From assembly GCA_021741155.1 (NCBI GenBank), contig JAIOYP010000002.1, positions 1 through 43,550 of the forward strand: DNA of 43,550 nt. The letters run 5' to 3'. The DNA is from Flavobacteriales bacterium. Lineage in GTDB: Bacteria; Bacteroidota; Bacteroidia; UBA10329. The translations under genes were made by a program, and so were the position numbers. Of the stretch, positions 1 to 43,550 are shown piece after piece. Each line of letters begins with the position of its first letter. The stretch's first letter is position 1. The notes below the pieces were generated by a model. That model saw nothing but the letters and a program-made list of their open reading frames with translations, had not been told where the DNA came from and ran no database searches.

Positions 1-1000
1 CAAAAGGAGAACAGCCACTTTGAGCTACTCCGATACTTCCTGCATTAGTTACGTTATCGCAGCAAGCACCTGTAACAGTCATTTTCAACCAGTTCGATTC
101 TCCTACATAATCAGTACAGCCTGCTCTTCTAGAGCATCTTCTATACCACGTAGATGTTGTAATAGATCCAGGATTATATGTTGAAGAACTTGCACCTGAG
201 ATTACCGTGTAGTTAGTGCCTCCATCGGTAGATTGTAGCCACACATACTGCAAAGTTCCCGAACCTCCTGAAGGATCGCTCACACTTGTAATGTTTGCAG
301 GATCAAAAGGAGAACAGCCACTTTGAGCTACTCCGATACTTCCTGCATTAGTTACGTTATCGCAGCATGCCCCGGTAACGGTCATTTTCAACCAGTTCGA
401 TTCTCCTACATAATCAGTACAGCCTGCTCTTCTAGAGCATCTTCTATACCATGTAGATGTTGTAATAGATCCAGGATTATATGTTGAAGAACTTGCACCT
501 GAGATTACCGTGTAGTTAGTGCCTCCATCGGTAGATTGTAACCAAACATATTCCAAGGTTCCAGATCCTCCAGATGGGTCACATGAACTAGTAATCAGCC
601 CTGGGTCAAACGGAGAACATCCACTTTGGGCAACTCCGATTGTGCCACCACTGGTCACGTTACTGCAACATGTTCCGGTAACGGTCATTTTAATCCAATT
701 TGACTCACCTACGTAATCTGAACAATACTCACCACGTCTGGAACATCTTCTAAACCACGTTGACTGGGTAATTGAACCTGGATCATACGTTGACGAAGTA
801 GCTCCTGAAATCATGGTGTAGGTGGAGCCGCCATCTAGGGACTTTAACCATACATAGTAAATCGTTCCAGAACCACCAGAAGGTGAGGTAACGTTGGTTA
901 TCAGAGCTGGATCAAAGGGAGAGCAACCAGAAGCCGCAGTTCCGATTGAACCACCACTAGTAACATTATTACACGTGGCATAGGCATCAGTAATCGACAG
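1..1000 (-). repeat. Tandem 303-bp coding repeats
   Basis: The landmark CAAAAGGAGAACAGCC starts at 1 and 304; its diverged copies start at 607 and 913. The period is therefore 303, 303 and 306 bp (101 or 102 codons); the extra codon is in the most N-terminal unit (CSRRGEYC instead of CSRRAGC). The first two units are almost identical in DNA for about 230 bases, then differ sharply in the last ~60. The third and fourth units are diverged throughout. This is what recent duplication or gene conversion among neighbouring units would leave. Confidence 0.9.
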
Positions 1001-1063
1001 TATCTGCGTAAGACCTGTAGAAATAAGAGCAGCAAGAAGTAGCGAGAAGTAGTGTTTTCTCAT
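1..1063 (-). CDS. Secreted repeat protein, 3-prime end missing (runs off the left edge)
   Basis: Reading the minus strand from the ATG at 1063 gives an uninterrupted frame to base 1. It begins with a signal peptide (MRKHYFSLLLAALIS, probable cleavage near AYA at about residue 30). The rest is a chain of ~101-residue repeats. Each starts with a Cys-rich CCxNVT...GCSPFDP segment, then GGSGT, YVWLxSxDGG, a GAxSSTY(D/N)PGSIT segment, WxRRCSRR, and YVGESNWxKMTVTG. Repeats with this shape are common in large Bacteroidota exported proteins that end in a T9SS sorting domain; the C-terminus lies outside the window, so secretion route is inferred. It lies downstream of the giant adhesin on the same strand, behind a terminator, so it is probably transcribed separately. 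Likely a surface or extracellular structural or adhesive protein; no enzymatic motif is visible. Confidence 0.8.
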   Translation of the reverse strand, partial: MRKHYFSLLLAALISTGLTQILSITDAYATCNNVTSGGSIGTAASGCSPFDPALITNVTSPSGGSGTIYYVWLKSLDGGSTYTMISGATSSTYDPGSITQSTWFRRCSRRGEYCSDYVGESNWIKMTVTGTCCSNVTSGGTIGVAQSGCSPFDPGLITSSCDPSGGSGTLEYVWLQSTDGGTNYTVISGASSSTYNPGSITTSTWYRRCSRRAGCTDYVGESNWLKMTVTGACCDNVTNAGSIGVAQSGCSPFDPANITSVSDPSGGSGTLQYVWLQSTDGGTNYTVISGASSSTYNPGSITTSTWYRRCSRRAGCTDYVGESNWLKMTVTGACCDNVTNAGSIGVAQSGCSPF

Positions 1064-1281
1064 AGTTTGGTTGATTTCAATTCTTGAATAGATGGTATTC
1101 CAATGTGGGCGGTACTACGCACAATTTCCCAAACAGTTGAACCTGTTTCGATGAACGACTTAATCATTTGTGTTAGCAACTTGTTCACAACGACACAATT
1201 TGGGACAGTTGACGAAGGTAAACAAATCAGACAAACATGTACATCCCTTCGGTGAACGTTAGATTATTTTCGACCACTGAC

Positions 1282-1317
1282 AAAAAAAGCGGGGCAATCT
1301 TGGTAGATCACCCCGCT
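1282..1317 (-). terminator. Rho-independent terminator of the giant adhesin gene
   Basis: On the minus strand AGCGGGG (1317-1311) pairs with CCCCGCT (1294-1288) across a 16-base loop and is followed at once by a run of seven T (A run at 1282-1288 on the plus strand). It lies about 25 bases past the stop codon at 1343. The rest of the 279-base gap (1064-1342) holds the upstream region of the partial repeat gene, in which I could not fix a -7 element. Confidence 0.85.
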
Positions 1318-1342
1318 AAATACTGATATCAAAAGCCCGAAA

Positions 1343-4300
1343 TTAATTTCGAATTAGCGTAATATATCCAGATAATTCTTTCGTTCCTGCATCTCCGTAG
1401 TTCAAAGCAACAGTGTAATAATACGTGCCTGCTGGAAGGTCGACTCCTTCTGAAGTCTTACCTGCAAAACGAAGATCCGTACCTACACCTTCCCAAACAG
1501 AAAGTCCCCATCTGTTATAAATCTGCGCTTCAATCAAGTCAGCCAAACTACTTGTAATCCAGATATAGTCATTTATTCCATCTCCGTTAGGCGTAAGAAC
1601 GTTGGTAATGATGAAGAGTTCTTCGACCGAAATAACTGTAGATGTCGTATCCGTACAACCTGCCGATGTACTAACAATCAATGTTACTTCATACTCGCCA
1701 GCCTCTTCGTAATCGTTGCTTGGATTCTGTTCATTTGATGAGTTACCATCTCCGAAATTCCAATCCCAGCTAAATAGCGGTTGAACTGTTGATGAATCGG
1801 TAAACAATACTGGTTCTCCCAAATTCGTCTCACCATATCCAAAAGCAGCATTTGGATAAGCTTGCGTATATACCCAAACTGTATCTGTTGCCACTTGATT
1901 ACATCCATCATTGGTAACGCTAAGTAGATACATCGTATCATCAAACGGACTTACTGATATACTTGGTGATGTACCACCAGGAGTCCATACAGTATTGTCT
2001 CCACCCGAACCTACTAAGACAACTGTATCACCGATACAAATAACCGCATCCTGACCTGCGTTTGCAGTTGGTCCAGGAACCACATCTATTGATACTGGTT
2101 CAGAAGTAGCGCTACATCCTGCAAAGTTTGTCACCGTTACAGTGAAAGTACCCGCAGCAGAAACAGTGATAGACTGTCCTGTTTGTCCGTTGCTCCAGAG
2201 ATATGTATTTCCGAATGGCAAACCGGAAGCGGTCAGTGTAACATAATCTCCCTCACAAATGCTAGACCCACCACTAACAGAAATCTGAGCAGTCGGTGTA
2301 GGAAGGAATCCAATCGGCAATGAAGCTGTAGCTGAACATCCGAGTAGATTCGTAACAGTTACAGTGTAAACTCCACTTTGCGTTACCTCAATACTTTGAA
2401 TTGTTTCGCCAGTGCTCCATTCAAAATCATTGATGAACGGAACCCCTAACGCAGTCAAGGTTATTACATCTCCTTGGCAATATGGGAACTGAGAATCAGG
2501 AATTATCTCTGTTAATGGTGCTGGAAGCACCGTCACAGTTTGACCTGTGGTTCCAGAACAACCATTCGTATCTACCACAGTTACTGTGTAAACTCCTGTT
2601 ACAGAAACAGTAATGCTCTGAGTTGTTTCCTGCGTTGACCATAAGTACGAAGTGCCTTCAGTGGCGGTCAGCACTACTTCTTCTCCATCGCAGAATGCTG
2701 TTGGACCATCAGTCGTGATATCAGGATTGAAGAAAGGGAAGTACTCAACCGCCACATCATCCGACACTCCAACACAACCAGTGACTGTATCTGTTGCCTG
2801 AACAAAATAAGTCCCAGCAATTGTCACAAGTATTGATTGTGTAGTTGCTCCATTGCTCCATAGATAAGGACCATTTCCAACAGCTGAAAGAGTAACCTCA
2901 CCACCTAGACAAATGGTTGTCGGGCCATCTGCGTCAATGCTAACCTGTGGAAGCGGATTCTCCACAACCTCGAAGTCAGAAGACATTGCCGAACAACCAT
3001 CACCGTTTGTAACGGTTACGAAGTACGTTCCAGTAGAATCAACAGTAATGAACTGCGTTGTATCTCCAGTGCTCCATAGATAGGTATTAAAGATTCCAGT
3101 GTTAAGCGTAATGCTTTCGCCATCACAAATTGCACTGTCTCCATTTGCCTGAATGGCTGGCATCGGATTGTTGTTTACAGTCACGACTTCGCCTGCCGAA
3201 GCGGCAGCACATCCAAACTCATTTGTTACAGTTACGATGTAAAGTCCAGATTCATCAACCCAAATACTTTGCGTTGTATCACCAGTTGACCAGAGATAAC
3301 TATCCCAAGCGTCAACCTCCAAGTTTACACTGTCTCCAGCACAGAATGTTGTTGATCCGTTAGCAGTAATTACAGGAACCGGAGTTGGAGTTGGATTCAC
3401 TCTAATGTCAACGCTGTCTGTACCCATACAGCCATTAGCATCGGTTACTACTAATGAATAAACACCATTCGCGGTAACGCTAATCGTCTGCGAATTCGCT
3501 CCTGTATTCCACAGATATTCGCTTGATTGACTAGCCGTAAGTGTCACAATCTGACCATCACAAACCACCCTATCGGAAGCTGTAATTTCTGGGATTGGAT
3601 TTTGATAAACCGTCACAGTAGCATTAGCTGATAGACCTGAACAACCGTTCTGATCAGCAACTTCTACTGAATAATCACCGCTTGAATAAACCACAATGCT
3701 CTGAGTGGTATCTCCAGTTGACCACACATACGAATCGAATGTGCTTGAAGTCAGCATGACCGAATCTCCATCACAGAATTCCATTAGGCCATCAGCCGTA
3801 ATAGTTGGAACCGGATTAGGATTAACCACCACCGTAACTCTTGCAGAAAGACCTTCGCAACCATTAGAATCAACTACAGAAACGGTATAAAGTCCTGAAG
3901 TAAATACTGTGATTGATTGGGTAGTAGCGTTGGTAGACCACAAGTAGCTTGCTGCATCGCTCGAAGTAAGAACAACACTATCACCAGTACAGAATTCTGT
4001 TGGTCCATTAGGTGTAATAACCGGAACTGGATTAGGATAAACAGTGACCTGAATATTACCAGTTTCGGTACTACAGCCATTGGCGTTTGTTCCAATTACT
4101 GAATACAAACCTGATGTACTTACAGTGATGCCTGTTCCAGTTTCTCCGGTTGACCAAAGGAAGTTATCTGCACCATTCGCATTTAATCCAACTGAACCAC
4201 CATCACAGAACTGCGTTGGGCCGTCAGGGAATACCGTAACAACTGGTGGGTTGTTCACCAACACTGAAACCGAAGATGACGTGCTGTAGCAACCGAACTG

Positions 4301-7300
4301 GTTGTTTCCGTACACAAAGTAGCTACCCGCGTTGTGGACAGTAATTGATTGAGTTGTAGCACCGTTACTCCAGAGGTAATTCAATCCTCCAGTTGCTGTA
4401 AGTGTTACTGAATCACCAGCACAAAACTCAATTGGTCCATTAGCAATGATGTTAATAATCGGAAGCGAATACACCTCAATTGTTTTCAACGGTGATGTTC
4501 CTTGACATCCGTTTTCGTCTGTCACAGTCACGTTAAATGAACCAGAAGTATAAACAGTGATTGATTGAGTTGTCGCTCCATTCGACCATTCATAACCATT
4601 GAAGCCAGCTGTTGCGGTAAGCACAACCGAATCACCGAAGCAGAACTGCTGCGGACCTGTTACCGCAATAGTTGGTGTTGGATTACTATGTACAGTTACA
4701 TCAGCAATTGCCGATGCTGAGGCACATCCAGTACTATCAGTAACAGTTACCGTGTAGCTTCCAGATTGATTAACAGTAATATTTTGTCCTATTGCACCCG
4801 TTGACCATAGATATGTCTCAAAATTCTGAGTACTCAAGGTCACCTGACCGCCCGCACAGAAATCCAAATCGCCATTGGCAACAATGCTTGGGTTTGGAAG
4901 CTGATTAACAATAACAATTACATCAGAACTAGTGCCCGTACATCCATTGGCATCAGTAGCAGTAATGTTGTATGTTCCTGCTGCATAAACATGAATTGCC
5001 TGAGTAGTATCTCCAGTGGTCCACAGATAGCTTTCGGCCATCACAGATGTAATTGTGATAGTGTCTCCATCGCATATTTCGATGGTTCCATCAGGAGTTG
5101 TTGTTGGTGTAGGATTCACGTTTACAGTGAGCAAATCTTCTGGCGATAAGCCTTGACATCCGTTCGTATCCGTTACAAGTACAGTATAGAATCCAGTGTT
5201 AACCGCATACGTGGTTCGAGTTGTATCTCCAGTATTCGTCCACAGATAGGACTCAAACTCTTCTGTTGTTGTGAGGAAAATCGTATCACCAGCACAGAAA
5301 GAAGGAAGTCCAACTGTAGTTACGTGAGGCTCAGGTAAATCCCAAGTATCGACATTAATCGTATCAGATGTTCCTGTACAACCATTATCAATTGTTACAG
5401 TCACCCAGTAAGAACCTGAATCGGACACCGTAATAGAAGGAGAGGTCTGAAACGTATTCCATGCATAATTAATGCTGCCAGTTGGTATTGCTACACTTGC
5501 AGAAAGAACTACGGTACCTCCATCGCAGAAAACCAAAGGCCCGCTTGCAGAAATAGTCGGCACAGGATTCGGATGAACCGTAACCGTAATCTCATTCGAC
5601 TCACTTTGACATCCGTTCGCATCGAAACTTATAACCGAGTAAGTGCCAGAAGTTGACACCGTAATGATTCGAGTAGTCTCACCGGTTGTCCATAAATAGC
5701 CAGCTGATTGCCGTGCTACCAAATCAACACTATCACCCTCACAGAAGCTTACAGGCCCTGTAGCGAAAATGTTTGAGAATGGCAGTTGGTTTACAACCAC
5801 AGTCACAGGGCTTGCAGCTCCTGAACAACCATTGGCATCAGTCACAGTTAGGTGATATGTGCCCGAAGCATAAACAACAGTTGATTGCGTTGTAGCACCA
5901 TTTGACCACAAATAAGATGTTGCGGCTGAGGCAGTCAGCGTTACACTGTCTCCATTACAGAATTCGAGTGGGCCATCAGGAGTGATGGTTGGTGTTGGAT
6001 TTGGATTAACCACGACATTCACCGTATCAGAAATTCCTGAACAACCACTTCCACTTGTCACAGTTACCCATCGCATTCCGCTTGTTGTAACCGTAATTGT
6101 TTGACCCGTTGCACCTGTGTTCCAGAGATATGTTCCTCCTGAAGATGCCGTCAATTCCACATTTCCACCAGCGCAGAATTCAGTTGGGCCATTCGCGGCA
6201 ATTGTAGGTGTTGGATTATTGTTCACAACCACATCAACTGTATCTGAAGTACCAGAACATCCGCTTGCATTTGTAACCGTTACAGCGTATTCACCAGTTG
6301 TATAAACAGTAATTGCTCTAGTCGTTGCGCCCGTACTCCACAGATACGAACTAGCAAGTGATGATGTAAGTACTACACTATCTCCATCACAGAATTCCAA
6401 ATCTCCGCCTGCGGTAATCGTTGGTGTCGGATTATTGTTGACGGTTACACTTGTAGGTGCCGAAGCTCCTTGACAACCGTTCGCGTCCGTAACAGTTACC
6501 GTGTAGTTACCTGAAGCAAACACCGTGATTGACTGTGTCGTTGCACCTGTTGACCACAGATATGAAGTGGCTACAGATGATGCAAGAACGACACTATCTC
6601 CAGAACAGAAGATTGTCGGTCCATCAGGTGTTACAGTTGGAGTCGGGTTGCTATTTCTAGTAGTTGTAATTGGAGCCGAAGTTCCTTGACAACCGTTACC
6701 ATCAGTCACTGTGACTGTGAATGTTCCTGCAGTTGTTACCGTAATTGATTGTGTTGTTGCACCAGTTGACCACAAGTAAGCATTGGCAGCACTAGCCGTC
6801 AAAACTACGTTCGAACCTTGGCAGAAAGTTGTCGGGCCGTTTGCCGTAACCGTTGGTGTTGGTAGCGGATTTACCGTAATCACTCTTGGTGCCGAAGTTC
6901 CAACACATCCGTTCCCGTTAGTAACAGTAACCGTGTAACTACCCGAAGTAGTAACGTTAATGCTCTGAGTTGTTGCTCCAGTACTCCATAGATAAGAAGC
7001 ATACGAACCTGTTGTAAGTGTCACGCTTCCACCTTGGCAGAAAGTTGTAGAACCTACAGGACTAACTGTTGGTACAGGATTCGGATTAACCGTTACTTGA
7101 ACGTTTGCAGAGTTTCCAGAGCATCCCTGAGCTGTAATCACATTTACACTGAATACTCCAGTGTTTGTTACGGTAATCGCCTGAGTCGTTGCTCCATTAC
7201 TCCACAAATACGAATTTCCTGCCGTAGCAGTAAGAACTACTTGGCCGCCAGCACAGAATGTGGTTGGTCCGCTTGGAGTAATCGTTGGAACGAACTGTCC

Positions 7301-10300
7301 AGCTTGAGTGATTGAAGTTGAATAAACATAAACGCAAGCATTCTGATCAACAAACGTAACGCTGTAATTTCCTTGAGTAAGACCAGAAATATCAGCAGTT
7401 GTCTGTGCATTTGACCAAGAATACTGATAAGGAGGAAGACCTCCAGTTGCAGTAAGATCAATCGCACCATCTGAACCTCCAAAGCAGGTCACATTGGTAT
7501 TGATGCTTGAAGCACCCAATGTATCTGGTTGAGTAACTACCCCACTTGCACTGACGGCACAGCCATTTGCATCATGGATGGAAACCCCGTAGTTGCCTGG
7601 GCCGAGATTGTTCAAATCCTCCGTTGTAGCAGCATTTGACCATGTGTAAGTATAAGGAGTTGTTCCTCCCGTGACCGTCAATTCGATGGCACCATTTGCC
7701 AAACCATGGCACGTAACTGGATCAACAGCTGTTGCTGCTTGAAGAAGCGCAGGTTGAGTTACAACTCCGCTTGCAGTCTGTAAGCAGTTTACAGCATCCG
7801 TTACCTGAACTGTGAATGTTCCAGCGCCTAATCCTGTCAAAGAACTAGCAGTTGAACCTCCTGTTGGCCAGAAATAAGTGAATGGGGCTGTACCACCAGA
7901 AACAACTGCGATAGCTCCACCATTGGCAAGGCCAAAACACGTTGGGCTTGTAGTATTGACTTGAACTGCAAATCCAGTACATGACAGGGCATTTACAGTA
8001 ATTGTTCTCGTAACGATACATCCACGAGCGTCAGTAATAGTCACAGTATAGTTTCCTGGGCAAAGGCCAGTAGCTGTCTGTCCGATACTTCCGTTACTCC
8101 AAGAATAGAGGAACGGAGAAGTACCTCCCGTTGCAGTTGCAGTGGCAGAACCATTGCAACCACCGAAGGTTTGTTCGTCAATAACAGATGTATTTGCACC
8201 CAAAAGTGGCGGTTGAGTTACTGTGAAACTTCCAGATGCAGTACAACCGATTGCATCAGTTACCATCACCGAATAAGGTCCCGCTGTAACGCCAGTCAGT
8301 TGCTGAGTTGTTGCTCCGGTGTTCCACAAATAAGTATAAGGAGTATGGTTCTGTGCTGTGATTGGAGTTGCCAGAACGCTACCGTTCGAACCTCCATTAC
8401 AACCAACAGGTTGACCTGTTACGTTCACATCAAGATCACATGATGGTGGATTGATGATTCGGCTTGTAGTAACTGGACATCCATTGGCGTCTGTCACAGT
8501 AACCTGATAGATTCCTGCACAAAGGTTTGTTGCCGTTTGAGTTGTTTGACCATTACTCCATAGATATGTGTATGGAGATGTTCCGCCAGCTGGATTTGCT
8601 GTAGCAGAACCATTACAACCGTTAACAATTGTTTCATCCTGAACATCAACCACAACCGAAACAACCGCAGGTTGTGTTAGTTGAATGGTTTGCTGAAGAA
8701 TACTTCCTTGAGCATCGGTAACCGTAACCACATAGGTTCCAGCAGGCACATTAGTCAGGTCTTCTGTTGTAGCACCGTTTGACCAGCTATAAGTCAATGG
8801 AGCAGTCGCATTAGAAACAGTGATATTGATGGAACCATTGCTTTGTCCATTACAAAGCGGTTCTGTAATCACAAAAGAGATTCCAGGTCCAGGGAAAACC
8901 GTGATGTAGCAAGTAGCCCGTGCGCATAGCACTGGGAATCCATCATCACAAATTTGATACACATATTGGTCTGGCCCGATATATCCTGGAGCTGGCGTGT
9001 ATGTGTACGTTCCGTTTGCATTTATCGTCACAGTACCGTGAGATGGACCAGAGATTGGGCTTGTATTGATAATGATATTATCACCATTCGGATCGAAATC
9101 ATTGGTCAACAATTGACCAGAAACTGGTACGTTCATTGGCGTTAGAGCCGCGTCATCTCCAGCAAACGGTGGGTCATTATTCGGTCCGTTGAAATCAGGA
9201 AGAACAATAATCGTTACCGTAGTTTGATCGCAAAGCACTGGCGACCCGTTATCACATATACTGTAAGTAAAAGTATCCTCACCAGTGAAACTAAAGTTCG
9301 GAGTGTAAACGATATTTCCGTTTGGCGCTACCGTTACTGTTCCGTTTGATGGACCCGTAAGTGGTGTTGTATTAAGGATAATAGCATCCCCATCCGGATC
9401 ATCATCATTCACAAGAATGTTGCCGCCAACTGGAACTCCCTGCTGCGTTACGTACGCATCTGGATTTGCAACTGGTGGGTCGTTATTTACCGTTACTGGA
9501 ATAACAGAAATCGTTACAACCGCGTTATCGCACAATTGTGGAATTCCATTATCGCAGATAGAATAAACGAATGAATCTTCTCCAGAGAAACCTGGGTTTG
9601 GCGTGTAGGTATAGTTTCCGTTAGGAAGCAACGATACCGAACCATTGCTAGGTCCACTTACAGGAGCTGGATTCACAGAAATGTTATCTCCATCAGGGTC
9701 AAAATCATTCGTAATCACACTTCCGGAAACTGGCGTATTGACAAGCGTGTTATTGAAATCGTTAACAGCTATCGGAGGATTGTTGTCTGGATAAACAGTG
9801 ATGTAGCAAGTTGCCTGAGCGCAAAGGCTTGGCACACCATCATCACAAATCTGGTACACGAACTGATCCGGTCCAGTAAAGCCTAGGTTTGGAGTGTATG
9901 TGTAAGTTCCATTGCTGTTGATTAGAACGGAACCATTTGTTGGACCTGAAATTTGAGTTGTGTTGATGATGATATTATCACCATTCACATCATAATCATT
10001 CGTCAATAGCTGGCCTGAAACAGGAACTTCTTGTGGGGTCAAAGCAGCATCGTCTCCAGCAAAAGGAGGATCGTTGTCTGGGCCGTTGTAATCAGGAATG
10101 ACAACAATTGTCACTTCAGCCGTATCGCAAAGACTTGGAATCTGGTCATCGCATATACTATATGTAAAGACATCTGTTCCTTCAAATCCTGGATTCGGAG
10201 TATAGGTGAATGTACCATTACCCAAAAGTGTTACCGTTCCATTGTTCGGGCCAGTCAGAGGCGTCAGGTTCAATATGATGTTGTCTCCATCTGGGTCATC

Positions 10301-13300
10301 ATCATTTACAAGAACATTTCCAGTAACAGGAACATCAACTTGTGTTTGCGCAGCATCATCTTGAGCAACTGGAGGCTCGTTTCCAGTTGTAACTGGAATC
10401 ACCTCAATTGAAACCTCAGCGGTATCGCAAAGACTTGGTACACCGTCATCACAAGTCACGTAAGTAAAGGAATCTTCACCATTAAATCCTGGGTTTGGAG
10501 TGTAGGTGTACGAACCGTTAGGATTTAAGATGACCGATCCGTGTGATGGTCCGATAAGAGGTGTTGTAGTAACCGTCAAATTATCTCCATCTGGATCCCA
10601 ATCATTCGTAGTCACATTTCCTGAAACAGGAACGTTAACTAGAGTCGAATTCATATCATCCGTAGCAACAGGAGGATTGTTGTCTGGATAAACCGTGATT
10701 ACACACGTGGCTGTTGCACACAAAACAGGTGTTCCATCATCACAAATTCGATACACGAATTGATCCGTACCAATGAAGGTTGGGTTTGGAGTGTAATCGT
10801 AAGTTCCATCAGGGTTGATGGTTAACGTACCGTTAGAAACGCCAACAACTGGAGTTGTGTTGATGGTGATATTATCACCGTTAGGATCAAAATCGTTGGC
10901 TAGCAAATCACCCCCAACTGGAGTTCCTTGAGGAGTAAGCGCAGCATCGTCTCCCGCAAATGGAGGATCGTTACCTGGTTCAAATGGAGGCAATACAACA
11001 ATTGTCACCGTTGCCTCGTCACACAAAGCAGGCGAGCCATTATCACAAACCGAATAAACAAACACATCCGTTCCATTGAATCCCGGATTTGGAGTATACG
11101 TGTAATCTCCATTTGGACTAAGCACAACAGAACCGTTGGCTGGACCACTTGCTGGCGTTGTGTTCACCGTAAGTGGGTCGCCATCTGGGTCGCCATCATT
11201 CGGAATTACACTTCCAGAAACAGGTACATCTTGATTGGTTTGAGCTTGATCATTCTGAGCTATTGGAGGCTGATTTCCTGGATTGTCGGTTGTTACCACG
11301 ATGGTCACATCTGCCACATCGCAAAGACTTGGTGTTCCATCATCGCAGAGTAGGTACGAGAATACATCCGTTCCAGTAAAACCGTTGTTAGGTGTATAAT
11401 CAAACGTTCCGTCAGGGTTTATAACTACCGTTCCGTTCGTTGGATTGGAGTAAGGCGTTGTATTTATCGTGATGTTATCTCCATCAGGATCAGAATCGTT
11501 TCCAAGCATATCGCCAGAAACAGGAGTATTCATTGGCGTCACCGCACCATCATTTCCAGCAAAAGGTGGTTGATTATCGGGAGTAGCATCAGGAAGAACA
11601 TTAATAGTAACGATAGTGGTATCGCACAATGAAGGCGTTCCGTCATCGCATATACTGTATATATATGTGTCCGTTCCGATGAAAGTTGGATTCGGAGTAT
11701 AGAGGAATGAGCCGTTTGGCTGCAACACAACTATTCCGTTAGATGGTGGCGTAATTGGAGTCGTATTCAAAATGATGTTGTCTCCATCGGGATCATCATC
11801 ATTTACAAGAACATTTCCCGTTACAGGAATACCTTGATAAGTAACAGCATTATCTGCATTGGCAATAGGCGGGTCGTTGCCGGCAGAAATCGGAATTATC
11901 TCGATATAAACAACGGCTTCATCACATAGTGAAGGCGTTCCGTCATCACATATCCTGTACACGAAAGAATCATCGCCACTAAACCCAGGGTTTGGTGTAT
12001 ACGTGAATGTACCGTTCGCATTAATTACAACACTACCGTGTGTTGGTGATATGATTGGCGTTGTATTGGTGATTAGATTGTCGCCATTGAGATCAAAATC
12101 GTTTGTCAGCACATTTCCAGAAACCGGAGTACTCACCAGCGTATTCAAAAAGTCGTTATTAGCTACTGGAGGGCAATTGTTATTGCGCAGAATCACAGTT
12201 CGTTCTTCCTTACAACCATTAGCATCTTCTACATTGAGTATATATGTACCTGCTGCACGGTTCAAAAGCGTTCTACCGACAGCAATTGGAGACCCGTTTT
12301 GATACCATGTATATATATAAGGTGCACGACCGCCAGTTGCACCACCTGTTAAGGTGCCATCCGAGAAACCCGAGCAGTAAGGATCCGTACCACCTGCAAC
12401 TATGACAATCTGAGGACTGTAATTATCAATCAGACCATCTCCATCATTGTCAATTCCATCTCCACAGATGTCACCAATTTGGATAATTACCCATGCTGTA
12501 TCGCACAATCCTTCAGATGTACAGATCTGATATTGAAGCGAATCAACACCTATATAATTAGGAATTGCCGTGTACTGTATACAAATTCCTTGAACCACGG
12601 CCGTCCCTCCATTTACTGGTGGAGTAACGATTGAAGTTACAAGGCCATTGCCCAATGGGTCAACATCATTATTCTGTACACATACAACCAAAGGAACCGA
12701 AGTATCCGGAATGGTATCGTAATCTGTATTGGCAATCGGGAAAGTCACAAAACCAAATGCGTTGTCGCAACTAGCATCAAATAGCGAGAAAAACTCAATT
12801 GCGAACAGGCTCGCAGTGGTCATCGTGCTGTTAACTGGAAGGTCAAGTTGGTCAATTCGAACCAAATGTTTTGTTGCAATCAGACCTTGAAGGGCATAAT
12901 TCCCACTACCATCGGTATTATCCGTATCAATCAATGGATCTGTTCCTGGGTTATAGATGCCGTTTCCGTTTGCATCGTTATAAACATTGATGGTCACGTT
13001 TCCGTAACCCTGCTCTCCATTATCCTGAACTCCATTCTGGTTTGCATCATGGAACACATTTCCTAAGATTTCGAATGGTGTAAACGGACATCCAGCACAT
13101 GTTGGCGGAGGAGTCTCAAAAGGAATACTGACAGTGACTTCAGAACGGTAGGCATACCAAAAAGTGTTGATGGTATTCACGTTTCCGTAATCAGTAGCAG
13201 TCCAATAGTGACAAGGTGGAGTACATCCGTTAAGTTGCAATGCAGGTTGACCCCCCGGAAGTGTTTCCGAAATCGCCTCATCATCATAGAAGAACTTTGG

Positions 13301-14575
13301 ATTGTATGGCTGAGGTGTAACTGGTCTAACCGAATTCACAGAGAGCCCTGTACGCAAATGTTCCACATCATAAACTGGTAAATGATAAAATCCTTGAGAA
13401 TAGGAATACTCCAGGCTCAAGTTCGTGTTGGTGGGTATCGGAACACCGAGTCCGTTAAGTCCATTCCACGCAATATCTCGCTCATAAGGCGCTACCTCAC
13501 CAGGAAACGGAATTACATCTAAACTCAAAAGCCTGTCGGCAGTTCCAGGATCAAATTCATTATCATTATCACTGTCAATCAGAATTTCAACTCTACCCGC
13601 CTGCGTTGCCGCAAAGCGGAAGAACCATTGCCCATCATCGGGGCAACCATAGAGTTTGGGGAAATCAGCATTGAATACGAATTCCCCGAATGTGCCATTC
13701 GGATATACGTTGATATCAGGATTATTTAGAAAGACCCGATACTCGGCATACGTTGCATTGACGTCTTGAACAGAGGCCCTGTCATTGTCGAAATTGTTTG
13801 TATTACCTGTACCTGTGCTATTAAAAGCGATATTAAATGCCGCTCCCTGAAACTGTGCCTGACTGAAATCGATGTTACTTACAAACCCATCATCAGAATA
13901 GATGAACATCTTGCCGCTAAAATTCCTATCGAAACTATCACTTGTGATTCGTGGCGTCATAAACGCCCAGTTATACGCAAAGACACGTCCGTCAATTGCT
14001 GTTGGAGTTCCTTCAGTAGCAACAGTAATATCATAGTAAGGAACAACCAAATCTGTCGAGCTATAAGCGCCTTGAATTGCACTGAACTCAATGTAATAAT
14101 CACCCGCAGGCATACCGTCCGGATTAAACGTGTAGGCGTTGTATCCACCACTTCCAACTATTTGATTTGGTCCATTCACCGCTTGTTGCCAAGTAGAAAT
14201 GGCCGAGTTATTCAATTGACCATTCGCGTTACCAGCTGTTGGCCAAACTACGTTACCAGAAGGATCCTTTATTCTGAAATACCCATTTACCGAGCTTCCT
14301 TCGTTTGGCCAATGAGGCTGCGTATAAAAACTACTGAAGCCGAAATAAACCACTTCAGTTTCAGGATTTTCGATATGAATGAACAAACGCTGATCCTGTG
14401 TTCCATTGTATCGACCAAAGTCGTTGTACTCTGCGAAATTCATCAACAGGTGAGTCCGATCCGTTGCTGTTGCAGTTGTCTGCTTGGTTCCTTCAGCAAA
14501 GGAACAATTAACACCTACTGATAAAAAACAAAGAAGGCCCACAATAAGGGCCATAGGGTAGTTACGATTTTGCAT
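1343..14575 (-). CDS. Giant multidomain T9SS-secreted adhesin (SprB-like, about 4410 aa)
   Basis: The ATG at 14575 is chosen over the in-frame ATG at 14698 because it places a signal peptide (MALIVGLLCFLSVGVNC core) at the N-terminus, giving 4410 residues. Approximate domain order: unique N-terminal region to 490; SdrB-like domain 500-565 (GNVFHDANQNGVQDNGEQ); a diverged cadherin-like domain; a Ca-binding CGDGIDNDGDGLID motif near 705; one SprB repeat; eleven ~100-residue cadherin-like repeats 800-1895; seven SprB repeats 1895-2425; about 24 Ig-like repeats of ~73 residues 2425-4168; a diverged Ig-like domain; a PKD domain 4240-4318 (WNFGDGNSS); and a gliding-motility-type C-terminal domain (LTPNGDGIND, YNRWG, AGTYYY) for T9SS export. 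Each Ig-like repeat carries two Cys (FCxGxSV and NGCxG), probably a disulfide. By family it should be a cell-surface or released adhesin, used for attachment or gliding. Confidence 0.9.
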   Translation of the reverse strand: MQNRNYPMALIVGLLCFLSVGVNCSFAEGTKQTTATATDRTHLLMNFAEYNDFGRYNGTQDQRLFIHIENPETEVVYFGFSSFYTQPHWPNEGSSVNGYFRIKDPSGNVVWPTAGNANGQLNNSAISTWQQAVNGPNQIVGSGGYNAYTFNPDGMPAGDYYIEFSAIQGAYSSTDLVVPYYDITVATEGTPTAIDGRVFAYNWAFMTPRITSDSFDRNFSGKMFIYSDDGFVSNIDFSQAQFQGAAFNIAFNSTGTGNTNNFDNDRASVQDVNATYAEYRVFLNNPDINVYPNGTFGEFVFNADFPKLYGCPDDGQWFFRFAATQAGRVEILIDSDNDNEFDPGTADRLLSLDVIPFPGEVAPYERDIAWNGLNGLGVPIPTNTNLSLEYSYSQGFYHLPVYDVEHLRTGLSVNSVRPVTPQPYNPKFFYDDEAISETLPGGQPALQLNGCTPPCHYWTATDYGNVNTINTFWYAYRSEVTVSIPFETPPPTCAGCPFTPFEILGNVFHDANQNGVQDNGEQGYGNVTINVYNDANGNGIYNPGTDPLIDTDNTDGSGNYALQGLIATKHLVRIDQLDLPVNSTMTTASLFAIEFFSLFDASCDNAFGFVTFPIANTDYDTIPDTSVPLVVCVQNNDVDPLGNGLVTSIVTPPVNGGTAVVQGICIQYTAIPNYIGVDSLQYQICTSEGLCDTAWVIIQIGDICGDGIDNDGDGLIDNYSPQIVIVAGGTDPYCSGFSDGTLTGGATGGRAPYIYTWYQNGSPIAVGRTLLNRAAGTYILNVEDANGCKEERTVILRNNNCPPVANNDFLNTLVSTPVSGNVLTNDFDLNGDNLITNTTPIISPTHGSVVINANGTFTYTPNPGFSGDDSFVYRICDDGTPSLCDEAVVYIEIIPISAGNDPPIANADNAVTYQGIPVTGNVLVNDDDPDGDNIILNTTPITPPSNGIVVLQPNGSFLYTPNPTFIGTDTYIYSICDDGTPSLCDTTIVTINVLPDATPDNQPPFAGNDGAVTPMNTPVSGDMLGNDSDPDGDNITINTTPYSNPTNGTVVINPDGTFDYTPNNGFTGTDVFSYLLCDDGTPSLCDVADVTIVVTTDNPGNQPPIAQNDQAQTNQDVPVSGSVIPNDGDPDGDPLTVNTTPASGPANGSVVLSPNGDYTYTPNPGFNGTDVFVYSVCDNGSPALCDEATVTIVVLPPFEPGNDPPFAGDDAALTPQGTPVGGDLLANDFDPNGDNITINTTPVVGVSNGTLTINPDGTYDYTPNPTFIGTDQFVYRICDDGTPVLCATATCVITVYPDNNPPVATDDMNSTLVNVPVSGNVTTNDWDPDGDNLTVTTTPLIGPSHGSVILNPNGSYTYTPNPGFNGEDSFTYVTCDDGVPSLCDTAEVSIEVIPVTTGNEPPVAQDDAAQTQVDVPVTGNVLVNDDDPDGDNIILNLTPLTGPNNGTVTLLGNGTFTYTPNPGFEGTDVFTYSICDDQIPSLCDTAEVTIVVIPDYNGPDNDPPFAGDDAALTPQEVPVSGQLLTNDYDVNGDNIIINTTQISGPTNGSVLINSNGTYTYTPNLGFTGPDQFVYQICDDGVPSLCAQATCYITVYPDNNPPIAVNDFNNTLVNTPVSGSVITNDFDPDGDNISVNPAPVSGPSNGSVSLLPNGNYTYTPNPGFSGEDSFVYSICDNGIPQLCDNAVVTISVIPVTVNNDPPVANPDAYVTQQGVPVGGNILVNDDDPDGDAIILNTTPLTGPSNGTVTVAPNGNIVYTPNFSFTGEDTFTYSICDNGSPVLCDQTTVTIIVLPDFNGPNNDPPFAGDDAALTPMNVPVSGQLLTNDFDPNGDNIIINTSPISGPSHGTVTINANGTYTYTPAPGYIGPDQYVYQICDDGFPVLCARATCYITVFPGPGISFVITEPLCNGQSNGSINITVSNATAPLTYSWSNGATTEDLTNVPAGTYVVTVTDAQGSILQQTIQLTQPAVVSVVVDVQDETIVNGCNGSATANPAGGTSPYTYLWSNGQTTQTATNLCAGIYQVTVTDANGCPVTTSRIINPPSCDLDVNVTGQPVGCNGGSNGSVLATPITAQNHTPYTYLWNTGATTQQLTGVTAGPYSVMVTDAIGCTASGSFTVTQPPLLGANTSVIDEQTFGGCNGSATATATGGTSPFLYSWSNGSIGQTATGLCPGNYTVTITDARGCIVTRTITVNALSCTGFAVQVNTTSPTCFGLANGGAIAVVSGGTAPFTYFWPTGGSTASSLTGLGAGTFTVQVTDAVNCLQTASGVVTQPALLQAATAVDPVTCHGLANGAIELTVTGGTTPYTYTWSNAATTEDLNNLGPGNYGVSIHDANGCAVSASGVVTQPDTLGASSINTNVTCFGGSDGAIDLTATGGLPPYQYSWSNAQTTADISGLTQGNYSVTFVDQNACVYVYSTSITQAGQFVPTITPSGPTTFCAGGQVVLTATAGNSYLWSNGATTQAITVTNTGVFSVNVITAQGCSGNSANVQVTVNPNPVPTVSPVGSTTFCQGGSVTLTTGSYASYLWSTGATTQSINVTTSGSYTVTVTNGNGCVGTSAPRVITVNPLPTPTVTANGPTTFCQGSNVVLTASAANAYLWSTGATTQSITVTTAGTFTVTVTDGNGCQGTSAPITTTRNSNPTPTVTPDGPTIFCSGDSVVLASSVATSYLWSTGATTQSITVFASGNYTVTVTDANGCQGASAPTSVTVNNNPTPTITAGGDLEFCDGDSVVLTSSLASSYLWSTGATTRAITVYTTGEYAVTVTNASGCSGTSDTVDVVVNNNPTPTIAANGPTEFCAGGNVELTASSGGTYLWNTGATGQTITVTTSGMRWVTVTSGSGCSGISDTVNVVVNPNPTPTITPDGPLEFCNGDSVTLTASAATSYLWSNGATTQSTVVYASGTYHLTVTDANGCSGAASPVTVVVNQLPFSNIFATGPVSFCEGDSVDLVARQSAGYLWTTGETTRIITVSTSGTYSVISFDANGCQSESNEITVTVHPNPVPTISASGPLVFCDGGTVVLSASVAIPTGSINYAWNTFQTSPSITVSDSGSYWVTVTIDNGCTGTSDTINVDTWDLPEPHVTTVGLPSFCAGDTIFLTTTEEFESYLWTNTGDTTRTTYAVNTGFYTVLVTDTNGCQGLSPEDLLTVNVNPTPTTTPDGTIEICDGDTITITSVMAESYLWTTGDTTQAIHVYAAGTYNITATDANGCTGTSSDVIVIVNQLPNPSIVANGDLDFCAGGQVTLSTQNFETYLWSTGAIGQNITVNQSGSYTVTVTDSTGCASASAIADVTVHSNPTPTIAVTGPQQFCFGDSVVLTATAGFNGYEWSNGATTQSITVYTSGSFNVTVTDENGCQGTSPLKTIEVYSLPIINIIANGPIEFCAGDSVTLTATGGLNYLWSNGATTQSITVHNAGSYFVYGNNQFGCYSTSSSVSVLVNNPPVVTVFPDGPTQFCDGGSVGLNANGADNFLWSTGETGTGITVSTSGLYSVIGTNANGCSTETGNIQVTVYPNPVPVITPNGPTEFCTGDSVVLTSSDAASYLWSTNATTQSITVFTSGLYTVSVVDSNGCEGLSARVTVVVNPNPVPTITADGLMEFCDGDSVMLTSSTFDSYVWSTGDTTQSIVVYSSGDYSVEVADQNGCSGLSANATVTVYQNPIPEITASDRVVCDGQIVTLTASQSSEYLWNTGANSQTISVTANGVYSLVVTDANGCMGTDSVDIRVNPTPTPVPVITANGSTTFCAGDSVNLEVDAWDSYLWSTGDTTQSIWVDESGLYIVTVTNEFGCAAASAGEVVTVNNNPMPAIQANGDSAICDGESITLNTGIFNTYLWSTGDTTQFITVDSTGTYFVTVTNGDGCSAMSSDFEVVENPLPQVSIDADGPTTICLGGEVTLSAVGNGPYLWSNGATTQSILVTIAGTYFVQATDTVTGCVGVSDDVAVEYFPFFNPDITTDGPTAFCDGEEVVLTATEGTSYLWSTQETTQSITVSVTGVYTVTVVDTNGCSGTTGQTVTVLPAPLTEIIPDSQFPYCQGDVITLTALGVPFINDFEWSTGETIQSIEVTQSGVYTVTVTNLLGCSATASLPIGFLPTPTAQISVSGGSSICEGDYVTLTASGLPFGNTYLWSNGQTGQSITVSAAGTFTVTVTNFAGCSATSEPVSIDVVPGPTANAGQDAVICIGDTVVLVGSGGDNTVWTPGGTSPSISVSPFDDTMYLLSVTNDGCNQVATDTVWVYTQAYPNAAFGYGETNLGEPVLFTDSSTVQPLFSWDWNFGDGNSSNEQNPSNDYEEAGEYEVTLIVSTSAGCTDTTSTVISVEELFIITNVLTPNGDGINDYIWITSSLADLIEAQIYNRWGLSVWEGVGTDLRFAGKTSEGVDLPAGTYYYTVALNYGDAGTKELSGYITLIRN
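2070..7300 (-). repeat. About 24 tandem Ig-like repeats
   Basis: Units of about 73 residues share PxPTITxxGPxxFCxGDSVxLTA, SYLWSTGATTQSITV, SGxYxVTVTDxNGCxGxS and a VxVNPNP linker. I counted 24 recognisable copies, plus one diverged copy before the PKD domain. Units are similar in protein but varied in DNA. The repetition makes this stretch prone to assembly collapse, so the copy number should be treated with care. Confidence 0.8.
7300..8890 (-). repeat. Seven tandem SprB repeats
   Basis: Seven units of ~75 residues follow the SprB pattern: CxGxxNGSIxxxxxGGTxPYxYxWSNGxTTxxxxxLxAGxYxVTVTDANGCxxxxxxxxxQP. This repeat is known from the Flavobacterium gliding adhesin SprB. An eighth, isolated copy lies N-terminal of the cadherin-like block (about 12180-12415). 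Individual units differ clearly from one another, so this block is older than the repeats at 1-1000. Confidence 0.8.
8890..12180 (-). repeat. Eleven cadherin-like repeats with a three-domain higher-order pattern
   Basis: Each ~100-residue unit has (P)PxAxxD, TPVSGxxLxNDxDPDGDN, NGxxTYTPNPGFxGxDxFxYxICDDGxPxLC and a beta-strand tail. Numbered from the N-terminus, units 1, 6 and 9 share the NxTLVxTPVSG opening and IPV/IPI-xxxN end (type A). Units 2, 7 and 10 end in PDxxxPxN (type B). Units 5, 8 and 11 open with DPPFAGDDAALTP and carry a Cys in ATCxITVxP (type C). The order A-B-x-x-C-A-B-C-A-B-C indicates amplification of a three-domain block of about 900 bp. Confidence 0.8.
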
Positions 14576-14712
14576 ATCGTCCGTATTTGTTTGTGCTTGA
14601 TTATACATAAGGATGGCTTCTACGTAAAAACTGTATTGAAGTTTACAATTATTTATGCGCCACAATAATACGAAGAACTGGAAGAGGTTTCTTGACAAAG
14701 GATACTTGTTAG

Positions 14713-14730
14713 GTTAATATTGTTATTAAC
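14713..14730. promoter_or_regulatory. Inverted repeat between divergent adhesin and fadI genes
   Basis: GTTAATA and TATTAAC form a perfect 7-bp inverted repeat around TTGT. It sits between two divergently transcribed genes, 138 bases upstream of the adhesin ATG and about 80 upstream of the thiolase ATG. It could be an operator for a dimeric regulator, but it is AT-rich and short, so chance is possible. I found no clear -7 element for the adhesin gene. Confidence 0.35.
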
Positions 14731-14776
14731 AGGTCGGGGCAAAATCATTCTTCCGTAAACTTGTATTTCGAAATTG

Positions 14777-14784
14777 TACATTTG
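14777..14784 (+). promoter_or_regulatory. Bacteroidota-type -7 element (TACATTTG) for fadI
   Basis: TACATTTG matches the -7 consensus TAnnTTTG of Bacteroidota housekeeping promoters and is followed by C, as in the other candidates of this window. It lies 25 bases before the chosen ATG at 14810, leaving a short leader. No TTTG was found at the expected distance upstream. Confidence 0.45.
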
Positions 14785-14809
14785 CAATGCACGCATTGAA
14801 TTATTTAAC

Positions 14810-16090
14810 ATGAGCAAACGAGTTGTATTGATTGATGGAGCAAGGACTCCATTTTTACGTTCAGGAACAGATTATATGGATTTGATGAGCTACCAGTTGG
14901 GAGCTTTCGCCATTAAAGGAGTTTTGGACAAAACCGGAATCCGCCCTGACGATGTGGATCAGGTGGTATTTGGAACAGTGGTTCATAATGTAAAAACACC
15001 AAACGTAGCACGTGAGGCTGCCTTGACTGCTGGTTTGAACATGAACACGCCATGTCAGACAGTTTCGCAAGCATGCATTTCTGCCAATCAGGCAATTTCG
15101 CGAGGCGCGGATATGATTCGTCTCGGACAAGCCGATGTGATTATTGCAGGAGGAGTTGACAACACTTCCGACTCGCCTATCGGCTACAAAAAGAGCATGC
15201 GAAAGAAGCTCTTCAACGCTCAGAAGTTGAAGACAACAGGTGATATGATTAAGTTTGCTTTGACCTTGAAAATCTCTGATTTCTTCCCAGACAAACCTGC
15301 CGTTGCTGAGTTTTTGACTGACCGTTTGATGGGACAGGATTGCGATATGCTTGCTGCTAAATTCAGCATCAAACGAGAAGATCAAGATGCTTTCGCGTTG
15401 CGATCTCACACGTTGGCTCAAAAAGCACAGGATGCAGGAATTCTTGCCAAGGAAATTGTATCCGTGGAACTTGCCCCAAACTTTAAGCCTATCGACAAAG
15501 ACAACGGAATTCGCGTTGCGCCAATTGAGAAATTGGCCAAACTTGGACCCGCGTTTGTAAAACCACACGGAACGTTGACTGCCGCTAACTCCTCTTTCTT
15601 GACGGATGGTGCAGCTGCTGTTTTAATCATGAGCGAGGAGAAAGCCAAAGAACTAGGCCTTACCCCAAAGGCTTACATCCACGATTACATTTTTACCGCT
15701 CAAGACATTAACGAAGAATTACTTCTTGGACCTGCGTACGGAATGGGAAAAATTCTTGAACGTAACGGTTTGACAATGGACGATATGGATGTGATTGAAT
15801 TCCACGAAGCATTTGCTGGGCAGATTTTAGCAAATATGGCCGCGTTAGCATCGGAAGATTTCTGCAAAAACAACATCGGTCTTGATAAAGCAGTCGGTCA
15901 AATTCCTATGGACAAAATGAACCTTTGGGGTGGATCTCTTTCTATCGGACATCCATTTGGAGCAACAGGAGCGAGAATTATGACCACAACTGCCAATCGT
16001 TTGATTGCTGAAGGTGGTAAATACGGATTGCTTGCTGCGTGTGCGGCTGGTGGACATGGACATGCTTGTATTTTGGAACGATACGAATAA
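14810..16090 (+). CDS. fadI: Acetyl-CoA C-acyltransferase (3-ketoacyl-CoA thiolase), FadI/FadA type
   Basis: Cleaves 3-ketoacyl-CoA with CoA in the last step of fatty-acid beta-oxidation, in the cytoplasm. The ATG at 14810 starts MSKRVVLIDGARTPF, the usual thiolase opening; an in-frame TTG at 14774 would add an unlikely extension. The product is 426 residues, normal for the family. Visible motifs are the acylated Cys89 (QTVSQACISANQAI), the EFHEAFAGQILAN segment with a catalytic His, the GGSLSIGHPFGATGAR loop and the C-terminal CAAGGHGHACI with the second catalytic Cys. The partner hydratase/dehydrogenase follows on the same strand but is separated from it by an inserted secreted-protein gene and a palindromic element, which breaks a typical fad operon. 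Confidence 0.92.
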   Translation: MSKRVVLIDGARTPFLRSGTDYMDLMSYQLGAFAIKGVLDKTGIRPDDVDQVVFGTVVHNVKTPNVAREAALTAGLNMNTPCQTVSQACISANQAISRGADMIRLGQADVIIAGGVDNTSDSPIGYKKSMRKKLFNAQKLKTTGDMIKFALTLKISDFFPDKPAVAEFLTDRLMGQDCDMLAAKFSIKREDQDAFALRSHTLAQKAQDAGILAKEIVSVELAPNFKPIDKDNGIRVAPIEKLAKLGPAFVKPHGTLTAANSSFLTDGAAAVLIMSEEKAKELGLTPKAYIHDYIFTAQDINEELLLGPAYGMGKILERNGLTMDDMDVIEFHEAFAGQILANMAALASEDFCKNNIGLDKAVGQIPMDKMNLWGGSLSIGHPFGATGARIMTTTANRLIAEGGKYGLLAACAAGGHGHACILERYE

Positions 16091-16146
16091 GCCTCCCCAA
16101 CCCCTCCAAAGGAGGGGCCACTTCCCTTTTGGGGGATTGAGGGGCT
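16091..16146 (+). repeat. GC-rich imperfect palindrome directly after fadI
   Basis: Directly after the fadI stop, CCCCTCC (16101-16107) and GGAGGGG (16111-16117) form a perfect 7-bp hairpin with loop AAA. Outer arms GCCTCCCC and TTGAGGGGC pair imperfectly around it. It has the look of the short C/G-run palindromes scattered between genes in Bacteroidota genomes. It may work as a terminator, although no T run follows. It marks the left side of the inserted segment in the fad locus. Confidence 0.6.
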
Positions 16147-16160
16147 ACTAACTCATTGCA

Positions 16161-16221
16161 ATGAAAAATAGGTACGTAGAAATAGAAAAACGAAACGGAA
16201 TCAATCAACCATTTGGAGCAT
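16161..16221 (+). pseudogene. Duplicated 5-prime end of the fadJ gene (remnant)
   Basis: Bases 16161-16202 encode MKNRYVEIEKRNGI, which matches the first 14 residues of FadJ (MKNKYVEIEKRNGI at 16975-17016). DNA identity is 37 of 42 bases, including an exact run of 24. Four of the five differences are silent and the fifth is Lys/Arg. A weaker match (CATTTGGA at 16210-16217 versus 17022-17029) may extend the copy to about 16217. The frame continues into the next gene but would put 25 residues ahead of a signal peptide, so I treat this stretch as a remnant. Confidence 0.75.
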
Positions 16222-16235
16222 CCGCAACCAGCATC

Positions 16236-16973
16236 ATGAGACTTTTAACACCAATACTATTACTCGCAAGCTTTCAGCTGGATGCGCAAATAATTAATGA
16301 CCCATACGTAGTTGGTCAATATCGCAATGATGTGGTTTACATCGGAACTTATCAATCTCCTGGCAATTGCACATTCAATGATGGCACAGACTTCGTATTA
16401 AATTTTTCTGGGCTGTCCTCAATAGACGGATTAGAATATGTTTTGATAATTGATGAGCCAAATCCATCCAATACATCATTGATGAATGGCTGGCTTCCTG
16501 TCAGCGTAGGCGATTCCACTACATTCAATTCGAGCACTACGAGTTTGGGAATTTCAGCAGCAAGCGGACCGGCAACCATCAACTTTCATGTCAGATTAGT
16601 TGGCACGCCTACAACCCCTAATCAAGAATATCCGTGTTGGATTACCGAAGGTGTAACCGAAGCCGTTTGCGGAAACACCTACGCGCTATTTCCAGGAGAA
16701 AGCCTCATCCCATGTTATGTAACTGGGTCGGTAGGTATTGCGGAAACAGAACTTCCAGTCGTAGAGATTCGTGTTGAAAAAGGAGGCATTTACGTGACAA
16801 ATGAAAACAATGGCGTGCTTTCCATTTTCGGCATGGACGGACGGATTCACGTCACAAAAAACATGCAATCTGGATTTACCCATCTTGGGCTGAGCCAACT
16901 AGCAAAAGGTAATTACATCGTTCGGTTTGACGGTTCAAACGGAACTTATTCTCAAAAAATATTACTTCAATAG
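16236..16973 (+). CDS. Small secreted protein with T9SS (type A) C-terminal sorting domain
   Basis: The start is placed at 16236 (MRLLTPILLLASFQLDA) because it gives a normal signal peptide; the longer frame from 16161 is the fadJ-like remnant fused in frame by chance or by the insertion. The product has 245 residues. The middle part (about 20-160) is a beta-rich domain with four Cys that I do not recognise (FNDGTDFVLNFSGLSS, NQEYPCWITEG). The last ~75 residues (VEIRVEKGGIYV, LSIFGMDGR, LAKGNYIVRF, YSQKILLQ) form a Por/T9SS type A sorting domain, so the protein should be exported across the outer membrane. It has no metabolic link to the fad genes around it. Its stop codon is one base before the fadJ ATG, so fadJ translation may be coupled to it. 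Confidence 0.8.
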   Translation: MRLLTPILLLASFQLDAQIINDPYVVGQYRNDVVYIGTYQSPGNCTFNDGTDFVLNFSGLSSIDGLEYVLIIDEPNPSNTSLMNGWLPVSVGDSTTFNSSTTSLGISAASGPATINFHVRLVGTPTTPNQEYPCWITEGVTEAVCGNTYALFPGESLIPCYVTGSVGIAETELPVVEIRVEKGGIYVTNENNGVLSIFGMDGRIHVTKNMQSGFTHLGLSQLAKGNYIVRFDGSNGTYSQKILLQ

Positions 16974-16974
16974 C

Positions 16975-19104
16975 ATGAAGAACAAGTATGTTGAAATAGA
17001 AAAACGAAACGGAATCGCCATCATTTGGATGGACGAGCAAGATTCGAAAATCAATAAGATTGGTCCAGATATGATTGACACATTCAATCCGATGATGGAC
17101 GAATTGGAGAAAGACCCAGAGGTGAAAGCTGCGGTGATGATTAGCCGCAAGAAAGATTTCATTGCTGGCGCAGACATCGAAGCATTTGCCAATGTGAAGG
17201 AAGAAGGCGATTGGCAACCGATAGCCAAGAAAGGTCACCAGATTCTTGACCGAATTGCAAAAAGCAAAAAACCTATTGTAGCCGCCATCAATGGTGCTTG
17301 CATGGGTGCAGGTTTGGAAATCGCGTTGGCATGCGCTGCACGAGTGGCATCCGACAATCCAAAAACAATTATGTCTTTGCCTGAGGTAAAACTTGGTCTG
17401 CTGCCTGGAGGTGGCGGAACGCAACGGCTTCCACGACTGGTAGGAATTCAGAAAGCATTAGATATGATGCTCACGGGCAAAAACGTATTTGCTTATCCTG
17501 CCAAGAAAATGGGATTGGTTGATCGCATTGCAACCAAAGAAGCGTTGCTTGATGCGGCCATCGTTCTTGCCAACCAGATTGCAAAATTTCCTCTAAAACG
17601 AGAAGACAAACGCTCTGGTTTGGAGAAATTCTTGGAAGGAAATCCAATCACTCGAAACATCATTTTCAAGAAGGCGAAAGAGATGGTTGACCGCCAAACG
17701 GCAGGCAATTATCCTGCTCCTTACGAGATTATGGAATGCGTACGCATCGGAATGACTTCTGGTGAAAAAAAGGGTTATGCTGAGGAAGTGAAACGCTTCG
17801 AGAAACTCATTCTTACACCAGAGAGTTTTCAACTACGGGGCATTTTCTTCGCCATGACGGAAAAGAAGAAAAACCCACAGGCTGCGTTGGCTCGTAAAAC
17901 AGAAACCATGGCCATGGTTGGTGCTGGTTTCATGGGCGCTGGAATTGCACAAGTTTCGGCAGCGAAGGATGTGCGTGTTCTACTGAAAGACATCAAACAG
18001 GAAACCCTTACGCAAGCGAGAAAAACGGTTTGGAGCGACATCGGCAAGAAAGTGCAGCGCAAGGCCATGCCGCAGTTGGATGCAGACCGTTTAATGAACC
18101 GCATCAACGGACAATTGGATTACAATAATTTCGACAAGGTTGATGTGTTGATCGAAGCGGTTTTTGAAGATTTGAAAGTGAAGCACATCGTGCTGAAAGA
18201 ATGCGAGGAGCATTTGAGCAAAGACGCCATTTTTGCTTCCAACACCTCTGCCCTTCCGATTGGCGAAATCGCGAAAGCGAGCAAGCGACCAGAGCAAGTA
18301 ATCGGAATGCACTACTTCTCCCCTGTTCCAAAAATGCCGTTGTTGGAAATTGTGGTCACGGATCAAACTGCTGATTGGGTTACTTCAACCTGCTACGATT
18401 TGGGCGTTCGTCAAGGAAAGACGGTTATCGTTGTAAAAGACGGCCCCGGTTTCTACACCACTCGAATTCTTGCCCCGCTTTTGGGTGAGGCATTGAACAT
18501 GCTTGAAGAAGGAGCTGATGCACTTCAAATTGACAAGGCATTGAAGAAATTCGGTTTCCCTGTTGGGCCGATTACCTTGATGGATGAAGTGGGAATTGAC
18601 GTTGGCGCGCACATCATGAGTGGCGAGTTGATGCAGCATTTCATTTCTACTCGAAAGGGTGTGAAGGTTTCTCAGGCCATGAAGAAAATGTTCGAAGCAG
18701 GCTATCACGGCCGTAAGAACAAAAAAGGCTTCTATCAATATGATGAGAACGGCAAGAAGAAGCGCGAATTAGACACTAATATGTACAGTTTCTTCGGTGG
18801 CAATACCCGCAAGAAGTTTGACGACAAGGAAGTGTACGAACGTATCGGCATGAGCATGGTGAGCGAAGCCGCTCTTTGCTTGCAGGAAGGCATTATTGCC
18901 AATCCGTTGGATGGCGATGTGGGTGCCGTTTTCGGACTTGGCTTCCCTCCTTTCCGTGGCGGACCATTCCGTTATATGGACACACTTGGGGCGCAAGCCA
19001 CGGTTGACATTTTCAACCGATTGGCAGAAAAGCACGGGGAGCGTTTTCTTCCTCCACAGATTATTGTGGACAAAGCGAAGGCTGGAGAGAAGTTTTACGC
19101 TTGA
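16975..19104 (+). CDS. fadJ: Bifunctional enoyl-CoA hydratase / 3-hydroxyacyl-CoA dehydrogenase (FadJ/FadB type)
   Basis: Catalyses hydration of enoyl-CoA and NAD-dependent oxidation of 3-hydroxyacyl-CoA in beta-oxidation. The ATG at 16975 gives 709 residues, close to E. coli FadJ; an upstream in-frame ATG at 16927 lies inside the preceding gene. N-terminal crotonase domain: oxyanion-hole region DFIAGADIEAF and NGACMGAGLE with Glu115, and PEVKLGLLPGGGGTQRLPR with Glu137, the expected two catalytic acids. Dehydrogenase domain: Rossmann motif VGAGFMGAGIAQ (Gly316, 318, 321), ASNTSALP, and the GMHYFSPVPKMPLLE block with catalytic His446 and Glu458. C-terminal dehydrogenase domain: DGPGFYTTRILAPL and GLGFPPFRGGPFRY. 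It should form a complex with the thiolase encoded upstream. Confidence 0.93.
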   Translation: MKNKYVEIEKRNGIAIIWMDEQDSKINKIGPDMIDTFNPMMDELEKDPEVKAAVMISRKKDFIAGADIEAFANVKEEGDWQPIAKKGHQILDRIAKSKKPIVAAINGACMGAGLEIALACAARVASDNPKTIMSLPEVKLGLLPGGGGTQRLPRLVGIQKALDMMLTGKNVFAYPAKKMGLVDRIATKEALLDAAIVLANQIAKFPLKREDKRSGLEKFLEGNPITRNIIFKKAKEMVDRQTAGNYPAPYEIMECVRIGMTSGEKKGYAEEVKRFEKLILTPESFQLRGIFFAMTEKKKNPQAALARKTETMAMVGAGFMGAGIAQVSAAKDVRVLLKDIKQETLTQARKTVWSDIGKKVQRKAMPQLDADRLMNRINGQLDYNNFDKVDVLIEAVFEDLKVKHIVLKECEEHLSKDAIFASNTSALPIGEIAKASKRPEQVIGMHYFSPVPKMPLLEIVVTDQTADWVTSTCYDLGVRQGKTVIVVKDGPGFYTTRILAPLLGEALNMLEEGADALQIDKALKKFGFPVGPITLMDEVGIDVGAHIMSGELMQHFISTRKGVKVSQAMKKMFEAGYHGRKNKKGFYQYDENGKKKRELDTNMYSFFGGNTRKKFDDKEVYERIGMSMVSEAALCLQEGIIANPLDGDVGAVFGLGFPPFRGGPFRYMDTLGAQATVDIFNRLAEKHGERFLPPQIIVDKAKAGEKFYA

Positions 19105-19109
19105 GAAGT

Positions 19110-19133
19110 AAGGGCTTGACGTATCAAGCCCTT
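19110..19133 (+). terminator. Probable terminator after fadJ
   Basis: AAGGGCTTGA and TCAAGCCCTT form a perfect 10-bp stem with loop CGTA, five bases after the fadJ stop. The following TTTC is a poor T tract, so termination may be partial. The rest of the gap to 19251 shows only a weak CATATTCG (-7-like) just before the alpha-galactosidase gene. Confidence 0.65.
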
Positions 19134-19251
19134 TCACCAAATGAAAACAAAAGCAGAAGTAAATTGCTGAGGCTCTTTTACATCAATTGACAAAAGGAAG
19201 TGAGAACACAGCTTTGAAAAACTCAACAATTCCGCATATTCGTACAATCGA

Positions 19252-20448
19252 ATGATACACAAAACCCTCCTCCTCCTCTCGCTAATTGGCATTGCCCTTG
19301 GCTCCAACGCGCAGAACGATAATCCACGACCGCAAACGCCCATCATGGGCTGGTCGAGTTGGAACCATTTCCATATAGACATCAACGAGCAACTGATAAA
19401 GGAACAGGCGGATGCCATGGTCTCTTCGGGCATGAATGATGCGGGTTATTCCTTCATCAATATTGATGATGGTTATTTTGGCGGAAGAGATGGTGGCGGA
19501 AACCTGCTGTCGCATCCCGAAAAGTTTCCGAATGGGATGAAAATCGTGGCCACCTACATCCACTCCAAAGGGTTGAAAGCAGGAATTTATTCGGATGCTG
19601 GGGACAATACATGCGCGTCAAATTCGCAGCGCGACAATTTTGGCAAAGGTGTTGGGCTTTCTGGCCATGACGAGCAGGATCTGAACCTGATGCTGAAGGA
19701 TTGGGACTACGATTTCATTAAAATTGACTGGTGTGGTGGTAGAGGAATGGGATTGAACGATCAGCAACGCTACACCGAAATAGGGAAGCTCATCCGCAGC
19801 ATTCGACCCGATGTGGTGTACAACATTTGTCGCTGGCAATTTCCGGGCAAATGGGCGCTCGATGTGGCCGATTCGTGGCGCATTTCAGGTGATATTCTGC
19901 CAACATTCAAATCGGTGATGCGAATTCTAGACCTGAGTGTGGACCTTTGGAAATACAGTTCCGCAGGTGGTTTCAACGATATGGATATGCTGCAGGTTGG
20001 GCGCGGCATGAGCTATGATGAGGATAAAACTCATTTTACGATGTGGTGCATGCTCAACTCCCCGCTTTTGGCCGGCAACGACCTGCGCAACATGAGCAAA
20101 GAGACCATCGAAATCCTCACGAACAAAGAAATTATTGCCCTGAATCAAGACCCTCTCACCTACCAGGCCCACAAGATTTTGGACAACGGCAGCACGGAAA
20201 TTTGGGCCAAACCGCTAGGTTCTTTAGATGGTGGAACGGTAGCAGTTGTACTGCTTAACCGTTCTGGAAATGCAAAAACCATCGAACTGAATCTACAGGA
20301 AATCGGAATTGACCCGAACACTTCTTTCACATTGCGTGATCTTTGGAAAAAAGAGGCTATTGCTACAGATAATTTGACGTTCGAAGTTCCTAAACATGGG
20401 GTTTTAACTCTTAAAATTGAGGGTAAGGCGATTGGGAATGTCTATTAA
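19252..20448 (+). CDS. GH27 family alpha-galactosidase, exported
   Basis: Hydrolyses terminal alpha-galactosides. It carries a signal peptide (MIHKTLLLLSLIGIALGSNA, cleavage near residue 20) and so acts in the periplasm or outside. Glycoside hydrolase 27 landmarks follow in order: TPIMGWSSWNHF (30-40), INIDDGY, GLKAGIYSDAGDNTC, the nucleophile Asp159 in DFIKIDWCGG, and the acid/base Asp214 in DSWRISGDI. Then come FNDMDMLQVG, MWCMLNSPLLAGNDLR and an all-beta C-terminal domain (VAVVLLNRSG). At 398 residues it is full length. It stands alone, with no transporter or other glycosidase next to it, and no T9SS sorting domain is evident at the C-terminus. Confidence 0.9.
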   Translation: MIHKTLLLLSLIGIALGSNAQNDNPRPQTPIMGWSSWNHFHIDINEQLIKEQADAMVSSGMNDAGYSFINIDDGYFGGRDGGGNLLSHPEKFPNGMKIVATYIHSKGLKAGIYSDAGDNTCASNSQRDNFGKGVGLSGHDEQDLNLMLKDWDYDFIKIDWCGGRGMGLNDQQRYTEIGKLIRSIRPDVVYNICRWQFPGKWALDVADSWRISGDILPTFKSVMRILDLSVDLWKYSSAGGFNDMDMLQVGRGMSYDEDKTHFTMWCMLNSPLLAGNDLRNMSKETIEILTNKEIIALNQDPLTYQAHKILDNGSTEIWAKPLGSLDGGTVAVVLLNRSGNAKTIELNLQEIGIDPNTSFTLRDLWKKEAIATDNLTFEVPKHGVLTLKIEGKAIGNVY

Positions 20449-20490
20449 CTACCTGATGTTACTCAAGGCTATTTTTGAGTTCAAAATGGG

Positions 20491-20563
20491 ATGAAGGGCA
20501 AGGAGCAAGAGACGTTTTCTCTCCTCATCGCCCGTCTCTCTCCCCAAGAACATGGAGTTGTGG
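20491..20563. repeat. Palindromic intergenic element, copy 1
   Basis: In the 218-base gap after the galactosidase, GGAG-ca-AGAGACG (20502-20514) pairs with CGTCTCTCTCC (20533-20543). The element ends in GGAGTTGTGG. The same landmarks, CAAGAGACG and GGAGTTGTGG around a hairpin, recur at 41401-41476, so this is a dispersed REP-like element. A further weak stem (ACTCAA/TTGAGT, 20461-20480) lies just before it. Confidence 0.55.
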
Positions 20564-20604
20564 CATTAAGCATTGAAGGCAAGACTATTGCCTGTGTACA
20601 TTAG

Positions 20605-20618
20605 ATGATATAAATCAT
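20605..20618. promoter_or_regulatory. Crp/Fnr-like palindrome upstream of the cytochrome cluster
   Basis: ATGAT-ATAA-ATCAT is a perfect palindrome whose core TGAT-N4-ATCA equals the core of the FNR consensus TTGAT-N4-ATCAA. It ends 48 bases before the ATG of the first diheme cytochrome gene. Control of a heme-protein cluster by an Fnr-family regulator would fit, but this is inference from one site. Confidence 0.4.
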
Positions 20619-20666
20619 ATTTCCACACACGATATATCATGACATTGATGCGACATAATCAACGCC

Positions 20667-21362
20667 ATGAAACACATAACTCTCTCCTCCATTTTAGCTA
20701 TTGCATTTCTTCTCAACGGATGTTCTCACACTCCTGATGGATCTGATGAAGACTCTTTGCCCGCAATCACCCTAAGCCCTGAAAAACTGGCAGAAGGTAA
20801 AGCCATCTACATGAAATGTGCAGTCTGCCACGGCCACAATGCCGAAGGTGTGAAGGCTTTCAACTCACCCGCTTTGGCCAATCAGGAAATTTGGTACCTC
20901 AGGCAGCAACTTCAGAATTTCCTTAACGGAACACGGGGCCACCATGCGAAAGATAGCCTTGGTGCCGTGATGGTTCAGCAGGCAAAAATGCTGGAGACTG
21001 CGGATCAATTGGAAACCGTTATCTCCTATATAGAACTGCTTCCGAGAGTGCAGACCGAGCAGACCATTTTCGGTGATGCGGAAAACGGAAAACACTATTA
21101 CAACAAGGTTTGCTCTTCATGCCACGGAATTGACGCAAAGGGTCTTGAAGTCTATCTATCTCCCAATCTCCTCGGTATTCAGGATTACTACATGGCTGGT
21201 CAGATTCGCAATTTCAGAGATGGCGTACGGGGCATTACCGAAGGTGATACAACGGGAGCTAAAATGATTGAAATGTTGGCTCAAATTCCAGACGATAAGA
21301 CCATTGACGATGTAATCACCTATATCCACACCTTACAGACCACAAAGCCGAAATATTATTGA
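20667..21362 (+). CDS. Diheme c-type cytochrome lipoprotein (1 of 2 tandem paralogues)
   Basis: An electron carrier of 231 residues, exported and lipid-anchored: signal sequence MKHITLSSILAIAFLLNGC with the lipobox Cys19. Two class I cytochrome c domains follow, with heme-binding CAVCH at 51-55 and CSSCH at 149-153. The repeated architecture (YLRQQLQNFLNGTRG... and YMAGQIRNFRDGVRG...) and likely axial Met residues (VMVQQAKML, AKMIEMLAQIP) match cytochrome c4/c553-like diheme proteins. It is a close relative of the next gene, which also has two hemes. The gene probably opens the cytochrome cluster; a palindrome resembling an Fnr site lies 48 bases upstream. The electron donor and acceptor cannot be told from the sequence. 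Confidence 0.88.
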   Translation: MKHITLSSILAIAFLLNGCSHTPDGSDEDSLPAITLSPEKLAEGKAIYMKCAVCHGHNAEGVKAFNSPALANQEIWYLRQQLQNFLNGTRGHHAKDSLGAVMVQQAKMLETADQLETVISYIELLPRVQTEQTIFGDAENGKHYYNKVCSSCHGIDAKGLEVYLSPNLLGIQDYYMAGQIRNFRDGVRGITEGDTTGAKMIEMLAQIPDDKTIDDVITYIHTLQTTKPKYY

Positions 21363-21500
21363 CCCGAATTACAATCTGCATATTTGCCCAAAAGGAAAAA
21401 ACGGAAACAAGTAGGTTTTGAAGAACATATTTTTAGCCATAGATGCACAGATTTTCAGGAATTAGTGTGGATATTTAGGTAGACACGCGGACAATCATTT

Positions 21501-21516
21501 TGACCAGAATTGGTCA
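21501..21516. promoter_or_regulatory. Palindrome upstream of the second diheme cytochrome gene
   Basis: TGACCA-GAAT-TGGTCA has perfect 6-bp arms and ends 46 bases before the ATG at 21563, nearly the same distance as the palindrome before the first cytochrome gene. The spacing does not fit a classical Fnr box. The 200-base gap also holds CATATTTG at 21379-21386, one mismatch from a -7 element. Confidence 0.35.
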
Positions 21517-21562
21517 GAAACTGTTAGAACAATTGCGCATATTCGCGGTTCAAGCAAATCCC

Positions 21563-22258
21563 ATGAAACAATCCATTAAAACCATCGCACTTTCGGCAAC
21601 TATTCTTGCAGCAATTGGCTGTGGTTCTGCCCCCGAAGAAAAAACGACAGAGAAAGAAACCGTTGTGGCCGAAAAACCAGCCGAACCTACAGGAGACGCC
21701 ACCAAAGGCCAAGCGCTTTACGCAACCTGCGCCACCTGCCACGGCCAAAAAGCAGAGGGAATTCAAGCCATGGGCGCACCCGCTCTGGCCAATCAAGAAA
21801 CCTATTACCTGAAGCAGCAGCTACAGAATTTCCGAACAAACAAGCGAGGCACACACGAAAAAGATGCCTTTGGCGCACAAATGCAGCCGTTTGCTAAAAT
21901 GCTTGACAGCGATGGTATCAACGATGTGGCAGCATACATCAAAACAATGCCCGCTGCCACGATTGCGTCAACCATCACAGACGGAAAAGTTGAAAACGGC
22001 AAGAACTACTACAACATGATTTGTGGTGCATGTCATGGTGCTGGTGCACTAGGCATCGAAGCTCTTTTCTCACCAAAACTGGTGGGAGTTCAGGATTGGT
22101 ATCTGGAACGCCAAATCAACAATTTCCGTGAGGGAATTCGCGGTACGGTTGAAGGAGACACACACGGTGCACAGATGCAGCAAATAGCCACTTCCATTCC
22201 TGATGATCAAACGGTGAAAGATGTAATCGCTTACATCAATTCTCTACAAGCGGAATGA
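21563..22258 (+). CDS. Diheme c-type cytochrome lipoprotein (2 of 2)
   Basis: The ATG at 21563 is chosen because it starts a lipoprotein signal (MKQSIKTIALSATILAAIGC, lipobox Cys20); an in-frame TTG at 21500 would bury it. The product has 231 residues, the same length as its upstream paralogue. A charged Glu/Lys/Pro linker (22-45) leads into two cytochrome c domains, with CATCH at 56-60 and CGACH at 154-158. The repeated LKQQLQNFRTNKRG and LERQINNFREGIRG segments match the previous protein. Both are probably anchored in a membrane and face the periplasm. The stop codon overlaps the ATG of the next gene (ATGA), so this gene and the diheme peroxidase-like gene are translationally coupled and probably work together. 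Confidence 0.88.
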   Translation: MKQSIKTIALSATILAAIGCGSAPEEKTTEKETVVAEKPAEPTGDATKGQALYATCATCHGQKAEGIQAMGAPALANQETYYLKQQLQNFRTNKRGTHEKDAFGAQMQPFAKMLDSDGINDVAAYIKTMPAATIASTITDGKVENGKNYYNMICGACHGAGALGIEALFSPKLVGVQDWYLERQINNFREGIRGTVEGDTHGAQMQQIATSIPDDQTVKDVIAYINSLQAE

Positions 22259-23451
22259 CCCGAAAAATTCCCGCAATATTATTCTCCATTGCCGTAATTG
22301 TAGGCGTATTTTCCTCCTGTGAAAAGGACATTGAGCCGATTGTTTCTACTAATCCAACCACAAACGAAACTTCTGGCGATTTTGAACTCTGCAAAACCTG
22401 TCCGCCCGGTTTTGAGCTAACCGATGAAGGCGTTTGCCGATTGCGATCACTTTATCAGCAATATGCTTCGCTGAAGGATCAAGGAGTTGGCGGATTGAAA
22501 ACCGCGCTGCCTGAAGTGCGCGATGGATTCACCCCGCAACAAATTGACCTTGGCCGCTACTTGTTTTTCGACCCAATACTTTCTGGCGATGGAACTGTAA
22601 GCTGTTCCACCTGCCATAGCCCCGAAAACGGATTGACCGATGGGCTCGATAGAAGTATCGGCATCACGGGAGACAAAGTGGCGCGCTCGGCCCCAAGTCT
22701 TTGGAATGTGGCTTTTCTGAAACTTTTCTTTTGGGATGGAAGAGCAACAACATTGGAAGAACAGATGAAAGGGCCACTTTTTGCGCATGATGAGATGGGA
22801 ACGAACGAACATCAGCTTCGCGAAACCATAAATGGCATTCCCGCTTATCAGAAAATGTTCCATGAAGCGTTTCCAGAACGGGATGAGAAGACCGTTCAAG
22901 TAGATCAGATCTATGCTGCACTTGTTGCGTTCGAAACATCGCTTATTTCATTGAACAGCCGCTATGATCAATACGCACACGGTTTTCATGGTGCGCTGAC
23001 TAAAGATGAAATCGAAGGGATGAATGTATTCCGATCATTCGTTGCTCGCTGTGCTGAATGTCATACGCCACCACTTTTTACCAACCAGCAAATTGCGGTG
23101 CTTGGCACACCCGAACCTGATGGCCGAGCGTTGGATGCTGGAGCTCAAGTTCCATATAATGATGCTTCCATGCGAGGCGGATTCAAAATTCCCAGCTTGA
23201 GGAACATAGAACTCACCGCTCCATACATGCATTCCGGCAGGTTCAAAACGCTGCGCGAAACGGTGCAGTTCTATACCGATGGTAGAGGTCATGCCGTTCC
23301 CGAAGGAGAAAAACTCTACCTGCATTGGCACGTGTGGGAACCTCAGCTTTCCGACAACGAACTGGACCGCTTGGTGGATTTCCTCAAAACATTAACGGAC
23401 GAAACTTTTATGCCTAAACGACCAGATCGCTTACCTTCAAACCCAAGTTAG
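22255..23451 (+). CDS. Diheme cytochrome c peroxidase-like (CcpA/MauG family) lipoprotein
   Basis: The family reduces hydrogen peroxide or oxidises other substrates with two c-hemes in the periplasm. It has 398 residues, with a lipoprotein signal (IAVIVGVFSSC, lipobox Cys22). The family core follows: LGRYLFFDPILSGDGTVSC (heme 1, CSTCH 117-121), RSAPSLWNVAF, FFWDGRATTLEEQ, the second heme CAECH 266-270, FKIPSLRNIELTAPYMHSG and LVDFLKTLTD. Between signal and core is an unusual Cys-rich stretch (CKTCPPGFELTDEGVC, Cys46, 49 and 61) resembling half of an EGF-like module. The CcpA-type core is full length. Whether it is a peroxidase or a MauG-like oxidase cannot be decided here. The start overlaps the stop of the preceding cytochrome by four bases. 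Confidence 0.87.
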   Translation: MTRKIPAILFSIAVIVGVFSSCEKDIEPIVSTNPTTNETSGDFELCKTCPPGFELTDEGVCRLRSLYQQYASLKDQGVGGLKTALPEVRDGFTPQQIDLGRYLFFDPILSGDGTVSCSTCHSPENGLTDGLDRSIGITGDKVARSAPSLWNVAFLKLFFWDGRATTLEEQMKGPLFAHDEMGTNEHQLRETINGIPAYQKMFHEAFPERDEKTVQVDQIYAALVAFETSLISLNSRYDQYAHGFHGALTKDEIEGMNVFRSFVARCAECHTPPLFTNQQIAVLGTPEPDGRALDAGAQVPYNDASMRGGFKIPSLRNIELTAPYMHSGRFKTLRETVQFYTDGRGHAVPEGEKLYLHWHVWEPQLSDNELDRLVDFLKTLTDETFMPKRPDRLPSNPS

Positions 23452-23493
23452 GGTTCGATGCATCGAACCCTAACTGATTTGATGCATCGAACC
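23446..23493. repeat. Perfect 30-bp palindrome with a downstream half-copy
   Basis: Bases 23446-23460 and 23461-23475 are exact reverse complements with no spacer; the centre is GATGCATC. The palindrome spans the stop codon (23449-23451) of the peroxidase-like gene. The 13-mer GATGCATCGAACC (23457-23469) is repeated directly at 23481-23493, 24 bases on. There is no T run, so it is not a standard terminator. It may act as an RNA hairpin that sets the expression of the next gene, or as a site for a dimeric DNA-binding protein. Confidence 0.75.
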
Positions 23494-23529
23494 TCAATCG
23501 AAAAACCCTTAAAGAACACACACATAAGC

Positions 23530-25014
23530 ATGAAAAAAGCACTTCTCTGGATTGTTGTATCCGCTCTTGTATTTGCCATCGGCCTCTACGTTGGCAAGGT
23601 CAAATTCTCCGCATCAGGCCCTGCCGCTCCCCCACCCACATTCTTCGAAGGTGGTGGAAACATATCGGTTGATGTTTCTGAAAAAACCGTGATTGAGGTG
23701 AAGAACGGCCAAAGCATTCAAGATGCTGTAGGAAAGGCAAATCCAGGAGATCTTATCCGTGTTTATCCAGGGAAATATCACGAAACGGTTTACATCGATA
23801 AGGACAACATCAGCGTTCAAGGCGTGATCGTAAAAGGCGAATGGCCCACGTTGGATGGAAGTTTGAATGGCGAGAAAGTATTGAACGATGCCTTTCTCTA
23901 TTCAGGAAGCAATATCCTCATCGAGAATTTCAAGATTACGATGTACAAGGGAAACGGCATTATGGGTCAGGCTGGAAACAACTTCCTGATCCGTAACAAT
24001 TGGATTGTTGATGCCGGTGTTTACGGCATTTTTCCTGAGTTTGGAACCAACGGATTGATTGAGCATAACGTGCTCAGCGGCATTGCCGATGCTGCCATTT
24101 ATGTAGGCATGTGCGACAATATTGATGTGCGCCACAATGAGGTTTATGAAAGTGTTGCAGGAATCGAAATTGAGAATTCGCGGCATTGCTTGGTAGAGAA
24201 CAATTACACACACGATAACACGGGAGGAATTCTCGCCTTCATCACACCTGGACTGCCAATCAAAACGTGTTACGATGTGATCATCCGCGACAATTTTGTG
24301 GTGAACAACAACCATCCTAACTTCGGAAAACCGGGAGCTATCATCTCCATGCTTCCCGCAGGAACGGGTATCATCGTCATGGCTGCCGATGACGTGATAA
24401 TTGAAAACAACATCGTTTCGGGAAATGACAATACGGGCATCGTCATCACCGACCTCAGTTTCGGTTCCCAACTATCAAAAGACCCGGATAGCGAACCGAA
24501 CCCTGATCGCGTGGTCATTCTTGATAACGTGATGTTCAACAATGGGAACAATCCAGTTGCAGATGTAAAAGCAGCTATGGCAACTCAGTTTGATGATAAA
24601 GGGCCCGATATTCTTGCCTACGGTGGCGGTGTTGGAGGCTGTATCCGAAACAAAAGCATGTACAGAACCTGGGGATTGGATGCCTACGCAACGTGCGAAC
24701 TGAGCAACACCGATGCCGTAACTTCTTACCTACTGGCCGAGCCGGTTGCTCCACGCGTAATCGAGCATGACGAAAAGGGCAAATTGGCCTATTATGGCGT
24801 TTGCTCTGGTTGCCATGCCTATGATGTGCGAATGATAGGACCTCCAACGCAGGTTATTCAAGCGTTATACAAAGACAATCCGCAGGGAATTGCAGATTAC
24901 ATCAATGCGCCTGTTCACAAGCGCAAGGATTATCCAGAAATGCCACCACAGAATTACCTGTCGGAAGAAACGCGGTTGGCTGTTGCAGAATTCATGCTAA
25001 CGCTGAAGAATTAG
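23530..25014 (+). CDS. Membrane-anchored parallel beta-helix protein fused to a c-type cytochrome domain
   Basis: The ATG at 23530 starts an N-terminal membrane segment (ALLWIVVSALVFAIGLYVG); earlier in-frame ATGs lie in the palindrome region. The product has 494 residues. Residues ~55-390 form a right-handed beta-helix: GQSIQDAVGKANPGDLIRVYPG, then coils such as NIDVRHNEVYESVAGIEIEN and NIVSGNDNTGIVI, the CASH/NosD/pectin-lyase-like fold. The C-terminus is a monoheme cytochrome c with CSGCH at 425-429 and a likely axial Met471 in YPEMPPQNY. Family knowledge gives carbohydrate or metal-site roles for the helix, but I know no described function for this fusion. It follows three other cytochrome genes, so electron transfer to a substrate bound on the helix is an inference. 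A heme-free relative is at 26605. Confidence 0.82.
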   Translation: MKKALLWIVVSALVFAIGLYVGKVKFSASGPAAPPPTFFEGGGNISVDVSEKTVIEVKNGQSIQDAVGKANPGDLIRVYPGKYHETVYIDKDNISVQGVIVKGEWPTLDGSLNGEKVLNDAFLYSGSNILIENFKITMYKGNGIMGQAGNNFLIRNNWIVDAGVYGIFPEFGTNGLIEHNVLSGIADAAIYVGMCDNIDVRHNEVYESVAGIEIENSRHCLVENNYTHDNTGGILAFITPGLPIKTCYDVIIRDNFVVNNNHPNFGKPGAIISMLPAGTGIIVMAADDVIIENNIVSGNDNTGIVITDLSFGSQLSKDPDSEPNPDRVVILDNVMFNNGNNPVADVKAAMATQFDDKGPDILAYGGGVGGCIRNKSMYRTWGLDAYATCELSNTDAVTSYLLAEPVAPRVIEHDEKGKLAYYGVCSGCHAYDVRMIGPPTQVIQALYKDNPQGIADYINAPVHKRKDYPEMPPQNYLSEETRLAVAEFMLTLKN

Positions 25015-25023
25015 TTTGGGTGC

Positions 25024-25031
25024 TATCTTTG
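25024..25031 (+). promoter_or_regulatory. -7 element (TATCTTTG) for the mntA-hepT pair
   Basis: TATCTTTG matches TAnnTTTG and ends only four bases before the mntA ATG at 25036. A transcript from it would have almost no leader, so the pair may be expressed from a nearly leaderless mRNA. No matching -33 box was found. Confidence 0.4.
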
Positions 25032-25035
25032 AGAT

Positions 25036-25338
25036 ATGGATTTCCTAAGTCAGCATTCGGATCAAATTGCAGCACTTTGTAAAAAACACAAGGTGCTTGA
25101 GTTATCTGCCTTTGGCTCTGTGGTGAGGAATGAACTAACTCCAGAGAGCGATGTGGATCTTGTTGCTCAATTCGGTAATGTTCCTTTGGATGATTATGCC
25201 GACAACTATTTCGATCTGTGCGATGCATTAGAGGAACTGCTCCAGCGCAAAGTCGATTTGGTAGTGGACAAGGCCGTTAAAAATCCCTATTTCAGAGAGG
25301 GGCTTGAGGAAACCAAAAAGCTGCTCTTTGCCGCATGA
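25036..25338 (+). CDS. mntA: MntA-like nucleotidyltransferase antitoxin
   Basis: Minimal nucleotidyltransferase of 100 residues. It shows the family signature GSX10DXD exactly: Gly27-Ser28, ten residues, Asp39-Val-Asp41 (AFGSVVRNELTPESDVDLV). Antitoxins of this type inactivate the partner HEPN RNase by adding AMP units to a Tyr next to its active site, as shown for MntA/HepT of Shewanella. The gene overlaps hepT by four bases (ATGA), the usual coupling in this type VII system. It lies between the cytochrome cluster and a dehydrogenase gene and may have its own promoter at 25024. Plasmid maintenance or phage defence roles are known for relatives; which applies here is not visible. Confidence 0.87.
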   Translation: MDFLSQHSDQIAALCKKHKVLELSAFGSVVRNELTPESDVDLVAQFGNVPLDDYADNYFDLCDALEELLQRKVDLVVDKAVKNPYFREGLEETKKLLFAA

Positions 25339-25676
25339 ATGCTGAGCGACACAGGAAAAAATTGTTATCCGATATTCTTCTGGCCATTGAGGAGATTGAT
25401 TTATTTTTCGATGGTGCAAAAGACTTCCAATCATACAAGAATGACCTGAAATTGCGCAAAGCAGTAGAGCGCGAATTGAAAATTATTGGAGAGGCGATGC
25501 ACCGACTTCTAGAACTCGCTCCAGACATTGAAATAACGGATGCCCGCAAGGTGGTCAATCTTAGGAATCGCATAATCCACGGCTACGATAAGGTTGTGGA
25601 TGAGGTTATTTGGGGCGTTTTATCCAAACATCTTCCTACATTAAAAGTGCAGGTAGAACAACTTCTTAAAGCTTGA
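25335..25676 (+). CDS. hepT: HepT-like HEPN ribonuclease toxin (DUF86)
   Basis: All-helical HEPN protein of 113 residues, partner of the nucleotidyltransferase before it. The catalytic motif RX4HXY is intact: Arg77, His82 and Tyr84 in LRNRIIHGYD. In characterised pairs the toxin cleaves RNA (mRNA or tRNA), and the Tyr is the AMP acceptor; both follow from the family, not from this sequence alone. The start overlaps mntA by four bases. Unusually, its stop codon is itself overlapped by the TTG start of a short-chain dehydrogenase (TTGA), so all three genes form one coupled unit. Confidence 0.87.
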   Translation: MNAERHRKKLLSDILLAIEEIDLFFDGAKDFQSYKNDLKLRKAVERELKIIGEAMHRLLELAPDIEITDARKVVNLRNRIIHGYDKVVDEVIWGVLSKHLPTLKVQVEQLLKA

Positions 25677-26527
25677 AAGGAAAAACAGTAGTCATCACAG
25701 GCGGAAACGCAGGCATTGGTAAAGCCACAGCCATCGCCTTAGCAAAAAAGGGCGCTGAAATTGTCATCACCTCCCGTTCAGAAAGCAACGCTAAAGCGGC
25801 TGTTGCTGAGATAAAATCCACCTCTGGCAACCCTGCTGTCAGCTATGTTTTAGTTGATCTGAGTTCTCAGAAATCGGTACGCAAAGCGGCTGAAGAACTA
25901 AAAACCAAGTGTCCGCAAATTGATGTGCTCATCAATAACGCTGGTTGCTACATTTCTGATTTACAATTGAATGTCGATGGCATTGAAATGCAATTTGGCA
26001 CCAATCACATCGGTCATTTTCTACTAACGAATCTGATTCTAGACAACATCAAAGCATCTGGAAAAGCTAGAATCATCAACCTTTCTTCGATTGCCCACAA
26101 ATCAACCCGTGCATTGAACTTTGACGACATCAACTACCAGAAGGAAGACTACGGTGGTTGGAAATCGTATTCCCGAAGCAAATTCTGCAACATACTTTTT
26201 ACCAAAGAGCTTGCTCTACGATTGGAGAAAGATGGAATTACAGTCAATGCGGTTCACCCCGGTGGCGTGCGAACCGAAATTGCGGAGAAGAACGCCAACT
26301 GGTTTACCAAACTGGGTTGGATTGTCATGAAACCATTGATGATTACGGTTGAGAAAGGTGCTGCAACTTCCATCCATTTGGCATCATCGCCACAAGTGGA
26401 AGGAATATCAGGCCACTACTGGGCTATGAGTAAGCAATATTGGAGCAATAAGCCTTCTCAAGACCCCGAATTGGCAAAAAATCTGTGGCTGAAAAGCGAG
26501 GAACTTATCGGTCAGAAATTTCTTTGA
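25673..26527 (+). CDS. Short-chain dehydrogenase/reductase (retinol dehydrogenase-like), TTG start
   Basis: NAD(P)-dependent oxidoreductase of 284 residues. The start must be TTG at 25673: the Rossmann motif TGGNAGIG begins at residue 9, and no ATG precedes it in frame. The TTG overlaps the hepT stop (TTGA). Further motifs are NNAG (88-91), NHIGHFLLTNLIL, INLSSIAHKS and the catalytic pair Tyr166/Lys170 (YSRSK), with VHPGGVRTEI after it, as in the RDH11-14/WWOX-like branch of classical SDRs. The substrate is unknown; relatives act on retinoids or long-chain aldehydes, and a RetSat-like oxidoreductase is encoded 1.5 kb downstream. Coupling to a toxin-antitoxin pair is unusual for an SDR. Confidence 0.88.
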   Translation: MKGKTVVITGGNAGIGKATAIALAKKGAEIVITSRSESNAKAAVAEIKSTSGNPAVSYVLVDLSSQKSVRKAAEELKTKCPQIDVLINNAGCYISDLQLNVDGIEMQFGTNHIGHFLLTNLILDNIKASGKARIINLSSIAHKSTRALNFDDINYQKEDYGGWKSYSRSKFCNILFTKELALRLEKDGITVNAVHPGGVRTEIAEKNANWFTKLGWIVMKPLMITVEKGAATSIHLASSPQVEGISGHYWAMSKQYWSNKPSQDPELAKNLWLKSEELIGQKFL

Positions 26528-26555
26528 TGGCTGAATAATCCAAACGGGAGCCTCC

Positions 26556-26563
26556 TATATTTG
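26556..26563 (+). promoter_or_regulatory. -7 element (TATATTTG) for the beta-helix lipoprotein gene
   Basis: TATATTTG followed by C matches TAnnTTTG, 41 bases before the ATG at 26605. A TTTG at 26523-26526 is too far (29 bases) to be a normal -33 box. Confidence 0.45.
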
Positions 26564-26604
26564 CGCCCGATTTCAACCTAAGACCTATCCTGCCAACCAA
26601 CCTC

Positions 26605-27825
26605 ATGAAAAAGTTACTTTTTGTACTTGTCCCATCCCTTATCCTACTAATTTCTTCTTGCGCCACCGACCCTAATAAAGAACCTAGCGAAGGTTGGCAG
26701 AAACATCTTCAACAAAAACTTTCTGAAGCAAAACCCGGTTCAACAATCGAATTGCCAGAAGGCATCATCGAATTGCAGGGAACACTATCGTTGCAAGGTA
26801 TCGACAACGTAACGATTGTTGGAAAAGGAAAAGACAAGACCATTCTGTCATTCAAGGGGCAGACGGAAGGTGCCGATGGTATATTGATTAATGGCAATAC
26901 AATAACCCTAAAGGATTTTGCAGTACACGACACCAAGGGCGATGGAATAAGCATCAAGAACGGAGTAGGTATTTATGTTTACAACGTGAACGTGGGCTGG
27001 ACTAATGGTTCAAGCGCAGAGAATGGTGCATACGGAATTCATCCTAAGACCTGCAATCAGGTACGCCTAGACAGTTGCGAAGTGTTCGGAGCCTCAGTTG
27101 CAGGTCTCCTTGTCGAGCAAAGCCAGAACGTCATCATCAAATCCTGTCGGGCACATGACAATGTTGTCGGTATTGCTGTGACAAACAGCAATAATGTTGA
27201 CATATTTGAATGCCTTGCTGAGAACAACGCAGGAGGAATCTGCCTGATGGATCTTCCTGATACAGAAATAAAAGCTGGTTCGCAGGTTCGCGTTTACAAC
27301 AACGATATGATTAACAACAACATTCCAAATTTTGGAAAAACTGGTAATGCTGGATCCACAATTGCCTCTGGCACCGGCTGTTTCATCATGGCTTACGACC
27401 ACGTGGAAGTAATGGACAATGACATCAGCGGTAACAATACTGTTCAGCTCGGGGTTGCTTCTTACCGTATTACTGGAGCCGAGGCAAAGGATTCGCTCTA
27501 CAATCCATATTCATCCACCATTTCCATCTTCAACAACCGATTCGGTGCAATATCCGCCTCTGCCGACACGACTCGCTACGCTGGAAAACTGCTGAAGTAT
27601 TATTTCGGCAACGAGATACCACAGGTCGTCTATGACGGAAACCCAGACCCTTCCATGTTCGGTGAAGACGGCAAGCCACTCAACGAGAGCCGCATCTGCT
27701 TGCGTAACAATGGAGACATCAAGTTCGGAAATCTCGACCTCAGAGGTGATTTCAAAAACATTTCGACAGACCTGACAGCTCACGATTGCGAGCATTACGC
27801 TCAGGGTGGCGTTGAGCTGAAATAG
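26605..27825 (+). CDS. Parallel beta-helix lipoprotein, heme-free paralogue of the 23530 gene product
   Basis: The product has 406 residues with a lipoprotein signal (MKKLLFVLVPSLILLISSC, lipobox Cys19). After PGSTIELPEGIIELQG, residues ~55-300 are regular beta-helix coils (NVTIVGKGKDKTIL, GIAVTNSNNVDIFECLAENN). It is clearly related to the beta-helix/cytochrome fusion at 23530: both contain a NNNxPNFGKxG segment followed by ASGTG or PAGTG, a xIMAxDxVxxxxNxISGN motif, and similar spacing. Instead of a cytochrome it has a ~100-residue C-terminal region (YYFGNEIPQVVYDGNPDPS, RICLRNNGDIKFGNLDL) with no CxxCH. Relatives act as lyases, epimerases or metal-site proteins; no catalytic residues can be assigned here. 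It has its own promoter and terminator candidates. Confidence 0.8.
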   Translation: MKKLLFVLVPSLILLISSCATDPNKEPSEGWQKHLQQKLSEAKPGSTIELPEGIIELQGTLSLQGIDNVTIVGKGKDKTILSFKGQTEGADGILINGNTITLKDFAVHDTKGDGISIKNGVGIYVYNVNVGWTNGSSAENGAYGIHPKTCNQVRLDSCEVFGASVAGLLVEQSQNVIIKSCRAHDNVVGIAVTNSNNVDIFECLAENNAGGICLMDLPDTEIKAGSQVRVYNNDMINNNIPNFGKTGNAGSTIASGTGCFIMAYDHVEVMDNDISGNNTVQLGVASYRITGAEAKDSLYNPYSSTISIFNNRFGAISASADTTRYAGKLLKYYFGNEIPQVVYDGNPDPSMFGEDGKPLNESRICLRNNGDIKFGNLDLRGDFKNISTDLTAHDCEHYAQGGVELK

Positions 27826-27839
27826 GACTCATTACTAAA

Positions 27840-27867
27840 GGCCGTTTGATGCGGCCATTGGCGTTTT
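27840..27867 (+). terminator. Probable terminator after the beta-helix lipoprotein gene
   Basis: GGCCG (27840-27844) pairs with CGGCC (27852-27856) around TTTGATG, followed by ATTGGCGTTTTT. The stem is short but GC-rich, and the T run starts seven bases later. The rest of the gap to 28015 shows no clear signal. Confidence 0.5.
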
Positions 27868-28015
27868 TAACCACGGCTCGTTTGATCTGAACTTGTTTCA
27901 GCACCTGTCTGTTGACACTGAATCCTCCTAAGGCGAATCGGGTGATTCGAAACTGTATGCAGCTAACCGCCCGAAACTAATTAACTTGTCAGCCTTATCA
28001 ACTCTGTAAACTGAA

Positions 28016-29641
28016 ATGGCAGGAACTCCTTGGAAACGACTTGAAAAGAAAACAGGCTACGATGCCATCGTCATCGGTTCAGGGCTTGGAGCTCTGACTT
28101 TTGGAGCCATCATGGCCAAGCAGGGCAAGAAGATTCTGCTCCTCGAAAAGCACTACGTTCCGGGTGGTTTTACGCACGTTTTTAAGCGTAAAGAATACGA
28201 ATGGGACGTGGGAATTCACTACGTGGGTGATATGCATAAGGAATTCACTTTCTTTAGTATTCTGTTCGACTACATCACCGATTATCAGCTAAAATGGCAG
28301 GAAATGGACGAGGTCTATGACCGCATTATTCTGGGTGAAAATATCTATGATTTTAAAGCTGGGAAAGAGAATTTCCTTGAGATGCTTTATGAGCGATTTC
28401 CAGGACATGAGAATGAAATTGACACTTACATTGAAAAAGTTTACAAATCCGTAGGAAGTAGCAAAAAGTTCTTTCAGGAACGGGCATTCCCCTTTATTAT
28501 AAGTAAGCTATTTGGTTCTATCTTTAAGAGGAAGTATTACGAGTTGTCGGATAGAACAACCAAAGAAGTTCTAGACGAAATAACAGACAATCAAGAATTA
28601 AAAGCGGTACTGGCTGGTCAATATGGCGACCACGGCATGCCTCCAGGCGAGAGCAGTTTCGCTATTCAATCCGTTGTGAATAAGCATTATTGGAAAGGCG
28701 GTGCTTTCCCAGTTGGTGGCTGCCAAAGAATTGCCGAAACCATCATTCCTGTGATTGAGAAAGCTGGCGGAGCAGTTGCCGTGCGAGCTGGGGTAGAAAA
28801 AATCATCGTAGAGAACGGAAAAGCCACGGGAGTGTTGATGGAAGACGGTTCTGTTGTGCAAGCGCCAATGATTGTGAGCAGTGCCGGTTATCTCAACACC
28901 TTCGCGCGTTTGCTAGACAAAGACGTACAAAAAGCCATCGGTTTTAGTCCCGATAAAGGTGTGCCGCCTTCGGTTTCGCACGTTTGTTTATACATCGGAT
29001 TGAAAGAAAACCTCCGCGAACTCGGAATTGGTAGCACGAATTATTGGGTGTATCCACATAATGACCACGACCGTGGTGTGAAGGAATACATGGCCGATCC
29101 GAGCAAGCCATTTCCTGTTACATACATTTCGTTTCCATCCTTAAAAGACCCAGAGTGGGACGAACGTTATCCAGGAAAGAGCACCATCGAAATGATCACA
29201 TTGGCACCTTACGAATGGTTTGCCAAATGGGAAGACGAACGCTGGAAACACCGTGGTGACGAGTACGAAGCATACAAGGAAAAATTCGCCCAGCGCTTGC
29301 TGAAAGAGCTTTACAAGCAATTCCCTCAATTAGAAGGAAAGATTGATTATTACGAGCTTTCTACTCCGCTTTCTACCAAGCATTTTGTGAATTACGAGCA
29401 TGGCGAAATCTATGGATTGGACCACAGTCCAAAGCGATTTAGAATGCCAGAATTGCGACCAAGAACTTCTATCAAGAATCTATATTTGACGGGACAAGAT
29501 ATTGTGACGGTTGGGATTGGCGGAGCGTTGATGAGTGGGCTTTTAACCGCCTCGCACGTTACAAGCAGTTTCAGCCTTGCGGACCAGATTGTAAAAAAGG
29601 TGATGAAAGATCGCGAAAAACAAAAAGAACAAACAACATGA
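28016..29641 (+). CDS. FAD-dependent oxidoreductase of the RetSat / phytoene desaturase (CrtI-like) family
   Basis: Flavoprotein of 541 residues. The N-terminal dinucleotide-binding motif is VIGSGLGALTFG (GxGxxA at 21-26), with the ribose-binding Glu44 in LLLEKH. PGGFTHVFKRKEYEWDVGIHYVG is typical of all-trans-retinol 13,14-reductase-like and carotenoid desaturase proteins. The C-terminal FAD motif is LYLTGQDIVTVGIGGALMSG. These enzymes saturate or desaturate conjugated polyenes; the substrate in this organism is unknown, and no carotenoid genes are nearby. Its stop overlaps the ATG of a GldN-like lipoprotein gene by four bases (ATGA), so the two are co-translated. Annotated relatives often carry the phytoene desaturase name without evidence. 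Confidence 0.85.
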   Translation: MAGTPWKRLEKKTGYDAIVIGSGLGALTFGAIMAKQGKKILLLEKHYVPGGFTHVFKRKEYEWDVGIHYVGDMHKEFTFFSILFDYITDYQLKWQEMDEVYDRIILGENIYDFKAGKENFLEMLYERFPGHENEIDTYIEKVYKSVGSSKKFFQERAFPFIISKLFGSIFKRKYYELSDRTTKEVLDEITDNQELKAVLAGQYGDHGMPPGESSFAIQSVVNKHYWKGGAFPVGGCQRIAETIIPVIEKAGGAVAVRAGVEKIIVENGKATGVLMEDGSVVQAPMIVSSAGYLNTFARLLDKDVQKAIGFSPDKGVPPSVSHVCLYIGLKENLRELGIGSTNYWVYPHNDHDRGVKEYMADPSKPFPVTYISFPSLKDPEWDERYPGKSTIEMITLAPYEWFAKWEDERWKHRGDEYEAYKEKFAQRLLKELYKQFPQLEGKIDYYELSTPLSTKHFVNYEHGEIYGLDHSPKRFRMPELRPRTSIKNLYLTGQDIVTVGIGGALMSGLLTASHVTSSFSLADQIVKKVMKDREKQKEQTT

Positions 29642-30162
29642 AAAAGTTAATTCCTCTTATTCTCATTGGATTTGTGGCTTGCAATCAAAAGTCGAGCGAA
29701 CCAGATTCTGAACCTGAAACAAGCATAACTCACACCAAAACCATGGTGTATGCGGTTGATTTGAACTCCGTATTTCACGAGGATTTGAATGATGAAAATT
29801 TCTCTGATATCGCCCCTCTCACGCAGCAACTCGTTTCCGATGTTTTAAACGGAAAACTGAAGGCATTCGACCCGGTTTCTGAAGAAATCCTTACAGCAGA
29901 ACAGGTAAAATCATTGCTTCAATTTACCGACACTATTTGGTTTGAGAATGAAGAAACAGGCGATAAATCCATTGACATTCTGGAACGTGATTACACGAAA
30001 GATTTCTTCGGACTCACCTTCAAAGAACAATGGAGCTACAATGCAGAAGGTTCCATTATCGAACGAAAAGTATTAGGTCTAGCGCCTCGAATTCCAGTGT
30101 ATTCATCGCAGGGCGGTGAATTGCGTGGTTATACTTCTGCTTTTTGGGTGAAGTACGAGTGA
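29638..30162 (+). CDS. Lipoprotein with a GldN-like domain
   Basis: Short lipoprotein of 174 residues (MKKLIPLILIGFVAC, lipobox Cys15). The mature part resembles the repeat half of GldN/PorN, a T9SS core protein: VLNGKLKAFDP, a LTAEQV segment, GLTFKEQWSYNAEGS, IERKVLGLAPR and a closing GYTSAFWVKY, matching the GldN pattern of KEDWxFD, RIIGIAP and LFWxYY as I remember it. GldN itself is about 300 residues and lies in a gldKLMN operon; this one is shorter, stands apart and is coupled to a RetSat-like gene by an ATGA overlap. It is therefore not the core GldN. Its role, perhaps with an accessory gliding or envelope machine, is open. Confidence 0.55.
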   Translation: MKKLIPLILIGFVACNQKSSEPDSEPETSITHTKTMVYAVDLNSVFHEDLNDENFSDIAPLTQQLVSDVLNGKLKAFDPVSEEILTAEQVKSLLQFTDTIWFENEETGDKSIDILERDYTKDFFGLTFKEQWSYNAEGSIIERKVLGLAPRIPVYSSQGGELRGYTSAFWVKYE

Positions 30163-30208
30163 ACTCAATACTTAATCACGTGTTGTAGTTGCTAAACACA
30201 ACGCTCTC

Positions 30209-31096
30209 GTGAAAAAACGATACCTCTTTCTTCTTGTATTTATTGGAATTCACATTGCGTTGGCAATTTGGTTCTTCAACAGTCCGATGTCGGTAGTTAC
30301 AGACGAACAGACCACCAATTATTTCGACCAAGAGGGTCTCAAATGCACAATTGGTCACGACAGCATTTTCGGCCATCCCTTGCGGTGGGTTGAGGTTTCA
30401 ACCAGTGACAAAGACTCGCTTCCAATCGTGATTTTCACACACGGTGCGCCAGGTGCTGCCAACAACTTTTTTCAATTCCAAACCGACACTGGATTACTGA
30501 AATACGCCAGACTCATTTCCATCGATCGGTTGGGCTACAGCCCCGATGATCAGGGGAATGCTGAAGTTTCTATTCAGAAGCAAAGTGAAGCTATAGCCAA
30601 GGTGCTTGCGCATTACACGTATCCATACGTGGTAGCTGTTGGACATTCGTATGGCGGGCCTATTACGTCTAGTTTCGTGTTAAATAATCCTGAAAAGGTG
30701 AAGGCGGCAATTCTTCTTGCTCCTGCACTCAATCCCGATGAAGAAAAGGACTTTTTCATAGTGAAATTCACAGAATGGAAGGCTGTGCGATGGGTTGTTC
30801 CTGCTTTTTTCATGGTGGCTGCTTCGGAGAAAAAGGCTCATGAACAACAACTACGAGAAATGCTGCCAAAATGGAGCCGTGTAAAAACCCCATTCATTCA
30901 TATCCATGGAACTTCAGACAAGATTGTGCCTTACGAAAATGTGAATTTTTCAAAACGAATGATTCCTGATTCGCTCCTCACTATCACCACCATTGATGGC
31001 GGTTCGCACATGACACCTTGGGAAGATAAGGATTTAGTGAAGGAGGAAATTCTACGGTGGATACAGAAACCGTTTGATTATTCATCAAACCGCTAG
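30209..31096 (+). CDS. Alpha/beta-hydrolase, membrane-anchored or exported
   Basis: Hydrolase of 295 residues, GTG start at 30209 (KKRYLFLLVFIGIHIALAIWFF is an N-terminal membrane segment or uncleaved signal). The catalytic triad is readable: nucleophile Ser147 in VGHSYGG, Asp237 in HGTSDKIVP and His267 in GGSHMTPW. The oxyanion region is IFTHGAPG, and SIDRLGYS follows. The fold is sure; the substrate (ester, peptide, epoxide or lactone) is not. It ends inside the tail of the convergent yqaA-like gene, with a 12-base overlap (31085-31096). Confidence 0.85.
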   Translation: MKKRYLFLLVFIGIHIALAIWFFNSPMSVVTDEQTTNYFDQEGLKCTIGHDSIFGHPLRWVEVSTSDKDSLPIVIFTHGAPGAANNFFQFQTDTGLLKYARLISIDRLGYSPDDQGNAEVSIQKQSEAIAKVLAHYTYPYVVAVGHSYGGPITSSFVLNNPEKVKAAILLAPALNPDEEKDFFIVKFTEWKAVRWVVPAFFMVAASEKKAHEQQLREMLPKWSRVKTPFIHIHGTSDKIVPYENVNFSKRMIPDSLLTITTIDGGSHMTPWEDKDLVKEEILRWIQKPFDYSSNR

Positions 31097-31519
31097 CATT
31101 CCACCATATACAACCAGATACCTTGCTAATTTACCAACAAACATCCAAAATCCTGTCAACCAAATATTCGAACGAAAAAATCCAAGAGCCAATGCAATCA
31201 CATCGCCAATGATTGGAAGAAAACTCAAAACGGCAAAAAAACTTCCGTAGCGATCAATCTTTGGACGCCATTCTATTACCTTATCCTGTTCTACCCGCAA
31301 GTATTTTTCAATCCACTCCCATTTACCCAAGTGTCCAATCCAATAGGTGCTCATGCCACCTAACCAGTTTCCTAGTGTGGCAACAGAAACCGAGAGCACA
31401 GGGTCACCTCCTCCATATAGTAATCCAGCCAAGACCGCCTCAGACGAAAATGGAAGAACTGTTGCCGAAAGAAAACTCGCCAAGAACAATCCCCAATAAC
31501 CCCATTCTAACCAATCCAT
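31085..31519 (-). CDS. YqaA/DedA-family small membrane protein
   Basis: Integral membrane protein of 144 residues with several hydrophobic segments. It shows the motifs of the YqaA branch of the VTT/DedA superfamily: FLSATVLPFSSEAVLAGLL, ATLGNWLGGMSTYWIGHLG and FLPIIGDVIALALGFF near the C-terminal half. DedA-like proteins are linked to membrane-lipid flipping and proton-motive-force homeostasis; this shorter branch is poorly characterised. The gene is convergent with the alpha/beta-hydrolase gene and overlaps its 3-prime end. A TAACTTGC (-7-like) lies just upstream of the ATG on the minus strand. Confidence 0.8.
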   Translation of the reverse strand: MDWLEWGYWGLFLASFLSATVLPFSSEAVLAGLLYGGGDPVLSVSVATLGNWLGGMSTYWIGHLGKWEWIEKYLRVEQDKVIEWRPKIDRYGSFFAVLSFLPIIGDVIALALGFFRSNIWLTGFWMFVGKLARYLVVYGGMLAV

Positions 31520-31623
31520 GGGTGCAAGTTAGGAACGCAAATGCGAGATTACCGCAAAAAACGCGGAGAAGAATTCGTCATTGAGTTCCCAAGACAATTA
31601 AACAGTCGAACATCGGTTAATAC

Positions 31624-31631
31624 TACCTTTG
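31624..31631 (+). promoter_or_regulatory. -7 element (TACCTTTG) before the outer-membrane protein / waaA genes
   Basis: TACCTTTG followed by C matches TAnnTTTG and lies 10 bases before the ATG at 31642, which leaves a very short leader. It probably drives both the outer-membrane protein gene and waaA. Confidence 0.45.
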
Positions 31632-31641
31632 CGCGCAACAC

Positions 31642-32412
31642 ATGAAACACGTCTTTACTATAACCATTCTTCTTCTTTCTCTCTGTGCATTTGCACAGAA
31701 GAAACCTGGATTGGATACCATGGTGAAGGATACAGCAGTCGGAACTTTCCTAGTGCGTGTGTCTTATGCTGCTCAAATTCCGATTACAGATTACGCTGAC
31801 CGATTCGGTTTTACCAATCACATTGGAGGTTCTCTCGGCTACAAAACCCGTTCAAATTGGATTTTTTCGTTGGGCGGACATTACGTTTTCGGAAATAAAG
31901 TGGTCGGTAAAGACAGCTTGCTATCGGGCATGACAAATTCAAGCAACCTGATTATTGGGAATAGTGGCGAACAAGCTTATGTTGACATTTCTCAGCAAGG
32001 CTACCTAATCAATTTTGAAGTTGGGAAGATTTTCCCTTGGGTCGCGCCCAATCCAAATTCTGGTTTCATGTTCACGCTTAGTGGTGGATTTATGGAAAAT
32101 TGGATTCGCTACAATGCCGAAGGCGATAACGTGCCGCAATTGCTGGGCGATTATCACAAAGGTTATGACCGATTGACAAACGGAATTTTCATTCAGGAAT
32201 TCATCGGCTACCACTATCAAGGCAACACACGATTGCTCAATTTTTATGGCGGATTTGAGTTCACACAAGGCTTTACTGGCAATCGTAGGAGCTACGATAT
32301 TCCAAGTATGAGCGTAAAGAATGAGAAATACACAGACATCCTTTTCGGATTCAAGATTGGTTGGATGATGCCGTTTTACAAGCGCAATCAGAACGAATAT
32401 TACACGAATTAA
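31642..32412 (+). CDS. Outer-membrane beta-barrel-like protein linked to waaA
   Basis: Exported protein of 256 residues: signal peptide MKHVFTITILLLSLCAFA, cleaved near Gln19. The mature part has many alternating, aromatic-rich strands (GSLGYKTRSNWIFSLGGHYVFG, YLINFEVGKIFPW, LLNFYGGFEFTQGF, ILFGFKIGWMMPFY) ending in an aromatic strand, as expected for a small outer-membrane barrel. I do not recognise a named family. The waaA gene starts four bases after its stop, so the two are surely co-transcribed, which suggests an envelope or LPS-related role. Conserved pairing with waaA in other Bacteroidota would support this and should be looked up. Confidence 0.65.
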   Translation: MKHVFTITILLLSLCAFAQKKPGLDTMVKDTAVGTFLVRVSYAAQIPITDYADRFGFTNHIGGSLGYKTRSNWIFSLGGHYVFGNKVVGKDSLLSGMTNSSNLIIGNSGEQAYVDISQQGYLINFEVGKIFPWVAPNPNSGFMFTLSGGFMENWIRYNAEGDNVPQLLGDYHKGYDRLTNGIFIQEFIGYHYQGNTRLLNFYGGFEFTQGFTGNRRSYDIPSMSVKNEKYTDILFGFKIGWMMPFYKRNQNEYYTN

Positions 32413-32416
32413 TCCT

Positions 32417-33631
32417 GTGCTGACGTTCTACAACATCGGCATTCGGCTCTATCATTTCGAGATTCTTGTTGGTTCTCTTTTCAACCCAAAAGCCAAAAAA
32501 TGGCTTGAGGGAAGGAACGATTTACTTGAGAAGATTGAAGCGAAAACCAGCAGATTTTCTGGCGAAACACTTTGGGTGCATTGCGCAAGTTTGGGTGAGT
32601 TTGAAATGGCGCGGCCCGTTATGGAACGACTGAGACAGACAGATTCCAACCTTCGCATCATCCTCACTTTCTATTCTCCTTCGGGATATGAGGTTCGTCA
32701 GCAATATGAAGTGGCCGACCATGTGTTCTATTTGCCGTTGGATACACCTCAGAATGCCAAACACTTCATTCGAGCCATCAAGCCAACGAAAGTCATTTTT
32801 GTGAAGTATGATTTGTGGTTCCATCATCTGAATGAAGCCAAAAAGTTTGGAGCCAAATTGATGCTGATTTCCGCTCAATTCCGACCAAGTCAGCAGTATT
32901 TCAGGTTCTATGGAACTACAGGAAGAGCAGCCCTCAAGCTGTTTGATAGGATATTTCTGGTCGATGAAAATTCCAAAAAACTTTTGGCTGGAATTGGCAT
33001 TGAGAACACAACCGTATGTGGCGATACGCGCTACGACCGTGTGATGGAAATTGCAAGATTGGCAGCGTCTATTCCTGCAATTGAAGCATTCAAAGGCAAT
33101 TCAAAACTGGTAGTTTGCGGCAGCACGTGGGCCGAAGATGAAAAGCTTCTTTCCTATTGTTTCAATCAATTTTCGAAAACGAAATGGATTATTGCTCCGC
33201 ACGAAATTGGCGAAGCAAATATTCAACGATTACAGAAGTTGTTTCCGAATTCTGTGCGACTTTCCAAGTTTGAGAAAGGAGAAGCCAAGGTGCTTATTGT
33301 GGATTCCATCGGGCTATTGAATAAGCTTTATCGCTACGCGGATGTAGCCTATGTTGGTGGAGGATTCCGAACGGGATTGCACAACATTTTAGAAGCCACA
33401 GCTTTTGGAACACCGACTGTTTTCGGGCCCAATCATTCGCGGTTTCCTGATGCGGGAGAAATGGCTGATAAAGGTTTGGTATTCAGCATTCAGAGCGAAG
33501 ACGAATTGAGGACGAAACTGAATGAATTGCTACATCAAGATCAATCGGAACTGAAGGTTGATGTCTTGAAGTTCATGGACAGCCGAACGGGGGCTACAAA
33601 AGCGATTCTCGAATACACGAACGAGTGTTGA
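32417..33631 (+). CDS. waaA: 3-deoxy-D-manno-octulosonic acid (Kdo) transferase
   Basis: Glycosyltransferase family 30 enzyme that adds Kdo to lipid A precursor in LPS synthesis, acting on the cytoplasmic face of the inner membrane. The product has 404 residues, GTG start at 32417, four bases after the preceding stop. N-terminal membrane-associated segment YNIGIRLYHFEILVGSLFNPKAKKWLEGR, then LWVHCASLGEFEMARP, where the Glu61 of the SLGE motif corresponds to the catalytic base. The Rossmann-like C-terminal half has CGSTWAEDE, APHEIG and the donor-binding block YVGGGFRTGLHNILEATAFGTP with VFGPNHSRFPDA. All the family landmarks are present. Confidence 0.92.
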   Translation: MLTFYNIGIRLYHFEILVGSLFNPKAKKWLEGRNDLLEKIEAKTSRFSGETLWVHCASLGEFEMARPVMERLRQTDSNLRIILTFYSPSGYEVRQQYEVADHVFYLPLDTPQNAKHFIRAIKPTKVIFVKYDLWFHHLNEAKKFGAKLMLISAQFRPSQQYFRFYGTTGRAALKLFDRIFLVDENSKKLLAGIGIENTTVCGDTRYDRVMEIARLAASIPAIEAFKGNSKLVVCGSTWAEDEKLLSYCFNQFSKTKWIIAPHEIGEANIQRLQKLFPNSVRLSKFEKGEAKVLIVDSIGLLNKLYRYADVAYVGGGFRTGLHNILEATAFGTPTVFGPNHSRFPDAGEMADKGLVFSIQSEDELRTKLNELLHQDQSELKVDVLKFMDSRTGATKAILEYTNEC

Positions 33632-33685
33632 TAGTTTCCTTCTGATTTCTCTCATCAGCCCTGTGCTTGGTCTAAATTCGCCTTG

Positions 33686-34696
33686 ATGATTGAGCAGAAC
33701 GTTTCTCTAAAACCATACAACACCTTTGGTCTGAATGCCCAAGCCAAACTCATGGCACGGGTTAATTCTGTTGCAGCGTTGCAGGAAGTGTTGGCAGATG
33801 TAAAGCTGAAGAAGGAAGAACGTTTCATTCTCGGTGGCGGCAGCAACCTTCTTCTCACCAAAGACATTGACGGACTCGTTATCAAGAACGAATTGGCAGG
33901 AATTGAGGTCGTAAACGAAACTCCCGAGCACTTCTTTATCAAATCTGGGGCTGGAGTTGTTTGGCACGAATTGGTGTTGCATTGCATTGCAAACGGCTAT
34001 GCCGGAATCGAGAATCTATCGCTCATACCAGGGAACGTTGGTGCTGCACCCATGCAGAATATCGGTGCTTATGGCGTGGAATTGAAAGACGTTTTCCATT
34101 CATTGGAAGCAGTGGAAATGGCAACCGGAAATGTGGAATCATTCTCCGCTTCTGATTGCGAATTTGGCTATCGCGAAAGCGTGTTCAAACGGAAACTGAA
34201 AGGTCAATTCATCATTTCATCCGTGACGTTGAAGCTAAACAAAAAGCCAAACTTCAATACTTCTTATGGAGCAATTGAAGAGGAATTGCAGCGACTTGGC
34301 ATTTCATCGCCAAGTATTAAAACGGTGAGTCAAGCGGTAATTAACATCCGCCAAAGCAAGTTGCCAGACCCAAAAGTGCTTGGAAATTCGGGCAGTTTCT
34401 TCAAGAATCCTGTAGTGCCGACTTCTCAATACGAAGAACTACAGGCTAAACATCCGAACATTCCCGGGTACCCAGCAGGAGACGAGACCAAGCTGGCCGC
34501 AGGCTGGCTTATTGAGCAATGCGGCTGGAAAGGCAAAGTGGTTGGCAATACGGGAAGCCACGCCAAACAGGCGTTGGTTCTGGTCAACTACGGAAATGCC
34601 ACTGGTGTTGAAATCTTCAAGCTATCCGAACAGATTATGAGTTCGGTTTACGATGCGTTCGGTGTAAGATTAGAGCGCGAGGTGAATGTTTATTAA
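33686..34696 (+). CDS. murB: UDP-N-acetylenolpyruvoylglucosamine reductase
   Basis: FAD/NADPH enzyme that reduces UDP-GlcNAc-enolpyruvate to UDP-MurNAc in peptidoglycan synthesis; cytoplasmic. The ATG at 33686 is preferred over the adjoining TTG; the product has 336 residues, close to E. coli MurB (type I). Motifs in order: YNTFGL, FAD-binding LGGGSNLLL, SLIPGNVGAAPMQNIGAYG, YRESVF, GNSGSFFKNP with the proton-donor Ser, AAGWLIEQCGWKG and the terminal LEREV Glu. The last 30 codons occur a second time at 35809-35898, beyond two lipoprotein-type genes on the other strand. So the present 3-prime end may have come with the inserted DNA. TAAATTCG at 33673 is a weak -7 candidate. Confidence 0.94.
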   Translation: MIEQNVSLKPYNTFGLNAQAKLMARVNSVAALQEVLADVKLKKEERFILGGGSNLLLTKDIDGLVIKNELAGIEVVNETPEHFFIKSGAGVVWHELVLHCIANGYAGIENLSLIPGNVGAAPMQNIGAYGVELKDVFHSLEAVEMATGNVESFSASDCEFGYRESVFKRKLKGQFIISSVTLKLNKKPNFNTSYGAIEEELQRLGISSPSIKTVSQAVINIRQSKLPDPKVLGNSGSFFKNPVVPTSQYEELQAKHPNIPGYPAGDETKLAAGWLIEQCGWKGKVVGNTGSHAKQALVLVNYGNATGVEIFKLSEQIMSSVYDAFGVRLEREVNVY

Positions 34697-34729
34697 TGAG
34701 ACCAATTAGAGAATTCTAAGCGGAAATAA

Positions 34730-34761
34730 GCAGGGCGTTTTTCAATTAAAAACACCCTTGC
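34730..34761. terminator. Stem-loop between murB and the convergent membrane-protein gene
   Basis: GCAGGGCGTTTTT (34730-34742) pairs with AAAAACACCCTTGC (34748-34761) around CAATT, with one mismatch and one bulge. It sits between the convergent murB and 34797-35033 genes, where a two-way terminator would be expected, but the T runs lie inside the stem, so the mechanism is not the standard one. Confidence 0.45.
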
Positions 34762-34796
34762 TTGCTTAAAAAATAATCGCTGGGATTGCTCTTTTA

Positions 34797-35033
34797 TCAA
34801 TCCGTAAACAACCTTTTATACTCCCTGAAATATTTTGGGGATAGCGGAGTATAGTGCGAGAAAAAACTTAGCCCTAGGTTTTTCCTTCTGACGCCCATGT
34901 TTATTACCATCAGAATCAGCGTACCTAATACGTACATTCCTAGATGTTTTTGTGGTTCCCATAATTTGAAAACAACGGCTGCCAAGAAGAGACCAAGAAT
35001 TACGAACCAAAAAATAAAGCTAATTCGGCTCAT
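34797..35033 (-). CDS. Small two-helix membrane protein
   Basis: Protein of 78 residues with two predicted membrane helices (FIFWFVILGLFLAAVVF and MYVLGTLILMVINMGV) and a basic, aromatic C-terminal tail (YTPLSPKYFREYKRLFTD). I recognise no family. It starts three bases after the stop of the 201-residue lipoprotein gene on the same strand, so the two form an operon. That pairing could mean export, immunity or anchoring of the lipoprotein, but this is inference. It lies inside the segment bounded by the two murB 3-prime ends and is likely accessory. Confidence 0.65.
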   Translation of the reverse strand: MSRISFIFWFVILGLFLAAVVFKLWEPQKHLGMYVLGTLILMVINMGVRRKNLGLSFFSHYTPLSPKYFREYKRLFTD

Positions 35034-35036
35034 AGT

Positions 35037-35642
35037 TTAATTCATTGATGCGTGAATTCCACAACCTATTCCAAGACCGGCCAAAACATAATGGGGTGCA
35101 GTGTATGCACCAACTAAAAATACTGCTCCCCACTCAGGGTCACTACTGACCGTGTACGCAAATTGTTCAACACAATTAGCAAACCTTCCAAACCAACCTC
35201 TTGGTTTTGCCCCAGAAAGGGTGTCAAAGTATGTTTCGGTAATCTTGATGGTGTCATTTTTTAGAATAGCCTTCATATACAGTTTACCGTTAAAGTAATA
35301 GTATGATGCTTCATAAATTTTGGGAGAGATTTCTATTACATCAACATAACCGTAAATTAAACTATCAATTCCCAAAACTGCAACGCGTTTTACGCGTGAA
35401 TTGGCTGAATTTAATGCTCCAAGAGTTCCTGCTACAACTTCTTTGTTGTACTTCACAGTAACATCGACATAACTTCTTATAGTAGTGTCCGTTAACGACT
35501 TTGAATCCGACTCCACATGAGTTTCATTTACACTCAAATATTCAACTGTCATAGAAGGGGTCGGGGTTTCCGTTTTAATTAAGTCGTCCTTCCCACAGCC
35601 AACGGCCATTAACATCATAATTCCAATTCCTAATTTTTTCAT
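35037..35642 (-). CDS. Accessory lipoprotein with hydrophobic Cys-containing C-terminus
   Basis: Lipoprotein of 201 residues. Signal MKKLGIGIMMLMAVGC (lipobox Cys16) is nearly identical, in DNA and protein, to that of the 38585 gene. Residues ~25-150 are beta-rich and threonine-rich and unrelated to that protein. The last ~50 residues are different in character: RFANCVEQFAYTVSSDPEWG then AVFLVGAYTAPHYVLAGLGIGCGIHA, a hydrophobic Gly/Ala stretch framed by two Cys. I recognise no family. The tail might be a membrane-active or structural segment. The next gene downstream encodes a two-helix membrane protein. The upstream region carries a C8 tract. It lies in the cassette between the two murB ends. 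Confidence 0.7.
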   Translation of the reverse strand: MKKLGIGIMMLMAVGCGKDDLIKTETPTPSMTVEYLSVNETHVESDSKSLTDTTIRSYVDVTVKYNKEVVAGTLGALNSANSRVKRVAVLGIDSLIYGYVDVIEISPKIYEASYYYFNGKLYMKAILKNDTIKITETYFDTLSGAKPRGWFGRFANCVEQFAYTVSSDPEWGAVFLVGAYTAPHYVLAGLGIGCGIHASMN

Positions 35643-35699
35643 GATTAATTTGTTTTTTAATGATTAGTGTTGGAAATGTTCAAATATTTCAGGGGGGGG
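35643..35699 (-). promoter_or_regulatory. Leader with C8 tract, shared with the 38585 gene
   Basis: Upstream of the ATG on the minus strand lies an AT-rich leader and a run of eight C (G run at 35692-35699), 49 bases before the start codon. The region aligns almost base for base with 38586-38644, where the run is nine C. AATATTTG next to the C run is one base from the -7 consensus, which would put the tract in the promoter spacer. The 35700-35808 stretch beyond it holds nothing else I can name. Confidence 0.55.
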
Positions 35700-35808
35700 T
35701 ATCGTCTTTTAAATGATGGTTGTATAATTTGTTAGATTTTTTCCTACTCAGAATTACAGTAGTGATTTGAAATTTCCTTTCCTGCAAGAGTTTCTTCATC
35801 ACCCATGT

Positions 35809-35898
35809 GTTGAAATCTTCAACCTATCCGAACAGATTATGCAGTCGGTTTACGATACATTTGGCGTTCAACTTGAAAGAGAAGTTAATGTTTATTGA
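35809..35898 (+). pseudogene. Second copy of the murB 3-prime end (30 codons)
   Basis: In frame these 90 bases encode VEIFNLSEQIMQSVYDTFGV and QLEREVNVY, then TGA: 25 of 29 residues match the C-terminus of MurB (34607-34696). DNA identity is 71 of 90, but uneven: one mismatch in the first 33 bases and 18 in the last 57, many silent. No start codon or upstream MurB sequence precedes it, so it is a remnant. Its end overlaps the ATG of the next gene (35888), which suggests that this gene once followed an intact murB directly. Confidence 0.85.
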
Positions 35899-36439
35899 AA
35901 GGTTCTTATTGGTTTTGATAGTTGCGCTTGGACTATCCATTTCTGCTTCGGCACAAGCTCCCGATTGCAAAAACGTTGGTAGCGCTTACGCTAAGAAAGT
36001 GTGCAGCGGCATTGAGAACAATCAGGCTTCTTTCATCAAGGATTTGATGCAGCGTAAAAGCTCTGGCAACAGCCTAGAGCAGGTATTGACTTGGACCAAG
36101 AAGTATTATGAGTGCTTTTATTGTGAGGAAGAGCCTGGATTCCGTGGTGGAACCATCCTCAGAAAAGTAGTGTATGAAGACGCACTAAACATCTGTTTCT
36201 TCTTTGTGTATGATGCCCGTGTGGATATGAACCAAGTGGAGCGCGATGGCCGTACCTTGATTGATTGGCTACAAGATGATACCGAAAAGGCATTTGATGC
36301 CGCTTTTGAAACGGAGAACGAGCAGGACAAGAAGTACCTGATTAAGCAGATTCAAACGGGTCAGAAGTACTTCAACATTTTCCGCAATAACGGGGCTAAA
36401 CTCCGTAGTGAGCTACGGGCGGGAGGTTCTAAATTTTAA
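35888..36439 (+). CDS. Small exported protein of unknown function
   Basis: The ATG at 35888 lies within the murB remnant and starts a clear signal peptide (MFIERFLLVLIVALGLSISASA, cleaved near residue 22). A longer frame from 35807 would begin inside the murB-derived sequence and hide it. The product has 183 residues. The mature part is mostly helical, with Cys pairs (YYECFYCEE at 74-81), and one stretch, ARVDMNQVERDGRTLIDWL (110-128), resembles an ankyrin-type repeat. No enzymatic motif is seen. In the ancestral order it probably overlapped murB, so it may belong to the cell-wall locus. Its 3-prime end overlaps the convergent 36429 gene by 11 bases. Confidence 0.7.
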   Translation: MFIERFLLVLIVALGLSISASAQAPDCKNVGSAYAKKVCSGIENNQASFIKDLMQRKSSGNSLEQVLTWTKKYYECFYCEEEPGFRGGTILRKVVYEDALNICFFFVYDARVDMNQVERDGRTLIDWLQDDTEKAFDAAFETENEQDKKYLIKQIQTGQKYFNIFRNNGAKLRSELRAGGSKF

Positions 36440-36917
36440 TAGTGTCTAACACCATTTTTGCTTCTAACAGCGATTTAGTTGGTGTCGAATGGAGTAGCTT
36501 CCCATTTTGGAAAGCAAGTATTGTCCAATCATAAATTGGATAGTCTATCGAATCTAAAAAATTTGACTTCTTATAAATTAAGCAATTAAACGAGATATGT
36601 GGCTGTAGAACTTCTCTCATTTTAGCATTAGTTGTGACCACATAACTGTTAAAAGAGGTTTCGGCCAAAATTTCGGATATTCCTTCTCCGAGTTTCGGAT
36701 GAATACAGGATGAACAGAAATAGTTATTCACCACAATTACTATGAAACTACTGTCCTCTATTCCCCATACTCTCAGTGTGTCTAAAATTTGTCCTGTTTG
36801 AGTTAAGTAGTCTCTTTGATACTCAAATACTGGTCGGGATTCATCGAATGATGGGGACGCACAAGCTAACAGCAGACAGATGCTAGGAGTAATAGCACAG
36901 ATCGTTTTGTTAATCAT
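36429..36917 (-). CDS. Lipoprotein with a CxxC motif, last gene of a three-gene operon
   Basis: The start at 36917 is preferred because MINKTICAITPSICLLLAC is a good lipoprotein signal (lipobox Cys19) and its ATG overlaps the stop of the upstream gene by eight bases; an in-frame ATG at 36941 is also possible. The product has 162 residues. A VIVVNNYFCSSCI segment carries a CxxC motif after a beta strand, similar to the active-site position in thioredoxin-like folds. Residues such as YDWTILAFQNGKLLHS would fit a later strand. I cannot name the family; a thiol-redox or metal-binding role is possible. It is transcribed with a beta-propeller lipoprotein gene. Confidence 0.65.
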   Translation of the reverse strand: MINKTICAITPSICLLLACASPSFDESRPVFEYQRDYLTQTGQILDTLRVWGIEDSSFIVIVVNNYFCSSCIHPKLGEGISEILAETSFNSYVVTTNAKMREVLQPHISFNCLIYKKSNFLDSIDYPIYDWTILAFQNGKLLHSTPTKSLLEAKMVLDTIKI

Positions 36918-38073
36918 GTGAATATTCGAACCTGTACGCATCGATTACAAGCTGATGCTTGTTTAATCCCCGAAACGAATTATTATTCACAAACAGAATC
37001 TGTTCTTCTGACGGAATTATCCACGTGAATGACGTATTCGGATTACTAACATATTCTTTAGCGAGTATACTGAAGTCCTTGCTCAATATTGCAAACATCC
37101 AACATTTTTCCCCTTTTGCTGGATTATTCACGTTCTTAATAGCCATCACAAACGTATTATTGGCATAATCATATTCTAACCGCGCGATTGCTGTGGTTTC
37201 ATCGATGTATTTACTGAACAAGTATTTGTCTCCGATTTTGGAAGCAGGGAAATCAACAAATTCTATTTCGTCAAAACCTGAAATTGAATACATTTCACTC
37301 TTCGCATTCTCATCAACTAGACTTTCACGTTTCACATGGAGGCCATACGGTTGCAGACTCACCAAATTTCCGGTAGAGTCAACACACCTAATTGGATATG
37401 CGTCAGCTCTATAATGATTCCAATAACCTTCTGGGAATTTCCCCAATCTTGAGTACGACTTATCCTTCAAATCAATGACCATTTCCATTGGATAACTTCC
37501 ATAAACAACGCGATTTAGAGAGTCCGCGATGGATAGGTCGGAAAGAGGCGAATGGACAACTACTTTGTTTCGGAACTTAAGAATTGGTGTCTTAAATACC
37601 GAAATGGTGCTAAAATGATGGCCGTCAAAAAAACCCTTTGCATCAATCGTATCGATGTGATTGTTGATGAGACTACATATGTAGAGAATTCCCGTTTCTG
37701 AATGCCGACTGTCAGATTCCATATCTAACAACAGCAAAGTGTCGTGTCCAAAATAGGTTACACGTTCAACGCTAATTTCAGTAAGTAATCGCATGATCTC
37801 AGGTCCCACTTTTCTTTTTGTCCATTCATTACCATGCAATACTTCAATGAAGTACAGATGCGAATCTAACTTGTTTAAGCAGGTAAATTCTGGTTCAATA
37901 CCAGACTGATTGATTCCTGAAATCAACCAGTCTGGAGGAGAACCAAACTCAGTAGGAATGTCAATTGTTAGTTCGGCTTTATCTGCAAGAGTAACTATAG
38001 TGTCATTCGAACAAGAAAAAAAACAGAAACAAACAATTTGAAAAAAGTATGGGAAACGAAAACGTACACTCAT
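36910..38073 (-). CDS. Beta-propeller-type lipoprotein (DUF4221/BF3164-like)
   Basis: Lipoprotein of 387 residues with signal FFQIVCFCFFSC (lipobox Cys21). The body consists of repeated four-strand blades, for instance RVTYFGHDTLLLLDMES, KFRNKVVVHSPLSDL and IGDKYLFSKYIDETTAIARLEYDYANNTF. This is the look of the six-bladed propeller lipoproteins of Bacteroidota annotated as DUF4221 or BF3164-like, but I cannot confirm the family by eye. The ATG overlaps the stop of the preceding lipoprotein gene by one base (TAATG), and its stop overlaps the next start, so expression is coupled. Substrate binding at the cell surface is a guess. Confidence 0.6.
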   Translation of the reverse strand: MSVRFRFPYFFQIVCFCFFSCSNDTIVTLADKAELTIDIPTEFGSPPDWLISGINQSGIEPEFTCLNKLDSHLYFIEVLHGNEWTKRKVGPEIMRLLTEISVERVTYFGHDTLLLLDMESDSRHSETGILYICSLINNHIDTIDAKGFFDGHHFSTISVFKTPILKFRNKVVVHSPLSDLSIADSLNRVVYGSYPMEMVIDLKDKSYSRLGKFPEGYWNHYRADAYPIRCVDSTGNLVSLQPYGLHVKRESLVDENAKSEMYSISGFDEIEFVDFPASKIGDKYLFSKYIDETTAIARLEYDYANNTFVMAIKNVNNPAKGEKCWMFAILSKDFSILAKEYVSNPNTSFTWIIPSEEQILFVNNNSFRGLNKHQLVIDAYRFEYSHD

Positions 38074-38585
38074 TAAAGAATTGGCAGTGTCACAATTACA
38101 TCCTTGATTTCAAGCAAATTTAACGGAATCGTAGCCTTATGGACGAGAACAGCTTTACCCTTCTGAGATGTCGCGTTTTCGGTATAATTACAAACCGACA
38201 TTGTCAAAACGTTGTCCTTTATATTCGTAACTATGTCTGGGAACTTAGCCAAGTCTGGGAAGAGAAGTTTCCAGTCTTCTTTCTTGAAGAAACCACTTTT
38301 GTCATTAGCATATTCGTTATTGAACAAGGTCCATAACTCAGCTGCACGTCCAGTCACGATTACTTCAACCAAACATGTCTCTGCTGGTTTTACGCAAGTG
38401 ACTCCATCACCATTATCATCACTCCAAGCAGGTCGCTCTGTCATTTTCCAAAGTTTCCTTCTGTCTAAATCTTGATTCACAGCCTTTGCGTTAATTGAAT
38501 ATTGATTCCTCTCGGTTTGGGCAAGTTCTTCCTTTCCACATCCAATAGCCATCAGCATCATAATTCCAATTCCTAATTTTTTCAT
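38073..38585 (-). CDS. Lipoprotein sharing leader and signal peptide with the 35642 gene
   Basis: Lipoprotein of 170 residues, signal MKKLGIGIMMLMAIGC (lipobox Cys16). From the upstream C tract to about codon 21 it matches the 35642 gene, including an identical 35-base run (38556-38590 versus 35613-35647). After that, the proteins have nothing in common: here the mature part has WSDDNGDGVTCVKPAETCLVE, FFKKEDWKLLFPDLAKFP and a final beta strand. I recognise no family. It is the first of three overlapping lipoprotein genes read leftward from one leader with a C9 tract. Confidence 0.7.
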   Translation of the reverse strand: MKKLGIGIMMLMAIGCGKEELAQTERNQYSINAKAVNQDLDRRKLWKMTERPAWSDDNGDGVTCVKPAETCLVEVIVTGRAAELWTLFNNEYANDKSGFFKKEDWKLLFPDLAKFPDIVTNIKDNVLTMSVCNYTENATSQKGKAVLVHKATIPLNLLEIKDVIVTLPIL

Positions 38586-38644
38586 GATTATTTTGTTTTT
38601 AAATGATTAGTGATAGCAATGTTAAAAATATTTCAGGGGGGGGG
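38586..38644 (-). promoter_or_regulatory. Leader with C9 tract for the three-gene lipoprotein operon
   Basis: A run of nine C (G run at 38636-38644) lies 50 bases before the ATG, within a leader that aligns to 35643-35699. Just beyond it, GTCATT-AA-AATGAC (around 38648-38661) forms an inverted repeat that is only partly kept in the other copy. Length change of the C tract could alter promoter spacing; only one length is visible in a single sequence. Confidence 0.5.
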
Positions 38645-39000
38645 TAGTGTCATTAAAATGACAATTGTTTATTCTGTTGAATGTGCTCTGGTCTATTCCT
38701 TTTTAGGAGAATACCAAATAAGCGATGACCACGCCCGTTCCTGAATTACTAGATTCTTCTCCTTGCTAAAATCGCTTCCGTAGCGGATTTGACCGTTCCT
38801 CCGCCCACTAAAATAAATAATAAAGCATTCCCTTGAGTCACTAAACCAAATGGCCGAGCCTTTGAAGCGGTAGCTAAACCCTCTCCACCTTTCGGTCCAA
38901 AACCTCCACCTAATTGTTCCATCGCTAAACCTTCCGTTAGCCTTGCCAAACCAAATGGTTGGAAGACCCAACCCAATTGTTCGTTCTCAGAACCGCAAGA
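38645..39000. other. Gene-free stretch with degenerate short repeats
   Basis: No convincing gene. CTAAACC/CCAAACC words, often followed by AAATGG or a C/T run, recur at 38841, 38874, 38897, 38924 and 38946 with irregular spacing of about 22-33 bases. AACCAAATGGTT (about 38949-38960) is close to the small AACC-N4-GGTT hairpin found in the 63-bp array that follows. Minus-strand frames here give only Gly/Leu-rich low-complexity peptides and look spurious. Confidence 0.5.
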
Positions 39001-39233
39001 TTGAGCGTTTAAATCTAGGTGTCGGGTCGCTCGACACAACGATTTAATCTTTAAACCATTGGGTTGAGACTTTAAATCCAGGTGTCGGGCGGGCTGACAG
39101 AACGATTCAATCCTTAAACCAAAAGGTTGGAACTATAAATCTAGGTGTCGGGTGGGTTGACACAACGATTCCGCCTTTCTGCCATCAGGTTGAGACTTTA
39201 AATCGTAGTGTCGAGTGAGCCGACACCTAGATT
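39001..39233. repeat. Tandem array of four 63-bp units, each with a hairpin; last unit inverted
   Basis: The landmark GTGTCG occurs at 39019, 39082, 39145 and 39208, exactly 63 bases apart. Each unit has TTGAGACTTTAAATC, a hairpin of the form AATCTAGGTGTC-loop-GACACAACGATT, and (units 1-3) a spacer with AACC-N4-GGTT. In unit 4 the hairpin is turned around: its right arm CGACACCTAGATT is the exact reverse complement of the left arm of unit 1, and its left arm is nearly that of the right arm. The array ends about 100 bases before the 39336 gene. Confidence 0.85.
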
Positions 39234-39261
39234 GCATGAAAGAATCCTATCTTTAAGCCAG

Positions 39262-39307
39262 CCAACGGAAAGGGGTTATGTGCCGAGCGATAGAGGGAAT
39301 CCGTTGG
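39262..39307 (+). promoter_or_regulatory. Long-range stem in the leader of the 39336 gene
   Basis: CCAACGGA (39262-39269) and TCCGTTGG (39300-39307) are exact reverse complements separated by 30 bases, and end 28 bases before the ATG. The enclosed GGGGTTATGTGCCGAGCGAT has no clear inner stem. It may be a structured leader or an end of the repeat-associated element. No -7 box is obvious. Confidence 0.45.
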
Positions 39308-39335
39308 ACTTATTTCACGCTTTAAAAACCTTGCG

Positions 39336-40034
39336 ATGGCAAACGGCAACCGTAGAATTCCCCGCGCTGACAAAGAGCTTGACAGCTACATCCGAACAAC
39401 CACAAATGCCCTCCTAGAATTTGGGCCTCCTGATGGATGGGAACGGCTTGGGTTATCAGAAGCCCAAAAAGACCAATGGAAGGCATTGCGCGATGAGTGG
39501 GTGGTTGCCTATGCTCGCACGGTGGATGGGCGATCGGGCACTAGCGTTGCCGTTAAGAACAAGAATGACGTGCGCAAGCGTTTTACGGTTTTCACCTACC
39601 CTCTTTTGGTGTGGTTGCAGGTTCAGAAACACGTGACAATTGCTGATAGGGCGGTGTTTAACATCCCAATACGCAAGAAGACCGTTACCAAACGTTCGGA
39701 CATGCACGATGCGCCCCAAACCAAGTTACAAAACATGGAAGGTGGTTGGATAAAGCTTCGTGTGCGATTACAAGATTCGGAAGGTCGTGGCCGCATCCAT
39801 CCGCAGGCCGACCACATGGAATTCCGCTATGCCCTCTTGCCATTGGGCGCCAACCCTCCGGCCACGGCCATGGAATGCAGAAACTTAGACTTGACCACAC
39901 GCGCCCTCTCTGTTCTCAAACTGCCAGACACTGCCCTCGGAATGGTAATCTATCTCTTCTGTAGGTGGGTAAATAGTAGCGACAACAAGAAGAGCGGCCC
40001 ATGGTCGAATCGGGTACAGGCGATTGTGAGTTGA
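39336..40034 (+). CDS. Uncharacterised Bacteroidota protein with a fibronectin-III-like C-terminus
   Basis: Cytoplasmic-looking protein of 232 residues without signal peptide or membrane segment. N-terminal half is helical (NRRIPRADKELDSYIRTTTN, ERLGLSEAQKDQWKALRDEW) and contains NKNDVRKRFTVFTYPLL and VTIADRAVFNIPIRKKTVT. The C-terminal half is beta-rich with RIHPQADHMEFRYALLPLG and ends VIYLFCRWVNSS...GPWSNRVQAIVS, like the closing strands of a fibronectin type III domain. From memory this resembles a family of short Bacteroidota proteins with the xxTDADRxxLGIPxRDxxxT pattern, without assigned function. The gene is visibly richer in GC than its neighbours and follows a hairpin array, which suggests acquisition as a unit. 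Confidence 0.7.
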   Translation: MANGNRRIPRADKELDSYIRTTTNALLEFGPPDGWERLGLSEAQKDQWKALRDEWVVAYARTVDGRSGTSVAVKNKNDVRKRFTVFTYPLLVWLQVQKHVTIADRAVFNIPIRKKTVTKRSDMHDAPQTKLQNMEGGWIKLRVRLQDSEGRGRIHPQADHMEFRYALLPLGANPPATAMECRNLDLTTRALSVLKLPDTALGMVIYLFCRWVNSSDNKKSGPWSNRVQAIVS

Positions 40035-40122
40035 AGAGAATTCTACGTTAATCTTCATCACTCAACACCTCGCCATAGGCATTAGAAAAAGAAATGACAC
40101 GTATAAAACTTCTGATTAACAT

Positions 40123-40148
40123 ACCATTCCGCAAGTGTTTGGAATGGT
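40123..40148. terminator. Stem-loop between the 39336 gene and the DUF3078 gene
   Basis: ACCATTCC and GGAATGGT form a perfect 8-bp stem with a 10-base loop, followed by GTTTGCCTATTTTTG. It can serve as terminator for the upstream gene, but it overlaps the expected -33 region of the next promoter, so an operator is also possible. Confidence 0.5.
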
Positions 40149-40155
40149 GTTTGCC

Positions 40156-40163
40156 TATTTTTG
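40156..40163 (+). promoter_or_regulatory. -7 element (TATTTTTG) for the DUF3078 gene
   Basis: TATTTTTG followed by C fits TAnnTTTG, 20 bases before the ATG at 40184. A TTTG at 40138-40141 is 14 bases upstream, shorter than the usual -33 spacing. Confidence 0.5.
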
Positions 40164-40183
40164 CCCTCACAAAACATATATAG

Positions 40184-41386
40184 ATGAAGAAATCTTACTT
40201 AACAATCCTTTTATTCACATCCCTTTTTACAAGCGCAACCTTTGCGCAGGATATGCAGATTAAGGACGTTGCAACCGCAGCAGAAGCAAAACTCAAGGCA
40301 CATGAAGACTCTACCAAACGCTGGGATATTGGAGGTTCATTGGCCCTCAACTTTGGACAAACGTATTTGAAGAGTTGGGCTTCGGGCGGTCAGAACGCCA
40401 TCTCCATTGCATTTACAGGTTTGGTAAGGGCCAATTACCGCAAAGGCAGAGCTGCTTGGGACAACAACTTGGTGCTTGGTTTGGGTGGCATTGCGCTATT
40501 TCCACAAGAGAAATACAAAGACAACCTCAACAAATTTCCGTTCAGAAAGAACGTGGACAACCTTCAGTTGACATCAATTGGTAGTTACGAGTTAGATAAG
40601 CACGGAAAATGGTTTGCCTCTGGACTACTTGATTTCCGTTCTCAGTTGTTGGCGGGTCACGGAGAATATGCACATGCTGATACTGTGCTTAATTCAGACG
40701 GATCTATTGATGAAATCAATACAAATGCGAACAGAATCAACAAAAGAACCACGGTATCTCAATTTGCTGCACCAGCATATTTGACAGTTTCGGCAGGTAT
40801 CACCTACAAGCCAGTGAGTTGGGTTCAGTTCTATGTTTCTCCTGTAGCAGGAAAATTCACGTTCGTAAATCCTGCGGCAAACGTGTATGATGCAAAAACA
40901 GGAGGAAAAGGCGCCATGGCTTATGGTCTTAAAACACCTACAACTGTTTACCGTGCAGAGTTTGGTTGGTACTTGCGTGCAAACCTTGAAAAGGAAGTTT
41001 TTAAGAACATAATCGTGAAAACGCAGGTTGAATTGTTCGGTAATTACTTGGATAATGTGCATGTTGACAACATCGCAGCTACAACTGATGCGGTTGACGG
41101 TACTGTTTATTACGATCCTGCTACAAGAGATCAAAACACGATTGGCACAGATGCTTCTGGAGCAACCATTTACACGTATGATAATCGTACAAATGTGGAT
41201 GTGAACTGGCAGACTTGGATTACCCTCAAGATCAACAAATACCTACAGGCTTCTTTAGAATGGCAGATGTTGTATGACTATGATATTTCTGTTCCGAAGT
41301 ATCAGAATGATGGTATTACAACCTATTCATCTCGTGGAATTCAGTTCCGACAAGGTTTATCACTTGGCGTAGGTTATACGTTTTAA
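40184..41386 (+). CDS. DUF3078 outer-membrane protein
   Basis: Protein of 400 residues with signal peptide MKKSYLTILLFTSLFTSATFA (cleaved near Gln22). The region WDIGGSLALNFGQTYLKSWASGGQNAISI, with NYRKGRAAWDNNLVLGLGG and the following aromatic beta strands, is typical of the DUF3078 family of Bacteroidota outer-membrane beta-barrels. The C-terminus ends in a barrel strand with terminal Phe (GIQFRQGLSLGVGYTF), the usual outer-membrane assembly signal. The function of the family is unknown. The gene stands alone, with a -7 element 20 bases upstream and a palindromic intergenic element after it. Confidence 0.85.
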   Translation: MKKSYLTILLFTSLFTSATFAQDMQIKDVATAAEAKLKAHEDSTKRWDIGGSLALNFGQTYLKSWASGGQNAISIAFTGLVRANYRKGRAAWDNNLVLGLGGIALFPQEKYKDNLNKFPFRKNVDNLQLTSIGSYELDKHGKWFASGLLDFRSQLLAGHGEYAHADTVLNSDGSIDEINTNANRINKRTTVSQFAAPAYLTVSAGITYKPVSWVQFYVSPVAGKFTFVNPAANVYDAKTGGKGAMAYGLKTPTTVYRAEFGWYLRANLEKEVFKNIIVKTQVELFGNYLDNVHVDNIAATTDAVDGTVYYDPATRDQNTIGTDASGATIYTYDNRTNVDVNWQTWITLKINKYLQASLEWQMLYDYDISVPKYQNDGITTYSSRGIQFRQGLSLGVGYTF

Positions 41387-41400
41387 ATTCTTGAGTGACG

Positions 41401-41476
41401 AAGGTCAAGAGACGGGGGACAGGGGTCGGTTTCGTCCCTTGTACCCAGTCCCTTGTCCCAAAACAAGGAGTTGTGG
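41401..41476. repeat. Palindromic intergenic element, copy 2
   Basis: CAAGAGACG, then GGGGACAGGGGTCGG (about 41415-41429), pairs with CCCAGTCCCTTGTCCC (41444-41459); the element ends in GGAGTTGTGG (41467-41476). GTCCCTTGT occurs twice inside. It shares its end motifs and layout with 20491-20563, although the stem sequences differ. It lies in the gap between the DUF3078 gene and the convergent peptidase gene, where it may also help to terminate transcription. Confidence 0.6.
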
Positions 41477-41532
41477 ACAACTTGATTACTATTATTTCGA
41501 AAACGTTCTGAGGTGGAAGGTGAACTGGTCAA

Positions 41533-43254
41533 TCAGAGTTTAGAATACTCCTCCCACACGAACTGCATCAGTTCGCGAACGTAATCTTGAGTGAAGTTGA
41601 ATTCGATGCCAGCCGCAGCGTAAATCTCACCAATTGATTCGGTGTAGCCCAAACTGAGCGCGGCCTCATACTGATCCAACGCCTTCTCAGGATTCTGACG
41701 GTAGTTTCTCCAAACAGCAATGGCGCCCAATTGTGCAATGCCGTATTCAATGTAATAGAACGGCACTTCAAACAGATGAAGCTGTTTCTGCCACTGGAAT
41801 TTCTTTACATCCTCATAGCCTGTCCAATCCACAACCTTACCTCCAAAACGGCTGCTTATGCGTAGCCAGTTCGCACCTCTTTCTTCCTCTGTATGTGTAG
41901 GATTCTCATACACCCAATGTTGAAAAGCATCTACGGTTGCAATCCAAGGTAGGGTTGCCATAATCTTTTCTAAGTGCTCTTTCTTCGCGCGTTTCAGGTC
42001 AGTCTCATTATCAAAGAAAACATCCCATTGATCGATAGAGATTAACTCCATGCTCATGCTAGCCAACTCCGCAACTTCTGATGGAAGATTCTTGAATCCT
42101 GTAATCTCAAGGTCTTTGCTCAAGAACGAATGAACAGCATGACCACCTTCATGCACCATGGTAATCAAATCGCGAAGCGAGCCTACAGAGTTCATAAAAA
42201 TGAACGGAACGCCTATTTCATACAGCGGATAGTTAAAGCCTCCAGGAGCCTTTCCTAAGCGCGAACCAAGGTCTAAATGGCCCATCGCGTTCATCGTCTC
42301 TAGGCATTCTCCGTAGTAAGGTCGGATTTTGCTGAACGCCTCAATTGAAAGGTTAATCAACTCCTGTTCGTCCTTGAATGGCTTTAAACCCGCTCTTCCA
42401 GATGGATCAACATCAACATCATAAGGCTTCAAGGTTGCCAATCCCAGCACTTCCTTTCTAGCCAAATCAACTTTATTGTTCAACGGAACACACTCCGCCT
42501 CAATGGCACTGTGAAACGTGAAGCAATCTTCTGCGGTATAGTCAAACCGACCAAGCGCATCCATTTTATAATCGCGATAATTGGCATGGTTAGCCTGTTT
42601 AGCAACCTTATCGCGCAAGCGAATCAACTCTGTAAACAACTGATCAAGCTCCTTTGATTTGCTCAGTCGTGCTTCGTTCACCTTATCGTAAATCGCTTTT
42701 CGCAATTCACGATCGGTGTCCTTCAGAAAGCTGTTTGCCATTTGAAGCGTCAACTTCTGGCCTTCATGCTCAATGCTCATGACTCCAGTAATCATTCCGT
42801 ACTTCTGCTGCATTTGCTGCAACGTAGTAAACACCGGAATACTCTCTTCGCGATAGAGCTTAATTTGCATTTTCAGCGCTCGCAAGAAAATGGCATACTT
42901 CTCTGTATCCAACTCCTTACAAAAAGGAGATTCCAGCAATTTCTTATTGAATTTATCTGAGTATGGAGCTGCCTTTGGGTCAATCTCCGTCACCATGAAA
43001 TCAAACGCCTGAGCGTATTCTTCATTGGTGGTATCAATGTTCATTCGAATGTAGCGCCAAGCTGTTTCCTCACTCAGAACAGCTTCTATTTCGCTTAGGT
43101 CTTTTAACCAATTTTCAAGTTCAGAAACACTTGAAATAGTGCGATTGAGCAACTCGTCAAACAGTGGTTCCAATGTGGCCCAGCTATCAACACGGAATTC
43201 TTCCGCCAAGTATCGTCTCTCTGGGCGGGTGGGTATTACAGCTTCCTTTTGCAT
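41533..43254 (-). CDS. M3 family oligoendopeptidase (PepF-like)
   Basis: Zinc metallopeptidase of 573 residues that should cut oligopeptides in the cytoplasm (no signal peptide). The zinc site is HEGGH at 368-372 (TMVHEGGHAVHSF), and the third ligand is probably Glu396 in SEVAELASMSMEL, 24 residues later, as in oligoendopeptidase F. Other family features are the helical N-terminal half, GGFNYPLYEIGVPFIFMN before the zinc site and the C-terminal FEVPFYYIEYGIAQLGA block. Length fits M3B enzymes. The ATG at 43254 lies seven bases after the stop of the upstream DUF5606 gene on the same strand, so both are probably in one operon. Confidence 0.92.
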   Translation of the reverse strand: MQKEAVIPTRPERRYLAEEFRVDSWATLEPLFDELLNRTISSVSELENWLKDLSEIEAVLSEETAWRYIRMNIDTTNEEYAQAFDFMVTEIDPKAAPYSDKFNKKLLESPFCKELDTEKYAIFLRALKMQIKLYREESIPVFTTLQQMQQKYGMITGVMSIEHEGQKLTLQMANSFLKDTDRELRKAIYDKVNEARLSKSKELDQLFTELIRLRDKVAKQANHANYRDYKMDALGRFDYTAEDCFTFHSAIEAECVPLNNKVDLARKEVLGLATLKPYDVDVDPSGRAGLKPFKDEQELINLSIEAFSKIRPYYGECLETMNAMGHLDLGSRLGKAPGGFNYPLYEIGVPFIFMNSVGSLRDLITMVHEGGHAVHSFLSKDLEITGFKNLPSEVAELASMSMELISIDQWDVFFDNETDLKRAKKEHLEKIMATLPWIATVDAFQHWVYENPTHTEEERGANWLRISSRFGGKVVDWTGYEDVKKFQWQKQLHLFEVPFYYIEYGIAQLGAIAVWRNYRQNPEKALDQYEAALSLGYTESIGEIYAAAGIEFNFTQDYVRELMQFVWEEYSKL

Positions 43255-43261
43255 ACGATTT

Positions 43262-43550
43262 TTATTTCTTGACCTTCTTGGTCGCCCCTTTCTTTCCTTT
43301 CGGTTCCGACTTCGGCTTCGGGGTCTCTGCCTTTTCCGCTTTCGTGGCTTTGGCAGCTGCTTTCTCCTTTGCAGGCTTTTCAGGTTTCTCCTCCTTCTTT
43401 ACTTCTTTTTCCTTAAGAAGACCTTTTTCTGCCAATAAGTTGAACCAGACGAAAAGCTTCTTAAGGTCGGAATTATAGACGCGCGCCTTGTCGTAGTTCG
43501 GTAACACCGATGCAAGAAACTCGCTCAATTCTTTGATAGAAGCCTTCTGT
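43262..43550 (-). CDS. DUF5606-domain protein, C-terminal part (runs off the right edge)
   Basis: The open frame continues through the right end of the window; a TTG at 43528 is not a real start. The visible ~95 residues begin with KASIKELSEFLASVLPNYDK and ARVYNSDLKKLFVWFNLLAE, matching the end of the DUF5606 domain as I remember it (LPNYDxxRVYxSDIKKxxxWYNxL). The remainder is a Lys/Glu/Ala/Pro-rich disordered tail (PKPKSEPKGKKGATKKVKK) longer than in many relatives. Function is unknown; the family is cytoplasmic and widespread in Bacteroidota. It lies directly upstream of the M3 peptidase gene. Confidence 0.72.
   Translation of the reverse strand, partial: QKASIKELSEFLASVLPNYDKARVYNSDLKKLFVWFNLLAEKGLLKEKEVKKEEKPEKPAKEKAAAKATKAEKAETPKPKSEPKGKKGATKKVKK

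Follow-up and report, generated by a model that had tools for sequence, protein, structure and literature searches.

A 1.1-kb cassette carrying a lipoprotein-like gene is inserted at the ancestral junction between murB and its downstream neighbor, a gene for a 183-aa protein, in a member of the Flavobacteriales, and a 3′ end of murB is present on each side of it. The working murB terminates in a mosaic end, here termed W1; a second end, termed W2, lies displaced directly upstream of the 183-aa gene, which it overlaps, and is the native one by its agreement with related genomes. The origin that we favor, with moderate confidence, is a one-sided (homology-facilitated illegitimate) recombination that brought in a murB tail together with the cassette, the old tail probably being kept because the 183-aa gene has its promoter and start region there.

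The window analyzed covers bases 1 to 43,550 of a contig (JAIOYP010000002.1; 177,738 bases in all) of Flavobacteriales bacterium GCA_021741155.1, a metagenome-derived genome of 3.76 Mb in 69 contigs, with an estimated completeness of 94.7% and an estimated contamination of 3.85%. This genome (G000) was compared with 8 other genomes of the same genus (G001 to G008) and with a class-wide set of 395 genomes, 369 of which yielded a match to the murB tail. The murB ends were compared over 109 loci, of which 108 are distinct, at least one genome being represented twice (L052 and L059 are both from G007).

The duplicated murB end and the DNA between the copies

The murB gene (UDP-N-acetylenolpyruvoylglucosamine reductase; positions 33683..34696, plus strand) is intact and matches the Pfam families MurB_C and FAD_binding_4. 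Its 3′ end, W1 (34605..34696, plus strand), closes with a TAA stop and recurs as W2 (35807..35898, plus strand); positions 34605-34694 and 35807-35896 align over 90 nt without gaps at 80% identity. Realignment confirmed the extent of duplication claimed by the sequence-only reading that preceded this analysis: over the last 29 codons (34607-34693 in W1 and 35809-35895 in W2), 25/29 residues and 69/87 bases are identical, or 71/90 bases if the stop codons (TAA in W1 and TGA in W2) are counted. The repeat is not a product of chance, because a murB search of the whole 3.76-Mb genome returned two places only, with the W2 remnant at an E value of 3.9e-8. The near-complete identity over 33 bases, followed by a drop, was likewise recovered (32/33 bases and then 37/54; Fisher p 0.001). 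In the 87-nt frame, positions 15 and 34-36 are mismatched, the other 14 mismatches lying between 49 and 78, and the longest run of identity between the two tails is 18 nt. W1 consists of ∼33 to 48 nt that resemble W2 except in two variable codons, followed by a diverged tail. The TGA of W2 (35896-35898) falls within the opening codons of the 183-aa gene (35888..36439, plus strand), an overlap that had been read from the letters; this gene has no Pfam match and is present in 9/9 genomes of the genus. A separate C-terminal murB fragment, of 106 aa, was seen in G220 (L151, 6301-6621), which has a whole murB on another contig.

The insert between W1 and W2 holds two minus-strand open reading frames (ORFs), of 78 aa (34797..35033) and 201 aa (35037..35642), that are 3 nt apart, in line with the two-gene unit on the opposite strand described earlier. 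The 201-aa product begins MKKLGIGIMMLMAVGCGK, which we take to be a lipoprotein signal. The G+C content is 0.373 in the cassette versus 0.464 in murB. Searches of the cassette proteins against Pfam, NCBIfam, PHROGs, and PADLOC gave only weak, chance-level matches, and profile and genome searches produced no relative of the 201-aa protein and no convincing one of the 78-aa protein. Two sets of candidates were rejected. Among the 395 class genomes, the only match of the 201-aa protein besides its own was in G038 (E 7.1e-4), inside a long ORF that is presumably an M1 peptidase, and the 78-aa ORF matched 9 other genomes, none of them in the genus, at E values of 2.9e-4 to 0.0094, with internal stops in 7 of the 9 matches. 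A terminator-like hairpin lies in the interval between murB and the cassette (34732..34758, minus strand), but it is a weak candidate because the scanned region contains three such sites compared with 1.8 ± 1.5 in shuffled sequences.

The empty site and the two murB ends

In 7 of the 8 congeners (G001 to G006 and G008), murB and the 183-aa homolog overlap, stop on start, in precisely the arrangement seen at W2; G007 has 105 nt between the two genes. Neither the cassette DNA nor the lipoprotein appeared in the search results for any of the 8, a count limited by the incompleteness of G001, G002, and G003 (70, 83, and 76% complete, respectively). Because the site is empty in 7 of the 8 congeners and the cassette was found in none of the 8, it is an insertion into the old junction between murB and the 183-aa gene. 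The sequence-only reading had predicted both an empty site in which murB overlaps the homolog of the 35888 gene and a former adjacency of the two genes, and the congeners bear out both. Beyond the genus, the same neighborhood was seen at four loci (L012, L014, L018, and L058), with a gap of 66 to 156 nt and a murB tail devoid of the −7 promoter box described below.

An assembly chimera of two strains might be suspected in a metagenome-derived genome of 69 contigs with 3.85% estimated contamination. This explanation appears very unlikely, given that the junctions share no long exact word (the longest identical run of the tails being the 18 nt mentioned above), that a leader block found in the cassette occurs again 2.9 kb away on the same contig, and that the flanking genes keep the order of the genus, according to a rough gene-order comparison supported for G001 by the sequence itself.

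Compared with the six closest relatives over the final 54 nt, W2 is identical at 42 to 50 positions and W1 at 34 to 41, and W2 is, on this sequence agreement, the native murB end. Among the 109 murB ends, the W1 tail is nearest to the genus (34-41/54, the best of the others reaching 34). The donor is thus likely to belong to the genus or its vicinity, although this comparison does not name it. The murB body upstream of the repeat looks native: its identity to the six relatives shows a mean excess of +0.036, with a minimum of −0.009, over 301 windows (54 nt each), whereas the last 54 nt score −0.114 in W1 and +0.062 in W2. The drop in W1 is extreme only against its own gene, since 54-nt windows in the murB genes of other genomes reach values as low as −0.079 to −0.156.

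The divergence between the two ends is also unequal at synonymous sites. W1 and W2 differ synonymously at 0/9 comparable codons in the first 11 and at 8/15 in the last 18 (Fisher p 0.0095); the murB body differs synonymously from that of each of the six close relatives at 50 to 57% of comparable codons. By this measure, the last 18 codons of W1 have diverged from the native end to the level found between species, and the contrast between the blocks suggests a recent common ancestor with W2 for the first part of W1 but not for the second. The 0/9 difference is suggestive and not decisive, because G004 differs from W1 at only 1/9 codons in the first block.

These patterns bear on a local duplication, in which the tail would have been copied along with the insertion, W2 then being constrained as a promoter and W1 drifting as plain coding sequence. 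Extra constraint on W2 would indeed make W1 look fast, and sister placement of W1 and W2 is not rejected when a tree is built from the 54-nt tails (AU test, p 0.097). However, drift in W1 should have affected the synonymous codons of the first block too, contrary to the 0/9 versus 8/15 split, and the branch lengths in the same tree are 0.40 for W1 and 0.018 for W2. We regard such a duplication as improbable; in its simple form it is a misfit, because the last 18 codons of W1 differ from the native end by as much as those of another species would, and the earlier rejection of simple duplication thus stands. The claim that the ends are alleles of different lineages held in part: the mosaic structure of W1 and the between-species distance of its last 18 codons agree with it, but the separate clades expected in a tree of the two ends are not formally established on 54 nt, where W1 grouped with G002 at 84/91, which is not a strong branch, and sisterhood with W2 was not rejected.

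A candidate promoter inside the native murB tail

The −7 box of flavobacterial sigma-A promoters is described as TANNTTTG or TAHHTTTG (PMC6847099, PMC9723704), and for Flavobacterium johnsoniae, PMC6847099 describes this form of the box together with leaders that average 33 nt. W2 contains TACATTTG (35856..35863, plus strand), a candidate −7 box located 32 nt before the ATG at 35888. The TAHHTTTG pattern occupies the same place in 7/7 relatives with overlapping genes and is missing from W1. The leader implied by the W2 box is ∼20 nt, compared with the 33-nt average (PMC6847099). No −33 box was evident upstream of the 183-aa gene.

The last 18 codons of murB show the lowest synonymous divergence among the six relatives of all 320 windows (0.358; mean, 0.570; standard deviation, 0.063). 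Over the 108 distinct loci, the box occurs in the last 54 nt of murB in 7/7 loci with the overlapping arrangement (all from one genus and hence not independent), in 1/5 loci with the 183-aa gene 66 to 156 nt away, and in 8/96 loci without that gene within 300 nt. At the box codon, phenylalanine is encoded by TTT in 12/12 loci next to the 183-aa gene, which by itself proves little because TTT also accounts for 64/89 phenylalanine codons at loci without the gene; in the murB bodies of the genus, the proportion is 33/101. In the window, TANNTTTG occurs 17 times versus 34.6 expected, a depletion of the kind expected for a promoter box that is avoided elsewhere, and 7 of the 17 sites precede the ATG of a long ORF (at least 100 aa) by 12 to 49 nt.

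We infer from these patterns a second role for the native murB tail, namely, to supply the 183-aa gene with its putative promoter and start region, a role that W2 would have kept and of which W1 would be free. W2 was thus probably retained because the native tail holds the putative promoter of the 183-aa gene. This promoter reading is new relative to the sequence-only reading, whose account of recombination is largely supported and whose comparison with integrative elements is not.

Origin of the cassette and comparison with known systems

Because W2 is native, W1 is mosaic, and the rest of murB looks native, a murB tail of another kind probably arrived with the cassette on the incoming DNA. 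In the favored one-sided recombination, the ancestor would have had murB overlapping the 183-aa gene, with the promoter and translation start of the latter in the last ∼18 murB codons. The incoming fragment would have carried a murB 3′ end followed by the convergent lipoprotein cassette, its probable source being a different species of the genus or a near relative. On one side, homologous recombination would have taken place within the conserved murB tail, and on the other, the fragment would have been joined, at a place with no clear homology, just upstream of the old tail. murB would thereby have remained whole with the new tail W1, and W2 would have been left before the 183-aa gene, still providing its promoter and start. 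A homologous anchor is present at one end, namely, the murB tail with 32/33 identical nt before the mosaic part; the join at 35806/35807 has no clear word in common with the native sequence before it, the native flank being the one compared. No donor sequence was found in the genus, class-genome, and 109 murB-end comparisons, nor was the previously proposed donor-type strain, in which the lipoprotein genes would come after murB. Homology-facilitated illegitimate recombination has been documented but is uncommon (PMC3240628).

The same architecture could have been left by an integrase-dependent element, now lacking its integrase or served in trans, if a circle of ∼1.2 kb with a recoded murB tail was inserted at the core GTGTTGAAATCTTCAA...GATTATG, pushing the old tail aside. 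The short near-identical core, the regenerated target gene, and the displaced native fragment all fit such an event, as does the position of the switch from native to different sequence within the repeated block, and a comparable scar pattern is described for islands in tRNA genes (PMC4383910). Conversely, the insert contains only two minus-strand ORFs of at least 60 aa, neither of them integrase-like, and none of the 7 matches to PF00589 (tyrosine recombinase) in the genome is on the 178-kb contig, so that the absence of an integrase remarked on earlier holds for the insert and the contig alike. Nor does the site appear to be a recurrent target: among the 369 genomes, two murB-tail hits occur only in G000, G220, and G243, the pairs in G220 and G243 being on separate contigs and not end duplications, and a second end near murB is absent from the 109 loci, apart from a chance-level hit in L103. 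The insert has no match to phage, plasmid, or viral contigs, and none of the papers listed on murB, integrative elements, and attachment sites describes an element in murB, to judge by titles and the beginnings of abstracts. The likeness to integrative elements put forward earlier is therefore apt as regards the regenerated target and the displaced native fragment but not as regards an integrase or recurrence at murB elsewhere; only the architecture suggests a site-specific element, and we consider this origin unlikely.

A second cassette (36429..38585, minus strand) is located in the interval that separates the 183-aa gene from a DUF3078 gene at 40184 and comprises ORFs at 36429-36941, 36910-38073, and 38073-38585. 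The last of these ORFs has the same leader as the 201-aa ORF. In the latter, the leader block (35584..35733, minus strand) includes the signal peptide start, the 5′ region, and a run of eight C residues on the coding strand, and it is 84% like 38527-38678; the C runs of the two leaders, of 8 and 9, are the only G/C runs of at least 8 in the window. The two lipoprotein genes thus have leaders that are 84% alike and different bodies, and the C run is possibly a promoter tract of variable length. Across the genome, the C-run leader pattern was found only in these two copies and in one more with 3 mismatches. The 387-aa ORF of the second cassette was matched in 3/345 genomes, including its own, at 23 to 24% identity.

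At the place of the second cassette, G004, G006, and G008 have a long convergent gene following the 183-aa gene, identified as DUF3604 in G004, and a remnant of its 3′ end (38702..38788, minus strand) is left in the window, with 28 codons of which 27/28 residues are like those of G004. Next to this cassette, the 183-aa gene is less relative-like at its 3′ end (36250-36439) than in the rest (z −3.9), from which nothing is concluded because the synonymous rate of this end is normal (0.57 versus 0.53), and a search to the right of the second cassette for an old end of the 183-aa gene performed no better than shuffled sequences. The two cassettes, which flank the 183-aa gene, might belong to a family of small lipoprotein cassettes that lack an integrase, combine a constant leader (signal peptide, 5′ region, and 8 or 9 C residues) with variable bodies, and move between gene ends in this group by means of recoded tails that keep their targets whole, but we hold this to be doubtful at best. 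Farther along, 38991-39225 holds three copies of a repeat with 63-nt spacing and inverted parts (GTGTCGGGT...CGACAC).

The locus shows a route by which the end of a housekeeping gene can be rebuilt when DNA is inserted alongside it. Both ends may need to be kept if a single stretch both completes the coding sequence of one gene and acts as promoter for the gene that follows. At overlapping genes of this kind, insertions would survive only by copying the common stretch, and duplicated gene ends are therefore predicted to mark hidden promoters.

The candidate promoter matches those of flavobacterial sigma-A in box sequence, and its leader length is plausible; it differs in that the box lies inside the coding sequence of the upstream gene, no −33 box is seen, and its description comes from the DNA sequence (PMC6847099, PMC9723704). 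Genomic islands in tRNA and tmRNA genes, as described in PMC4383910, likewise regenerate their target and leave a working gene on one side and a displaced native fragment on the other. Unlike those islands, the present locus has no integrase, measures 1.1 kb, targets a protein-coding gene, and is the one such case at murB that was found. The displaced 3′ ends of Vibrio type VI effector loci, for which the same recombination logic has been proposed (PMC5361080), provide a further parallel: with a conserved anchor, a new 3′ part and a downstream gene come in, and the old pair is pushed behind them. In the event deduced here from one genome, by contrast, the anchor is a cell-wall housekeeping gene that has to stay whole rather than an effector gene, and the old end probably carries a promoter.
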